Source: Betaproteobacteria bacterium
GTDB lineage: Bacteria > Pseudomonadota > Gammaproteobacteria > Burkholderiales > Eutrophovitaceae
Assembly: GCA_020354125.1 (NCBI GenBank)
Contig: CP070643.1
Span: forward strand, 1,005,848-1,069,847
Direction of reading: 5' to 3'
Length of the DNA: 64,000 nucleotides
Position 1 is the first letter of the stretch; each line of letters starts with the position of its first letter. The notes under the pieces are model-generated. The model saw only the letters and a program-made list of their open reading frames with translations, had not been told where the DNA came from and searched no databases. Positions 1-64,000 of this stretch are shown here, piece after piece. The translations under genes and the position numbers were made by a program.

Positions 1-134
1 ACACGTCTCCGCTGCGTTGTTCGGCTTGTCAATACGACCGGTATTGACTGCATCGGGTCTAATCGAAACGGCCGCCTTGCGGCCATCGTGTTCTGAACGT
101 AACGCATCGTGCGATCGATCATGAGATAGGTTCT
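1..134. mobile_element. End of a MITE-like repeat element (truncated by window edge)
   Basis: This stretch is an inverted copy of 44560-44680, with near-identity interrupted by an extra segment of about 15 bases near position 55-75. It contains a hairpin-forming palindrome at about 29-48 (GTCAATAC and GTATTGAC arms). It ends at 111-134 with a 24-bp terminal sequence that closes in ATGAGATAGGTTCT. The same terminus bounds both ends of the complete copy at 44560-45090. The rest of this copy lies left of the window. No coding sequence is evident. That it is a mobile element is inferred from the shared termini and inverted placement. Confidence 0.6.
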
Positions 135-393
135 AGGACCGGTTTGCGATCCGCGATCATTGGACTTACAGCTTCCGGCCCGATTGCCTGGCGGCTTTCA
201 GGTTCCGCCTGCCAAAAGCCATCGCGGGCATTTTTGGTGATGCTCAACATGGCCGTTCCATGCACCTGGCATTGTTTACGCTTTCGTTTCGGCAGCCTTC
301 ATGCTTCGCTGCGCTCGCGCGTGCTTTCGAAGTTGGTTTCCAAACCGGACAAGGTCAGTTTGCCTGGCGTGAACAAATGCAGGATAGGTTCTA
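135..393. other. Intergenic stretch without recognised gene
   Basis: No gene can be supported here. A 90-residue reading frame covering 144-416 has no family resemblance and looks like chance. A short copy of the repeat-terminus motif (GGATAGGTTCTAG) recurs at about 381-393, so part of this spacer may be further repeat debris. Confidence 0.4.
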
Positions 394-494
394 GAATAGG
401 CGCAGTTTTGGAATAGACGAAGTTCTTGAATAGACGCGGTTCGAAATAGACGCAGTCCTCGATTAGACGCAGTTTCAATTTAGATGCAGTTCCC
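394..494 (+). repeat. 17-bp imperfect tandem repeat, about six copies, before accA
   Basis: Six degenerate units with consensus near GAATAGACGCAGTTCTC follow one another at 394, 411, 428, 445, 461 and 478. The last ends 18 bases before the accA ATG. The units are A/T-rich compared with the surrounding genes. The repeat occupies the accA 5' untranslated region and could alter its promoter spacing or mRNA structure. Confidence 0.75.
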
Positions 495-512
495 AAGTAC
501 AAGTAGAAGCGA

Positions 513-1475
513 ATGAAAACGACATTTCTGGATTTCGAACAGCCGGTCGCTGAACTCGAGGCGAAGATCGAGCAACTTCGCTATGTTCAGGACGACTCTG
601 CGGTCGATATTTCAGAAGAGATTGCGCGCCTGCAAAAGAAAAGCGCGTCACTGACCAAGGACCTGTACGGCAAGTTGTCAGCGTGGCAGATCTCACAGGT
701 TGCGCGACACCCGCAGCGGCCGTACTCGCTCGACTACATCAACGAATTGTTCACCGACTTTGAAGAGTTGCACGGTGATCGCGCGTTTGCCGATGATCCC
801 TCGATTGTCGGCGGGCTGGCCCGGTTCGGAAGTGAGTCGATCATGGTCATTGGCCACCAGAAAGGTCGCGACACCAAAGAGAAGTTGCACCGTAACTTTG
901 GTATGCCCAAACCGGAAGGCTATCGCAAGGCGTTACGGCTGATGCGATTGGCTGAGCGCTTCTCAATACCGGTAATGACATTTGTTGACACACCGGGTGC
1001 GTACCCAGGTGTTGGTGCGGAAGAGCGTGGCCAGTCGGAAGCCATTGGTCGCAATCTTTTTGCGATGGCTGAACTGCGTGTGCCGATTATTGTCACCATC
1101 ATCGGCGAGGGCGGCTCTGGTGGTGCCCTGGCGATCGCAGTCGGTGACATTGTGCAGATGTTGCAGTATTCAATTTACTCGGTGATTTCTCCGGAAGGCT
1201 GCGCTTCGATTCTGTGGAAGAGCGCCGAAAAAGCCTCGCTGGCAGCCGAAGCGCTGGGAATTACTGCCAAGCGCCTCAAGACCCTGCGCCTCATCGATAA
1301 CGTCATAACCGAGCCATTGGGTGGCGCGCATCGCGACCATGAGGCAATGATGCAGATCATGAGGAAATCGTTGCAGGAGGCGTTGGCTTCCCTGAAGCGC
1401 ACGTCGATGGATGAATTGCTGGAAAAACGCTTCGAACGTATGCTCGGCTACGGAAAGTTCCGTGCCAACGATTAG
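513..1475 (+). CDS. accA: Acetyl-CoA carboxylase carboxyltransferase subunit alpha
   Basis: With AccD it forms the carboxyltransferase that moves CO2 from biotin to acetyl-CoA, giving malonyl-CoA for fatty acid synthesis in the cytoplasm. The 320-residue length is normal for the family. Visible hallmarks are the N-terminal coiled helix ([17 protein letters not shown]), [11 protein letters not shown], the glycine-rich [15 protein letters not shown] oxyanion region and [15 protein letters not shown]. The ATG at 513 gives the standard N-terminus. The gene is followed by a hairpin terminator. In many gammaproteobacteria accA follows dnaE; here the upstream DNA is repeat sequence, so that link is not visible. 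Confidence 0.97.
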
Positions 1476-1500
1476 AAACTGCTCTGAAGTCCGTCAAGTT

Positions 1501-1528
1501 GCCCCGCCCTGGCGGGGTATTTTGTTTA
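1501..1528 (+). terminator. Rho-independent terminator after accA
   Basis: The arms CCCCGC (1502-1507) and GCGGGG (1512-1517) enclose a CCTG loop and are followed by the T-rich run TATTTTGTTT. It starts about 25 bases after the accA stop. The T-run merges into the left end of the repeat element that begins at 1526. Confidence 0.75.
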
Positions 1529-1804
1529 ACAAGCTGTTGTAAAACTACTCCGCGACCTTGATCTGGACTTGCAGCCGTATTGATTCAAAACGCTGCTCGT
1601 CCGCCTTCGGCGGTCCGGCCCGGCAACATGGTTCCCGGGTGCTGCGACTGATTTTAAGAGAACCAGTGCGCGGCATGCCACGCCAATTCCGCTCTCGCCC
1701 TCATGTACTCCTTATGTACACTCCGGTTCCTGTGCACTGGTTCTATCGAAGCGAGTACGCGCCCGGCTGAAGGCCGCTCGCGACGTTTTTCAACAGCCTG
1801 TTAA
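1526..1804. mobile_element. 279-bp MITE-like element with terminal inverted repeats
   Basis: The element fills most of the accA-tilS gap. Its left end (1526-1545) and right end (1785-1804) are inverted copies of TTAACARGCTGTTGWAAAAC, matching at 18 of 20 positions, and CGCGA-like matches continue inward. A second inverted pair (AGAACCAGTGC near 1658, GCACTGGTTCT near 1734) and CCGCCTTCGGCGG suggest a highly folded interior. The 70-residue frame inside resembles nothing and is probably non-coding. It is too small to carry a transposase, so any movement would need one in trans. Confidence 0.6.
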
Positions 1805-1875
1805 GGGTCGTTAAATCTGTAGTTCCCTTAATTCTTCGGTGCCATTGAAGCTGTGGCGTCGTTACGTATTGCGTT

Positions 1876-3198
1876 ATGTCTGAGTTGATGTCAGCAGCAT
1901 GCGACGTGCTCGACGCCCACGGCGTCCGGCGCTGCAGCGTGTGTGTCGGGTTGAGTGGCGGTCTTGACTCAGTCGTGCTGCTGCAAGCAATGACGAGGCT
2001 GGCGAACAGTTTCGAGCTAGATGTCAGAGCCGTTCATGTCAATCACGGCTTGCAGCCAGTTGCTGCCGATTGGGCCCGGTTTTGCCACGACCTGTGTTCG
2101 AATCTCGGCGTGCCGCTGACGGTCGAAAAGGTCGTGGTTGCCCGCGACTCCGGGCTCGGTATCGAAGCGGCGGCGCGTGCTGAAAGATATGCAGTGTTTG
2201 CCAGAGTGAAGACGCAATTCCTGGCGTTGGCGCATCATCAGGATGATCAGGTCGAAACTTTTCTGCTGCAATTATTGCGCGGCGCCGGTGCCAAGGGGTT
2301 GAGCGCGATGCCAGTGGAACGATCAATAGGAGACGGCGGGCCGAGGCTGCTTCGGCCCTTACTGACACTGACTCGCTCAGAACTCGCTGACTTCGCTGCT
2401 GCCAATGGACTGGAGTGGATCGAGGATGCGTCGAACGCGGACCTGGAGTTGGACCGTAACTATCTTCGTCATAGCGTGCTGCCTGTGATCGAACGACGCT
2501 TTCCGGCGTATCGATCGACATTGTCGCGCGTCAGCCGTAATCTCGCTGAGGCGGCCGAACTGGCGGAGATTCTGGGGCAGCAGGATCTCGAACAGGCACG
2601 CGTCGGTGAAGCCTTGTTAGTTGACACCTTGAGGTCCTGGCCAGCGGCGCGTGCGCTCAATGCCCTGCGTAGCCTGGTCAGCGCGTTGGATTGTGCGGTG
2701 CCACACCGAGCCGTGTTGACCGAGGCTTTGCGTCAGGCATTCGAAGCGCGGCAGGATGCCCGGGTACAGGTCGATTTTGGCGAGTCCAGCCTGCGTCGTT
2801 ACCGGGGAGCGTTATTTGTCGTCAAGAACGTACCAGTGCCACTCGCCTGGCGGGCGGTCTGGACTGGCGAAAGCCAACTGGCTCTTCCGTCTGGTTTGGG
2901 TCAGCTGCGGTTTCGACGCAGCACCGGCAGCGGGTTGTCTGCCGCGGCGCTGCGAGGCAACAAGGTGAGCATTGCATTCCGTTCCGGGGGCGAGCGCATG
3001 GCATTGGCTGACAAGCGACCGCATCGTGAACTGAAAAAACACTACCAGGAGGCAGGTGTTGCGCCGTGGCTACGTGAGCGTACGCCGCTGGTTTACTGCG
3101 GGCGAGAGCTGGTGTTTGTGCCCGGATTGGGCGCTGCTGCAGAATTTCAGGCCCGTGACGATGAAGAGTCGTGGGAGATCGAATGGGCGCAGGCGTGA
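1876..3198 (+). CDS. tilS: tRNA(Ile)-lysidine synthetase
   Basis: TilS ligates lysine to C34 of the CAU-anticodon tRNA-Ile, changing its codon specificity from AUG to AUA; it is normally essential. The PP-loop ATP-binding motif SGGLDS is at residues 27-32, followed by AVHVNHGL and HHQDDQVETFLLQLLRG, typical of the N-type ATP pyrophosphatase fold. A substrate-binding middle domain follows. The C-terminal TilS domain includes RPHRELKKHYQEAGVAPWLR. The 440-residue length is usual. The neighbour accA agrees with the common accA-tilS pairing, although a repeat element now separates them. Confidence 0.95.
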   Translation: MSELMSAACDVLDAHGVRRCSVCVGLSGGLDSVVLLQAMTRLANSFELDVRAVHVNHGLQPVAADWARFCHDLCSNLGVPLTVEKVVVARDSGLGIEAAARAERYAVFARVKTQFLALAHHQDDQVETFLLQLLRGAGAKGLSAMPVERSIGDGGPRLLRPLLTLTRSELADFAAANGLEWIEDASNADLELDRNYLRHSVLPVIERRFPAYRSTLSRVSRNLAEAAELAEILGQQDLEQARVGEALLVDTLRSWPAARALNALRSLVSALDCAVPHRAVLTEALRQAFEARQDARVQVDFGESSLRRYRGALFVVKNVPVPLAWRAVWTGESQLALPSGLGQLRFRRSTGSGLSAAALRGNKVSIAFRSGGERMALADKRPHRELKKHYQEAGVAPWLRERTPLVYCGRELVFVPGLGAAAEFQARDDEESWEIEWAQA

Positions 3199-3240
3199 GC
3201 CTCGCCGCATCGGCTGCAACCGCAGATGTCGCTGCCTAAT

Positions 3241-3263
3241 GGCCTCCACCAGAGGCCGTTTGT
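3241..3263 (+). terminator. Possible terminator after tilS
   Basis: The 6-bp arms GGCCTC and GAGGCC enclose a 5-base loop and are followed by GTTTGT. The T-run is short, so termination would be weak. Confidence 0.35.
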
Positions 3264-3304
3264 CGGGCTCTTGTGATGGTTTGTGCGGCGCTGCAACGAA
3301 TCTT

Positions 3305-3333
3305 TTCTGTGCCTGACGGAAAAATGCTATCCT
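3305..3333 (+). promoter_or_regulatory. Candidate sigma-70 promoter for ndk
   Basis: An extended -10 (TGC-TATCCT, hexamer at 3328-3333) lies 17 bases after a poor -35 (TTCTGT, 3305-3310), about 40 bases before the ndk start. The match is modest and inferred by eye. Confidence 0.35.
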
Positions 3334-3373
3334 TCTGAAATTTTTAAGAAACCCCACGAAAAATGGAGAAATG

Positions 3374-3799
3374 ATGGCTGTTGAACGCACCTTGTCGATC
3401 ATCAAACCCGACGCCGTGGCAAAGAACGTCATCGGGCAGATCCTGTCGCGCTTCGAGGCGGCCGGTTTGAGGATCGTTGCTATGAAGATGGCGCTGCTCT
3501 CGGAGGCGGAGGCCGCTGGCTTCTATGCCGTGCACAAGGACCGGCCTTTTTTCAAGGACCTAATCAAGTTTATGACCTCAGGCCCGGTGTCGATACAAGT
3601 CCTCGAGGGCGAGAACGCGATACAGAAGAATCGTGAACTGATGGGAGCGACGAACCCACAAGAGGCGGACAAGGGAACCATTCGGGCTGATTTCGCCGAG
3701 AGCATCGACGCCAACGCGGTACACGGTTCCGACTCGCCGGAGACGGCGGCCGTTGAAGTTGCCTATTTCTTTCCGACTATGAACGTTTACTCGCGCTGA
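3374..3799 (+). CDS. ndk: Nucleoside diphosphate kinase
   Basis: Ndk transfers the gamma phosphate from ATP to nucleoside diphosphates through a phosphohistidine. The protein begins [15 protein letters not shown], and the catalytic His117 sits in [10 protein letters not shown]. The 141-residue length is standard. There are two adjacent ATGs (3371 and 3374); the second is preferred because GGAG at 3365-3368 is then 5 bases away instead of 2. Its TGA overlaps the ATG of rlmN, so the two are probably translationally coupled. This is the first gene of the ndk-to-der block. Confidence 0.97.
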
Positions 3800-4974
3800 T
3801 GAAAACAAACCTGCTGGACCTGGACGCGCGCGCACTGACCGAGTTCTTTGCAGGGATCGGTGAGAAGCCCTATCGCGCGCGACAGGTCCTGCGCTGGCTG
3901 CACCAGGTAGGGCAGACCGATTTCTCGCAAATGACGGATTTGTCGAAAGCGCTGCGTGAAAAACTATCCACACGTGCAGTGGTCGAGGTTCCGCACTGTG
4001 TTTCGGCGCCGCAGGCCACTGATGGTACACGTAAATGGTTGCTCTCTGTCGGTGCGGGTAATGCCATCGAGACAGTGTTCATACCAGAGCAAACTCGAGG
4101 AACGTTGTGCATTTCCTCACAGGCCGGTTGCGCTCTGGAATGTGCTTTCTGTGCAACCGGGCGGCAGGGTTTCAACCGCAACCTGTCCACCGCGGAGATT
4201 GTTGGCCAGTTGTGGTGGGCTGTACGCGTGCTCGGTAGCGAACCACGGAACGCGCGACTTGGCGAGGAAGGCAATACACGGCCAGTCAGTAACGTCGTCA
4301 TGATGGGAATGGGCGAGCCGCTCGCCAATTTCGCCAACGTCGTTCGTGCCATGCGCATTATGCTTGATGATCACGCCTATGGCCTGTCGCGGCGCCGGGT
4401 GACGCTGTCAACGTCGGGGATTGTGCCGGCGATCGATCGTTTGCGTGAAGAATGCCCGGTTGCATTGGCGGTGTCGTTGCATGCGCCCAACGACGCGCTG
4501 CGCGACGAACTGGTGCCGATAAACAGAAAGTACCCGTTGCGCGAGTTACTGGCAGCGTGCCGACGCTATGTTGATGCTTCGCTCGGTGATGAAATCTCCG
4601 ATGCCAAATGGCAGCGCAAAGGAGCACCGCGCGACTTTGTAACTTTCGAATACATCATGCTTGATGGCGTTAATGACAGCGCGCAACAGGCGCGCGAATT
4701 GGTGGCGCTGACACGTGATGTGCCGTGCAAATTCAACCTTATCCCGTTCAACGCGTTTCCAGATTCAGGATTTGCACGTTCACCCGAATCGCGGGTACGC
4801 GCGTTTCAGGAAATTCTTGTGAATGCCGGTCTGGTCACAACGGTGCGCAAAACGCGCGGCGACGATATCTCCGGCGCCTGTGGACAGTTGGCCGGACGGG
4901 TACGTGATCGGCGCACGCGCCGGGCCGGTGAGTCGGCGATGCGGGTACGATCGGTGGCGGGGGAACGTCTATGA
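3799..4974 (+). CDS. rlmN: Dual-specificity 23S rRNA A2503 / tRNA A37 C2-methyltransferase
   Basis: This radical-SAM enzyme methylates C2 of A2503 in 23S rRNA and of A37 in some tRNAs. The cluster-binding CxxxCxxC is at C111, C115 and C118 (CALECAFC), and GMGEPLANF, the SAM-binding region, follows. The C-terminal methyl-carrier cysteine region appears as [13 protein letters not shown]. The tail after this ([15 protein letters not shown]) is not conserved. The gene overlaps ndk upstream and pilW downstream (ATGA at 4971). The 391-residue length is normal. Confidence 0.96.
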
Positions 4975-5732
4975 ATCGCTGGTTGGTGGTTGTGGCTTGT
5001 TCGTATTTGTTGGCGGCATGCACGCAAACACCGCAGACTACAGCCCCTGACGACGGCGAATCGCCCGAACGCAACCGGGCGAGGGTGCATACCGAACTTG
5101 CCACCGCCTACTACGGCGCGGGGCAGTACGACGTCGCGCTCGAAGAAGTGCAAATTGCGTTAGAGGCGGACAGCAAGTACCTGCCGGCGGTGAATCAGTT
5201 GGGACTGATTCATCTGGCACTTGGTCAGACTGAGGACGCCGAGCGCGAATTGAAGCGGGCGATGCGACTCGATCCCGATAATCCGTCGATCAACAATAAT
5301 TACGGCATGCTGCTGTGTTCCCAGGGTGATACCGCCGAGGCCATGCGCTATTTCGAGAGGGCGCTCAGTGACCCTCTTTACCGCACTCCCGAGTTGGCCT
5401 ACGTCAACGCCGGCGTCTGTCTGAAGAACCAGGGCGAATACGAGCGGGCGGAACAGTTTCTGCGGCGTGCACTTGCGGTCGCTCCGGACCAACCCAAGGC
5501 GCTTTATGAGATCGCGGACCTGGAATTCCGCAACGGTGAGATTGAGAGCGCGCAGTATTTCATTACCCGCCATCTGCGGGTCGTTGTGCCTGGTCCTGAT
5601 GCGCTGTGGCTTGCTGCCAGAATCGAGAAGCGTATGGGAAACAATGTCGCTCTCGAGTCTTACGGTGCACAACTGAACCGGCGTTTTCCCGATTCCGAGC
5701 AAACGCGTTCGTTTAACCGTGGGTTGTTTTAG
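4971..5732 (+). CDS. pilW: Type IV pilus biogenesis TPR lipoprotein PilW/PilF
   Basis: An N-terminal lipoprotein signal ends in LLAAC (lipobox cysteine at about residue 17). Several tetratricopeptide repeats follow from about residue 40 to 200 (for example [20 protein letters not shown]). The family, called PilF in Pseudomonas and PilW elsewhere, is the outer-membrane pilotin needed for PilQ secretin assembly. Position between rlmN and rodZ is the conserved gammaproteobacterial one. It overlaps both neighbours, which suggests one transcript. No other pilus gene is in the window, so the pilus role rests on family and position. Confidence 0.88.
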
Positions 5733-6592
5733 TGAGTGAGTTGAGCGAAGAAAACAGCACTCCGAGCGACTCGCCTGGCGCGATCCTCCATGCCGAGCGG
5801 CGCCGACAGAAGTTCAGCGTCGGTGACGTGTCGCGCCATCTCAAGTTGTCGGTTCGCCAGGTCGAAGCGCTCGAACGCGACGAATACCAGATGTTTGGTG
5901 GTCCGGTATTCGTACACGGCTTTTTGCGCAACTACGCCAAGCTGCTGGGGGTCGACGCCACTTCGCTGATTGCATCGGCTGACCAAAGGCTGGCGACGCG
6001 CGGCGAGACAATCGCGGCAGAACAAGATTCTGGCCACGAGGAAGCTGGCCAGCAGCCAGCCGGCGACGACGGTCAGAAGAGCGTGGTTCCGCTGTTTATC
6101 GCCGCTGCCATCCTGATTGCCGGGATCGCTGGCTGGGTACTTAGCCGTGATGAGGAACCGGCGCCTGAGGAGGATGAGGCGAGTATGGTTGCGCAGCAAG
6201 AGTCCGCAGGCGCGACGGCGTCATCAGGTGATGCGCCGATGACTGAACCCGGCGCAGAAATCAGCGCTGAAGTGCCGCAGCCCGAGCCGGCGGCCTCTGG
6301 CGCAGTTCCGTCGACAACCGGCGCGTCGCCCACACCTGTGGTGAAGGAGGGCCCGCGCTCAGTACTACGGTTCGACTTCTTTGACGAATCCTGGGTCGAG
6401 GTCACCGACCGTTACGGTGAGATCATTTACTCGGATCTCAATCCGCCGGGCGTGTCGCAAAGAATCAGCGGACATCCGCCATTGACTATCGTCATTGGGA
6501 ACGCTGCGGGTACGGTTCTGACGTATAACGACGAGGCGATCGATCTGGCACCGTATACGCGGGTGGATGTCGCACGGCTCACCCTGGAGTAG
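5732..6592 (+). CDS. rodZ: Cytoskeleton protein RodZ (HTH, single TM, DUF4115)
   Basis: RodZ links MreB filaments to the cell-wall elongation machinery at the inner membrane. An N-terminal helix-turn-helix (about residues 15-85, [19 protein letters not shown]) is followed by an acidic linker and one membrane helix ([19 protein letters not shown], near residue 115). A low-complexity Ala/Pro/Glu segment and the C-terminal DUF4115 domain ([14 protein letters not shown]) follow. The start is GTG, sharing its G with the pilW TAG stop. The pilW-rodZ-ispG order is conserved. Confidence 0.93.
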
Positions 6593-6603
6593 CGAGCGCA
6601 ACT

Positions 6604-7875
6604 ATGGCGACGCAGGCTTCAGCTCGGCGTAATACGACAGCGGTTCGTGTCGGCAACGTGGTCATCGGCGGCACCGAGCCTATCGTCGTGCAATCGATGA
6701 CGAATACCGATACGGCCGATATCAAGGCCACGTTGGCACAGGTCGTGGAGTTGTTTGCCGCCGGCTCCGAGATCGTCCGTGTCACGGTGAACACCCCTGA
6801 GGCGGCCGCGGCAGTTGCCCCGCTGCGCGAGAAACTGGATCAAATGGGGATCGAAGGACCGTTGGTAGGGGACTTCCATTTCAACGGTCATCGCCTGTTA
6901 TCGCAGTTTCCTGATTGCGCGCAGGCGTTGGACAAATACCGTATCAACCCGGGCAATGTCGGCAAGGGTTCGAAGCGTGACGAGCAGTTTGCCACCATGA
7001 TCGAAGCGGCCTGCCGCTACCAAAAGCCGGTGCGCATTGGCGTCAACTGGGGCAGCCTCGATCAGCAACTGCTGGCGCGCATGATGGACGAGAACGCGGC
7101 GCGCGCCGAAGCGTGGGATGCCGAAGAGGTAATGCGCGAAGCGCTGGTGACCTCAGCGCTTGACAGTGCGCGACAGGCAGTGGAGTTGGGATTGCCTCGC
7201 GATCGTATCGTTCTGTCCTGCAAAGTCAGTGACGTGCAGGATCTGATCGAGGTGTATCGCAGGCTGGCACAACGTTGCGACTTTCCTCTGCACGTGGGAC
7301 TGACGGAAGCGGGCATGGGCAGCAAGGGCATTGTTGCCTCGACCGCTGCGCTGGCGGTGATCTTGCAGGAGGGCATCGGCGATACCATTCGCGTATCCCT
7401 CACGCCGGAGCCGGGAGGAGATCGTACTCGTGAAGTGACGGTGGCGCAGGAAATCTTGCAGACCATGGGCCTGCGGTCGTTTGCGCCGCTGGTGATCGCC
7501 TGCCCGGGTTGTGGCAGAACGTCGAGTACCTATTTTCAGGAGTTGGCCGGTAGCATTCAAGCTTATCTGCGCGGCCAGATGCAACAGTGGCGTGATCGTT
7601 ATCCCGGTGTTGAAGACATGCGCGTCGCGGTAATGGGTTGCGTTGTAAACGGACCAGGCGAGAGCCGCCACGCGGATATTGGTATCAGCCTGCCGGGCTC
7701 CGGCGAGCGGCCTGTTGCGCCGGTATACATCGATGGTGAAAAAGCCGTAACGCTCAAGGGTGAACGCATCGCCGAGGAGTTCCAGGCGATTGTCGAGCAG
7801 TACGTGGAACGACGCTTCGGCAGTGCCGGAGAGCAGGCGGGCGCGAGTGACCACGTATCCGAAATACCTGGTTGA
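6604..7875 (+). CDS. ispG: 4-hydroxy-3-methylbut-2-en-1-yl diphosphate synthase
   Basis: IspG performs the penultimate step of the MEP isoprenoid pathway, reductively opening ME-cPP to HMBPP with a [4Fe-4S] cluster. The N-terminal TIM-barrel shows [12 protein letters not shown]. The cluster cysteines are in CPGCGR and [12 protein letters not shown] near the C-terminus. The length of 423 is slightly above E. coli (372), as is common outside enterics. The flavodoxin or ferredoxin partner is not identified here. The pathway continues in this window with dxr and uppS. Confidence 0.96.
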
Positions 7876-7886
7876 CAGCGGCGATT

Positions 7887-7925
7887 GCCGAATTAATTAG
7901 CCGAATTAATCAGCCGAACTAATCA
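7887..7925 (+). repeat. 13-bp tandem repeat, three copies, before hisS
   Basis: Three head-to-tail units of GCCGAAYTAATYA start at 7887, 7900 and 7913, differing at two positions. They occupy the ispG-hisS gap and end 17 bases before the hisS ATG. No hairpin is obvious. Confidence 0.8.
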
Positions 7926-7942
7926 AATAACCTGAAGACAGC

Positions 7943-9208
7943 ATGCAACCGATCCAGGCAGTCCGCGGAATGAATGACGTCTTGCCGGACCAGACTCCGG
8001 TATGGGAGTTCTTCGAGCAGACGGTCAGAGATTGGCTCAGTGACTACGGTTACCGGAACATGCGTATGCCGGTGCTGGAAAAGACTGATCTGTTCGTGCG
8101 CTCGATTGGTGAGGTGACAGACATTGTCGAGAAGGAGATGTACACCTTCATCGATCAGCTCAATGGAGAAAGTCTGACCTTGCGCCCGGAAGGCACGGCA
8201 TCGTGCGTACGCGCGGCCATCCAGCACAACCTTCTGTATAACGGACCGTGTCGAGTTTCTTACTCGGGGCCCATGTTCAGACACGAGCGGCCACAGAAAG
8301 GCAGATTCCGGCAGTTTCACCAGGTCGGGGTCGAAGCACTTGGATTTCGCGGACCGGATATCGATGCGGAACACATGATCATGGGTGCGCGCTTGTGGCA
8401 GCGCCTTGGGCTAAGTGACATTACGCTTGAGATCAACACGCTTGGCAGCGACGAGAGCCGGGCGCGATACCGCGCACGCCTGGTCGCCTACCTCGAATCA
8501 CGCAGTGACGAACTCGACGACGATTCGCGTCGCCGCTTGCACACCAATCCGCTGCGCGTGCTGGACAGCAAGAACCCGGCGATGCAAGACGTTGTCAGAG
8601 AGGCGCCACGGCTGGCCGATGACCTTGATGCGGAGTCGTTGGAAGCGTTCGAGCATTTGCAGTCGTTATTGAGCGCGGCCGATGTCCAGTTCGAGATCAA
8701 CCCGCGGCTGGTGCGCGGCCTCGACTATTACAATGACGCTGTCTATGAATGGATCACCACCAGATTGGGAGCACAGGGCACGGTGTGCGCAGGTGGCCGT
8801 TATGACGGATTGTTCGAGCAAATTGGCGGTAAGCCCGCCACCGCCTGTGGTTTTGCGATGGGCCTTGAGCGTTTGCTGGCACTGATGGCCGATTCAGGCC
8901 AGGCGCCTTCATTACCGGTGCCCGACGTATATGTAGTGCACGCCGGGGAGGCAGCCAGTCGCTTTGCCTGGAAAGTAGCGGAGATGTTTCGCGATGCGCG
9001 GCTGGCAACCATCCTGCACTGCGGTGGGGGCAGCTTCAAGTCGCAGATGAAGCGCGCCGACGGCAGCGGGGCGCGGTTCGCGGCAATCATCGGAGATGAT
9101 GAAGCGCAGGGCGAACTCGTGTCGATCAAACCGTTGCGGGTCACAGGCGAGCAGCGCAAGCTTACCGTTGAGCAGGCCACAGAGATGATTCGAAAGCCCT
9201 GCCAGTAA
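7943..9208 (+). CDS. hisS: Histidyl-tRNA synthetase
   Basis: This class II aminoacyl-tRNA synthetase charges tRNA-His. Motif 1 to 3 landmarks are visible: [12 protein letters not shown] at the start, the motif 2 loop [16 protein letters not shown], the histidine A region [12 protein letters not shown] and GRYDGL, and motif 3 [11 protein letters not shown]-terminal anticodon-binding domain follows (VYVVHAGE onward). The 421-residue length is normal. It is followed by yfgM and bamB in the standard order. Confidence 0.97.
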
Positions 9209-9253
9209 CAGGCAGAACAACAAAACCGGGATATGGATATGGAAAGTTAACTG

Positions 9254-9889
9254 ATGGCGACCTACGACTTGGAAGAGCAGGAACAAATAGATGCCCTTAA
9301 ACATTTCTGGCGTGATTACGGACGCCTAATAATCGCAGCGGTCGTGGCGTTTATTGTCGGTGTTGGTGGCACGCAGGGCTGGAAACACTACAAGCGCACG
9401 CAGGCCGAGCAGGCCTCCCTGGAGTTCGTCAAGCTGGAAGAGGCGGTTGGCAAGGGTGATGTTAACGAGATTCGCAATGTTGCCCAGGACATCATTACCG
9501 AGTACGCAAGTACGGCGTACGCTCAGATGGCGGCGTTGGTGGTAGCCCAGACGGAACGCGAAGCCGGCGACCTCGACGCTGCGGCGCAGCGGCTTGAATG
9601 GGTGGTCGACACTGCGCGGACTGAGGAAGTCCAATTGCTGGCCAGGCTGCGCCTCGCGGCAGTGTTGCTCGACCAGGACGAGTACGACGCGGCGTTGCAG
9701 TTACTGGATCATGACGTCACCGAGGCGTTCGTCGGCGCATACGCGGATCTACGCGGCGATGTGCTGGTCGCCCAGGGCAAGGCCGCCGAGGCGCGCGCGC
9801 AGTACGAGCAGGCCTTGGAACAGTCGAGAGAGAACAGTGCCTGGCGCGATGTGGTGCAACTCAAGCTCGACGCACTGAGCAGTGAGTAA
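9254..9889 (+). CDS. yfgM: YfgM family SecYEG-associated TPR protein
   Basis: The short cytoplasmic N-terminus (MATYDLEEQEQIDALKHFW) is followed by one membrane helix (LIIAAVVAFIVGVGGTQGW, about residues 23-41) and a periplasmic helical TPR domain. This is the YfgM/DUF2133 architecture. In E. coli YfgM associates with SecYEG and PpiD and helps periplasmic chaperone networks. Length 211 is typical. Its stop codon lies in the first unit of the 18-bp tandem repeat that precedes bamB. Confidence 0.9.
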   Translation: MATYDLEEQEQIDALKHFWRDYGRLIIAAVVAFIVGVGGTQGWKHYKRTQAEQASLEFVKLEEAVGKGDVNEIRNVAQDIITEYASTAYAQMAALVVAQTEREAGDLDAAAQRLEWVVDTARTEEVQLLARLRLAAVLLDQDEYDAALQLLDHDVTEAFVGAYADLRGDVLVAQGKAAEARAQYEQALEQSRENSAWRDVVQLKLDALSSE

Positions 9890-9945
9890 TACCTGCGCAG
9901 TGAGTAATACCTGCGCAGTGCTTAATGCCTGCGCAGTGAGTAATG
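9881..9945 (+). repeat. 18-bp tandem repeat across the yfgM stop and bamB start region
   Basis: Units AGTGAGTAATACCTGCGC start at 9881 and 9899 (identical). A third at 9917 has changes, and a partial fourth starts at 9935. The first unit contains the last two codons and stop of yfgM, so the stop codon itself has been duplicated. Because 18 is a multiple of three, the repeats stay open in the bamB frame and offer several GTG codons (9882, 9900 and 9936). Confidence 0.85.
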
Positions 9946-9947
9946 TT

Positions 9948-11096
9948 ATGCGGCGAGTAATGATTGCCCGGCGGACAATTTTCGCCACGTTGCTGGCAGG
10001 TTTGCTTGCCGCTTGTGGCGGCTCGAAGGGTCTCGAGCCGTCGCCTTTACCTCAGTTCGAGCCCAAGATCGGTGCGCGCACGGCATGGAAGGCGACGGTC
10101 GGGAAGGCCGGTATTTTCATCTTCTCGCCGGCCCATTCACGGGACATGGTTTGCGCGGCCGGCGGCAACGATCGCCTGTCTTGCTTTTCTTCCGATAACG
10201 GACGACGCATGTGGGTGAGGCGGGCCGGTGTTTCGTTCTCGGGCGGCGTTGGCGGCGGCGAAAACATGCTTCTGGTGGGCAGTTCCAAGGGCGAGGTGCT
10301 GGCATACGACCTGAGTGGGACCCTGTTGTGGCGCTCCCAGGTGTCGACCGAGGTGCTCAGCGCACCGACTGGTTCGCGCTCGATCGTAGTGGTACGCGCC
10401 GGTGACAGCAAGGTGTTCGGATTGAGCGCAAAGGACGGCACACCGCGGTGGGAGTACGAGTCAAATCGGCAGCCGCTGATCCTGCGCTCCAACCCGGGCA
10501 TGGCGATTCTCGACGATACTGCTGTTATCAGCGGATTTCCCGGCGGGCGACTGGTCAAGCTCGACGTGCGCGACGGGGCGCTGCTATGGGATATCGCGGT
10601 CGCAACGCCGCGTGGCGACAATGAGCTGGAGCGGCTCACCGACGTGGCCGGCACGCCGATTCTGGAGAATGGTTGGGTCTGCGCCGTGGCGTTTCAGGGC
10701 CGGATCGGGTGTTTCGATAGCGACAAAGGTGCACAGATCTGGGCTCGCAGTGCGTCGAGCGCCGGCAGCCTGGTAGCGGATACCAGAACCGTCTACTACA
10801 CCGAATCCGATGGCATTGTCGTGGCGCTGGACAAGTCCACCGGTGCCAGCTTGTGGCGGCAGGATCAGCTGCTCTATCGCAAGGTCTCGGCGCCTGTGGT
10901 GGTTGGCGACTGGATTGTCGTTGGTGACTTCGAAGGTTACGTACACGTTCTTTCGCGCGAAGACGGTTCGTTCGTTGCCCAGCTGCCAACTGATGGTAGT
11001 GCCATCGTGGCCGCTCCGCTCGAGGTGAAGAACCGTGCTCTGGTGCAGACGCAGGCGGGCAGCCTGTACATGATTGATCTGCAGAATCGCGGTTAA
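9948..11096 (+). CDS. bamB: Outer membrane assembly lipoprotein BamB
   Basis: BamB is the beta-propeller lipoprotein of the BAM complex that inserts beta-barrel proteins in the outer membrane. The signal peptide RRTIFATLLAGLLAAC ends in a lipobox cysteine, followed by PQQ-like propeller repeats (for example GASLWRQDQLLYRKVSAPV). The ATG at 9948 is chosen over in-frame GTGs in the upstream 18-bp repeat, because those would add a non-signal-like N-terminus (SNTCAVSNTCAV). An ATG at 9960 is also possible. BamA is encoded at 29684. Confidence 0.93.
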   Translation: MRRVMIARRTIFATLLAGLLAACGGSKGLEPSPLPQFEPKIGARTAWKATVGKAGIFIFSPAHSRDMVCAAGGNDRLSCFSSDNGRRMWVRRAGVSFSGGVGGGENMLLVGSSKGEVLAYDLSGTLLWRSQVSTEVLSAPTGSRSIVVVRAGDSKVFGLSAKDGTPRWEYESNRQPLILRSNPGMAILDDTAVISGFPGGRLVKLDVRDGALLWDIAVATPRGDNELERLTDVAGTPILENGWVCAVAFQGRIGCFDSDKGAQIWARSASSAGSLVADTRTVYYTESDGIVVALDKSTGASLWRQDQLLYRKVSAPVVVGDWIVVGDFEGYVHVLSREDGSFVAQLPTDGSAIVAAPLEVKNRALVQTQAGSLYMIDLQNRG

Positions 11097-11168
11097 CTGG
11101 CGTCGAGCGATCGGCGTGATACCCGGCAGCGCTTGATTGGCGCGCTGACTTTTCTTGAAACTGCTTCA

Positions 11169-12512
11169 ATGAATCCCACTCTCGTCCTTGTTGGTCGTCC
11201 CAACGTCGGCAAGTCGACGCTTTTTAATCGCCTGACTCGTTCACGCGCTGCGTTGGTGGCTGATGCGCCAGGCCTGACCCGGGACCGCCATTACGGGCAT
11301 GCCACCGTCGGCGGCAAGTCGATCATTCTGGTTGATACGGGCGGGCTTGAGCCGGCCTCGGGAGACGGACTTCGACGAGAGATGGCGAAACAGACGATGC
11401 AGGCAGTCGATGAGGGCGATGCCATCGTCTTCATGGTCGACGTGCGCGACGGTCTGGCGCCACAGGATCGGATTATTGCCGAGCAGTTGCGCCGCACCGG
11501 CCGCAACATCTGGCTGGTAGTCAACAAGGCCGAAGGGATGGACGCGGCAACGGTATCGGCCGAATTTCACGAGCTTGGGCTCGGCGTGCCGATCGCGATT
11601 TCGGCCGCGCATGGCGACGGCGTACGCGAGCTCATGGAGCGAATCGTGCGGCCGTTCGCCAGCGAGCAGCGTCCCGAGTCGACTGAAAAAGAAGCCAATC
11701 AACCGAAGATTGCAGTTGTCGGCCGGCCGAATGCGGGCAAATCGACTCTGGTGAACGCGCTTCTTGGGGAGACCCGCATGATCGCATTCGACGAGCCGGG
11801 CACTACTCGGGACTCCATCTATATTGAGTTCGAGCGCAATGGCCGGCCGTACACCGTTATCGATACCGCCGGCGTGCGGCGTCGCGGCCGAATTGATGAG
11901 GCGGTCGAAAAGTATTCTGTGGTCAAGACCTTGCAGGCCATCGAGGATGCCAATGTGGTGATTCTGGTGCTTGACGCGACCAGGGAAATTGCCGATCAGG
12001 ATGCCAATATCGCCAGTTTCATCGTAGAGACCGGACGGGCGCTGGTGGTGGCGATCAACAAGTGGGATGCAGTTGATGCCCATGGCCGCGAACGCATCAA
12101 GCGCGAGTATGAACGCAAACTGGGTTTCCTCGGATTCGCCCGTGTCCACATGATCTCGGCTGCCGCGCCAAGCGGGCTTGGCGCGTTGATGCGCTCGGTC
12201 GATGCTGCGTTCCGGGCGGCAATGTCGCGGCTGCCGACCCCGAAACTGACGCGCATATTGCAGGAAGCGACCGAGAAGCAGGCACCGCCACGTCGTGGCT
12301 ACCGGCGGCCAAAGTTGCGCTATGCGCACCAGGGAGGTGTCAATCCGCCCCTAATTGTGGTGCACGGCAATTCCCTGCAGGACTTGTCCGCGGACTACCG
12401 GCGCTACCTTGAGCGGGCTTTCATGCAGGCATTCAGGCTGCGCGGTACCCCGGTCAGGGTGATATTCAAGAGTGGCAGGAACCCCTTCACTGAGGGCGGC
12501 CGCGGGCGGTGA
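11169..12512 (+). CDS. der: Ribosome-associated GTPase Der (EngA)
   Basis: Der has two tandem GTPase domains and a KH-like C-terminal domain and is required for 50S subunit maturation. The two G1 motifs are GRPNVGKST (about residues 8-16) and GRPNAGKST (about residue 180). The DxxG motifs are DTGGLEP and DTAGVRRRG, and NKWD is the second G4. A TTG at 11133 would extend the frame by 12 residues, but [16 protein letters not shown] at 11169 is the usual start. It closes the hisS-yfgM-bamB-der run. Confidence 0.96.
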
Positions 12513-12591
12513 GGTTTATGCTTCCGGGATGGTATTGAGGCCCGGATTCCAGTAAAGTACCAAGCTCAATAAGTACAAAAAGGGAGCAGCC

Positions 12592-12831
12592 ATGAGCGCG
12601 AAAGGGCAATTGTTACAAGACCCGTTCCTGAATACGCTGCGCAAGGAGCACGTGCCCGTGTCGATATACCTCGTTAACGGCATCAAGCTACAAGGGCAAA
12701 TTGAATCCTTTGACCAGTACGTGGTGTTGCTGAAAAACACCGTCACCCAAATGGTCTATAAACACGCGATTTCCACAGTCGTGCCGGCCCGGGCCGTCAA
12801 TCTGTCGGTTGATCAGGGATCTGCCGACTGA
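12592..12831 (+). CDS. hfq: RNA chaperone Hfq
   Basis: This Sm-like hexameric RNA chaperone pairs small RNAs with mRNAs. The protein starts [35 protein letters not shown], then [11 protein letters not shown] (Sm1) and MVYKHAIST (Sm2, the YKHA signature). At 79 residues it lacks the long acidic tail of E. coli Hfq. A good ribosome site (AAAGGGAG) precedes the ATG. It heads the hfq-hflX-hflK-hflC block. miaA, often just upstream, is absent here and der takes its place. Confidence 0.97.
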
Positions 12832-12933
12832 TAACCGGTGTAGGCTTGGTTCACTCCTTTATGACGATGGCGGGGCTTTTTCAGTCTTGATGGCCGGTCA
12901 GGCTTGCACGCCAGTTGCTAATATCTCCCCTTG

Positions 12934-14052
12934 ATGCTCGATCGAACGCGCGCCACTGAACGCGCAGTTGTCGTCTGTCTCGACTTCGGTGATCCCGATT
13001 ACGCCGAGAACGTCGAGGAAATAGTGCGCCTGGCACACAGTGCCGGTGTGCAGGTTGTCACCGTGCTGAAAGGACGCCGGCAACGGCCGGACGCGTCGAC
13101 TTTCGCGGGAAAAGGCAAGGTCGAGGAATTGACCAGGCTGGTCCGTGATCAACAGGCGAATCTCGTCATCTTCAATCACGATCTTTCCCCGGCGCAACAT
13201 CGTAACCTTGAACTACGCGTTGGATGCCGTGTCATAGACCGCACCAGCCTGATTCTGGACATCTTTGCGCAGCGCGCAAGAAGTCACGAGGGCAAACTTC
13301 AGGTTGAATTGGCGCAACTGGACCACCTGGCCACGCGCCTGGTACGTGGCTGGACTCACCTTGAACGGCAGAAAGGTGGTATCGGACTACGTGGACCCGG
13401 TGAGACGCAGCTCGAAACCGACCGCAGACTGTTGGCAAGGAGGGTGCGAGTGCTGCGCAACAAGCTTGCTGCGTTTGAACGGCAGCGCATGACACGGCGC
13501 CGCGGACGATCGCGCGGCAACGTGTTGTCGGTGTCACTGGTGGGCTATACCAACGCCGGCAAGTCAACGCTGTTCAACAGACTCACCCATGGTGACTCTT
13601 ACGCAGCTGACCAACTGTTCGCAACACTTGACACGACATCGCGGCGTTCCGGCATGGCGGGCACAAGAACCATTGTGTTGTCGGACACGGTTGGGTTTAT
13701 CCGGGATCTGCCGCACACGCTGGTTGCCGCGTTCCGTGCAACCCTTGAGGAAACCGTACAAGCGGATCTGCTGCTGCATGTGGTCGATGCTGCCAGCCCG
13801 GTCCGTGACGCGCAAATTGCCGAGGTAAACAAGGTTCTTGCCGACATCGGTGCAGACAAAGTGCCGCAAATCATTGTCTATAACAAGATCGATCTGGCCG
13901 GACTTTCGCCCGGCGTTGAGAGAGACGCGTGTGGTAGAATTCGCGCGGTTCGCGTAAGTGCAACGACTGGTGACGGAATCGACCAGCTGCGAGCGTTGTA
14001 CGATGAATTTCAGTGTGCCACCGGTCCGGTGACTTCGCTAGAGGTGGCTTGA
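12934..14052 (+). CDS. hflX: Ribosome-splitting GTPase HflX
   Basis: HflX is a ribosome-associated GTPase that can split stalled 70S ribosomes. The N-terminal HflX domain (residues 1-180, with GKGKVEELTRL and GPGETQLETDRR) precedes the G domain: GYTNAGKSTLFN (G1), DTVGFIRDLPH (G3) and NKIDL (G4). A TTG at 12931 abuts the ATG at 12934; the ATG is chosen (MLDRTRATERAVVV). Length is 372 residues. The hfq-hflX gap shows no clear terminator, so the genes may be cotranscribed. Confidence 0.95.
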   Translation: MLDRTRATERAVVVCLDFGDPDYAENVEEIVRLAHSAGVQVVTVLKGRRQRPDASTFAGKGKVEELTRLVRDQQANLVIFNHDLSPAQHRNLELRVGCRVIDRTSLILDIFAQRARSHEGKLQVELAQLDHLATRLVRGWTHLERQKGGIGLRGPGETQLETDRRLLARRVRVLRNKLAAFERQRMTRRRGRSRGNVLSVSLVGYTNAGKSTLFNRLTHGDSYAADQLFATLDTTSRRSGMAGTRTIVLSDTVGFIRDLPHTLVAAFRATLEETVQADLLLHVVDAASPVRDAQIAEVNKVLADIGADKVPQIIVYNKIDLAGLSPGVERDACGRIRAVRVSATTGDGIDQLRALYDEFQCATGPVTSLEVA

Positions 14053-14086
14053 ATCGGGCAACTTTCCCGAATCCGAGAACTCAAAT

Positions 14087-15265
14087 ATGTCTATGAATGA
14101 TCCGCAATGGGGTCGGCGCGGTGACGATGGCCCGCCTGATCTTGATGAATTGTGGCGCCGCTTTAATCAGAAATTGAACTCGTTGTTCGGTGGTCGTGGC
14201 GGGCGTGCTGGCGGCCGCGGGCCGGGAGGCGCGCGTCCAGTCGGTGGCTTCGGCGTTGTTGCCGTGGTGATCCTGTTGATCTGGGCGGCCAGCGGAATCT
14301 ACATTGTCGATGCCAGTGAACGCGGCGTGGTACTTCGCTTCGGCGAGTATCTTCGCACCACAATGCCTGGCCCGCACTGGCATATTCCCTGGCCGTTCGA
14401 AAGTGTCGAAATCGTCAATGTGTCGGAAGTGCACACCGTCGAGGTCGGTTACCGCAACAACGTGCGCAACAAGGTGCCATCAGAGTCCTTGATGCTTACT
14501 GAAGACGAGAACATCGTTGACCTGCAATTTGCCGTGCAGTACATCAGACTCGACCCGGAAGACTATTTATTCTTCGACCGCAATCCCGATCAGACCGTGA
14601 AGCAGGTCGCGGAATCGGCGATTCGTGAAATTGTCGGCAAAAGCAAGATGGACTTTGTGCTCTATGAAGGACGCGAGGAGATTGCCGCCAACGCGCGAAC
14701 ACTGATGCAGGCGGTGCTCGATCGCTATCAAACCGGCATTTCGGTCAGCCAGGTGACGATGCAAAACGCCCAGCCACCCGAGCAGGTGCAGGCGGCGTTC
14801 GATGACGCCGTAAAGGCAAACCAGGACCTGGAACGTCAGAAAAACGAAGGGCAGGCTTACTACAACGACGTCGTGCCAAAAGCGCAGGGTACGGCAGCAC
14901 GGCTGACACAGGAGGCCGAAGCCTACAAGCAGCGGGTGATTGCGGCGGCCGAAGGTGAGGCATCGCGCTTTGACCAGATACTGACCGAATACAAGAAGGC
15001 GCCGCGCGTGACGCGCGACCGTTTGTATCTCGATGCGATGCAGGATGTCCTGTCGAATGCAACCAAGGTCGTTATCGACCAGAAGGACAACAGCAATTTG
15101 CTGTTCCTGCCGCTGGACAAGTTGATGCAGGCCGCTGCCGCTGGGGTTGAAACATCGTCCGCCATGGACGGAAGCGGTACCGGAACGAGCACGACGCCAT
15201 CTACGACGAGCGAGAGCCGGCGCACGCGGGAAGCGTTCAGAACCCGCAACCGGGAGGCACGATGA
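14087..15265 (+). CDS. hflK: FtsH protease modulator HflK
   Basis: This inner-membrane SPFH/prohibitin-domain protein forms, with HflC, a large cage around FtsH. A glycine-rich cytoplasmic N-terminus (WGRRGDDGPPDLDELWRRF) is followed by a membrane segment (FGVVAVVILLIWAASGIYIV, about residues 62-81). The SPFH domain follows, then a coiled coil and a Ser/Thr-rich tail. The stop overlaps the hflC ATG (15262). Confidence 0.95.
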   Translation: MSMNDPQWGRRGDDGPPDLDELWRRFNQKLNSLFGGRGGRAGGRGPGGARPVGGFGVVAVVILLIWAASGIYIVDASERGVVLRFGEYLRTTMPGPHWHIPWPFESVEIVNVSEVHTVEVGYRNNVRNKVPSESLMLTEDENIVDLQFAVQYIRLDPEDYLFFDRNPDQTVKQVAESAIREIVGKSKMDFVLYEGREEIAANARTLMQAVLDRYQTGISVSQVTMQNAQPPEQVQAAFDDAVKANQDLERQKNEGQAYYNDVVPKAQGTAARLTQEAEAYKQRVIAAAEGEASRFDQILTEYKKAPRVTRDRLYLDAMQDVLSNATKVVIDQKDNSNLLFLPLDKLMQAAAAGVETSSAMDGSGTGTSTTPSTTSESRRTREAFRTRNREAR

Positions 15266-16140
15266 AAGCTTCTATAACCACTGGCCTGATCGTAATCGTC
15301 GTCATCCTGGTGTTGGCGAGCATGTCCTTGTTCACCGTCGACGAGCGGCAAAATGCCATCGTGTTCCGGCTGGGTGAGGTGGTCAGCATCAAGGACGAGC
15401 CTGGCCTGTACGTGAAATTGCCGCTGATCGAGGATGTGCGCTTTTTTGATGTCCGTATCCACACGGTGGATGCTGAGGAGCCGGAGCGCTTCCTGACCTC
15501 CGAGAAGAAGAACGTGTTGGTCGATTCGTTCGTAAAGTGGAAAATCGCCGACGTCGAACAGTACTACGTCAGTGTCGGCGGAGATGAGCGGCGAGCGCGG
15601 GACCGTCTCAACAAGACAGTCAATGACAGTCTGCGCGCCGAATTCGGTAAGCGCACTGTCTATCAGGTGATTTCCGGCGAGCGTGACGAAATCATCGAAC
15701 TGATGCGCGAGAAAGTCGATGACGATGCGCAAAAGATCGGCGTCAAGGTGCTCGACGTACGGCTCAAACGTGTCGATCTCACCCAGGAAATCGGTGAAGC
15801 CGTGTACCGGCGCATGGAGGCCGAGCGTAAACGCGTGGCCAACGAACTGCGATCAACCGGTTTTGCCGATGCAGAGAAAATCCGCGCCGATGCTGACCGT
15901 GAGCGCGAGGTCATCATTGCCCAGGCCTATCGTGATGCCCAGCAGGTCAAGGGTGAGGGCGATGCGCGAGCAGCGGCGATTTATGCCGAGTCTTTCCGGC
16001 GCGATCCTGAGTTCTACGCCTACTACCGCAGCCTCGATGCCTATCGCGAAACCTTCACAAGCAAAGGCGATCTGCTCATCCTCGAGCCCGATTCGGACTT
16101 CTTCAAGTACATGCAATCGCCGCGTGGCGGCGGCAGATAA
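15262..16140 (+). CDS. hflC: FtsH protease modulator HflC
   Basis: This is the partner of HflK. One N-terminal membrane anchor (TGLIVIVVILVLASMSLFTV) and an SPFH domain are followed by the coiled-coil region EAERKRVANELRSTGFADAE and the conserved YAESFRRDPEFYAYYRSLDAY. At 292 residues it is slightly shorter than E. coli HflC (334). It overlaps hflK by four bases. Confidence 0.95.
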   Translation: MKASITTGLIVIVVILVLASMSLFTVDERQNAIVFRLGEVVSIKDEPGLYVKLPLIEDVRFFDVRIHTVDAEEPERFLTSEKKNVLVDSFVKWKIADVEQYYVSVGGDERRARDRLNKTVNDSLRAEFGKRTVYQVISGERDEIIELMREKVDDDAQKIGVKVLDVRLKRVDLTQEIGEAVYRRMEAERKRVANELRSTGFADAEKIRADADREREVIIAQAYRDAQQVKGEGDARAAAIYAESFRRDPEFYAYYRSLDAYRETFTSKGDLLILEPDSDFFKYMQSPRGGGR

Positions 16141-16192
16141 GACCGTCCCGGCAGTCTGACGGTTCCGGGGGCGCAGTGGGTCGCTGAATGCT

Positions 16193-16387
16193 ATGGAAGG
16201 ATATTGGGGGACTCTAATTGCGGCGTTTGCCCTGATGCTGGTACTGGAAGGCTTGCTCCCGTTTCTCTCTCCGCGCAGCTGGCGGACGGCGTTCCGTCGC
16301 TTCATTGAGCTTACCGACGGCCAAATCCGCTTCATCGGACTGACTTCCATGATCGCAGGTTTGCTTCTGCTGTTGTTGATCAGTTAG
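16193..16387 (+). CDS. DUF2065 family small inner-membrane protein (YjeT-like)
   Basis: This 64-residue protein has two predicted membrane helices (WGTLIAAFALMLVLEGLLPF and MIAGLLLLLLIS) around a conserved cytoplasmic-type loop (LSPRSWRTAFRRFIELTDGQIRFIGL). This matches the DUF2065/YjeT family that commonly lies between hflC and hisZ or purA. Function is unknown; the constant position next to hflKC suggests a link to membrane protease control, but that is inference. Confidence 0.88.
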   Translation: MEGYWGTLIAAFALMLVLEGLLPFLSPRSWRTAFRRFIELTDGQIRFIGLTSMIAGLLLLLLIS

Positions 16388-16435
16388 CCGGGGCAGGCGT
16401 TTGCTCAAACAGGCTCTCACAGCGAGAGATAACTC

Positions 16436-18938
<2,503 letters not shown>

Positions 18939-19016
18939 GTGGATCCTGATCGAAGCAGACAAACGACGCCACGTGTAATGCCTTGGGATCACTTCGAGCA
19001 GGGTGCTCAATAGAGA

Positions 19017-19103
<87 letters not shown>

Positions 19104-19116
19104 ACGGAGGGCGCAG

Positions 19117-19145
19117 AATTTAACGGTCATGGCCGCAGTTGTCAA
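19117..19145 (-). promoter_or_regulatory. Sigma-70 promoter of tRNA-Leu
   Basis: On the minus strand a perfect -35 TTGACA (19140-19145) and a TAAATT -10 (19117-19122) are separated by exactly 17 bases. The GC-rich stretch after the -10 (CTGCGCCCTCC) runs to the tRNA 5' end at 19103. A GC-rich discriminator is typical of stringently controlled stable-RNA promoters. Confidence 0.8.
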
Positions 19146-19214
19146 TGAACACCAGCCGACGCTCACGCAGCGCCTTGTCACCCGGCAAGGTGTGAAGTGG
19201 CGTGCTTAGTCTTG

Positions 19215-21440
19215 ATGACACGAAGACGCAAGCAGGAGACAGCACGGCGCCGAAAAGCAGTTTCGCTGCGCGAGCGCGACCCGTTCCTCGAGCGCGAGCA
19301 AGCCCGCTACGACAACCCACTGCCGAGCCGCGAGTTCGTGTTACAGGTTCTCGAGGAGCAGGCCGCGCCGGTGAGCGACATCCGCTTGTTTCGCTTGCTC
19401 GACATTGACGAGCGCGAGCAGCCGTTGATGGCGCGGCGGCTGGCGGCGATGGAGCGCGACGGTCAGCTTATCCGTAACCGGAGAAACGCAATCTGTGTCG
19501 TCGACAAGATGGACCTGGTTGGCGGCCGTGTGCAAGGTCATCCGGACGGTTTTGGTTTTCTTATCCCCGAAGAGGGCGGCGCCGATCTCTTTCTCAGTGC
19601 CGCGCAAATGGCGCGTGTACTCCACGGGGACCGGGTTCTGGCCCGCCCGGGCAGAATCGGTCCACGCGGTCTGCGCGAAGCATCGATTGTCGAGGTGCTC
19701 GAGCGCGTCAACCAGCAGTTGGTGGGGCGCTACCTGCAGGAGCGCGGCATTGGCGTGGTGGTGCCGGAAGAACGGCGCATCAGCCAGGACGTACTGGTGC
19801 CGGCGGGAGCGCGGCGCAGCGCCAAACCGGGCCAGGTCGTCGTGGCCGAGATCGTTGAGCAGCCGACACGGCATGCGCAGCCGATCGGTCGCATCGTTGA
19901 AGTTCTTGGCGATTATGACGACCCGGGTATGGAGATCGAGATTGCTTTGCGCAAGCATCACCTGCCATATGAGTTTCCGCGCGACGTGCAGCGGCGCGCT
20001 GCGCGCTTTCCAGATGGTGTCACTGACAAAGAGCTGCGTGGCCGTACTGATGTACGTGACCTGCCACTGGTCACCATTGACGACGAGACGGCTCGCGACT
20101 TCGATGACGCCGTGTACTGCGAGCCGCGCGGAAGGGGCTATCGTCTATGGGTGGCCATTGCTGATGTCAGCCACTACGTCAAGCCGGGAGATGCGCTGGA
20201 CAAGGAAGCGCGGCTGCGGGGAAATTCGGTGTACTTCCCGCGGCGGGTCATTCCGATGCTGCCGGAAGTCCTGTCCAACCAGTTGTGCTCGCTGAATCCG
20301 CAGGTAGACCGGCTTTGCATGGTTTGCGAGATGGATATCGGCGCGAAAGGGCAGATTGAACGCTACCAGTTCTACCAGGGCGTGATGCATTCGCATGCGC
20401 GCCTGACCTACAACGCGGTGGCGGCTGCGCTTGAACATCCGAAAGGCAAGTTGGCACGGTCGCTCAAGCCAGTGATGTCTCAGCTGAAGAATCTACATGC
20501 CTTGTACGATTTACTGGCGCATGCGCGCAAACGCCGCGGTGCAATCGAATTCGAGACGATTCAGACCAGGATGCATTTCGATGAGCGCGGCAAAATCGAA
20601 CAGATCACGCCGGTCGAGCGTAATGTTGCGCATCGCATCATCGAAGAGTGCATGTTGTGCGCAAATGTCAGTGCCTCGGATTTCCTGCAGCAGCGCTCGC
20701 ACCACCTGCTGTACCGGATACACGAGGGCCCGACGCCGGAGAAGTTGCTCGCGCTACGCCAGTTTCTTGGTGAGTTCGGCCTACAGCTGTCGGGCGGGGA
20801 CGATCCGCATGCCAAGGATTACGCCCGGTTGTTGAACAAGATACGGCAACGGCCCGATGCACAGCTGCTGCAAACGGTCATGCTCCGCTCGCTGCAGCAA
20901 GCGGTGTACAGTCCCGACAACGAAGGCCATTTCGGCTTGGCCTATGACTCCTACACGCACTTCACTTCGCCGATACGCCGTTATCCGGATCTGGTGATCC
21001 ATCGCTCGATCAAGGCGGCATTGGCCTCCAAGCAATACTCGCCGGACGACTGGCACGATATGGCGCGACATTGCTCCGAAACCGAGCGACGCGCCGATGA
21101 AGCCACACGCGACGTTGAGTCGTGGCTGAAGAGCTATTACATGCTTGACCGTATTGGCGAATGTTTTGATGGTTCAATCAGCGCGGTGACCGGGTTCGGC
21201 GTGTTCGTCGCGCTGGACGCGGTTTATGTCGAAGGGCTGGTGCACGTGTCGGAACTGGGGGCGGATTATTTTCACTTCGATGCGGCGCGCCATCAGTTAC
21301 TGGGTGAGCGCACCGGACAGCGTTATCGTCTCGGTGACCGGATCAGCGTCAAACTGGCGCGCGTTGACCTGGAACAGGCGCGGATCGACTTCACCCTGCC
21401 AGATCAGCAGGCGCGCCCGCGGCGACGGCGACGACGCTAA
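19215..21440 (+). CDS. rnr: Ribonuclease R
   Basis: RNase R is a 3'-5' hydrolytic exoribonuclease that degrades structured RNA. Domains in order: basic helix-turn-helix start, cold-shock domains (about residues 70-220), the RNB catalytic domain with TIDDETARDFDDAVY, a C-terminal S1 domain (FDGSISAVTGFGVFVAL) and a basic RPRRRRRR tail. The frame is open from a GTG at 19197, but the ATG at 19215 (MTRRRKQETARRRKAVSLRERD) is more usual; about 741 residues. Its TAA overlaps the ATG of rlmB, the usual partner. Confidence 0.95.
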   Translation: MTRRRKQETARRRKAVSLRERDPFLEREQARYDNPLPSREFVLQVLEEQAAPVSDIRLFRLLDIDEREQPLMARRLAAMERDGQLIRNRRNAICVVDKMDLVGGRVQGHPDGFGFLIPEEGGADLFLSAAQMARVLHGDRVLARPGRIGPRGLREASIVEVLERVNQQLVGRYLQERGIGVVVPEERRISQDVLVPAGARRSAKPGQVVVAEIVEQPTRHAQPIGRIVEVLGDYDDPGMEIEIALRKHHLPYEFPRDVQRRAARFPDGVTDKELRGRTDVRDLPLVTIDDETARDFDDAVYCEPRGRGYRLWVAIADVSHYVKPGDALDKEARLRGNSVYFPRRVIPMLPEVLSNQLCSLNPQVDRLCMVCEMDIGAKGQIERYQFYQGVMHSHARLTYNAVAAALEHPKGKLARSLKPVMSQLKNLHALYDLLAHARKRRGAIEFETIQTRMHFDERGKIEQITPVERNVAHRIIEECMLCANVSASDFLQQRSHHLLYRIHEGPTPEKLLALRQFLGEFGLQLSGGDDPHAKDYARLLNKIRQRPDAQLLQTVMLRSLQQAVYSPDNEGHFGLAYDSYTHFTSPIRRYPDLVIHRSIKAALASKQYSPDDWHDMARHCSETERRADEATRDVESWLKSYYMLDRIGECFDGSISAVTGFGVFVALDAVYVEGLVHVSELGADYFHFDAARHQLLGERTGQRYRLGDRISVKLARVDLEQARIDFTLPDQQARPRRRRRR

Positions 21441-22201
21441 TGTCAGAACCTGCAGCGGTTTACGGCTTTCACGCGGTCACGGCGCGCATCAGGCATCGAC
21501 CGGAATCGGTTCAAGAAATCCTGTTCGACCAAAATCGTCGTGATCCACGCCTGAAACGTCTGCTGGTTGCCGCCAGGGAAAGAGGGTTGCGGGTTAGCAC
21601 CGCCCAGGGCAAGGCGCTTGACGAGGTTGCAGGCAGCCGGCGCCACCAAGGCATCGTGGCTCTGGTCGAAGGCGGGCTCCAGCCGCGCAGCCTGGCCGAT
21701 GTGCTTGAAACCCTGGACGAACCGGCATTGCTACTGGTTCTCGACGGAGTTCAGGATCCGCATAACCTTGGTGCGTGCTTGCGTGTGGCTGATGCGCTTG
21801 GCGCCCACGCTGTGGTGGCACCCAAGGACCGGGCGGTCGGACTCACGCCAACCGTTGAAAAGGTCGCTTCAGGTGCCGCGCAAACGGTGCCATATGTTGT
21901 GGTGACCAATCTGGTACGTGAACTGAAGGCAATGAACGAAGCCGGCATCTGGACCGTCGGTGCGTCTCAGGGCGCGCCACTCCCGTTGGTCAGTTGCGAC
22001 CTGAAACGGCCGGTGGCTTTGGTGCTTGGCGCCGAAGGCGAGGGGTTACGGCAGTTGACGCGCAAAACCTGTGATGAACTGGTGGCGATTCCGATGAGTG
22101 GAACGGTCGAGAGCCTCAATGTCTCGGTCGCAGCCGGCATTTGCCTATATGAGGCAAGGCGCCAGCGACAGGTCGAGGAGACCGCCAGCGCGAAGTCGTA
22201 A
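21440..22201 (+). CDS. rlmB: 23S rRNA (guanosine-2251-2'-O)-methyltransferase
   Basis: This SpoU-family trefoil-knot methyltransferase 2'-O-methylates G2251 in the ribosomal P-loop. The substrate-binding N-domain (VYGFHAVTARIRHRPESV) is followed by motif 1 DGVQDPHNLGACLRVADALG, motif 2 LVLGAEGEGL and motif 3 IPMSGTVESLNVSVAAGICLYE. Length is 253. It overlaps rnr by one base and closes the hfq-to-rlmB block. Confidence 0.96.
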   Translation: MSEPAAVYGFHAVTARIRHRPESVQEILFDQNRRDPRLKRLLVAARERGLRVSTAQGKALDEVAGSRRHQGIVALVEGGLQPRSLADVLETLDEPALLLVLDGVQDPHNLGACLRVADALGAHAVVAPKDRAVGLTPTVEKVASGAAQTVPYVVVTNLVRELKAMNEAGIWTVGASQGAPLPLVSCDLKRPVALVLGAEGEGLRQLTRKTCDELVAIPMSGTVESLNVSVAAGICLYEARRQRQVEETASAKS

Positions 22202-22225
22202 GCCCTTGACGATCTGGAAAAATGC

Positions 22226-22255
22226 TTGAGCAGCCAGGGGTGGCCATGCTAGACT
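22226..22255 (+). promoter_or_regulatory. Candidate rpsB promoter
   Basis: TTGAGC (22226-22231) and TAGACT (22250-22255) are 18 bases apart and followed by the GC-rich TCGCGCCC, as in growth-rate-controlled ribosomal promoters. The implied leader is about 110 bases. Assigned by eye. Confidence 0.45.
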
Positions 22256-22261
22256 TCGCGC

Positions 22262-22372
22262 CCAATTCCGGCGCTCAAAGTGCGCCGGGATAATTCGCAC
22301 GCTCGCACACAGATGGGTGCCCGGAAGTACCGGGTTCCAGCGGGCGGAGGCTTAACCCAGACTGGAGAAATT
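22262..22372 (+). promoter_or_regulatory. Candidate S2-autoregulated rpsB leader
   Basis: The untranslated stretch before rpsB contains several complementary GC-rich arms, including CCGGCGCTC near 22269 with GTGCGCCGG near 22280, and GGTGCCCGG with CCGGGTTCC. It ends in TGGAGAAATT before the ATG. In studied gammaproteobacteria S2 represses rpsB-tsf by binding the rpsB leader. A similar role here is inferred from position and structure, not from a recognised consensus. Confidence 0.35.
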
Positions 22373-23119
22373 ATGTCCGTTACGATGCGGGAAATGCTCG
22401 AAGCGGGGGTGCACTTCGGGCATCAGACCCGATTCTGGAACCCTCAGATGGCCCCTTACATCTTTGGCCATCGCAACAAGATCCATATCATCAATCTGGA
22501 AAAGACCCTCGAGATGTACCAGGAGGCGGCCAAGTTTGCTCGCCAGCTGGCTACAAACAAGGGTGCCATTCTGTTTGTCGGCACAAAACGTCAGGCACGG
22601 GAAATCGTGCGCGAAGAAGCAATTCGCTGCGGTTCGCCTTACGTCGATTACCGGTGGCTGGGCGGTATGCTGACCAACTTCAAGACTGTGAAGCAGTCGA
22701 TCAAGCGTCTGCGTGATATGGAGCAGATGGTCGAAGACGGCACGATGGACAAGCTATCCAAAAAAGAAAGCCTGCACTATCAGCGTGAGATGGCCAAGCT
22801 TGACCGCAGTCTTGGTGGGATCAAGGATATGAACGGCCTACCTGATGCGCTGTTTGTTATTGATGTCGGATTCCAGAAAATCGCTGTTGAGGAGGCCAAC
22901 AAGCTTGGCATACCGGTGATTGGAGTGGTTGACACCAACCATTCGCCGGCCGGCGTTGACTACGTCATTCCGGGCAATGACGATGCCAGTCGCGCCGTGC
23001 GCTTGTATGCGCGGGGAATTGCGGATGCCATTATCGAAGGGCGGTCGCAAGTCGTGGAGGAAATCGTCAACGACGAGTTTGTCGAAGTGGACAGCTCGGA
23101 GGAGCAGACAACAGCCTGA
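22373..23119 (+). CDS. rpsB: 30S ribosomal protein S2
   Basis: The sequence starts [31 protein letters not shown], the family N-terminus, and continues with [28 protein letters not shown] and PDALFVIDV. Length is 248. The frame is open back to 22280, but the ATG at 22373 with GGAG 5 to 8 bases upstream is the evident start. The next gene is tsf after a hairpin, the universal arrangement. Confidence 0.98.
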
Positions 23120-23137
23120 TCAACCGGGGCGGGAAGT

Positions 23138-23164
23138 AAAGGGGCCTCGGCCCCTTTATTTTTG
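23138..23164 (+). terminator. Hairpin terminator/attenuator between rpsB and tsf
   Basis: AAAGGGGC and GCCCCTTT form a strong stem around a CTCG-type loop and are followed by ATTTTTG. Such rpsB-tsf hairpins usually act as partial terminators that lower tsf relative to rpsB, or read through. Confidence 0.85.
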
Positions 23165-23237
23165 AGTTGATACTTGAACAGTAATCCGACGCTGCCACTG
23201 AGGGCAGCGTAAAGAAACGTGTAAGGAGTTGGTAGTC

Positions 23238-24122
23238 ATGGCGGAAATTACCGCAAGCATGGTCAAGGAGTTGAGGCAACGCACCGGCATGGGAATGATG
23301 GATGTCAAGAAAGCGCTGGTCGAGACTGAAGGTGACATGAAGAAGGCCGAGGATCTGCTGCGCATTAAAAGCGGGGCAAAGGCCAACAAAGTCGCCGGCC
23401 GCGTCGCCGCGGAAGGCGCGATTGGCATTTATGTCAGTTCGGACGCGAAGCTCGGTGCGCTGGTTGAAGTCAATTGCGAAACCGATTTTGTTGCCAAGGA
23501 CAGTAATTTCCTCGATTTCGTGAACGGTCTGGCAGAGCTGGTCGCCAGTTCCGGTGAGACCGATGTGGAAAAACTCAGTCAGGCAAAGCTTCCATCCGGT
23601 GAAACGGTCGAAGAAAAGCGCTCGGCCCTGATTGGAAAGCTGGGCGAGAACATCACCCTTCGTCGTGCCGCGCTGCATCGGGCGGATGGAAAACTCGGAC
23701 AGTATCTGCACGGAATCCGTATTGGCGTTCTCGTTGACGTCGTTGGTGGTGACGATACGCTCGGCAAGGATTTGGCGATGCACATTGCTGCGTCCAAGCC
23801 CATCGCTGTGTCGCGTGAGCAAGTACCTCAGGAAACGATCGAGCGCGAGCGCGAAATTGCCAAAGCCCGGGCGCTGGAATCCGGCAAGCCGGAGAATATT
23901 GTCGAGAAAATCGTTGATGGCAGCGTGCAGAAGTTTCTGTCCGAGATCACTTTGCACGGGCAGCCGTTCGTCAAGGACGACAAGACCAAGGTTGAAAAAC
24001 TGCTCGCGTCAAAGAAAGCAAATGTCTCTTCCTTCAGCCTGTTCGTCGTTGGTGAGGGTATCGAGAAAAAGAAAGATGACTTCGCGGCCGAAGTCGCGGC
24101 ACAGACGGCGCAGGCGCGCTGA
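23238..24122 (+). CDS. tsf: Translation elongation factor Ts
   Basis: EF-Ts is the nucleotide exchange factor for EF-Tu. [27 protein letters not shown] is the UBA-like N-domain with the signature [28 protein letters not shown] and the dimerisation domain follow. Start: ATG at 23238 with AAGGAG at 23223-23228; an upstream TTG at 23229 is rejected. Length is 294. It follows rpsB and precedes pyrH. Confidence 0.97.
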
Positions 24123-24143
24123 GCGAGGATTGGTGAACCACGG

Positions 24144-24872
24144 GTGGCCCGCAACTCAATGAAACCGATTTACAAACGGATTTTGCTGAAGTTGTCGGGC
24201 GAAGCCCTGATGGGCGAGGACCCGTACGGTGTGAACCGTGAGACCATTGACCGGATCGTTTCCGAAGTAAAGGAGGTTCACGATCTCGATGTCGAGGTTG
24301 GTGTGGTCATCGGTGGTGGCAACATCTTCCGCGGCATGGCGCCGGCTGCCGCCGGAATGGATCGGGCCACGGCCGACTACATGGGCATGCTCGCCACGGT
24401 GATGAATGCGCTGGCCCTGCAAGATGCGATGCGACGGGTCAAGCTGCGCAGCCGCGTGCTCTCGGCGCTGACCATCCAGCAGGTAGCCGAACCCTATATC
24501 CGCGGCAGGGCCATGCGTTATCTCGAAGAGAAACGAGTGGTGATATTTGCTGCCGGCACCGGCAATCCATTTTTCACGACTGATACGGCGGCCGCTTTGC
24601 GAGGAATGGAAATGAACGTCGACGTGGTATTGAAAGCAACCAAGGTCGATGGCGTCTATACCGAAGATCCCAAGACGCACCCGGATGCGATGCGTTTCCA
24701 GAAAATCACCTTCGACGAAGCGATTGTCAAGAAGTTGCAGGTCATGGATGCAACAGCGCTCACGCTGTGCCGGGATCAGAAACTTCCCATTTGTGTTTTC
24801 AGCATAGTCAAACCAGGGGCGCTGAAGCGGGTTGTTCTCGGCGAAGATGAAGGCACGCTGGTTCATAGTTAG
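24144..24872 (+). CDS. pyrH: UMP kinase
   Basis: This hexameric amino-acid-kinase-fold enzyme phosphorylates UMP to UDP and is allosterically regulated by GTP and [28 protein letters not shown], the [20 protein letters not shown] site and [13 protein letters not shown] are seen. The GTG at 24144 ([15 protein letters not shown]) aligns with the known E. coli N-terminus MATNAKPVYKRILL and is chosen, although an ATG at 24159 is possible. Neither has a strong ribosome site. Confidence 0.95.
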
Positions 24873-24886
24873 GCGAGGAGGTAACG

Positions 24887-25450
24887 ATGTCAAACGTTAC
24901 AGAGATCAAGAAGTCTGCCGACCAGAAAATGGACAAGACCGTGCAGACACTGAAGACGGACTTGCAGAAGATACGCACAGGGCGTGCGCACACCGGCATA
25001 CTCGAACACCTGCAAGTGGATTATTACGGCAATCCGACGCCGCTGAACCAGGTTGCCAATGTCAGCGTGCTTGATGCCAGAACGCTTGGTGTCGCGCCTT
25101 GGGAAAAGAACATGGTGGCAGTGGTCGAGAAAGTGATCAGGGATTCGGACCTCGGATTGAACCCGGCCGCGGTCGGCGACGTGATTCGCGTACCAATGCC
25201 GCCGCTGACGGAGGAGCGCCGCAAAGACCTGATCAAGGTTGTCAAACGTGAAGCCGAGAACGCGCGCGTTGCAGTCAGGAATGTTCGCCGGGATGCCAAT
25301 CACGAACTAAAGGAGTTGTTGAAGGCAAAGGACATCTCGGAGGACGATGAGCGAAGAGCGCAGGACGACGTGCAGAAACTCACAGATCGTCATGTAGCGC
25401 AAATCGACGAGGCATTGGCAGCGAAAGAAGCAGATCTGATGGCGGTCTGA
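24887..25450 (+). CDS. frr: Ribosome recycling factor
   Basis: With EF-G, RRF dissociates post-termination ribosomes. [29 protein letters not shown] and [32 protein letters not shown] match the three-helix-bundle signature. Length is 187. An excellent GAGGAGGT precedes the ATG. The pyrH-frr-uppS order is conserved and the gaps are tiny, so cotranscription is likely. Confidence 0.97.
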
Positions 25451-25455
25451 CTATC

Positions 25456-26235
25456 GTGTTCTCCTCAACTACCACCACCCTCCCGGAGGTTCGCGGCGTA
25501 CCGCGCCACGTGGCGATCATCATGGATGGTAACGGGCGATGGGCCAGGAGCCGCTTTCTGCCCAGAGTGGCTGGTCATCGCCGCGGACTTGAAGCGGTGC
25601 GCGCGACGGTGCGCGCCTGCGCCGAAGCCGGCGTCGAGTATCTGACGCTGTTCGCGTTTTCAAGTGAGAACTGGCGGCGGCCGAAGGAGGAGGTGTCTTT
25701 TCTTATGGAATTGTTCGTGATTGCCTTGCAGCAGGAAGTTGCCCGGCTGCACGAGAACAATATCCGTCTGAAGGTCGTTGGTGATCGCTCGGCTCTCGAG
25801 CCGAGGTTGGTGGAGTTGATCACGCAAGGCGAAAAGAAGACCGAGAACAATACTGGTTTGACGTTGACGATCGCCGCCAATTACGGCGGGCGCTGGGATA
25901 TTCTGCAAGCGGTCAACAAGATGGTTGCACAACACCCGAACAAACGGGACGGCTACTCCGAGGAGGATCTGGCGCCGTATCTTGCTATGAGTTATGCCCC
26001 TGAACCCGATCTGTTTATTCGGACCGGCGGTGAACAACGGATCAGTAATTTCTTGCTCTGGCAGCTCGCATACGCAGAGTTCTTTTTCACCGACCAGCTA
26101 TGGCCCGATTTTGATTCAGAGTCGCTGGCCCGTGCTTTTTCATCGTATCGATCTCGAGAACGCCGCTTCGGCCGTACCAGTGAACAGGTAACAGACGCGC
26201 AACGGCAAGTCGAGTCAAAAACCCCGGCCCGTTGA
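25456..26235 (+). CDS. uppS: Undecaprenyl diphosphate synthase (cis-prenyltransferase)
   Basis: UppS adds isopentenyl units to farnesyl-PP, making the C55 lipid carrier for peptidoglycan and LPS O-unit synthesis. [14 protein letters not shown] is the catalytic Asp/P-loop signature, followed by [14 protein letters not shown] and [24 protein letters not shown]. The start is GTG, 5 bases after the frr stop. Length is 259. It uses products of the MEP pathway represented here by dxr and ispG. Confidence 0.96.
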
Positions 26236-26259
26236 ACCGTGTGTTTGCGGCCATGAGCG

Positions 26260-27081
26260 ATGCTTAAGCAGAGACTGCTTACCGTAGCGGTGATATTGCC
26301 GCTGTTGCTGGGGTTGATGTTTCTGGCTCCCAACGCGGTGTGGGCAGCGCTTCTGGCGGTTGCAGTCGCAGCGGGCGGTTTCGAATGGGCGCGGCTGGCC
26401 GGATTCTCACCTGTTGGCCGTTCGCTATTTGTTGCGGTGGTTGCCGTGTCCTGCGCGATATTGCTGCTGCTGTCACTGCTTCTTCCGCAGAATCAATTTG
26501 ACAGCTGGTATCTGTACCCACTGTGCCTTTTGGCGACCTTGTTCTGGATCCTGTTGGCGCCGGCAGTGCTGCATTTTCACTGGCAGTTGCGACATCCGTT
26601 GACCGGTTCAATAATGGGTTGGCTGGTGCTCGTGCCGACCTGGCTGGCGACGGTGGTCATGCAGCGAGAGCCGGTATTGTTGCTACTGTTTCTTGGTGCG
26701 ATATGGATCGCTGACACGGCAGCGTATTTCACCGGCAGGCGATTCGGCAGACACAAACTCGCGCCCCGCATCAGTCCGGGTAAGACGATTGAAGGCCTTG
26801 TCGGTGCATATGTCGCGGTATTGGTTTATATCACCATCGTGTTGCGTGTATATCTTCCCGAGGCACAATTCGCGACTTACGTGTCGTTATGGGTATTCGG
26901 TTTCATCGTCACTTCGCTCAGTGTCGAGGGCGATCTTTTCGAATCCTGGTTCAAGCGTCAGGCCGGTGCCAAGGACAGTGGCAATTTGCTGCCAGGCCAT
27001 GGCGGCATTCTCGACCGCATCGACAGCGTGACGTCGACCATGCCGTTTGCGGTTCTGTTCTTCGAAGGGGTAATGCCATGA
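26260..27081 (+). CDS. cdsA: Phosphatidate cytidylyltransferase
   Basis: CdsA makes CDP-diacylglycerol from phosphatidate and CTP in the inner membrane. The protein is polytopic with about seven or eight hydrophobic segments. It carries the C-terminal signature, here [19 protein letters not shown], preceded by [12 protein letters not shown]. Length is 273. The stop overlaps the dxr ATG by four bases. Confidence 0.95.
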
Positions 27082-28310
27082 TAAATCCGCGCAGGGCATC
27101 GTCAGTTACTGTGCTCGGGTCGACTGGCAGCATAGGCCTCAGTACGTTAGCTGTAATCGCACAGCACCCGGAGCGGTTTCATGTGTTCGCGCTGGCCGCC
27201 AACAGTGATGTCGATACGATGTTTTCGCAATGTCTCGCCGTCAGACCCCGCTACGCGGTACTCGCCAATGAGGCCGCAGCCGAGAAGCTCGAAACTCGCT
27301 TGCGCGCTGCCGGCGTCGATTGCGATGTCATGGGTGGGGCGGCTGCACTGGAGTTTGTCTCTGCGCACGAAGACGTTGACGCCGTGATGGCGGCGATTGT
27401 TGGTGCGGCTGGGTTGGTCTCAACGCTTGGCGCAGCAAGAGCGGGCAAGAAGATCATGCTGGCCAACAAGGAATCGATGGTGATGGCCGGCCCGCTGTTG
27501 ATCAATACCGCGCAAGAGAGCGGCGCGATTCTTTTGCCAATCGACAGCGAACACAATGCAATTTTTCAGGCATTGCCGGCTGACTACTCGCGCGATATGC
27601 ACGCAGCAGGCATTCGCCGGTTGATTCTCACGGCGTCTGGTGGACCATTTCTACATGCGTCAGCCGAAGCGCTTGTCAGTGCAACGCCGGATCAGGCATG
27701 TGCTCACCCGAATTGGTCGATGGGGCGCAAGATCTCGGTCGACTCGGCGACGCTGATGAACAAGGGCCTGGAGGTCATCGAAGCGCATTACCTGTTCGGC
27801 GCGAACGCCGATCAAATCGATGTGGTCATACATCCGCAGAGTATTGTGCATTCGATGGTGGAGTACGTGGACGGATCAGTCATCGCGCAATTGGGCAATC
27901 CCGACATGCGCACACCGATTGCGCATGCGCTGGCATTTCCGGAGCGCGTCGAGGCGGGCGTGACCAGCCTCGACCTGCTGTCGGCGGCGCGTCTCGAGTT
28001 CGAGTCGCCGGACATGCAGCGCTTTCCTTGCCTGCGCCTCGCCTACCAGGCATTAGAGGCGGGTGATAGCGCGCCGGTTTACTTGAATGCAGCAAACGAA
28101 GTTGCGGTAGAGCGGTTTCTCAATCACGAAATAGCGTTAACCGCGATTGCGGAGATTGTCGAAACCGTGCTCCAAGAGTTGTCGTCAGTGCCGGTTCAAT
28201 CAATTGATCAGATCGTGGCGGCCGATCGCTCGGCGCGCGCTTGTGCGGAGTCGGCGAGCAGCGCGTTGAACGCCAGTGGCCGTTCGGCAGTTCAAGGATC
28301 TCATCACTGA
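27078..28310 (+). CDS. dxr: 1-deoxy-D-xylulose-5-phosphate reductoisomerase
   Basis: Dxr converts DXP to MEP with NADPH, the first committed MEP-pathway step. The Rossmann motif VLGSTGSIG is at the N-terminus, with [12 protein letters not shown] and [13 protein letters not shown]. The flexible loop LTASGGPF and the metal-binding region [21 protein letters not shown] follow. The frame is open upstream into cdsA, but the ATG at 27078 (ATGA overlap with the cdsA stop) is the natural start; 410 residues. It ends on the first base of the rseP ATG. Confidence 0.96.
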
Positions 28311-29674
28311 TGGAGTTGATTCTGACTTTGGGCGCGTTCATTCTGGCGCTCGGCATTCTGATCGTTTTCCATGAGTATGGCCACTACCTCGTTGCCAGGT
28401 TGGCTGGTGTCAAAGTGCTGCGGTTTTCCGTCGGATTCGGAACGCCGTTGGTGAAAAAGCGCTTGGGGCGCGATCAAACCGAATGGGTTATCGCGGCCTT
28501 TCCGTTTGGTGGCTATGTCAAGATGCTCGACGAGCGGGAAGGCGAAGTCGATCCTGCTGAACGTCACAGGGCGTTCAACCGGCAGTCGGTGTGGCGCCGC
28601 ATCGCCATCGTTGCAGCCGGGCCGATCGCGAATTTTCTACTGGCGATTCTGCTCTACTGGATTCTGTTTGCGACGGGTGTACCCGGCTTGAGACCTGTGC
28701 TCGGTGAGCCGCCTGCGAATACGCCGGCGGCTGCCGCACAGCTCGAATCGGGAGACATCGTCAGAGCAATTGATCAGGTGCCGGTCAACACCTGGCAGGA
28801 GCTGCGCTGGGAGTTGCTCGAACATGCGGTGGCGAAGAATGTGGTTGAGCTGGAACTCGAGAGCGAGGAGGGAAACATTCGCTTCGAGAAACTGAACCTC
28901 TCCGGGATTGGGCCCGAGGAACTCGACGCCGGTTTGATGAAGAAGATCGGGGTGGTGCGTTACGACGTACCGATTGCGCCGATTATTGGCGAGGTTCTCA
29001 AGGGCGATCCAGCGAGCCGCGACGGATTGTTGCCGGGAGATCTCATTGAAACAGTCGATGGCTCGCCGGTACAGCAATGGGCCGAGGTCGTTGCGGCGGT
29101 ACGAGCGGCGCCAGCACAACCAGTAGCGTTCGGCGTTTTGCGAGACGGAGTACAGCTCACGGTGACCGTCGTGACCGATGCGGTTGACGACGGCGAGTCG
29201 AAAATTGGCCGAATCGGTGCGGCGCCACAAATTGATGAGCAACGGCTTGAGCGGCTGATCGTTCATGTACGTTATCCGGTTGGTGTCAGCTTTTACCGTG
29301 CAGCCCTGAAAATGGGTGAGGTCTCGGTATTCACACTTCGTATGCTCGGACGCATGATCGTCGGCGACGTTTCGCTCAAGAATCTTTCGGGCCCAATTAC
29401 AATTGCCGATTACGCGGGCCAGTCTGCGAAGGTGGGATGGATTGCCTATCTCAACTTCCTTGCCCTTATCAGTATCAGTCTCGGCGTGCTCAATTTGCTG
29501 CCGGTGCCGGTGCTCGATGGCGGGCACCTCATGTACTACCTGGTCGAGATCGTAAAGGGGAGTCCGGTCTCTGAGCGCGCACTGGAACTTGGCCAGAGGG
29601 TCGGCCTGGTGTTGCTTTTTGCCCTGATGGCGTTTGCAATCTATAACGATATTGTCCGGCTCGCCGCCAGCTAA
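28310..29674 (+). CDS. rseP: Regulator of sigma-E protease RseP (site-2 metalloprotease)
   Basis: This intramembrane zinc protease cleaves RseA, after DegS, to release sigma-E. HEYGH (residues 21-25) is the zinc-binding HExxH in the first membrane helix. Two PDZ domains occupy about residues 115-290, and NLLPVPVLDGGHL carries the third zinc ligand. Length is 454. The start is the ATG at 28310, overlapping the dxr TGA by one base. It is directly followed by bamA, linking the envelope stress response and its target pathway. Confidence 0.96.
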   Translation: MELILTLGAFILALGILIVFHEYGHYLVARLAGVKVLRFSVGFGTPLVKKRLGRDQTEWVIAAFPFGGYVKMLDEREGEVDPAERHRAFNRQSVWRRIAIVAAGPIANFLLAILLYWILFATGVPGLRPVLGEPPANTPAAAAQLESGDIVRAIDQVPVNTWQELRWELLEHAVAKNVVELELESEEGNIRFEKLNLSGIGPEELDAGLMKKIGVVRYDVPIAPIIGEVLKGDPASRDGLLPGDLIETVDGSPVQQWAEVVAAVRAAPAQPVAFGVLRDGVQLTVTVVTDAVDDGESKIGRIGAAPQIDEQRLERLIVHVRYPVGVSFYRAALKMGEVSVFTLRMLGRMIVGDVSLKNLSGPITIADYAGQSAKVGWIAYLNFLALISISLGVLNLLPVPVLDGGHLMYYLVEIVKGSPVSERALELGQRVGLVLLFALMAFAIYNDIVRLAAS

Positions 29675-29683
29675 CTGAGAAGA

Positions 29684-31957
29684 ATGAAGCGCTTCCTCGC
29701 CCTCGCTCTGTGGGTGTTTTTTTCTGCAGGTGCGGTTCATGCATTTGAGCCGTTTGAGGTGCGTGATATCCGGGTAGAGGGCATCCAGCGAACTGATGCC
29801 GGTACAGTATTCAGTTACCTCCCCGTCAAAGTGGGTGACGTGGTTGATGAGGAGCGGGCGAGCGCGGCGGTCAAGGCGTTGTTTGCGACCGGCTTCTTCA
29901 ATGATGTGCGGCTCGAGCAACGCGATAACGTACTGATTGTGATCGTGCAGGAGCGACCCGCCATTGCGTCGATCAGCGTCAGCGGCTCGAAAGAGTTCAA
30001 GGCGGAGCAACTCGAGGAGGGTCTGCGCCAGGTTGGCTTGCGCGAGTCGCGCATTTTCGATCGGGCACTGCTCGATCGGGCAGAACAGGAATTGAAGAAC
30101 CAGTACATCAGCCGCGGCAAATACGGCGTTCAGATCGTCACCACTGTGACGCCTCTGGAGCGTAACCGTGTCGGCATCAGCTTTTCAATCGTCGAAGGTC
30201 GCGTTGCAAAGATCAAGGAGATCAACCTGGTCGGCAACGAAGTATTCGACGAAGAGACCCTGCTTGACGAATTCTCTCTTACCACGTCTGGACTGATGAC
30301 GTGGTATACCGATAGCGACCAGTATTCCAGACCCAAGCTGCAGGGCGACCTGGAGGCGCTGCGTTCGTTTTACCTCAATCGTGGCTATATCGAGTTCACC
30401 ATCGACTCGACGCAGGTGTCTATTTCGCCAGACAAGGAGCAGATTTTCATTACCGTCAACATGAGCGAAGGGCAGCAGTACACGGTCAAGAGTATTACCC
30501 TGGCAGGGGACATGGTTGTACCGAGAGAGGAACTGGAGGCGTTGGTCAAAGTAGAGCCGGGTCAGATCTTCTCGAGAGAGGATCTCACCGAGACGACCAA
30601 ACTCATTTCTGATCGTCTTGGTGACGATGGGTACGCCTTTGCATCGGTCAATGCAGTGCCGGAACTCGATCGGGTAAACAGGGAAGTCACTTTTACACTC
30701 TATGTTGATCCGGGCAGACGAGTCTATGTACGGCGTATCCGGATCTCGGGCAACGACACAACCCGTGACGAGGTTATCCGTCGCGAGTTACGCCAGTTCG
30801 AAAGTGCCTGGTATTCGGCCAAGGGTATCAACCGTTCACGACAGCGAGTTGACAGACTGGGCTTCTTTTCCGAAGTGGTGGTCGATACGCCATCGGTTCC
30901 GGGGACTGCCGATCAGGTCGACGTGGAAATCAAAGTCACCGAACGCCAGACTGGAAACCTGAGCCTGGGTCTTGGTTACTCGACGACGGAGAAATTGGTG
31001 ATTACCGCGGGGTTGTCACAGAACAACATTTTTGGTTCGGGAAATTCCCTGTCATTCAACATCAACTCCGGCCGCGTTAATCAGACCTACGCACTTTCCT
31101 ACACCAATCCCTACTTCACTGACGATGGCATCAGCAGAGGCTTCGACCTGTACCGGCGTGATACCGATTCGACCACTACCAGTGTGGGTGCTTTTAATTC
31201 CTCAACGACTGGCGCCGGCATACGCTTTGGCGTGCCGATCAGTGAGTTCGATAGAATCAACTACGGTTTCGCCTATGAACTGACAGATCTAGATTTGTTC
31301 GAGAACAGCCCGCCGCGCTACATCGAGTTCGTAGAGGAATTCGGCGATATCACCGATGCCTGGCCGCTGACGTTGGGCTGGGCGCGGGACAAGCGCGATA
31401 GTGTGATTTACACGACCGAGGGAACAACTCAGCGGGTCAACGGCGAACTAAGCGTGCCTTTGGGTGATCTGACCTACTACCGGTTGACTTATCGGGTTCA
31501 ATGGTATTATCCGCTGACGAAGAACCTGACAACGTTTACTGAAGGAAGATTTGGCTACGGTGACGGTTACGACAATCAGGGGCTGCCGTTTTACAAGAAT
31601 TACTTTGCTGGCGGTGTTAACACTGTTCGGGGATACGCTCCGGGGAGCCTCGGACCAAAAGATGTCAACGGAGCTTCCCTTGGTGGACCGCGGCAGGTAA
31701 TCGGAAAATTCGAGTTGTTGTTCCCGGTACCGGGGCTTTCCAAGGATCAGTCGACCCGGATGGCACTGTTTCTCGATGCGGGTATGGTGGGACCAAACTA
31801 TGACTACATATTTGAGGAAATGCGTGCTTCGGCCGGCATCGCTTTCAGTTGGTTTTCGCCGCTTGGACCGCTGCGCTTTAGCTGGGCGCAACCGCTCAAT
31901 GACGAGCCGGGAGACGATCTGGAGCAGTTCCAGTTTACAATCGGTAATCAGTTCTGA
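29684..31957 (+). CDS. bamA: Outer membrane protein assembly factor BamA
   Basis: BamA is the central Omp85-family barrel that inserts outer-membrane proteins. The signal peptide is MKRFLALALWVFFSAGAVHA. Five POTRA domains span about residues 22-420 (first: FEVRDIRVEGIQRTDAGTV). A C-terminal 16-strand barrel contains the conserved VRGY (GGVNTVRGYAPGSLGP) and ends in an aromatic residue (IGNQF). Length is 757. It is followed by its chaperone gene skp. Confidence 0.97.
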   Translation: MKRFLALALWVFFSAGAVHAFEPFEVRDIRVEGIQRTDAGTVFSYLPVKVGDVVDEERASAAVKALFATGFFNDVRLEQRDNVLIVIVQERPAIASISVSGSKEFKAEQLEEGLRQVGLRESRIFDRALLDRAEQELKNQYISRGKYGVQIVTTVTPLERNRVGISFSIVEGRVAKIKEINLVGNEVFDEETLLDEFSLTTSGLMTWYTDSDQYSRPKLQGDLEALRSFYLNRGYIEFTIDSTQVSISPDKEQIFITVNMSEGQQYTVKSITLAGDMVVPREELEALVKVEPGQIFSREDLTETTKLISDRLGDDGYAFASVNAVPELDRVNREVTFTLYVDPGRRVYVRRIRISGNDTTRDEVIRRELRQFESAWYSAKGINRSRQRVDRLGFFSEVVVDTPSVPGTADQVDVEIKVTERQTGNLSLGLGYSTTEKLVITAGLSQNNIFGSGNSLSFNINSGRVNQTYALSYTNPYFTDDGISRGFDLYRRDTDSTTTSVGAFNSSTTGAGIRFGVPISEFDRINYGFAYELTDLDLFENSPPRYIEFVEEFGDITDAWPLTLGWARDKRDSVIYTTEGTTQRVNGELSVPLGDLTYYRLTYRVQWYYPLTKNLTTFTEGRFGYGDGYDNQGLPFYKNYFAGGVNTVRGYAPGSLGPKDVNGASLGGPRQVIGKFELLFPVPGLSKDQSTRMALFLDAGMVGPNYDYIFEEMRASAGIAFSWFSPLGPLRFSWAQPLNDEPGDDLEQFQFTIGNQF

Positions 31958-32007
31958 GGCATGGTCAATCTGGCAGTCTGGGATGAAGGTTTAAGGAGAC
32001 ATCTAAA

Positions 32008-32508
32008 GTGAAGAATTTGTTGCTGGCATCTGTCGCTTTCCTTGCGCTGATTTATGGTGCACAAGTGGCAGCACAAGAGCTGAAGATCGGTTTTGTCAGT
32101 ACCGAAAGAGTGTTTCGCGAAGCGGTGCCGGCTGTCGAAGCGATGAAACGTCTGGAAAAGGAATTCAAGCCGCGCGAAGACGCGATCAAGAAAGTTAACG
32201 ACGAGGCACGCGGGATTCAGCTTAAGCTGGAAAAAGAGGGCATGACCATGAGCGCCTCGCAACGACGCGAAGCCGAGTCCGAACTGGGTAGGCTTAGCCG
32301 CGAGCGCCAGCGGCTGGAGCGCGAGTTTCGTGAGGAGTTGAACCTTCGCAAGAACGAGGAGCTGGCCGCAGTTCTGCAAAGGGCGAACAAGGTCATCCAG
32401 GAAATTGCCGAAAAGGAAAATTTTGACCTGATTTTGCAAGAAGCGGTCTACCGCAGCCCGCGCCTGGACATCACCGACAAGGTAATTGAGGCGCTTTCCG
32501 AAAAGTAA
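32008..32508 (+). CDS. skp: Periplasmic chaperone Skp (OmpH family)
   Basis: Skp is a trimeric periplasmic holdase for unfolded outer-membrane proteins. A signal peptide (KNLLLASVAFLALIYGAQVAAQ) is followed by a body domain and long charged coiled-coil arms rich in Lys, Glu and Arg (about residues 45-125). The start is GTG, preceded by AAGGAGA. Length is 166. Its position between bamA and lpxD is conserved. Confidence 0.93.
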   Translation: MKNLLLASVAFLALIYGAQVAAQELKIGFVSTERVFREAVPAVEAMKRLEKEFKPREDAIKKVNDEARGIQLKLEKEGMTMSASQRREAESELGRLSRERQRLEREFREELNLRKNEELAAVLQRANKVIQEIAEKENFDLILQEAVYRSPRLDITDKVIEALSEK

Positions 32509-32564
32509 ACGGGCGTCTGGCACACGGGCTTGATAACGCCAGGACATTGTTGCACGCGGGTGCG

Positions 32565-33608
32565 ATGACTGAGCCCCTCAGCAAGGACTATGCACTTACG
32601 GACCTGACGGCACTGTTCGGTGGCGAAGTCATCGGCGACGCTTCGATCCGGATCTCCCGCATTGCGTCGCTTGATTCCGCTCAGACTGGTGACTTGACTT
32701 TCATCACGAGCGCACGCTACCAGGCAGAGCTGGAGAAAACGCGCGCCAGCGCCGTCATCCTCAGCCCCCAGTTGGTTGACGCCACTGCTGCTGCGCGCAT
32801 CGTCTGCGACAACCCCTATGCCTACTACGCCAGAGTCTGCGCGTTACTGAATCCGCCTCATCGTTATCCGGTTGGCGTTCACGAGCGTGCCCAGGTTTCA
32901 ACGACCGCGCGTATTGCTGATAGTGTCAGCGTTGGGCCAGGCGCAATGATTGACGACGATGCCGATATCGGCGCTGACGTGCGGATTGGCGCAGGTTGCT
33001 ACGTTGGTCGCGGGGTGCGGATAGGGGCCGGAACGCTATTGCATGCAAATGTCACTATATATGACCGGTGCGTTATCGGTGAGCGAGGCATCGTTCATTC
33101 CGGTGCCGTGATCGGGGCTGACGGTTTTGGCATGGCGATGGATCAAGGGCAGTGGCTGAAAATTCCGCAGATTGGACGCGTTGTCATCGGCGCCGATGTC
33201 GAGGTTGGCGCCAACACCACGATTGATCGCGGTGCGCTCGACGATACCGTTATCGAAGACGACGTGAAGTTGGACAATCAGGTCCAGATCGGCCACAACT
33301 GCCACATAGGTGAACACACTGCCATCGCCGGCTGCGTTGGTATTGCCGGAAGTGCCCGGATCGGCCGCTACTGCCGCATCGGTGGCGCTGCCATGATTCA
33401 CGGCCACATAGAGATTGCCGACAATGTCGAGGTGTCGGGTGGCACTCTGGTGCCGAACTCGATAAACAAGGCCGGGAAGTACACCGCGGTATTTCCGATG
33501 AGTGAGCACCGGGATTGGATCATAAATGCGTCGCTGACCCGGCGCCTGCGGGATCTGCGGGACCGGATTCGCGCACTCGAAAGCCGGCGCGCTGATGAAG
33601 ACAAATGA
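32565..33608 (+). CDS. lpxD: UDP-3-O-(3-hydroxyacyl)glucosamine N-acyltransferase
   Basis: LpxD performs the third lipid A step, N-acylating UDP-3-O-acyl-glucosamine from an acyl-ACP. An N-terminal uridine-binding domain ([20 protein letters not shown]) is followed by a left-handed beta-helix of hexapeptide repeats (residues 110-310). The catalytic His lies in [13 protein letters not shown]. An upstream TTG at 32547 is in frame, but the ATG at 32565 ([11 protein letters not shown]) is preferred; 347 residues. Confidence 0.96.
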
Positions 33609-33633
33609 AACAACACGGAGCGGGGAAAGGTCA

Positions 33634-34083
33634 ATGACGGGCGACGAAATTGATGTCCAGGAAATCATGCGGTTGCTGCCTCACCGGTACCCATTCTTGC
33701 TGATCGATCGCGTCCTTGCCTACGAGCCGGGAAAGGAAATCGTTGCGCTGAAAAACGTGACGATCAATGAACCGTTTTTCGGCGGCCATTTCCCCAATTT
33801 TCCGGTCATGCCGGGGGTACTGATCATCGAGGCGATGGCGCAGGCGTCAGCTTTACTGGCGTTTAAGACGTTCGATCTGGAGTTGTCAGACAGCAACGTT
33901 TTCTATTTTGTCGGCATCGATGGCGCGCGGTTCAAGAAGCCGGTCACGCCGGGCGATCAACTCGTCGTCAAGGCGCAAATTCTGCGCAGCATCAAGGGCA
34001 TCTGGAAGTTCACAGGGCAGGCCTATGTCGATGACAAAGTGGTTTCCGAAGCGAATCTGATGTGCACCATGAGAACCGTATGA
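33634..34083 (+). CDS. fabZ: 3-hydroxyacyl-ACP dehydratase FabZ
   Basis: This hot-dog-fold dehydratase of fatty acid elongation competes with LpxA for 3-hydroxyacyl-ACP. [16 protein letters not shown] and the active-site [21 protein letters not shown] (His and Glu) are present. The frame is open from an ATG at 33595 inside lpxD, but the ATG at 33634 after GGGGAAAGG gives the usual length (149). The stop overlaps the lpxA ATG. Confidence 0.95.
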
Positions 34084-34853
34084 TCCACGAAACCGCAATC
34101 GTGCATCCGTCCGCGAAGCTGGCCGAAGATGTACAAATTGGGCCGTACTCTGTTATCGGCGAACACGTTGAGATCGGCGCAGGCACTAGCGTCGGCGCGC
34201 ATGCAGTTATCAGCGGTCGTACTCGAATCGGGCGCCGCAATCGTATCTTTCACCATGTTTCTCTTGGCGAGATTCCGCAGGACAAGAAATACGCCGGGGA
34301 GCCAACACGGCTGGAAATCGGTGATGACAATGTCATTAGAGAGTGCTGTACCTTTAACATTGGGACCGCTCAGGATTTGGGATATACGCGGCTTGGCGAT
34401 CGCAACTTGATCATGGCGTATGTTCATCTGGCTCACGACTGCGTGGTCGGCAACGATACGATACTGGCGAACTGTGTTCAGCTAGGCGGGCACGTGGACA
34501 TCGCCGATTTTGCGATTCTCGGCGGTTTCACCGGTGTGCACCAGTTCTGCCGCATCGGTGCCCATGCGATCACCGGAGTCTCCTCAGTCGTGTTAGCCGA
34601 TGTGCCGCCATTTATTACGGCAATGGGCAATACCGCGCAGCCACACGGAGTGAATACCGAAGGACTCAAGCGCCGCGGCTATTCGAAGGACGCCATCAGG
34701 GAGATCCGTCGCGCTTACAAAACACTGTACCGGTCGGGCTTGCAGCTTCAAGAGGCGCGCGACGCAATCGCGCAACAGGCGCAGAACTGCCCCGAACTGG
34801 CTTTGCTGTCCGAATTTCTTGCCACGACATCGAAGCGAAGCATCATTCGCTGA
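34080..34853 (+). CDS. lpxA: UDP-N-acetylglucosamine acyltransferase
   Basis: LpxA performs the first lipid A step, O-acylating UDP-GlcNAc. [27 protein letters not shown] starts the left-handed beta-helix. The catalytic His is in [12 protein letters not shown], and a C-terminal helical domain follows ([19 protein letters not shown]). The start is the ATG at 34080 (ATGA overlap with fabZ). Length is 257. Confidence 0.96.
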
Positions 34854-34865
34854 GCCGTTACAAGT

Positions 34866-34949
34866 GAACCGGTATGAACGAACCGGTATGAACAAACCGG
34901 TATGAACGAACCGGTATGAACGAACCGGTATGAATGAACCGGTATGAAT
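34866..34949 (+). repeat. 14-bp tandem repeat, six copies, across the lpxB start
   Basis: Six units GAACCGGTATGAAY begin at 34866 and recur every 14 bases to 34949. A diverged seventh (GAACTGGTCAAT) lies inside lpxB. Every unit contains ATGAA, and the ATG of the sixth (34944) is the lpxB start. Because 14 is not a multiple of three, successive ATGs fall in different frames. Confidence 0.9.
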
Positions 34950-36119
34950 GAACTGGTCAATCGGAGGCTGCGCGTCGCGATGCTGGCGGGCGAGGCGTCC
35001 GGCGATTTGCTTGGCAGCCATCTGCTGGCGGCACTGAAGTCACGCTTTCCGCACTTGAGCGCATTCGGTATTGGCGGACCGAAGATGCAGCAACAAGGCC
35101 TGGACGTGTGGTACCCGATGGAGCAACTGGCGGTACGCGGCTACGTAGAGGTGTTGCGTAGCCTGCCAAAGTTGCTGCGTCTGCGTGGTGAACTCAAACG
35201 TCGCCTGATACGCGAACGGCCTGACATATTCATTGGCATCGATTCGCCCGACTTCAACCTAGAACTGGAACGCAAGCTCAGGTCAGCGGGGATTACAACG
35301 GTTCAGTATGTCAGTCCGACGATCTGGGCGTGGCGTGGCGAACGCATCCACAAGATCAAGCGGGCGGTCGACAAGGTTCTGGCATTGTTTCCTTTCGAGG
35401 CACCGATCTATCAGCGGGCCGGGATACCGGTGGCTTATGTCGGGCATCCATTGGCAGACGAGCTACCAGAGTTCCCGGACCATGAAGGGACGCGTGAGCA
35501 GCTCAAGATACCTTCCGGCGTGAGTGTGGTCGCGCTATTGCCAGGTAGCCGGCAAAGCGAGGTACGCCAGATGTCGGAACTGATGATTGCAACCGCATTG
35601 CGAATCCGTGAACAAATCCCCGATGTGCACTTTCTGGTGCCGCTGGTCAGTCGCGAGACGCGAACGATTTTTGAAGATGCTCTGTACCAACAGGATGCCG
35701 AAGACTTGCCGCTGACGATACTGTTCGGGCACGCGCATGAGGCGATGACGGCGGCGGACACGACGCTGGTTGCCTCGGGTACCGCCACGCTGGAGGCAGC
35801 CTTGTTGAAATGCGCAATGGTGGTCACCTATACCATGCCGGCGCTGTCAGCGTGGATCATGCGGCGCAAGGGCTATTTGCCTTATGTCGGTTTGCCCAAC
35901 ATCATCGCCGGTGAGTTCATCGTTCCGGAGCTGTTGCAGGAGGATGCTTTGCCCGAGAACCTGGCGCAAGCCGTATGCAACCTGCTGAGAAGCCCGCGCC
36001 TTCGTGCGCGTCTGCAAGAGCGGTTTCACTCGATGCACATGGATCTGCGCCAGGGCACCGCCGAACGCGCTGTCGATGCGCTCGAGCCATTACTTGCTGC
36101 CAAGGTCAATAACCGATGA
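34944..36119 (+). CDS. lpxB: Lipid-A-disaccharide synthase
   Basis: LpxB is the GT19 glycosyltransferase that joins UDP-2,3-diacylglucosamine and lipid [21 protein letters not shown] is the conserved start; [22 protein letters not shown] and [11 protein letters not shown] are present. Length is 391. The start at 34944 falls in the last unit of the upstream 14-bp repeat. No clear Shine-Dalgarno is seen, since the repeat has replaced the leader. The stop overlaps rnhB (ATGA). Confidence 0.96.
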
Positions 36120-36697
36120 ATCGGTCTGTTGACCTGATTTGCGGTGTCGATGAGGCTGGCCGGGGTCCGCTGGCGGGAGCCGTGTTCGCCAGCTGCGTGA
36201 TTCTGGATCCCAATCGTCCCATTGCTGGATTGGCCGACTCGAAGAAATTGGCGGCGAGCAGGCGAGGCGAGCTTGCCGTGCGGATAAAGACCAACGCGCT
36301 TGCGTGGTCGGTTGCCACCGCGAGTGTGGAGGAGGTTGACCGCCTCAATATCCTCTGGGCGACCATGCTTGCCATGAAGCGTGCGGTGCAGATGCTCAAA
36401 GTCGCGCCAAGCGAGATACTGGTGGACGGCAATCGATGTCCGGAACTGCCTTACCCATCGCGCCCAGTGGTGAGCGGCGATGCGACGGTGCAGCAAATAT
36501 CGGCGGCGTCGATCGTCGCCAAAGTCGCGAGGGACAGCTACATGCTTGAATTACATAAACAATACCCGGCTTACGGGTTCGACCGGCACAAGGGTTATCC
36601 AACCAGAGACCACCTTGAGGCGCTCAAAAAACATGGCGCCAGCCCAGTGCATCGGCGTAGTTTCGTTCCCGTGCGCGCTGTCATCGAGCAGGGCTGA
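36116..36697 (+). CDS. rnhB: Ribonuclease HII
   Basis: RNase HII removes single ribonucleotides from DNA and RNA primers. The first catalytic acidic pair is in [14 protein letters not shown] near the start. Further conserved stretches are [25 protein letters not shown] and [14 protein letters not shown]. Length is 193. In most relatives dnaE follows rnhB; here ppsR follows in the convergent direction. Confidence 0.95.
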
Positions 36698-36739
36698 TAG
36701 AGGGCCACGGAGCAAGGCGTCTCTAGTGTCAGAAAGCCA

Positions 36740-37561
36740 CTAATATATGTGTCGCTGCAGGTTAGCCTGATGCAGGATGACAGTAGCAAGCTCCTCGATG
36801 GAACGTGTCGTGGTATCGAGGACGGGAATGTCCTCCTGGCGCATCAGTGATTCGGCTGCACGCACCTCGTGCTCGCAATTTTCCATCGACGCGTAACGGC
36901 TGCCCGGCCGTCTTTCGTTGCGTACACGGTGCAGGCGCTCCGGTCGTATGGTCAGGCCAAACAGTTTGCTGCGATGTCTGTCAATTGATCCCGGCAGTCT
37001 CATGGCGTCGAAATCTTCCGGAATGAGGGGATAGTTAGCGGCACGGATACCATACTGCAGCCCGAGGTAGAGGCAGGTCGGCGTTTTGCCGCTACGCGAT
37101 ACCCCGACCAGAATGATATCGGCGGCTTCCAGGTCCTTGATCGACTGGCCGTCATCAGCGGCAAGAGCAAAGTTCACTGCTTCCATGCGGTTGTAGTACT
37201 CATTGTTACGGACACTGTGTGAACGTCCCACCGTGTGCGACGACCTGATGCCAAGTTCGGCCTCGATCGGCGCGATAAAAACCTGAAAGCAGTCCAGATA
37301 GAGGGCCTCTGCCTGCTGTACGATTGCGGACAACTCTTCGTTGACCAGGGTACTGAAGACAAGCGGCCGACTGGCGTCACTCAACGCGGTTCGATTAATG
37401 CGCGCAACTGTCTCCCAGGCCTTGTCCTCGGTGTCGACAAATGGCACCGTGATCTCGTTAAAAATTACATCATCAAACTGGGTAAGAATGCTGTGTCCAA
37501 GCATCTCGGCGGTGATACCGGTGCGGTCTGAGACGAAAAAAGCGGTACAGTTCAGAGGCAT
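36740..37561 (-). CDS. ppsR: PEP synthase regulatory protein (bifunctional kinase/pyrophosphorylase)
   Basis: PpsR is a DUF299-family enzyme that inactivates PEP synthase by ADP-dependent phosphorylation and reactivates it by Pi-dependent dephosphorylation. The start [26 protein letters not shown] is typical, and the P-loop is [15 protein letters not shown] (about residues 152-166). Length is 273. It is divergent from ppsA with a 72-base shared promoter region, the usual arrangement of enzyme and regulator. Confidence 0.95.
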
Positions 37562-37633
37562 GTTTGTTGTGCTGCAAGATGACGCATCGGCCGGTAAAAT
37601 AACATTTTTTTATGATCCCTACTGCACAATGTC

Positions 37634-40045
37634 ATGACCAAAGCAGCGATGAGCGATGAGCGTTATGTGATCTCCTTTGAAGAACTGCGTATGACCGACG
37701 TGGAACAGGTCGGTGGCAAAAACGCGTCTTTGGGAGAGATGATTACGCAGCTGTCCAGTGTTGGTGTACGGGTTCCGGGCGGCTTTGCCACCACAGCCGC
37801 GGCCTTTCGGGATTTCCTGAACGAATCGGGTCTGACGGCAAAGATCGACCAGTCACTAGACGCGCTCGATACAGAGGATCTGGAAGCGCTGACCGAGACT
37901 GGCAAGCGTATTCGGCAATGGATCATTGATGCGCCGCTGACGCCTCGCTTGCAGAAGGATATCAGTGAGGCTTATGCGTCTTTGGTGAATGGCGAAGACG
38001 ACGACATGTCATTCGCAGTGCGGTCTTCGGCCACCGCCGAAGACCTTCCGGACGCTTCTTTTGCTGGTCAGCAGGAGACCTATCTCAACATTCATGGCCT
38101 CGATAACGTACTCGAGGCAATCAAGCAGGTGTTTGCCTCGCTGTATAACGATCGGGCTATTTCGTATCGCGTGCACAAGGGGTTCAAACACGCCGATGTA
38201 GCGCTGTCGGCAGGCGTGCAGCGCATGGTTCGCTCCGACATCGGTGCGTCCGGCGTGATGTTCACGCTCGATACCGAATCCGGCTTCGATAAGGTGGTGC
38301 TCATTACGTCTGCCTATGGGCTTGGCGAAACAGTGGTGCAGGGCCAGGTCAATCCGGACGAGTTCTATGTTTACAAGCCGGGTCTGGAAGCTGGTAAACC
38401 GGCGATTTTGCGTCGCACTCTTGGCAGCAAGGCGTTGCGAATGGAATTCGCGGAACACAAGACGGCCGGGCTTTCTACGCGAACCGTTGACGTGCCCGAG
38501 GCGGACCGCGATCGTTTCTCAATTAGCGACGCCGAAGTCGAAGAACTCGCGCGCCATGCGGTGGGCATAGAGAAGCATTACGGCCGTGCCATGGATATCG
38601 AGTGGGGGCGCGATGGCAAGGATGGCAAGCTCTATGTCCTGCAGGCGCGTCCCGAGACGGTCAAGACCCAGGAAGACGATACTGCGGTTCAGGAGCGATT
38701 TCGGCTCAAGCGCCGTGGCGACGTAATGGTCGAGGGCCGGGCGATCGGCAACAAGATAGGAACTGGCACGGTGCGGCTGGTCAAGGATGCCTCCGAGATG
38801 CATCGCGTGCTTGCCGGTGACATTCTCGTTACTGATATGACCGACCCGGACTGGGAGCCGGTGATGAAAAAGGCGGCGGCTATCGTGACCAACCGTGGTG
38901 GGCGCACCTGTCATGCTGCCATCATTGCGCGTGAACTCGGCATTCCCGCCGTCGTTGGTACCGGCAATGGGACCGAGGCTCTGTCCGAGGGAGCGCGCGT
39001 GACCGTTTCATGCGCCGAGGGTGACACCGGTTTTGTCTACCAGGGTATTCTTGACGTCGAAGTACTGCACCTGGAATTGGACAAGCTGCCGGATATTCCA
39101 GTCAAGATCGGTATGAATGTCGGCAATCCGGAACTTGCCTTTGATTTTCAGAGGCTGCCCAACGAAGGCGTCGGGCTGGCCAGGCTGGAGTTCATCATTG
39201 CGCGCATGATCGGCGTGCACCCGAAAGCCGCTTTGGCCTACCCGAAGCTGCCCGCGAAGACCAAGGAAGCTGTTGAACTGCATTCACGTGGCTATCCTGA
39301 TCCGGTCGCATTCTATGTTGACAAACTTTCCGAAGGGGTGGCCACGCTGGGCGCGGCATTCTTCCCGAAGCCGGTGATCGTTCGCATGTCCGACTTCAAG
39401 TCCAACGAGTATTCACGGCTTATTGGCGGCGAATTATATGAACCGGAAGAAGAGAATCCGATGCTCGGTTTTCGTGGTGCCTCGCGTTACATTGCCGAAA
39501 GTTTCCACGACTGTTTTCAACTCGAGTGTCGCGCTCTCAAGCGGGTGCGGGACGACATGGGGCTGACCAACGTCGAGATCATGGTGCCGTTCGTTCGTAC
39601 CGTCGATGAGGCTCGCCAGGTGATAGAACTGCTGGCACGGCACGGCCTGGAGCGTGGCAAGAACGGATTGCGGGTCGTCATGATGTGCGAGATTCCTTCA
39701 AACGCCTTGCTGGCCGACGAGTTTCTGCAGTATTTCGACGGTTTTTCGATTGGTTCCAACGACATGACTCAGTTGACGCTGGGGCTTGACCGGGACTCTG
39801 GCATCGTCGCCGGCCAGTTCGATGAGCGCGATCCCGCCGTCAAAAGGATGCTGCACCTTGCTATCGATGCCTGCCGGCGTCACAACAAGTATGTCGGCAT
39901 TTGTGGCCAAGGACCTTCCGACCATCCGGATCTGGCGGAATGGCTGGCCGATGAGGGTATCGGGACGATTTCGCTCAATCCGGATACGGTGGTTGACACC
40001 TGGCTCTACCTTGGCAAGCATTTGGCATCGAAGGCGGCGGCCTGA
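37634..40045 (+). CDS. ppsA: Phosphoenolpyruvate synthase
   Basis: PpsA converts pyruvate and ATP to PEP, AMP and Pi for gluconeogenesis. The N-terminal ATP-grasp domain ([36 protein letters not shown]) is followed by the swivelling phosphohistidine domain ([21 protein letters not shown]). The C-terminal TIM barrel has a PEP-binding region ([21 protein letters not shown]) and the CGQGPSD cysteine. Length is 803. The ATG at 37634 is used. Gluconeogenic PEP supply fits growth on C1 or acetate-like substrates, but that is inference. Confidence 0.96.
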
Positions 40046-40047
40046 GG

Positions 40048-40315
40048 TAGGGCCTGATAACGCAATCCAATCCATGCGTTGCCCCCAAAATGCAGCGAGG
40101 CAAGGCGCGAGGATTGCAGTTTGGGCAGCCCAAATAAAAGACGAGCAACACAGCATGGCTGCATTTTGGGAGTTAACCCGTAGGGACGGGGCCGCTTTGG
40201 CACGATCCCGCGTTACAGCTCGCTTATGTGGACTAGCCACAACGCGCTCGCAGCGCCTTGCCTTGCACCAAAGCTGCCACCGTCGCATTGATCGGATATG
40301 CGTTATCAGGCCCTA
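40048..40315. mobile_element. 268-bp MITE-like element with perfect 17-bp inverted ends
   Basis: TAGGGCCTGATAACGCA at 40048-40064 is repeated in perfect inverted form at 40299-40315, and weaker matches continue another 14 bases inward. The terminal TA pairs could be a TA target duplication, as in IS630/mariner-type elements. A nested pair (CCCAAAATGCAGC near 40084 and GCTGCATTTTGGG near 40159) adds secondary structure. It starts 3 bases after the ppsA stop, and no gene is supported inside. With 40316-40416 it makes up the ppsA-pyrG gap. Confidence 0.65.
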
Positions 40316-40374
40316 GATGCCCGATTGTTGGTCGATCGGGGTCGTTATGGCTGCCGACCCTGTCGCCGGCCTGA

Positions 40375-42229
<1,855 letters not shown>

Positions 42230-42233
<4 letters not shown>

Positions 42234-42379
42234 ACCTGTGTGGTTTTGACGTAGGGCTTGAGCATCCGGTTTTCCTGATTGCAGGCGCGCGTCGGAGGGT
42301 TGAGCAGGGGCCCCGTGGCACACGGGGATGCGACCGTGCAGACGCGCAAAGGGCCCAGCAAGAGGACAACGTTGTATGA
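42230..42379 (+). CDS. Mini-ORF B: second truncated duplicate of the KdsA N-terminus
   Basis: This frame starts with GTG and encodes [18 protein letters not shown], then an Arg-rich segment from the palindromic module, 49 residues in all, the same length as mini-ORF A. CAGGAGAAATTGC upstream gives an AGGAG at a plausible distance from the GTG. Its TGA overlaps the kdsA ATG (ATGA), so kdsA could be translationally coupled to it. As with mini-ORF A, the catalytic barrel is missing. Function, if any, would be regulatory or leader-like. Confidence 0.5.
42302..42348 (+). repeat. GC-rich palindromic module, copy 2
   Basis: This copy is identical to 42156-42202 and sits 146 bases downstream, within mini-ORF B. 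It ends 27 bases before the kdsA ATG, so its hairpin could affect kdsA translation. Confidence 0.75.
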
Positions 42380-43224
42380 ACTTGTGCAATTTCGAAGTGG
42401 GCTTAGACCGCCCCTTGTTCGTGATTGCCGGGCCCTGCGTTATTGAATCGCGCGAACTGGTTTTTGATGTCGCCGGCCAGATGAAGGAGCTGACCGAGTC
42501 GATCGGCATTCCCTATATTTTCAAGGCATCCTACGACAAGGCGAACCGCAGTTCCGGGACCTCGTTCCGTGGCATCGGGATGGACAAGGGTCTGGAGATA
42601 CTGCGAGCAGTCCGCGAAGAACTCGGCATTCCGGTGTTGACCGATGTGCACACTGAAGATGAAGTCGCCGCCGTTGCACAGGCTGTGGACGTGCTGCAAA
42701 CGCCGGCCTTTTTGTGTCGTCAGACCGATTTCATCCGTGCCGTCGCCTCCGCGGGAAAACCGGTCAACATCAAGAAGGGCCAGTTTCTGTCGCCGCATGA
42801 GATGAAGAATGTGGTCGATAAGGCACGCGAGGCGAGCGGGCAGGACAACATCATGGTGTGCGAGCGGGGCGCATCGTTCGGCTATAACAACTTGATCTCG
42901 GACATGCGCTCGCTTGCGATCATGCGTGAAACCGGCTGCCCGGTCGTGTTCGACGCAACGCACTCGGTGCAGTTGCCAGGCGGGCAGGGCGGAGCGAGCG
43001 GCGGACAGCGAGAGTTCGTACCTGTTCTGGCACGCGCTGCGGTTGCCAGCGGCGTGGCCGGCGTGTTCATGGAAACCCATCCGAACCCCGAGCGGGCACT
43101 TTCCGATGGCCCCAACGCGTGGCCGCTCAAGTACATGAAGCCAATGCTGGAAACGCTCAGGACGATCGATGAGACAGTAAAACAGCGTGGCTTCGAGGAG
43201 AATTTGGTCACTGCGAGCGAATAA
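42376..43224 (+). CDS. kdsA: 3-deoxy-D-manno-octulosonate 8-phosphate synthase
   Basis: KdsA condenses PEP with arabinose 5-phosphate to form Kdo8P for LPS inner core. [39 protein letters not shown] and [16 protein letters not shown] are conserved. Length is 282. The start is the ATG at 42376; the frame runs upstream through the duplicated unit but homology starts here. AGAGGA lies 10 to 15 bases upstream. Two truncated tandem copies of its own 5' end separate it from pyrG, where the genes are normally adjacent. Confidence 0.96.
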
Positions 43225-43270
43225 CCAGAGTGCAAGGGACTGGCGCAATAAATCCTAAGGAAAAGGATAA

Positions 43271-45090
<1,820 letters not shown>

Positions 45091-45097
45091 CGCCTGA

Positions 45098-45397
45098 ATG
45101 CGTCCACTTACGCTGACCCTGATTGCTCTCATTATTGCCATCCAGTATCCGCTGTGGTTTGGAAAGGGAAGCTGGTTGCGCGTCTGGCACCTGGATCAGC
45201 AGCTTGACGAACAGCGGGCGAATAATGAAACAAGGGTCTTGCGCAACTCGGCGCTGAATGCCGAAGTTCTCGATTTGAAGACTGGTCTCGATGCCATCGA
45301 GGAACGTGCTCGAACCGAACTGGGCATGATCAAATCGGATGAAGTGTTCTTTCAGGTGCTCAAACCGGAACCAGGCGCCAGCGAAGCAGATCAGTAA
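45098..45397 (+). CDS. ftsB: Cell division protein FtsB
   Basis: FtsB is a small bitopic divisome protein that forms a complex with FtsL and FtsQ. The N-terminal membrane helix ([20 protein letters not shown]) is followed by [12 protein letters not shown] periplasmic coiled coil comes next ([30 protein letters not shown]), then the conserved [17 protein letters not shown]. Length is 99. The eno-ftsB order is typical, but the usual downstream ispD-ispF is replaced by the convergent mobA. Confidence 0.93.
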
Positions 45398-45408
45398 TCC
45401 GGTCGCAG

Positions 45409-46005
45409 TCAGGATCTCTTTTCCGCTGCGTTGAGTTCGGCCAGGGTATTGAAGTTGGAAAAGGCTTCCGGCTGATCGTCGAAGGCGACTTCGACAGACT
45501 TGAGATCAGCGTACCAGGCATCAATCTTTCGCCCGCCTTGCTGGAGGAAATCACTCAGGTGCGGCAGCAGCGAGCGGCGCACGAGGCAGAAAACCGGATG
45601 TGGCTGGGCACCGGTGCGGGCAACGGCGACGTCGGCCGATGCGCTGCGCAAGGCGGCGTGCAAGCGTTGCGCCAGATCGCTAGGTAAGAACGGCGAGTCA
45701 CATGGAACGGTCAAAACCAGATCATGAGACGCGCTGTTGAGCGCACTATGCAGGCCGGCCAGCGGCCCGGCATAATCAGGTACGAGATCTGAAATTACCC
45801 TGTAACCGTATACGCCGTAACGTTCCTGGTTCTGATTGGCGTTGATCAGTATCTCTGCGACCTGCGGTTTCAGCCGCGCGATCGCCCACTCAATCAGTGC
45901 GCACCCACGGAAGGCTTGCAGGCCCTTGTCGACGTCGCCCATGCGTCGGCCCCGGCCGCCGGCGAGAATAACGCCGCTAATCTGGTTCTCCTGCCTATTC
46001 TGCAA
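45409..46005 (-). CDS. mobA: Molybdenum cofactor guanylyltransferase MobA
   Basis: MobA attaches GMP to Mo-molybdopterin, forming the MGD cofactor used by formate dehydrogenases. SGVILAGGRGRRMGDVDKGLQAF is the nucleotide-binding N-terminus (LAGG-RMG-DKGL), followed by VPCDSPFLP. The start is uncertain. TTG codons at 46056 and 46005 lack ribosome sites, while an ATT at 45981 has AGGAG six bases upstream and begins just after the fdhD stop. I give the 46005 boundary. Its clustering with fdhD and two formate dehydrogenases is coherent. Confidence 0.88.
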   Translation of the reverse strand: MQNRQENQISGVILAGGRGRRMGDVDKGLQAFRGCALIEWAIARLKPQVAEILINANQNQERYGVYGYRVISDLVPDYAGPLAGLHSALNSASHDLVLTVPCDSPFLPSDLAQRLHAALRSASADVAVARTGAQPHPVFCLVRRSLLPHLSDFLQQGGRKIDAWYADLKSVEVAFDDQPEAFSNFNTLAELNAAEKRS

Positions 46006-46855
46006 AGCGTTCGCGCCCGGTGAAGAGCAGGAAATGCTTGCCTTTGGCGCGCCCAATCATGGTCAGCCCGATCTTCTGTGCCACTTCCCATCCCATGTGC
46101 GTCAGACCTGAGCGCGACACAAGAATTGGCACTTGCATTTGCGCACACTTGATCACCATTTCCGAAGTCAGACGTCCGGTCGTGTAAAACACTTTGTCGT
46201 CACCCTGCACGTCATCGAGCCACATGAGCCCGGCAATGGCATCAACAGCATTGTGTCGGCCCACGTCCTCGACGAAATAAAGGATGTTGCCATCGCGTGC
46301 CAGCGCGCAGCCGTGTACCGCGCCCGCTTGTTTGTAAACAGTTTCGCGCAATCGAACGGCATCAAGCAGGGCATACAGGCCGGGCGTATCGATGCTTGCC
46401 TCGGTTGACAGCTCGACCTGGTCGATCTCGTCCATCAGATCCCCGAACACCGTACCCTGGCCGCAGCCAGTCGTGACAGTGCGCTTGCGCAGCCGGCCGG
46501 CCAATCCGCTGCTTGGCGCTGCCGTTGTGACGGCACAGGCCCCCGTTTCCCAGTCGACCTGGACCGATACAACGTCCTCGATGCGGTGCACCATTCGCTG
46601 ATTGCGCAGGTAACCCAGCGCCAGCGCCTCCGGCGCCTGGCCGAGTGTCATGAGCGTCACAATCTCGCGCTTGTCGAGGTAGATCGTCAACGGGTGTTCG
46701 CCGGCGATCGCGGTCGCCACCTTCTCGCCATGTTCGTTGCGCGCGTCGACAACGAACGTTGCCGGGCGCGCCTCATCGGTGATTTTCAGAGCCGCCCTTC
46801 CTGCAGTATGCTTGGCACGGTGTTTTCGCCCCCGAACGGTCGTTTGCTCAGACAT
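45995..46855 (-). CDS. fdhD: Formate dehydrogenase accessory sulfurtransferase FdhD
   Basis: FdhD passes sulfur from IscS to the Mo-bisMGD cofactor, a step needed for formate dehydrogenase activity. YLRNQRMVHRIEDV, GRHNAVDAIAGL and TGRLTSEMVIKCAQM and the C-terminal GRAKGKHFLLFTGRERF are conserved. The usual CxxC loop (CGVCG in E. coli) appears here as TTGCGQGTVF with one cysteine. The ATG at 46855 (MSEQTTVRGRKH) is chosen over an ATG at 46882; 286 residues. Divergent from the NAD-linked formate dehydrogenase genes. Confidence 0.93.
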   Translation of the reverse strand: MSEQTTVRGRKHRAKHTAGRAALKITDEARPATFVVDARNEHGEKVATAIAGEHPLTIYLDKREIVTLMTLGQAPEALALGYLRNQRMVHRIEDVVSVQVDWETGACAVTTAAPSSGLAGRLRKRTVTTGCGQGTVFGDLMDEIDQVELSTEASIDTPGLYALLDAVRLRETVYKQAGAVHGCALARDGNILYFVEDVGRHNAVDAIAGLMWLDDVQGDDKVFYTTGRLTSEMVIKCAQMQVPILVSRSGLTHMGWEVAQKIGLTMIGRAKGKHFLLFTGRERFAE

Positions 46856-46908
46856 GAATGTGATTATCGCATTCCATGGCACAGTACAGATGCCCGGACT
46901 CGCACGCT

Positions 46909-46926
46909 AACGGCATGCATGCCGTT
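46909..46926. promoter_or_regulatory. 18-bp perfect palindrome in the fdhD / formate dehydrogenase divergent region
   Basis: AACGGCATG followed directly by CATGCCGTT is a perfect inverted repeat, 54 bases from the fdhD start and about 97 from the formate dehydrogenase beta start. A half-site-like TGCCGTT recurs at 46936-46942. The geometry suits a dimeric repressor or activator operator; the regulator is unknown. Confidence 0.5.
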
Positions 46927-47022
46927 GGCGACCACTGCCGTTATGGGGGGTGGACGGCATTTCGCGCGAATGCGCCGTGTGTAGTTGGTGAAGTATGAAA
47001 GCACCGTCATGGAGAGTCAGCA

Positions 47023-48684
47023 ATGGAGCGATCCAGGAAACGGCGCGGCACGCTGAAAGGACGGCAGGTTGATGCTGGTGCGCTGGCACGCGTGCGCCGA
47101 GTGCTTGGTGATGCGCCGCGCCGGCGTGATCTTCTGATCGAGCACTTACACAGCATTCAGGACGCGTTCGGACATTTATCAGCCGCGCATCTTGCTGCCC
47201 TGGCGAGTGAAATGGGTCTGCCTATGGCCGAGGTTTTTGAGGTGGCCACCTTCTACCATCACTTTGACGTTGTAAAGGAAGGTTCCAAAGCGCCGCCGTC
47301 GCTAACCGTCAGGGTATGCGACTCTTTGTCGTGCGAAATGGCTGGAGCGCGCACGCTGCTCGGCAAGTTGCGAGACACGCTCGGTACCGAGGTCCGTGTC
47401 TTGACCGCGCCTTGTGTCGGGCGTTGTGCCGCGGCGCCGGTTGCGGTGGTTCACCGAAACCCGATTGAGCAGGCGACAGCTGAGACGGTGACAACAGCGG
47501 TGCAGTCTGATCGAACTGAGTGTTCCATTCGTCAGTACATTGGCTATGCGCAATACCGTAAGGAGGGTGGCTACCGACTGTTGTCGCGCTGTCTCAAGGG
47601 GCGTCTGGAACGCGAAGCGATCTTCGCGACAATGGAGCAGTCCGGCTTGCGGGGCCTCGGTGGTGCCGGCTTCCCGGCAGGGAAGAAATGGCGCATCGTC
47701 TGGGCCGAAGCTGCGCCGCGGTTGATGGCGATCAACATCGATGAAGGTGAACCGGGCACATTCAAGGATCGATATTTTCTCGAACACGACCCACACCGCT
47801 TTTTGGAGGGCGCAATGATCGCTGCTTGGGCGACGGGCTGTTCAGAGCTATACATCTATTTGCGTGACGAATACGCCGGCTGCCGTACCATCCTGCAGAA
47901 TGAGCTGGCCGCTCTCGAACGTAATCCTCCCTGTGCCATTCCGCCGATTCATTTGCGGCGTGGTGCCGGTGCTTATATTTGCGGTGAGGAATCGGCGATG
48001 ATCGAGTCGATCGAAGGCAAACGCGGTATGCCGAGATTGCGCCCGCCTTATGTAGCGCAGGTTGGTTTGTTCGGACGGCCGACGCTCGAACACAATATGG
48101 AAACCTGTTATTGGGTGCGAGACATCGTCGAGAGAGGTGCCCACTGGTTTTCCGGGCAGGGACGACGTGGCCGCAAAGGGCTGCGTTCGTTTTCCGTGTC
48201 AGGGCGGATCAACCGACCGGGCGTCCATATTGCACCCGCCGGCATCACCCTCAACGAATTGATTAACGAATATTGCGATGGGATGCTCGCCGGGCATCGC
48301 TTGTATGGCTATCTGCCAGGTGGCGCATCAGGTGGCATATTGCCGGCATCGCTGGCAGACGTGCCGCTGGACTTCGACACGCTTGCGCCATATGGTTGCT
48401 TCATCGGCTCGGCAGCCGTGATCGTGTTGTCGGACCAGGACCAGGCGCGTGCCGCGGCGCTCAACGTAATGCGGTTTTTCCACGATGAGTCTTGCGGCCA
48501 GTGCACGCCTTGTCGCGTTGGCACGGCGAAGGCGCTGAAACTGATGCAAAGCGAGCAATGGGACACGGCGTTGCTCGGAGAACTGTCGGAGGTGATGGCA
48601 GATGCTTCAATCTGTGGCTTGGGCCAGGCAGCACCCAATCCGGTGCTTAGTGTCATCAACCATTTCAGCGAAGAATTGAAATAA
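47023..48684 (+). CDS. fdsB: NAD-dependent formate dehydrogenase beta subunit (NuoE-NuoF fusion)
   Basis: This is the diaphorase subunit that passes electrons from formate oxidation to NAD+. The N-terminal NuoE-like thioredoxin-fold domain (about 1-160) has the [2Fe-2S] ligands C99, C104, C131 and C135. The NuoF-like part has the FMN/NAD region GLRGLGGAGFPAGKKW, GEESAMIESIEGKRGMPRLRPP and the [4Fe-4S] motif SCGQCTPCRVGT near residue 490. The two-subunit layout with a fused beta subunit resembles Methylorubrum FDH1 rather than the separate FdsG/FdsB of Cupriavidus. Length is 553; fdsA follows 47 bases later. Confidence 0.9.
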   Translation: MERSRKRRGTLKGRQVDAGALARVRRVLGDAPRRRDLLIEHLHSIQDAFGHLSAAHLAALASEMGLPMAEVFEVATFYHHFDVVKEGSKAPPSLTVRVCDSLSCEMAGARTLLGKLRDTLGTEVRVLTAPCVGRCAAAPVAVVHRNPIEQATAETVTTAVQSDRTECSIRQYIGYAQYRKEGGYRLLSRCLKGRLEREAIFATMEQSGLRGLGGAGFPAGKKWRIVWAEAAPRLMAINIDEGEPGTFKDRYFLEHDPHRFLEGAMIAAWATGCSELYIYLRDEYAGCRTILQNELAALERNPPCAIPPIHLRRGAGAYICGEESAMIESIEGKRGMPRLRPPYVAQVGLFGRPTLEHNMETCYWVRDIVERGAHWFSGQGRRGRKGLRSFSVSGRINRPGVHIAPAGITLNELINEYCDGMLAGHRLYGYLPGGASGGILPASLADVPLDFDTLAPYGCFIGSAAVIVLSDQDQARAAALNVMRFFHDESCGQCTPCRVGTAKALKLMQSEQWDTALLGELSEVMADASICGLGQAAPNPVLSVINHFSEELK

Positions 48685-48731
48685 CAGGTAAGCGCTTCGA
48701 GCTGGCAGCACGGATAAACGGCTAAACGATT

Positions 48732-51545
48732 ATGACCTCGGATACGGATCGCCCCGCGAATTCAAACGGAGTCGAGTTTCGGCTCAACGAGGCGGTAGTG
48801 CATGCCGAATCAGGCGAAACGATACTCCAGGCCGCGCTGCGTAACGGAGTGCAGATTCCCCATCTCTGTTACAAACCGGGGTACCGCGCCGACGGCAACT
48901 GTCGAGCGTGCATGGTGGAAATCGATGGCGAGCGGGTGCTGGCCCCGGCGTGCTGTCGACGGCCGGTTGAAGGTATGCGAGTAAGAAGCAACAGCGAGCG
49001 GGCCGAGCGCTCGCAGCGACTGGTTCTGGAATTAATGCTCTCCGACATGCCGGACAAGCGCTATACGCATGACTCGGAACTGGACCAGTGGGCCGGCAGG
49101 TTGCGGCTCGGCAAGCGGCGTTTTGCGCCGCGCGAGGGGATGGCAGCCGATATCTCGCATCCGGCGATAGCGGTCAACCTTGATGCCTGCATTCAGTGCA
49201 CCCGCTGCGTTCGCGCCTGTCGCGAAGAGCAGATGAATGACGTGATTGGTTACGCGTTTCGCGGTGACCAATCGAAAGTCGTGTTCGACTTTGACGATCC
49301 GATGGGTGACTCGTCCTGCGTCGCCTGCGGCGAGTGTGTGCAGGCTTGCCCCACGGGAGCACTGATGCCGGCACGCGAGGTGGCCTTAGAAGAAGTTGAT
49401 CGCGAAGTTGACTCGGTCTGCCCGTATTGCGGTGTCGGCTGTCAGATTACTTATCACGTGAGGAATAACCGCATCCAGTGGGTCGAAGGCCGCGACGGGC
49501 CAGCGAACCGCGGTCGATTGTGTGTCAAGGGACGCTATGGCTTTGACTACGTGCATCACAAACACAGGTTGACCACACCGTTGATTCGCAAGCCTGGCGC
49601 GGCGAAGGATGCTAATGCCGCGATGGACCCGGAAAAATTCCATCAGGTCTTTCGCAAGGCGAGCTGGGAAGAAGCGCTGAACCTTGCCGCCGACAGGCTG
49701 CGCGAGATACGCGATAGCGTCGGCAACAAGGCGCTGGCAGGATTCGGATCGGCCAAATGCAGTAACGAAGAAGCTTATCTGTTCCAGAAACTGGTACGCA
49801 CCGGGTTTGGATCCAACAACGTCGACCATTGTACGCGGTTGTGTCACGCGTCGTCGGTTGCTGCATTGCTCGAGGGCATTGGGTCGGGCGCGGTATCGAA
49901 TCAGGTGAGCGACGTGCTCAAAGCCGAGGTGATCCTGGTCATCGGCTCCAACACCACGAGCAATCATCCAGTGGCCGCAACCTGGATGAAAAACGCTGCC
50001 GCAGCGGGGGCGACGCTGATCGTATGTGATCCGCACCGCTCGGACCTGGCCCGCCACGCATCGCACTACTTGCAGTTCAAGCCCGACACCGACGTTGCGC
50101 TGCTCAACGCGATGCTAAATGTTATTGTCGAAGAAGACTTGGTCGACGAGCAGTTCGTTGAGCAACGCACCAGCAACTTTGAGGCGCTGCGTCATAACGT
50201 CAAAAGCTACAGTCCTGAGGCGATGGCGCCAGAGTGCGGTATTCCGGCAGACACTATTCGCAACATCGCCCGTTTGTACGCAACGTCAAGAGCGTCGATG
50301 ATTTTTTGGGGGATGGGGATTTCGCAGCATGTGCATGGCACAGATAACGCTCGCTGCTTGATTGCCCTGGCACTGGCCACTGGGCAAATCGGCCGCCCGG
50401 GCACCGGCTTGCATCCGTTACGCGGTCAGAACAATGTCCAGGGTGCCTCTGATGCCGGACTGATTCCGATGGTGTTTCCAGATTACCAGCGCGTCGACAA
50501 TCCCCAGGCACACACGCGGTTCGAGAAATTATGGAATACCGAACTGGACAATGCGCCGGGACTGACAGTAGTAGAAATCATCGACGCCGCGCACAATGGT
50601 GACATCAAAGCAATGTACATCATGGGCGAAAATCCGGCGATGTCGGACCCTGACCTGAACCATGCGCGTGCTGCGTTGGCCAATCTCGATTGGCTGGTGG
50701 TGCAGGATATCTTCCTGACCGAGACGGCTTATCTGGCCGACGTCGTGCTGCCGGCCACCGCTTGGCCGGAAAAGAGCGGCACTGTGACCAATACCGATCG
50801 CATGGTTCAGTTAGGGCATCAGGCATTGCAACCACCAGGCGAGGCGCGGCCCGATCTGGAGCTGATACAAGAGATAGCGCGCCGGTTAGGTCTGGATTGG
50901 CACTACTCGGGACCGCACGAGGTGTTCGAAGAGATGCGCCAAGCGATGCCATCAATCGGCGGTATCACCTGGCAGCGTCTGGAGAAAGAGTACTCGGTCA
51001 CTTATCCATGCGAAAACGAGGGCGACCCGGGCAGTCCGGTCGTGTTTGCCGACCGTTTTCCAACCGCCGACGGGCGTGGCAAATTTGTTCCAGCGGGCAT
51101 CATTCCCGCGGCGGAGCATCCGGACCGTGAATACCCGATGGTACTGATCACCGGAAGGCAGCTCGAGCACTGGCATACCGGCGCTATCACACGAAGATCC
51201 GGCGTGCTGGACGCGATCGAGCCTGAGCCGACTGCACTAATGCATCCGCTCGACCTCGATATGCTCAACGTCAGGCCGGGTGAAGTTGTAACCGTCTCAT
51301 CGCGCCGCGGCAGCATCTCACTGTATGCGCGCGCTGATGATGGCACACCGCCGGGAACGGTTGTCATTGCCTTTGCCTACCACGAAGCGGCGGCGAACAA
51401 GCTGACTAATCCCGCACTTGACCCGTTTGGCAAGATTCCCGAGTTCAAATATTGCGCTATTAGGGTCACCAAGGGTGGCAAACCGCCTTCGCCTGGCAGC
51501 TTTGGCGGTGGAAAGACCGCTCAGGACATGCTCGTAAAGTTGTAG
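48732..51545 (+). CDS. fdsA: NAD-dependent formate dehydrogenase alpha subunit (Mo/W-bisMGD)
   Basis: This is the catalytic subunit oxidising formate to CO2 in the cytoplasm. The N-terminal [2Fe-2S] ferredoxin domain has its ligands around CYKPGYRADGNCRACM (46-60) and at C74. Two [4Fe-4S] motifs follow (CIQCTRCVRAC at 153-163, CVACGECVQAC at 196-206). The molybdopterin domain has its own [4Fe-4S] (CPYCGVGC at 230-237). The metal-ligand position is Cys371 in TRLCHASSVA, followed by the usual His, so no selenocysteine is needed. Length is 937. No separate small FdsD subunit or FdsC is found next to it. Confidence 0.92.
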   Translation: MTSDTDRPANSNGVEFRLNEAVVHAESGETILQAALRNGVQIPHLCYKPGYRADGNCRACMVEIDGERVLAPACCRRPVEGMRVRSNSERAERSQRLVLELMLSDMPDKRYTHDSELDQWAGRLRLGKRRFAPREGMAADISHPAIAVNLDACIQCTRCVRACREEQMNDVIGYAFRGDQSKVVFDFDDPMGDSSCVACGECVQACPTGALMPAREVALEEVDREVDSVCPYCGVGCQITYHVRNNRIQWVEGRDGPANRGRLCVKGRYGFDYVHHKHRLTTPLIRKPGAAKDANAAMDPEKFHQVFRKASWEEALNLAADRLREIRDSVGNKALAGFGSAKCSNEEAYLFQKLVRTGFGSNNVDHCTRLCHASSVAALLEGIGSGAVSNQVSDVLKAEVILVIGSNTTSNHPVAATWMKNAAAAGATLIVCDPHRSDLARHASHYLQFKPDTDVALLNAMLNVIVEEDLVDEQFVEQRTSNFEALRHNVKSYSPEAMAPECGIPADTIRNIARLYATSRASMIFWGMGISQHVHGTDNARCLIALALATGQIGRPGTGLHPLRGQNNVQGASDAGLIPMVFPDYQRVDNPQAHTRFEKLWNTELDNAPGLTVVEIIDAAHNGDIKAMYIMGENPAMSDPDLNHARAALANLDWLVVQDIFLTETAYLADVVLPATAWPEKSGTVTNTDRMVQLGHQALQPPGEARPDLELIQEIARRLGLDWHYSGPHEVFEEMRQAMPSIGGITWQRLEKEYSVTYPCENEGDPGSPVVFADRFPTADGRGKFVPAGIIPAAEHPDREYPMVLITGRQLEHWHTGAITRRSGVLDAIEPEPTALMHPLDLDMLNVRPGEVVTVSSRRGSISLYARADDGTPPGTVVIAFAYHEAAANKLTNPALDPFGKIPEFKYCAIRVTKGGKPPSPGSFGGGKTAQDMLVKL

Positions 51546-51572
51546 TTCGTGCCGCCGGCGTCTGTTCGGCAG

Positions 51573-51989
51573 TCAGTCGGGTATGAAGCGTAACGCTACG
51601 CCATTATTGCAGTAGCGCAATCCCGTCGGAGCCGGTCCGTCTTCGAAAACATGGCCATGGTGGCCGCCACAGCTAGCGCAATGATATTCCGTGCGTTCCA
51701 TGAACAGTTTTCGATCTGTCTTTGTTTCGAAGGCGTTATCGACGCATGTGTAAAAACTTGGCCAGCCGGTCCCGCTGTCGAACTTCATGTCGGAAGTGAA
51801 CAGCGGTTGACCGCATCCGGCGCAAACGAATGTTCCTTTGCGATGCTCGTCGTTCAGCGGGCTCGTGAAGCTTCGCTCAGTGCCTTCTTGGCGCAGCACC
51901 TGGTACTGCTCTTTTGAAAGCTCTTTGCGCCATTGCTCATCGGTTTTGTCAATCTTGGATTTGTCGATCTTGCGGTTCATATTGACCAT
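51573..51989 (-). CDS. msrB: Peptide-methionine (R)-S-oxide reductase MsrB
   Basis: MsrB reduces methionine-R-sulfoxide in oxidised proteins. Two zinc CxxC pairs (CAGCGQPLF and CASCGGHHGH), FDSGTGWPSFY and the catalytic cysteine in RYCNNGVALRF are present. The open frame reaches 52163, but family homology begins near DKSKIDKTDEQWRKELS, so an ATG at 51989 or 51980 is likely; 138 residues with the former. It is convergent with fdsA. No signal peptide. Confidence 0.9.
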   Translation of the reverse strand: MVNMNRKIDKSKIDKTDEQWRKELSKEQYQVLRQEGTERSFTSPLNDEHRKGTFVCAGCGQPLFTSDMKFDSGTGWPSFYTCVDNAFETKTDRKLFMERTEYHCASCGGHHGHVFEDGPAPTGLRYCNNGVALRFIPD

Positions 51990-52614
51990 TGTATTCGCGT
52001 TGGTGCATCCAAGCGAGATTCTGTGTACACGCCGCGCGCCGTAATCGCCGTCTTCCGCGTTGGATTCGTGTTGGCGAAAACCGTCGAACATTGCAGCAAG
52101 CTGTCTCCCCGCGAGATCGTACATCCTTGGCGCAGGCCGGAGCCTTGCGCTGACGGTCTGCACACAACCATGAGGGAAAGTCTCCGAAACATATTATCGA
52201 GAAAACCGATGAAATATTCCGATAATATAAACATTGTCGATTAATTGACCACGATAGTTTGATTTGACGTGGCGTGGTTGACCGAGTGTTGGGACTTCGT
52301 CACTTGTCGTAAGTTCATCATTCGCTGATTCAAGTGCCGTAAGTTAATTACTTAAAAATGAGTGGCTTTTTTGGTGATTGAACAAAAAGATCGGCTGGTA
52401 CGGAATTAGCAGACGACGATGCTTGAGGGAGGAGTGTGGTTTCGTTAGGGAGACAAGAAAGATGATGATGCCCAAGAATCGAATACAGCAAGCGACACGG
52501 GGCGCGAGGGCCAGACGACACGGCGATTTCATTACTATCGGCAACGTCAAAAAAAAAATATCGCCTCTTTTTCAGTCTGACCGCTCCCCGAACACAGCGG
52601 GTAGTAATGCAGCC
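51990..52614. other. A+T-rich gap between msrB and a hypothetical gene
   Basis: No gene is well supported here. An inverted repeat ATATTATCG (52191-52199) / CGATAATAT (52220-52228) with a 20-base loop sits in DNA clearly richer in A/T than the flanks. A 10-base A run is at 52549-52558. An ATG at 52462 preceded by GGGAGACAAGAAAG is in frame with the 52615 gene and could be its real start. Direct-repeat fragments (CGTAAGTT near 52307 and 52339) were seen but are weak. Confidence 0.4.
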
Positions 52615-52932
52615 ATGGTGAAGGTATTTCCTGCAAGTTATCGAGAAATTGTGAGGGTTTTTCCCTGGCGCTCAAAGGAATGGAGCGTCGAGCTGTACCC
52701 GGACGAACAGCCATTCCTGTTCCCGTCCAAGGGCCAGGCGATTTCGTTTGCTCTTGCGTGGGCTGATTACCATCAACCCTGCGAGGTTCGTGTCTTTGAT
52801 GGTGCCGGTGAGTTACAGCGTGATATAAAAGTACCGGACGGGAATTACCGCCGGATGGCATCTGCAGATCGGCGACGCGAGCAGGTCGAAATCGATTTTG
52901 CCGATCGGCGTAATCGCGAACGCCGCGTATGA
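52615..52932 (+). CDS. Conserved-looking hypothetical protein, about 105 residues
   Basis: The sequence VRVFPWRSKEWSVELYPDEQPFLFPSKGQAISFALAWADYHQPCEVRVFDGAGELQRD has codon usage and composition of a real protein. Its layout (W at the core, segment with repeated Ala, closing V-V-F-D-G-x-G) is reminiscent of DUF2188-like small domains, but I cannot assign it. The tail is highly charged (ADRRREQVEIDFADRRNRERR). The start is uncertain: 52615 or 52462 (156 residues). It is convergent with moeA and shows no membrane segment. Confidence 0.55.
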   Translation: MVKVFPASYREIVRVFPWRSKEWSVELYPDEQPFLFPSKGQAISFALAWADYHQPCEVRVFDGAGELQRDIKVPDGNYRRMASADRRREQVEIDFADRRNRERRV

Positions 52933-53000
52933 AATCGATCCGTCTGTTTTGCCAAGTTGAAGGCGGCCATTCCCGGACCGCGGCTTTCCCGAGCGGCTGA

Positions 53001-54272
53001 CTAGACGAGCCCTTCCAGCGATTGGACTTCGACAATGGCGCCGGCGTCGAGTCGGCCCGTTTCGGTCGGCAATACGATAAAGCAATGCGCCTGACTCATT
53101 GACGAGAGGATGCCGGATCCCTGATCGCCGGTCGGTCTGACGGTCCACTCGCCGTCCTCCGCGCGCGAAAGGATGCCGCGCTGAAATTCAGTACGCCCGG
53201 GCGCTTTCTTGATCGGCGCCGTGCAACGCGCTCTCATGGTCGGCAGTGGCTTGATCGTTGTTTGGCCCTGCAGCACGGCCAGCGCCTCACGCACGAACTG
53301 GTAAAAAGTCACCATCACCGCCACCGGATTGCCGGGCAGTCCGAAAAAGTGTGCCCGGCCAATTTTGCCGTATGCCATCGGCCGTCCTGGCTTCATGGCG
53401 ATCTTCCAGAACAGCACTTCGCCGAGACGGTCGAGAATCTGCTTCACGTAATCCGCCTCACCAACTGAAACGCCGCCGCTGGTAATGATGACATCGGCCG
53501 CTTCAGAGGCCTCGGCGAACGCCTTTTCAATTGCTTCGGGCGTGTCGCGGATCACGCCCATGTCGAGAAGCTCGCACCCGGCGCGTGTCAGCATGCCGTA
53601 CAAGGTGTAACGATTGCTGTCATAGATTTGTCCGGGACCGAGCGGCTGGCCGATGCTGACCAGTTCATCGCCGGTGGAGAAGAAGGCGACACGCAGTCTG
53701 CGGTACACGTGAACCTCGCCTATGCCAAGAGATGCCATCAGGCCGAGTTCGGCGGGTCTGACCAGTTGCCCTTTTTTCAGTGCCGGCTCGTCTTTCTTCA
53801 GGTCCTCGCCGGCCTTGCGCGTATTCGTCCCGGCTTCCGGTACCGCCGTAACCGACACGCTGTCGCCACTGGTTTTGGCGCGCTCCTGCATGATGACCGT
53901 ATCGGCGCCTTGCGGCAAAACCGCGCCGGTCATGATGCGCACCGTTTCGCCAGTGCCAACTTCTCCTTCAAATGGTTTACCTGCGAATGCCGTGCCGACC
54001 AGTTTCAGCGTAGCTTCCGCATCGGGCTTCAGATCGGCAAAGCGCACCGCGTACCCGTCCATAGCTGAATTGTCATGTCCGGGCACGTTGACCGGGGAAA
54101 TTACGTCGGCTGCCAGGACGCGCCCAAGCGCATCCCGAATGTGCAGGCGCTCGAAAGCGGTGACCGGTTCGAGCACGGCGCGAATGTACTCGCGCGCTTT
54201 CGAGACCGGCATCGAGTTCGGATCATAGTCGTCCGCGCAGGACAGTTCACGTAGTGATTTGGAAGAAGACAT
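53001..54272 (-). CDS. moeA: Molybdopterin molybdenumtransferase MoeA
   Basis: MoeA inserts molybdate into adenylylated molybdopterin. ISPVNVPGHDNSAMDGYAVR, the MoaB/Mog-like domain TGDELV and SGGVSVGEADYVKQIL, and PGRPMAYGKI with FGLPGNPVAVMVTF are conserved. Length is 423, with a C-terminal domain IV ending in EVQSLEGLV. It runs with moaA (68-base gap, moaA upstream), forming a cofactor operon that feeds the formate dehydrogenases on either side. Confidence 0.96.
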   Translation of the reverse strand: MSSSKSLRELSCADDYDPNSMPVSKAREYIRAVLEPVTAFERLHIRDALGRVLAADVISPVNVPGHDNSAMDGYAVRFADLKPDAEATLKLVGTAFAGKPFEGEVGTGETVRIMTGAVLPQGADTVIMQERAKTSGDSVSVTAVPEAGTNTRKAGEDLKKDEPALKKGQLVRPAELGLMASLGIGEVHVYRRLRVAFFSTGDELVSIGQPLGPGQIYDSNRYTLYGMLTRAGCELLDMGVIRDTPEAIEKAFAEASEAADVIITSGGVSVGEADYVKQILDRLGEVLFWKIAMKPGRPMAYGKIGRAHFFGLPGNPVAVMVTFYQFVREALAVLQGQTTIKPLPTMRARCTAPIKKAPGRTEFQRGILSRAEDGEWTVRPTGDQGSGILSSMSQAHCFIVLPTETGRLDAGAIVEVQSLEGLV

Positions 54273-54340
54273 GGGAATTTTCTAGTGCTGCAAACTCGAT
54301 TTGGATGGTTTAACCGTTAGCGAAAGGCGCCGGTGGCAGA

Positions 54341-55378
54341 TCAGCCGCCGATGTAAGACATTTCCACTTTTCTCAGTTTTGCCGTTTCCGCCGTCCGTAC
54401 CTCGGAGTAGTTGTCGTTGCGCGCTCGCCAGATGCTCGCAATAACATCAGATATCTGCTCGTCAGAAGCACCGTTGCGCAGTAACGAACGCAGGTCAGTA
54501 CCGCGCGTTGCAAACAGACAGGTGTATACGGAACCTTCGGCGGACAGACGGGCGCGCGTGCAATCGCGGCAGAATGCCTGGGTTACCGACGAAACAAATC
54601 CGATCTCGCCGGACCCATCCTTGTAGTGCCAGCGCTCGGCCACCTCGCCCAGGTAATTGGGTTGCGCCGGTTCAATGGCAAAGACGTTGTTAATCCGCTC
54701 GGCGAGTTCTCGTGATGGCACGACGTGCTCCATCTGCCAGCCATTGGTGAAACCAACGTCCATGAACTCGATGAATCTCAGTATGTGACCGCTGCCCTTG
54801 AAATAGCGCGCCATGTCGACCGCCGCATCGTCGTTGACGCCGCGCTTGACTACCATGTTGATCTTGATCGGATTGAGTCCAACCCGGTCAGCCTCTTCGA
54901 TGCCGGCAAGCACTTTGGCAACCGGAAAGTCGACGTCATTCATGGCGCGGAATACCGCATCGTCGAGTGAATCCAGGCTGACGGTCACTCGTTGCAAGCC
55001 GGCATCTTTCAGCAGACGCGCCTTTTGTTTGAGCAGTGAGGCGTTGGTTGTCAATGTGAGATCAAGCGATGTGTCCTGGGCAAGCTTCTCGATAAGCCGT
55101 TCGAGTTGTCGGCGTACCAGAGGCTCGCCGCCGGTGATACGAACTTTCTCGATACCGTGATGCTTGAATATCCCTACCAGTCGATTGATTTCATCAAACG
55201 AAAGTAGCTGGCTGCGTTCCAGAAACTGGAAGTCGCGGCCATATACTTCCTTTGGCATGCAGTACGTGCAACGGAAATTGCAACGATCGGTCACTGAAAT
55301 GCGCAGGTCGCGCAGGTGGCGACTCCGTGTGTCGGTAACCAGGGCGGGAGCTGGCGTATCGCTCGAAAGGCTGGCCAT
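54341..55378 (-). CDS. moaA: GTP 3',8-cyclase MoaA
   Basis: MoaA is a radical-SAM enzyme that, with MoaC, converts GTP to cyclic pyranopterin monophosphate, the first molybdopterin step. The N-terminal CxxxCxxC is seen in [12 protein letters not shown], with [10 protein letters not shown]. The C-terminal second cluster appears as [20 protein letters not shown]. The C-terminal GG tail (SYIGG) needed in the reaction is present. Length is 345. moaC, moaD and moaE are not in the window. Confidence 0.96.
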
Positions 55379-55560
55379 GAATGTGATCCGTTCGAGAAGA
55401 TGGTTGTGGCGAGAACCGGAGCATTATATATGATTGAACACAACGCGGTTGTCGCCGCCTAACGATCCCGGTTGCCGTCGCCGATCATTCGAATTTCATC
55501 GGCTCCGAGCAAAAGTCCGTGTGTGCCAGACTGACTAATCGTTCATATCAATGCTGATAA
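55379..55560. other. Divergent intergenic region between moaA and the exported formate dehydrogenase operon
   Basis: It contains a consensus -10 (TATAAT on the minus strand, 55423-55428) that could serve moaA, but no good -35 at 16-18 bases. It must also hold the promoter of the rightward operon, which I could not place. Beyond 55560 it continues into a small open frame and an 18-bp tandem repeat. Confidence 0.4.
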
Positions 55561-55716
55561 ATGCAGCGGTTGCAAGGCGTGCTTCGTATTGCACTGCTTG
55601 GCGCCGTGCTACTTGCTGCTGTAGTACTTGGCGCCGCTACTCTGGGTTATAGTGCTTCGATAAAACATAGTGCTTCGATAAAACATAAGGAGGCGCATGC
55701 AGCAACCCAGGTTTGA
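55561..55716 (+). CDS. Candidate small membrane protein, 51 residues
   Basis: The ATG at 55561 opens a 51-codon frame with a positively charged start (QRLQGVLR) and a single hydrophobic helix (IALLGAVLLAAVVLGAATLG). A short polar tail follows, in which SASIKH occurs twice because of the 18-bp tandem duplication at 55649-55684. It ends 20 bases inside the DUF3305 gene. There is no strong ribosome site. The membrane-protein pattern and in-frame repeat favour a real gene, but it could be chance. Confidence 0.3.
   Translation: MQRLQGVLRIALLGAVLLAAVVLGAATLGYSASIKHSASIKHKEAHAATQV
55649..55684 (+). repeat. 18-bp perfect tandem duplication before the DUF3305 gene
   Basis: ATAGTGCTTCGATAAAAC occurs twice, head to tail and without mismatch, ending 12 bases before the ATG at 55697. 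A ribosome site AAGGAGG lies at 55687-55693, just after the second copy. Perfect identity suggests a recent duplication. Confidence 0.9.
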
Positions 55717-56176
55717 ATTAGCGGTCGTCATGCAAAAGCGGCCGATCGACAATCGCTGGCAGTCCGAGATTTGGGGACCGGTGGCGGTAATGGCTGACAC
55801 CGTCACGCAAAAAGGGCCCGAGCGGATCATGGAATCAGGCGGTGTGGAACGCTGGGTATTTCATGGATTGCAACTGACACTGCGACGCGAGGAGGCCGAA
55901 GGTTACTACCTGAATATATCCACACAGCAACCGAGGGTATTCGTGCAGTGGCATATCGATGATGAGCGCGGCGTGCCGCAACAGGTCACTGCCAGTTATA
56001 ACGATGCATGCACGTGGATGGACGCAGGCGAGCAGGTCGACTCGGTGGCGATGCCGCCTGACATGTACGATGTCGTGAGCGCGTTTGCGCGTCAACACTA
56101 TCGCCCCGAACCGAAAAAGCGGATTCGGCCGCGCTCGTTCCGGTCAAAGGTGCAGGGCCCGCGCTCGCGTCACTGA
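55697..56176 (+). CDS. DUF3305 domain protein of formate dehydrogenase operon
   Basis: This 159-residue soluble protein (FELAVVMQKRPIDNRWQSEIWGPVAV, NISTQQPRVFVQWHIDD, then a basic Pro/Arg tail) matches the DUF3305 family. That family is found at the head of exported formate dehydrogenase operons together with DUF3306, a polyferredoxin and a TorD-like chaperone. The molecular role is unknown; co-occurrence suggests help in assembly or maturation. AAGGAGG precedes the ATG by only 3 bases. Confidence 0.85.
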   Translation: MQQPRFELAVVMQKRPIDNRWQSEIWGPVAVMADTVTQKGPERIMESGGVERWVFHGLQLTLRREEAEGYYLNISTQQPRVFVQWHIDDERGVPQQVTASYNDACTWMDAGEQVDSVAMPPDMYDVVSAFARQHYRPEPKKRIRPRSFRSKVQGPRSRH

Positions 56177-56203
56177 CTGGCGCGGGCATATCCAGGGCGA
56201 ACA

Positions 56204-56875
56204 ATGGTCAAGCAGGCTGACAACAGAAAGGAAGGGCTTCTCGGCCGCTGGTTGCGTCTCAAGCGTGAATCGACCGCCAGCAACGAAGGCGATGGCCTGA
56301 TAGCGGACTGTGGCGTGACTGACACAGCGCCGGCTGGCGCTGTGAGTGAATCAGCGCCGGCCCGCGCTGCCAGTGAATCGGCGCCGGTCCGCGCTGCCAG
56401 TGAATCGGCGCCGGTCCGCGCTGTTGCTGAATCGACACCGCCAGGCGTGAGACCGGACAGTGACTGCGCAAAAACCGCGGCAGAAGCGCCCGACTTGCCG
56501 TCGATTGACGAGCTTGCTCCGGACTCGGACTTTGCGGCATTCATGGACCCAAGAGTCGATGACGACGTGCGCCGCGCCGCATTGAAGACTTTGTTTCGTG
56601 ATCCGGACTTTAATGTCACCGATGGGCTTGATGTCTACGCTGAGGACTATACCAAGCTGGAAAAACTGACGCCGGCTATGGTTGCGGCGCTCCGATTCGC
56701 AAAACGCACACTGTTTGGCAAGGCAGACGAGACCGAAGTCGAGCACGCTCAAGCCAACGATGGGCCTAGCGAGCTCGAATCGAATAAGGCGGATTACCAA
56801 CAGGTCGAAATCGCTCAAGTAGAACCGCAGCAACTCGCTTCCGAGACACTGCACACTGAAAGTGACAAAAACTGA
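56204..56875 (+). CDS. DUF3306 domain protein of formate dehydrogenase operon
   Basis: The start KEGLLGRWLRLKRES is typical of DUF3306. A variable Ala/Ser/Pro/Glu linker containing four 9-residue repeats (ESAPVRAAS-like, residues about 42-77) follows. The conserved core is LPSIDELAPDSDFAAFMDPRVDDDVRRAALKTLFRDPDFNVTDGLDVYAEDYT, described here by its span of roughly 98-150. The C-terminus is acidic. Function is unknown; the partner DUF3305 gene is 28 bases upstream. Length is 223. Confidence 0.85.
   Translation: MVKQADNRKEGLLGRWLRLKRESTASNEGDGLIADCGVTDTAPAGAVSESAPARAASESAPVRAASESAPVRAVAESTPPGVRPDSDCAKTAAEAPDLPSIDELAPDSDFAAFMDPRVDDDVRRAALKTLFRDPDFNVTDGLDVYAEDYTKLEKLTPAMVAALRFAKRTLFGKADETEVEHAQANDGPSELESNKADYQQVEIAQVEPQQLASETLHTESDKN
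56327..56434 (+). repeat. 27-bp tandem repeat, four copies, inside the DUF3306 gene
   Basis: Units of 27 bases start at 56327, 56354, 56381 and 56408. Units two and three differ at one base. The unit length keeps the reading frame and lengthens a disordered linker nine residues at a time. Confidence 0.9.
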
Positions 56876-56914
56876 TCGTTGGTTCGGCATTACGGACAGT
56901 TCGGAATAAAGACG

Positions 56915-59035
56915 ATGCAAGGCAAAACCGGCGGCAAGACAATCAAGTTGTGTAGCTGCAACAAGACCATGTCGGTCGATGCCGCGGCACTAGGCAAGGC
57001 GCTTGAGTTTGGCGGACCACTCAAGGTCCACGACGCATTGTGTCGTCGCCAGGCGGGCGTGTTTGCCGAATCGCTGAACGATCCGGATGTGGTTGTCGCC
57101 TGCACTCAGGAAGCGCAGTTGTTCTCCGAGATTGCTGATGAACAAGGCTCGGATGCTGGCCTGCGTTTTGTCAACGTGCGCGAGGCGGCTGGTTGGTCAG
57201 CCGAAAAGGATCGGGTGACACCAAAAATAGCTGCGCTGCTCGCTGCCGCAAGCCTGCCCGAGCCTGAGCCGGTCGCATCAGTCGATTATGAATCGGCCGG
57301 CGAGATCCTCATTATCGGTCCGTCAGCCGTGGCACTCGACTGGGCCCGCAGGCTTTCCGATGGCAGCGTTGCTCAGCTCAATGTCAGCGTGTTGATGACC
57401 CGAAGTGAAGGCGGGGAGTTGCCGGTCGACCGCAACTTCCCCGTGTGGTCGGGCGTGCCAGTGCGTGTATCCGGCTTCCTCGGCGCCTTCGATGTGGAGT
57501 GGAAGCAGGACAACCCCATCGACCTTGATATTTGCACGCGCTGCAATGCCTGTATCGACCGGTGCCCCGAGGGTGCAATTGATTTTCTCTACCAGATTGA
57601 TCCTGACCGATGTAATAGCCATCGGCGCTGCGTCGACGCGTGCGCGCATATCGGTGCCATTGATTTCGAGCGCGGCGAGCGCACCAGACGAGAGCACTTC
57701 GATCTGGTGTTCGATCTTTCCGCGCAGCCGTTGATCCGTTTGCCGGACCTTCCGCAAGGATATGCCGCGCCCGGCAACGATCCGCTCGAACAGGCACTGG
57801 CTGCGGCGCGTTTGTCTCAATTGGTCGGTGAGTTCGAGAAGCCGCGCTTTACCGCATACCGGGACAACATCTGTGCGCACGCACACTCGGGACGCAGCGG
57901 ATGCACTCGATGCATTGACGTGTGCTCGACAGGTGCCATAACCAGCATTGGTGAGCATGTCAGCGTCAATGCGCACGTGTGTGCCGGTTGCGGTGGCTGC
58001 GCAACGGTCTGTCCCTCAGGGGCGATGCGCTACGAATACGCGCGCATGCCTGATGTCGGCACCCGGTTAAAGGCAATGCTATCGACCTACCAGAAGGCCG
58101 GTGGCGAGAATGTCTGCCTGCTGTTGCACGATTTGGAGGATGGTGCTGGCCTGATTGCCAACGTTGGGCGTCATGCGGTGCGCGGGGGCAGGGGATTGCC
58201 GTCACGGACGATACCGCTCGGCGTCTTTCATGTGGCATCGGTTGGCATCGACACGCTGCTTGGCGCAATTGCATATGGCGCCAGTCAGGTCCTGGTGTTG
58301 TCCGGCAATTGCCGTTCCGAGGCCTATCAGGACGCGATCGAAACGCAGATGAAAGTAGCGCAGGCCATTTTGAGCGGGCTTGGCTTTGGCGGCGCGCATT
58401 TCAGGCTGCTGCGAAACGAGGACGCAACGAGTCTAGAGCAAACATTGTGGGAAATCGCACCGGCGATGACGGTTGCCGAGCCCGCCAGCTTCAACTTCTC
58501 GCCGGAAAAGCGCACGACCCTGGATTTCGCGATCAATCACCTCGCGCAGCATGCTCCGCAAAGCAAAGACCAAATCGCTTTGCCAGGCGGAGCGCCGTTT
58601 GGCAAGGTTTCAGTGGATCGCGACAAGTGCACCATGTGCATGGCGTGCGTCGGGTCGTGTCCGGCCGCCGCGCTTCAGGACTCACCGCAGCTGCCGCAAC
58701 TTCGCTTCATCGAACGCAACTGCATCCAATGTGGATTGTGTGCCAATACCTGTCCCGAAGAAGCGATCAGCCTGCAGCCGCGATTGCTGTTAACCGCAGA
58801 TGCAAGGTTACCAGTGGTGTTGAACGAAGCCGAACCGTTCGAATGCATTCATTGTGGCAAGCCGTTTGGTTCGCGCCGGATGGTCGACAATATGCTTGCG
58901 AGGCTCGAGCAGCACTCGATGTTCTCGGCAGAGGGTGCACTCAAGCGTCTGCGAATGTGTGCCGAGTGTCGCGTTGTCGACATGGTCGAGTCAACTGAAG
59001 AGCCATCGATTTTTGACTATACGAAACACAAATGA
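56915..59035 (+). CDS. Multi-[4Fe-4S] polyferredoxin of the formate dehydrogenase operon
   Basis: This 706-residue cytoplasmic iron-sulfur protein has cysteine motifs at about 207-218 (CTRCNACIDRC), 232-242, 330-337 (CTRCIDVC), 356-366 (CAGCGGCATVC), 572-582 (CTMCMACVGSC) and 603-613 (CIQCGLCANTC). A CSC pair is near the N-terminus (LCSCNKTM). A middle region (ASQVLVLSGNCRSEAYQ) recalls the MvhD-like delta fold of heterodisulfide reductase systems. The TTG at 56879 is rejected for the ATG at 56915. It is conserved in this operon type; it may donate electrons or clusters for maturation, but its role is not established. Confidence 0.85.
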   Translation: MQGKTGGKTIKLCSCNKTMSVDAAALGKALEFGGPLKVHDALCRRQAGVFAESLNDPDVVVACTQEAQLFSEIADEQGSDAGLRFVNVREAAGWSAEKDRVTPKIAALLAAASLPEPEPVASVDYESAGEILIIGPSAVALDWARRLSDGSVAQLNVSVLMTRSEGGELPVDRNFPVWSGVPVRVSGFLGAFDVEWKQDNPIDLDICTRCNACIDRCPEGAIDFLYQIDPDRCNSHRRCVDACAHIGAIDFERGERTRREHFDLVFDLSAQPLIRLPDLPQGYAAPGNDPLEQALAAARLSQLVGEFEKPRFTAYRDNICAHAHSGRSGCTRCIDVCSTGAITSIGEHVSVNAHVCAGCGGCATVCPSGAMRYEYARMPDVGTRLKAMLSTYQKAGGENVCLLLHDLEDGAGLIANVGRHAVRGGRGLPSRTIPLGVFHVASVGIDTLLGAIAYGASQVLVLSGNCRSEAYQDAIETQMKVAQAILSGLGFGGAHFRLLRNEDATSLEQTLWEIAPAMTVAEPASFNFSPEKRTTLDFAINHLAQHAPQSKDQIALPGGAPFGKVSVDRDKCTMCMACVGSCPAAALQDSPQLPQLRFIERNCIQCGLCANTCPEEAISLQPRLLLTADARLPVVLNEAEPFECIHCGKPFGSRRMVDNMLARLEQHSMFSAEGALKRLRMCAECRVVDMVESTEEPSIFDYTKHK

Positions 59036-59652
59036 ATGCCATGACAGGTGACGCAGAGGTCACGCTTGAAGCAGAGGAGCAGGCGCGCGCCAATGTTTAC
59101 GCTTTGCTGTCGCGCTTGTTCGTGGCGCCTGCTGGCGCTGATCTGTTGCGCGCCATCGCCTCAGGCGATGAATCAGGCGGCGAACCGGGTGCAGATGATG
59201 CCGGTGAGTTTGCGGTGGGCTGGCGAGACCTGATAAAGACTGCCGGCGATACACAGGAGGCTGCAGTTGCCGACGAGTATCACGATCTTTTTGTCGGCAC
59301 CGGGCGCCCGGAGGTCTCTCTATACGTTGGTGCCTATACCGCTCGAAGCAGCGTCGACACGATGCTGGTGGGCCTGCGTCGCTTCCTAGCCGAGCATGGT
59401 CTGGAGCGGCGTTCTGGCGTAAACGAGCCGGAAGATCACATCGCAATGCTGTTCGAAATCATGCGGTTCTTGATCCATGTGCAGCCTAGTACGGTCGACG
59501 AGCAGAAGCGCTTTTTCGATCAGTTCCTTTGGACCGGGGGCGTATCTTTGTGCGACGCAATATCAGAACATCCGCGGGCGCGCTTCTTTCGCTCTGTGGC
59601 GCGGTTTGCCAAGTGCTTTCTCTTCGTTGAACATGAAGCGTTCGCCATGTGA
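59032..59652 (+). CDS. TorD-family molybdoenzyme chaperone
   Basis: This helical cytoplasmic chaperone of the TorD/DmsD type binds the Tat signal and apo-form of a molybdoenzyme until its cofactor is inserted. EQARANVYALLSRLFVAPAG, EYHDLFVGTGRPEVSLYVGAY and the conserved PEDHIAMLFEIMRFLI with FFDQFLW are visible. Length is 206. The ATG overlaps the preceding stop (ATGA). Its client is almost certainly FdhA encoded at 59973. Confidence 0.9.
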   Translation: MNAMTGDAEVTLEAEEQARANVYALLSRLFVAPAGADLLRAIASGDESGGEPGADDAGEFAVGWRDLIKTAGDTQEAAVADEYHDLFVGTGRPEVSLYVGAYTARSSVDTMLVGLRRFLAEHGLERRSGVNEPEDHIAMLFEIMRFLIHVQPSTVDEQKRFFDQFLWTGGVSLCDAISEHPRARFFRSVARFAKCFLFVEHEAFAM

Positions 59653-59739
59653 CAATAGCGCCAGCAATCAATATCAAGAACAACCCATTGCACATCATCT
59701 GGCGCGTTGTGCGGGGGTCCTCAGGAAAGGGGGAGAAAC

Positions 59740-59940
59740 ATGGCCAAATCCGGTGTTTCGTCTTCACGCCGCGGCTTCCTGATATCGGTAGGCACAGGTA
59801 GTGTTGCCGCCGCCGCGGCCGCTGTCAGCGCGGTGGCACCCGAAACCGTCAGCGAAGCCGACCAGAATGACCAGCGCAGCAAGCGCGGCTACCGTGTGTC
59901 CGAGCACATCAACAAGTATTACCGCACGACGCGAGTTTAG
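59740..59940 (+). CDS. Small Tat-signal protein of formate dehydrogenase region
   Basis: This 66-residue protein has a twin-arginine signal (SSRRGFLISVGTGSVAAAAAAVSAVAP) and a short conserved tail (KRGYRVSEHINKYYRTTRV). It matches the small family seen just upstream of fdhA in many proteobacteria (formate dehydrogenase region TAT target). It may be a subunit or export partner; its function is unknown. AAGGGGGAG precedes the ATG. Confidence 0.88.
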   Translation: MAKSGVSSSRRGFLISVGTGSVAAAAAAVSAVAPETVSEADQNDQRSKRGYRVSEHINKYYRTTRV

Positions 59941-59972
59941 GGTGAGTTGACAGGCCCCAGGAAGGAATACCC

Positions 59973-62924
59973 ATGATGCTGACCAGGAAATCCGCGGGTG
60001 CAACTGCATCCACGTCGCGCATTTCGCGCAGTGTCGCCGGCGTGCTTGGCAAGACGATCGATCGGCGCACGTTTCTCAAGCGCTCCGGTTTGACGCTGGG
60101 CGCAGGCGCCGTCGCGGCGCAACTGCCATACACCATGGTCGGCAAGGCAAAGGCAGAAGCTGCGACTGCGGCAACGGGCGAAGTCACGATCAAGCGCACC
60201 ATCTGTTCGCATTGCTCGGTTGGCTGTGCCATCGATGCGGTAGTGCAGAACGGTGTTTGGGTTCGGCAGGAGCCGGTGTTCGACTCGCCAATCAACCTCG
60301 GCTCGCACTGTGCCAAAGGTGCTGCAGTCCGTGAGCACGGTATCACGCACGATTCGCATCGGCTCAGGTATCCGATGAAGCTGGAAGGCGGCAAGTGGAA
60401 GAAGGTTTCCTGGGACGAAGCGTACCAGGACATTTCGGAAAAGCTGCTCGCCATCCGCAAGGAGAGCGGCCCGGATGCATTGTTCGTGCTGGGATCGTCA
60501 AAGCACAACAACGAGCAGTCCTATCTGTTGCGTAAATGGATCGCACTGTGGGGTTCAAACAACGTCGATCACCAGGCACGTATCTGCCACTCGACCACGG
60601 TGGCCGGCATCGCCAATACCTGGGGGTACGGGGCGATGACCAATTCGTACAACGACGAGCAGAATTCGAAGTGTTTGTTCTTCCTCGGATCGAATGCTGC
60701 GGAAGCGCATCCGGTTTCCATGTTGCACACCTTGCATGCCAAGGAGAACGGCGCCAAGGTGATCGTCGCTGACCCGCGCTTCACTCGCACTGCAGCCAAG
60801 GCTGACAAATACGTTCGCCTGCGCTCTGGCACCGATGTCGCCTTCCTGTTTGGCCTGTTGTATCACGTTTTTGCCAATGGCTGGGAAGACAAGGAGTTCA
60901 TCGCCAAGCGCGTCTACGGCATGGATCGGGTCAGAAAAGAAGTCATGTCGCGCTATACGCCAGCTGCTGTCGAGGAAGTGACCGGCGTATCGGAACAGGA
61001 GATGTTCGAAACCGCCAAGATGCTGTCGGATAACCGGCCCGGATTCATCATCTGGGCGATGGGGCAGACCCAGCATACCAACGGTAACGCCGTCACGCGG
61101 GCCAGCGCCGTCCTCATGCTGGCCCTTGGCAACGCCGGTCGCACCGGCGGCGGCACCAACATCTATCGCGGCCACGACAACGTGCAGGGTGCGACCGATG
61201 TCGGCCCCAATGCGCACACGTTACCTGGCTACTATGGTTTGTCGGGCGGCGCCTGGAAGCACTGGACCGGTGTCTGGAACGTCGACCTGGACTGGTTGAA
61301 AGGGCGTTTCGCTGCTGAGGACATGATGGGCAAAAGCGGCATCACGGTTTCGCGGTGGGCCGACGGCGTGCTTGAAGCCAGCGAGAACATCGACCAGAAA
61401 ACCAACTTGCGTGCCATTGTGTTCTGGGGCCACGCACCGAACTCACAGACACGTGGTGTCGACCAGGTCGAGGCAATGAAGAAACTCGATCTGATGGTGG
61501 TGATCGATCCTTATCCGTCGGCATCGGCAGCCATGTTCGCCATGGCGCGGCAGGAGGGCGCCTATTTGCTGCCGGCGTGTACGCAGTTCGAGACCTACGG
61601 CAGTATCACCGCGTCGAACCGATCAGTGCAGTGGCGCGAACAGGTCATCGAGCCGCTGTTCGAATCGCGTACCGATCACATGATCATGTATCAGTTGGCC
61701 GAGAAGCTTGGCTTCGGCGATCAGCTGCTCGGAAAGCGCGGCGGCAAGCAAAACATCAAGCTCATACCCGGCAAGGACGGTTTGTCGGAGCCGGATATCG
61801 AAGACGTCCTGCGCGAAATCAACAGTGGTACCTGGACCATAGGTTACACGGGTCAGACGCCGGAGCGCCTCAAGGCGCACATGCGCAATATGCATGTGTT
61901 CAATGTCAGAACGCTGCGCGCGGCTGGCGGCAAGGATGAGCAGACCGGATACGATCTGACCGGCGACTACTTCGGACTGCCGTGGCCGTGCTGGGGAACA
62001 GACAAGGTCAAGCATCCGGGTACACCAAATCTGTATGACACCTCGAAACACGTCATGGATGGCGGTTGTACCTTCCGCGCCCGTTACGGCGTCGAGCGCG
62101 ATGGAGTCGATCTGCTTGCAGGTGATGGCTCGCACTCGGTCGGCAGTGAAATCACCACCGGCTATCCCGAGTTTGACCACAAATTGCTGAAGAAACTCGG
62201 CTGGTGGTCTGACTTGACCGAAGCGGAAAGACAACAAGCCGAGGGCAAGAACTGGAAAACTGATCTGTCGGGCGGTATCCAGCGTGTTGCGCTGAAGCAC
62301 GCCTGTGTGCCGTTCGGTAATGCACGCGCGCGGGCGTTGGTATGGAATTTCCCAGACGCCGTACCGATGCATCGCGAGCCGCTATACAGTTCTCGTCCGG
62401 ATCTGGTTGCCAAATGGCCAACGCATGACGATGTGAAGTCGCTGTACAGGTTGCCGACTTTGTTCAAGTCGATTCAGGACAAAGCCGTTGCCGACAATAT
62501 GCACGAAAAATATCCGCTGACGCTGACCAGCGGGCGGTTGGTGGAATACGAAGGCGGTGGGGAAGAGACGCGTTCCAATCCGTGGCTTGCCGAGTTGCAG
62601 CAGCACAACTTTGTTGAACTGCACCCGAAGGCGGCTGCCGATCGCGGTATTCGCAATGATGAGTATGTTTGGTTGACGACTCCTGTCGGTGTGCGACTGA
62701 AGGTCAAGGCGTTGATCACTGAACGCGTCGGCCCCGATACGGTGTTCGTTCCATTCCACTTCTCTGGCTGGTGGGAAGGCCGAGACATGGCCGCGCATTA
62801 TCCGGAGGGTAGCGCGCCGATTATCCGCGGTGAAGCGATCAACACCGCAGGAACTTACGGTTACGACATCGTAACGATGATGCAGGAAACCAAAACATCG
62901 CTGTGCCAGGTGGAACGGGCATAG
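59973..62924 (+). CDS. fdhA: Tat-exported formate dehydrogenase alpha subunit (Mo/W-bisMGD)
   Basis: This catalytic subunit is exported across the inner membrane. The Tat signal has RRTFLKRSGLTLGAGAVAAQLP (residues 31-52). A [4Fe-4S] motif follows (CSHCSVGC at 78-85 with a fourth Cys near 113). The metal ligand is Cys205 in ARICHSTTV, so this is a cysteine, not selenocysteine, enzyme. QARICHSTTVAG, GHDNVQGATD and the C-terminal MopB dinucleotide-binding domain (LTSGRLVEYEGGGEETRSN) are normal. Length is 983. It forms an operon with fdhB and a downstream membrane anchor. Confidence 0.94.
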   Translation: MMLTRKSAGATASTSRISRSVAGVLGKTIDRRTFLKRSGLTLGAGAVAAQLPYTMVGKAKAEAATAATGEVTIKRTICSHCSVGCAIDAVVQNGVWVRQEPVFDSPINLGSHCAKGAAVREHGITHDSHRLRYPMKLEGGKWKKVSWDEAYQDISEKLLAIRKESGPDALFVLGSSKHNNEQSYLLRKWIALWGSNNVDHQARICHSTTVAGIANTWGYGAMTNSYNDEQNSKCLFFLGSNAAEAHPVSMLHTLHAKENGAKVIVADPRFTRTAAKADKYVRLRSGTDVAFLFGLLYHVFANGWEDKEFIAKRVYGMDRVRKEVMSRYTPAAVEEVTGVSEQEMFETAKMLSDNRPGFIIWAMGQTQHTNGNAVTRASAVLMLALGNAGRTGGGTNIYRGHDNVQGATDVGPNAHTLPGYYGLSGGAWKHWTGVWNVDLDWLKGRFAAEDMMGKSGITVSRWADGVLEASENIDQKTNLRAIVFWGHAPNSQTRGVDQVEAMKKLDLMVVIDPYPSASAAMFAMARQEGAYLLPACTQFETYGSITASNRSVQWREQVIEPLFESRTDHMIMYQLAEKLGFGDQLLGKRGGKQNIKLIPGKDGLSEPDIEDVLREINSGTWTIGYTGQTPERLKAHMRNMHVFNVRTLRAAGGKDEQTGYDLTGDYFGLPWPCWGTDKVKHPGTPNLYDTSKHVMDGGCTFRARYGVERDGVDLLAGDGSHSVGSEITTGYPEFDHKLLKKLGWWSDLTEAERQQAEGKNWKTDLSGGIQRVALKHACVPFGNARARALVWNFPDAVPMHREPLYSSRPDLVAKWPTHDDVKSLYRLPTLFKSIQDKAVADNMHEKYPLTLTSGRLVEYEGGGEETRSNPWLAELQQHNFVELHPKAAADRGIRNDEYVWLTTPVGVRLKVKALITERVGPDTVFVPFHFSGWWEGRDMAAHYPEGSAPIIRGEAINTAGTYGYDIVTMMQETKTSLCQVERA

Positions 62925-62960
62925 GTCCGTGGGACAGACGAAGGCTAAGGAGATCTGGCA

Positions 62961-63632
62961 ATGGCAAGAATGAAGTTTCTGTGTGACGCCGAACGCTGCA
63001 TCGAGTGCAACGCCTGCGTAACTGCCTGCAAGAACGAACACGAGGTGCCGTGGGGAATCAATCGACGCCGTGTCGTGACCATCAATGACGGTCAAGTCGG
63101 TGCCGAGAAGTCGATGTCGGTCGCTTGCATGCACTGTTCGGATGCGCCCTGTATGGCAGTGTGCCCAGTCGATTGTTTCTACAAGACCGAAGATGGCGTG
63201 GTGTTGCACGACAAGGACTTGTGCATCGGCTGCGGATATTGCTTCTATGCCTGCCCGTTCGGCGCGCCACAGTTTCCCGCCTCCAACGCAAGCACCCCGG
63301 ACGGCCGAGCGACAGACTGGTTCGGCGCGCGCGGCAAGATGGACAAGTGCACGTTCTGCGCCGGTGGTCCGGAAGAAAACGGCAGCGAGGCTGAATTCAG
63401 TAAATACGGCCGTAACCGGCTGTCAGAAGGCAAGCTGCCATTGTGTGCCGAAATGTGCTCGACCAAGGCGCTGTTGGGTGGCGATGGCGACATACTCGCC
63501 GACATTTACCGTGAGCGCGTTACGGTGCGCGGCAAGGGCTCGGAAGTTTGGGGCTGGGGTACCGCGTACGGCAAACCCGAGCAGCAGTCCGATGCCGGGT
63601 CAGCCGGCAAACAAACGGAGCGATCATCGTGA
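62961..63632 (+). CDS. fdhB: Formate dehydrogenase iron-sulfur beta subunit
   Basis: This electron-transfer subunit links FdhA to the membrane cytochrome b. Four ferredoxin-type cysteine clusters are visible: CIECNACVTACKNEH, CMHCSDAPCMAVCPVDC, CIGCGYCFYACPFGAP and CTFCAGG with CAEMCSTKAL. Length is 223. No Tat signal, so it probably travels with FdhA. AAGGAGA precedes the ATG. The stop overlaps the GTG of the next gene (GTGA). Confidence 0.94.
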   Translation: MARMKFLCDAERCIECNACVTACKNEHEVPWGINRRRVVTINDGQVGAEKSMSVACMHCSDAPCMAVCPVDCFYKTEDGVVLHDKDLCIGCGYCFYACPFGAPQFPASNASTPDGRATDWFGARGKMDKCTFCAGGPEENGSEAEFSKYGRNRLSEGKLPLCAEMCSTKALLGGDGDILADIYRERVTVRGKGSEVWGWGTAYGKPEQQSDAGSAGKQTERSS

Positions 63633-63856
63633 AGTTCGTCATCAGTGCAGTAGTGGTTGCATTCGTTGTCGTTTTCCAGATCGGGTGTTCCGAGCCATCT
63701 CAGGGAGTCGAGTATCAGGACGGCAGGTACGCGGGCAAGCCTGATACCCCTAACTGGGAAGGTGCAGCATTTGATGGAAATCGCGAGAATTGGGAAAGGG
63801 AAATCAAGCGGCGTACCCGATTGCAAAGTGAATACACGCGGCCCGGGGGCGCCTGA
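63629..63856 (+). CDS. Small putative lipoprotein in the formate dehydrogenase operon
   Basis: This 75-residue protein starts with GTG, overlapping the fdhB stop. A signal peptide KFVISAVVVAFVVVFQIGC ends in a lipobox-like cysteine. The mature part is polar and Trp/Arg-rich (YQDGRYAGKPDTPNWEG, NRENWEREIKRRTRLQSEY). I do not recognise a family. Overlap with fdhB and a 1-base gap to the next ATG place it between beta and gamma subunits, suggesting an accessory subunit facing the periplasm; this is inference. Confidence 0.7.
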   Translation: MKFVISAVVVAFVVVFQIGCSEPSQGVEYQDGRYAGKPDTPNWEGAAFDGNRENWEREIKRRTRLQSEYTRPGGA

Positions 63857-63857
63857 T

Positions 63858-64000
63858 ATGGTCTCACGCGCTTTGTTCCTGTCGGTATGGCTGGCATTGT
63901 GCAGCGTTGCCGGGGGTGCGTCGATAAATGGAGGGGCGTTTGCGGCCGCTGCTGACGACTCGGCTGGCACTCAGGCATTGGGGCAGGCGGCTGGGTTCTC
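63858..64000 (+). CDS. Start of probable formate dehydrogenase gamma (cytochrome b) subunit, partial
   Basis: The ATG at 63858 begins MVSRALFLSVWLALCSVAGG, a signal-peptide-like start, then an Ala/Gly-rich stretch; the gene runs off the window after 47 codons. Gamma subunits of this formate dehydrogenase type in proteobacteria often have such an N-terminal extension before the four heme-binding helices, and this is the expected position. The diagnostic histidines are outside the window, so the call rests on context. Confidence 0.55.
   Translation, partial: MVSRALFLSVWLALCSVAGGASINGGAFAAAADDSAGTQALGQAAGF

Follow-up and report, generated by a model that had tools for sequence, protein, structure and literature searches.

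The window analysed here, a stretch of 64,000 nucleotides from a betaproteobacterial genome (G000; one contig, 92.5% complete), carries between ppsA and pyrG a 268-bp segment bounded by perfect inverted repeats, which raises the question of what this segment is, which transposase could have placed it there and whether its predicted fold is of any consequence. Its parts are given below, where R1 denotes a covariance model of the arm module, built from 19 modules.

40048..40315, no strand: the MITE, 268 bp including the TA at either end and 264 bp without them
40048..40064, plus strand: left terminal inverted repeat, TAGGGCCTGATAACGCA, its TA being the putative target duplication
40299..40315, minus strand: right terminal inverted repeat, the perfect complement of the left one
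40084..40170, plus strand: left hairpin arm (predicted fold), with an 18-nt closing stem that is 89% complementary
40094..40159, plus strand: core module, sense on the plus strand (R1, 70.8 bits; this copy is among the 19 modules building R1)
40177..40185, no strand: central CCC-GTA-GGG mini-hairpin between the arms (sequence and predicted fold)
40201..40267, minus strand: core module, sense on the minus strand, an inverted copy of the left module (R1, 73.1 bits; this copy was also used to build R1)

Anatomy and copies of the element

The terminal arms (40048-40064 and 40299-40315) are 17 nt long, 100% complementary and 234 nt apart, and the outer TA is seen at both element ends, as a previous sequence-only reading of this DNA had described. 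By chance, a perfect 17-bp inverted repeat with arms less than 500 bp apart would be expected about 0.002 times per 64 kb at the composition of the window, in which the only exact inverted repeats of at least 13 bp within approximately 500 bp are the element ends, the 40084-40170 pair inside the element and a pair at 50292-50587. The position just behind ppsA was likewise confirmed, as two bases (GG) separate the stop of this ORF (37634-40045) from the element, while 101 bases lie between the element and the ATG of pyrG at 40417. The ORFs overlapping the element are opposite-strand or read-through frames beside ppsA and provide no evidence of genes, its interior contains no recognisable IS remains, and at gathering thresholds a tRNA was the sole Rfam match in the whole window, leaving none at the element. 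Two terminator-like sites were found on the minus strand versus 0.6 expected, with no sigma-70-like promoter alongside them.

Searching with the element matched five places in G000 (seven matches, two of which are the element's own opposite ends), and searching with the end sequence added two copies (remnants at 1390350 and 1211170), giving seven sites in total. The element is short and non-coding, it has perfect or near-perfect terminal inverted repeats and it occurs in several copies at unrelated sites, which bears out the earlier proposal of a non-coding MITE and its expectation of further copies. The ends of the other copies mostly read GGGCCTGTTAACRCA. Of the two added copies, one is internally deleted (122 bp between the end dinucleotides) and the other, of 41 bp, retains little beyond its two ends. 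The flanking sequences of the 122-bp copy also surround a full copy in the same-genus genome G002 (L030 and L018), indicating that this insertion predates the split. G002 is apparently record CP070775.1, a Betaproteobacteria MAG, as matches in the two occupy identical positions. Besides G000, matches were obtained in two of three same-genus genomes, with none in the one that is 71% complete, and a plasmid search using the element gave no match.

Shortened forms of the element comprise four outer-stem remnants of 39-48 bp, in which both arms are gone, and three one-arm forms of 155-184 bp. As a side observation, palindromes of 39-48 bp between the end dinucleotides are found at G000:1211170-1211214, G002:538052-538096, L038 2213-2264 and L043 from 7354, and such tiny palindromes consisting of the outer stem only occur in the genus of the window as well as in Lysobacter.

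The folded core and its occurrence under other ends

Inside the outer stem, alignment of the element halves shows that each carries one copy of a single module, the two copies being in inverted orientation and linked by CCC-NNN-GGG. Viral contigs, a Nitrosospira MAG and two Lysobacter genomes contain same-ended elements of nearly equal size, in many cases with 265 bp separating the TAs (among the 20 stretches taken for comparison, L155, L156 and L158 gave no end pair and others were short forms), and the window copy is approximately 52-57% identical to those of other lineages. The RNAalifold consensus of all 25 elements of 255-300 bp comprises 67 pairs, forming the outer stem and the two arms, with 93% of 1670 cells paired and double-sided changes in 49 of the 67 pairs, compared to 37-41% paired cells and 20-31 pairs with double changes when the partner was slid by 1-3 columns as a control. 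In the module alignment, nine of ten pairs covary. Single-sequence folding predicted two separate arms in 21 of 26 elements with the ends of the window copy, itself included, and the central mini-hairpin in 18 of 26. For the other five, all from the genus of the window, the predicted minimum is one long hairpin in which the arms pair together, as they can do because they are inverted copies; a three-way junction is thus not predicted for every full-length copy. The fold is conserved with compensatory changes and belongs to the element, not to the locus.

The arms also carry mismatches that depend on the strand. Folding was done with G.U disallowed, so that G.T and A.C mismatches were treated alike, and the main test counted 1x1 and 2x2 mismatches in one element per lineage, covering 17 lineages (five with the end type of the window). 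On the module's own strand, the arms of these lineages contained 69 G.A but only 3 C.T mismatches, a direction that holds in 16 of 17 lineages with L437 (0 and 1) as the exception, and the ratio of G.T to A.C was weakly skewed (41:25, p 0.06); the outer stem contained 1 G.A, 3 C.T, 8 G.T and 6 A.C. Counted over all 37 elements, 1x1 and 2x2 mismatches amounted to 99 G.A, 10 C.T, 80 G.T and 49 A.C in the arms and to 3, 7, 20 and 20, respectively, in the outer stem. With 1x1 mismatches only, the G.T to A.C ratios over the 37 elements were 20:5 (left arm), 13:29 (right arm) and 19:17 (outer stem); in this run the motif rule probably assigned the wrong orientation to g0_4000 and g2_8951, which contain an additional linker. 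The strand bias of the arms, which the outer stem lacks, suggests that the arms, and not the ends, behave as if the fold of one strand mattered. Since the modules are homologous, shared mismatches are not independent events, but the paired positions around them change together while the mismatches stay, which speaks for constraint.

In the window's genus, scoring the best 150 candidates per genome with model R1 yielded at least 31 matches, spread over three of four genomes, G000 among them. Assigned by position and by reading of nine loci, 22 of these belong to the family of the window element, seven to a second family and one to a third, while one is a relic without clear ends (L170). The second family is itself present in the window:

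44560..45090, no strand: second MITE family, ends TAGAATCTATCTCA / TGAGATAGGTTCT, an inverted module pair with a longer middle
44608-44674, plus strand, and 44977-45043, minus strand: its modules (R1, 16.6 and 29.2 bits)
1..134, minus strand: part of a further second-family copy at the window start (G000:1005848-1005981)

Because the core module also matches the 44.56-45.09 kb repeat, the window element and this family share a core. The sequence-only reading had taken the element to differ in sequence from the two other families that it noted; this stands for the ends, but not for the core if the 44.56-45.09 kb repeat is one of those families. The ends of the second family read TAGAACCTATCTCA, and it has at least 40 matches in G000, several being halves of one element, with six full-length copies of 267-269 bp. 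Several G000 copies of this family measure 390-680 bp and contain an extra middle part. The third family was observed at L185 1453-1668 (G000), as a 216-bp element with 20-bp perfect ends, TAGTGTGCTGTTCGACAAAT, and one core module of 35.4 bits. Weak matches to the core module were additionally seen in the window at 10567-10617, 56988-57042 and 21603-21658 (11.7-16.8 bits, E 0.045 to 0.82).

Beyond the genus, R1 matched at least 40 of 120 genomes and at least 34 of 79 genera of the order (E up to 0.001), and at least 54 of 299 genomes and 25 of 154 genera of the phylum (E up to 0.0001), these counts being lower bounds because stricter filters were used. Inverted module pairs 106-107 bp apart recur in G074, G055, G125, G035, G036, G054 and G063. 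We folded 11 of 29 order loci (L468-L496), with clear or near-clear ends and a length of 267-276 bp, together with one copy of family 2; these 12 elements have differing terminal repeats, and separate arms were predicted in all 12 and the mini-hairpin in 10. Several other loci in L468-L496 are short forms or have no clear inverted repeat, and the same applies to several wider relatives (L536-L553), of which others carry further GGGYCTGTT-like ends. A two-hairpin core recurring with different ends in other Pseudomonadota is more than a local repeat.

The ends, in turn, do not need this core, as Nitrosospira carries 113-bp elements (L039 2576-2692, L042 and L152) with GGGCCTGTTAACAC-type ends around an unrelated A+T-rich interior without the core. 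Such same-ended elements with another interior fit the view that the core is a passive relic, its palindromic arms being kept paired by DNA repair and template switching and its folded strand having no function. Template switching at the DNA level can also maintain pairing, but it should erase mismatches regardless of strand, whereas in 16 of 17 lineages the G.A mismatches of the arms persist on one strand; the ready loss of the arms in the four 39-48 bp remnants and three 155-184 bp forms and the outer stem without strand bias agree with a relic, while the resemblance between genera and end types in the distance separating the modules and in overall length does not. We consider a passive relic possible, if somewhat doubtful.

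Probable partner transposase and insertion site

Among 24 viral-contig loci with the exact end, L082 was the only IS found by the ends alone. One terminus of this 818-bp element is TAGGGCCTGTTAAC and the other differs from it by one mismatch; DUF4096 (PF13340) and DDE_Tnp_1 (PF01609) are encoded in two frames, without overlap in the present sequence. A search with its transposase matched 1409 plasmid records, and all eight of the places read were annotated as IS5 family or IS5-like. L101 (Pseudomonas aeruginosa plasmid) and L106 (Enterobacter cloacae plasmid), annotated as IS5 family transposases, have GGGCCTGTTAAC at both ends, five of the eight plasmid places have close end variants with TA outside, and L107 is without a match; the plasmid and viral ISs with the same terminal repeats span 809-828 bp. 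In the order, the L101-type transposase was matched in 14 of 120 genomes, and one of 30 loci read, L506, has the ends GGGCCTGTTAACAC and GGGCGTGTTAACAC, with one mismatch at one end. DUF4096 scored above the Pfam cut-off in L506, L511, L518 and L525, which strengthens the case for a partner of this kind. The element thus shares its ends with autonomous IS5/IS427 ISs (L082, L101, L106 and L506), with PF13340 present in L082 and L506. Since the ISs other than L082 were found through its transposase or that of a relative, a search that could not find an IS630 partner, they document such ends in IS427-type elements without establishing that other elements lack them. Judging by this anatomy, the partner of the MITE is most likely an IS5 family, IS427-like (DUF4096 and DDE_Tnp_1) transposase, which the evidence supports well.

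The order also contains IS427-like ISs matching other MITEs with the core, four MITE end types being represented in all, and the remaining 25 of the 30 loci read have other ends or none that are clear. L506 carries the end type of the window-element family; L518 and L527 end in GAACCTATCTCAAA, matching the MITE family 2 end GAACCTATCTCA; the L525 end GGCTCTGTTGACGT is that of MITE L478; and both ends of L511 are GGGTCTGT, one of which continues as GGGTCTGTTAAC, the end type of MITE L496. Only L511 and L496 share a genome (G066), where they lie approximately 21 kb apart on one contig, as L506, L518, L525 and L527 come from order genomes outside the 40 with a core match. Our interpretation is that the core is old and that the IS427-type ends carrying it are exchangeable. 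Viral-contig loci with second- or third-family ends contained no autonomous IS (for the second family, among the matches listed), and no partner IS of the third family was found.

In G000 itself (92.5% complete), neither PF13340 nor the L101 transposase was matched, and nine PF01609 matches are present; G002 has one PF13340 transposase (L100), without these ends nearby. As its host has no PF13340 or L101-type transposase, the window copy is probably immobile now and stranded there.

The sequence-only reading had named an IS630/Tc1-mariner transposase as the partner, on account of the outer TA pairs. TA at both ends is indeed as described in excerpts on RUP and IS630-Spn1 (PMC2229807), but 10 of 11 IS427-group rows in the excerpted table of a Paracoccus study have 2-bp direct repeats as well (PMC3281130), so that TA does not point to IS630, and the autonomous elements found with these ends (apart from L082, by a route that could not find IS630) have IS5/IS427-type transposases. 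Mobilisation of this MITE by an IS630/Tc1-mariner transposase therefore appears very improbable, and this part of the earlier proposal is not supported by the ISs found.

At the ppsA-pyrG site, all four aligned relatives (G001, G002, G003 and G010) are without the element. The flanks of the window copy plus one TA align to G002 ungapped over the 120 columns shown, at 85% identity, which supplies the empty site that had been looked for in a relative; G001, G003 and G010 align less cleanly there (71-74%, gapped). Because G002 reads TG at the window's TA, we infer the duplicated TA from the two element ends and from the family as a whole. Among the genomes compared, this exact insertion is lineage-specific. 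That the segment is instead a cis-regulatory RNA belonging to the ppsA-pyrG locus, as its position between two genes and its strong predicted fold might suggest, is refuted as stated by the four empty sites and is almost certainly wrong, given also the copies at other sites and the lack of an Rfam match at gathering thresholds; single-copy status combined with conservation of an RNA structure at the same locus across other genera, which the sequence-only reading had set against its own proposal, is contradicted by a multi-copy family and the same empty sites.

With the G of the element following the TA, the element end reads TAG, a stop codon. In 26 elements of several families, with g2_8951 left out and only stops in the flanks counted, 11 of 52 element ends lay no more than 12 bp beyond the stop codon of an open frame with 100 codons or more, versus 49 of 2422 directions at other TA sites of the same loci, a control that mixes coding and intergenic TAs. 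Insertion beside stops may thus be tolerated or favoured.

On the other side of pyrG, before kdsA, the start region of kdsA is present three times at 42082-42431, at a spacing of 146 bp; the copies share a 56-nt core that is 75% alike, and the first two are 84% alike over 129 nt. This repeat was not found around pyrG of the same-genus genome G002 (L110 1-3000).

Interpretation and comparison with known systems

In summary, the segment is a genuine MITE whose core is conserved and whose partner is of IS5/IS427 type; its transposition we infer from its anatomy, and its core may have a use of its own. We favour, with a probability of roughly 0.8, that an IS427-like transposase of the IS5 family inserted this non-autonomous MITE, in the lineage of the window, into a TA just 3' of the ppsA stop. 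Its conserved core may owe its retention to folding as a single strand. Such a core might act as folded RNA or as single-stranded DNA. Because the modules are inverted, one of them is always sense, whichever strand is transcribed or exposed at replication, and the element hence presents a sense hairpin whichever way it lands. Behind ppsA, a highly stable structure would then lie within the 3'-terminal part of a ppsA transcript, with the region upstream of pyrG left intact.

A wider reading, which we offer only tentatively, is that a single ancient structured core, built of a pair of inverted hairpin modules about a central mini-hairpin and bearing conserved strand-specific G.A internal loops, has spread in Pseudomonadota under many IS427-type ends. 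Selection would then act on the core, as an RNA or single-stranded DNA part that works in either orientation and aids persistence or acts on host transcripts, and the ends would be swapped to follow the available transposase.

In the literature compared, as far as the parts consulted go, each MITE is treated within a single species and linked to a single IS, and the titles and abstracts of open-licence literature on such MITEs and on Correia elements do not describe this core. One folded core across many genera and several end types makes conservation and end-swapping directly testable. IS5/IS427-type transposons thereby gain a large non-autonomous following, and the module model could annotate intergenic repeats of Pseudomonadota that Rfam does not cover in this window.

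The Correia/NEMIS elements of Neisseria are TA-flanked folded MITEs, and we take their AAGGCG...GCAACGC motif to look similar to that of the window element. A homology of the core to Correia elements, suggested by eye, is not supported by the module model, which gave only 11.1 bits (E 0.77) at one gonococcal copy.

MITEPsy1 of Pseudomonas syringae is, in the excerpts consulted, a non-autonomous element with ends resembling the IS5-family ISPsy2, for which transposition was shown with duplication of the target CTAG or YTAA (PMC3189936). The window element is similar in being non-autonomous and in having IS5-family-type ends. In contrast, MITEPsy1 is 100 bp long with 18-nt ends, no core of two inverted modules is described in those excerpts, and its reported duplication is of 4 nt, whereas only TA is supported for the window element (PMC3189936). 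The IS427 group has two overlapping ORFs and mostly 2-bp direct repeats, according to the excerpted source (PMC3281130). Its ISs, as represented by the 809-828 bp elements found here, have the same terminal repeats as the window MITE but encode a transposase, of which the MITE interior keeps no recognisable IS remains. RUP of Streptococcus pneumoniae, as far as excerpted, is like the window element a small TA-flanked MITE with a proposed partner IS, but this partner is IS630-Spn1, and RUP is 107 bp long with 9-bp ends (PMC2229807).
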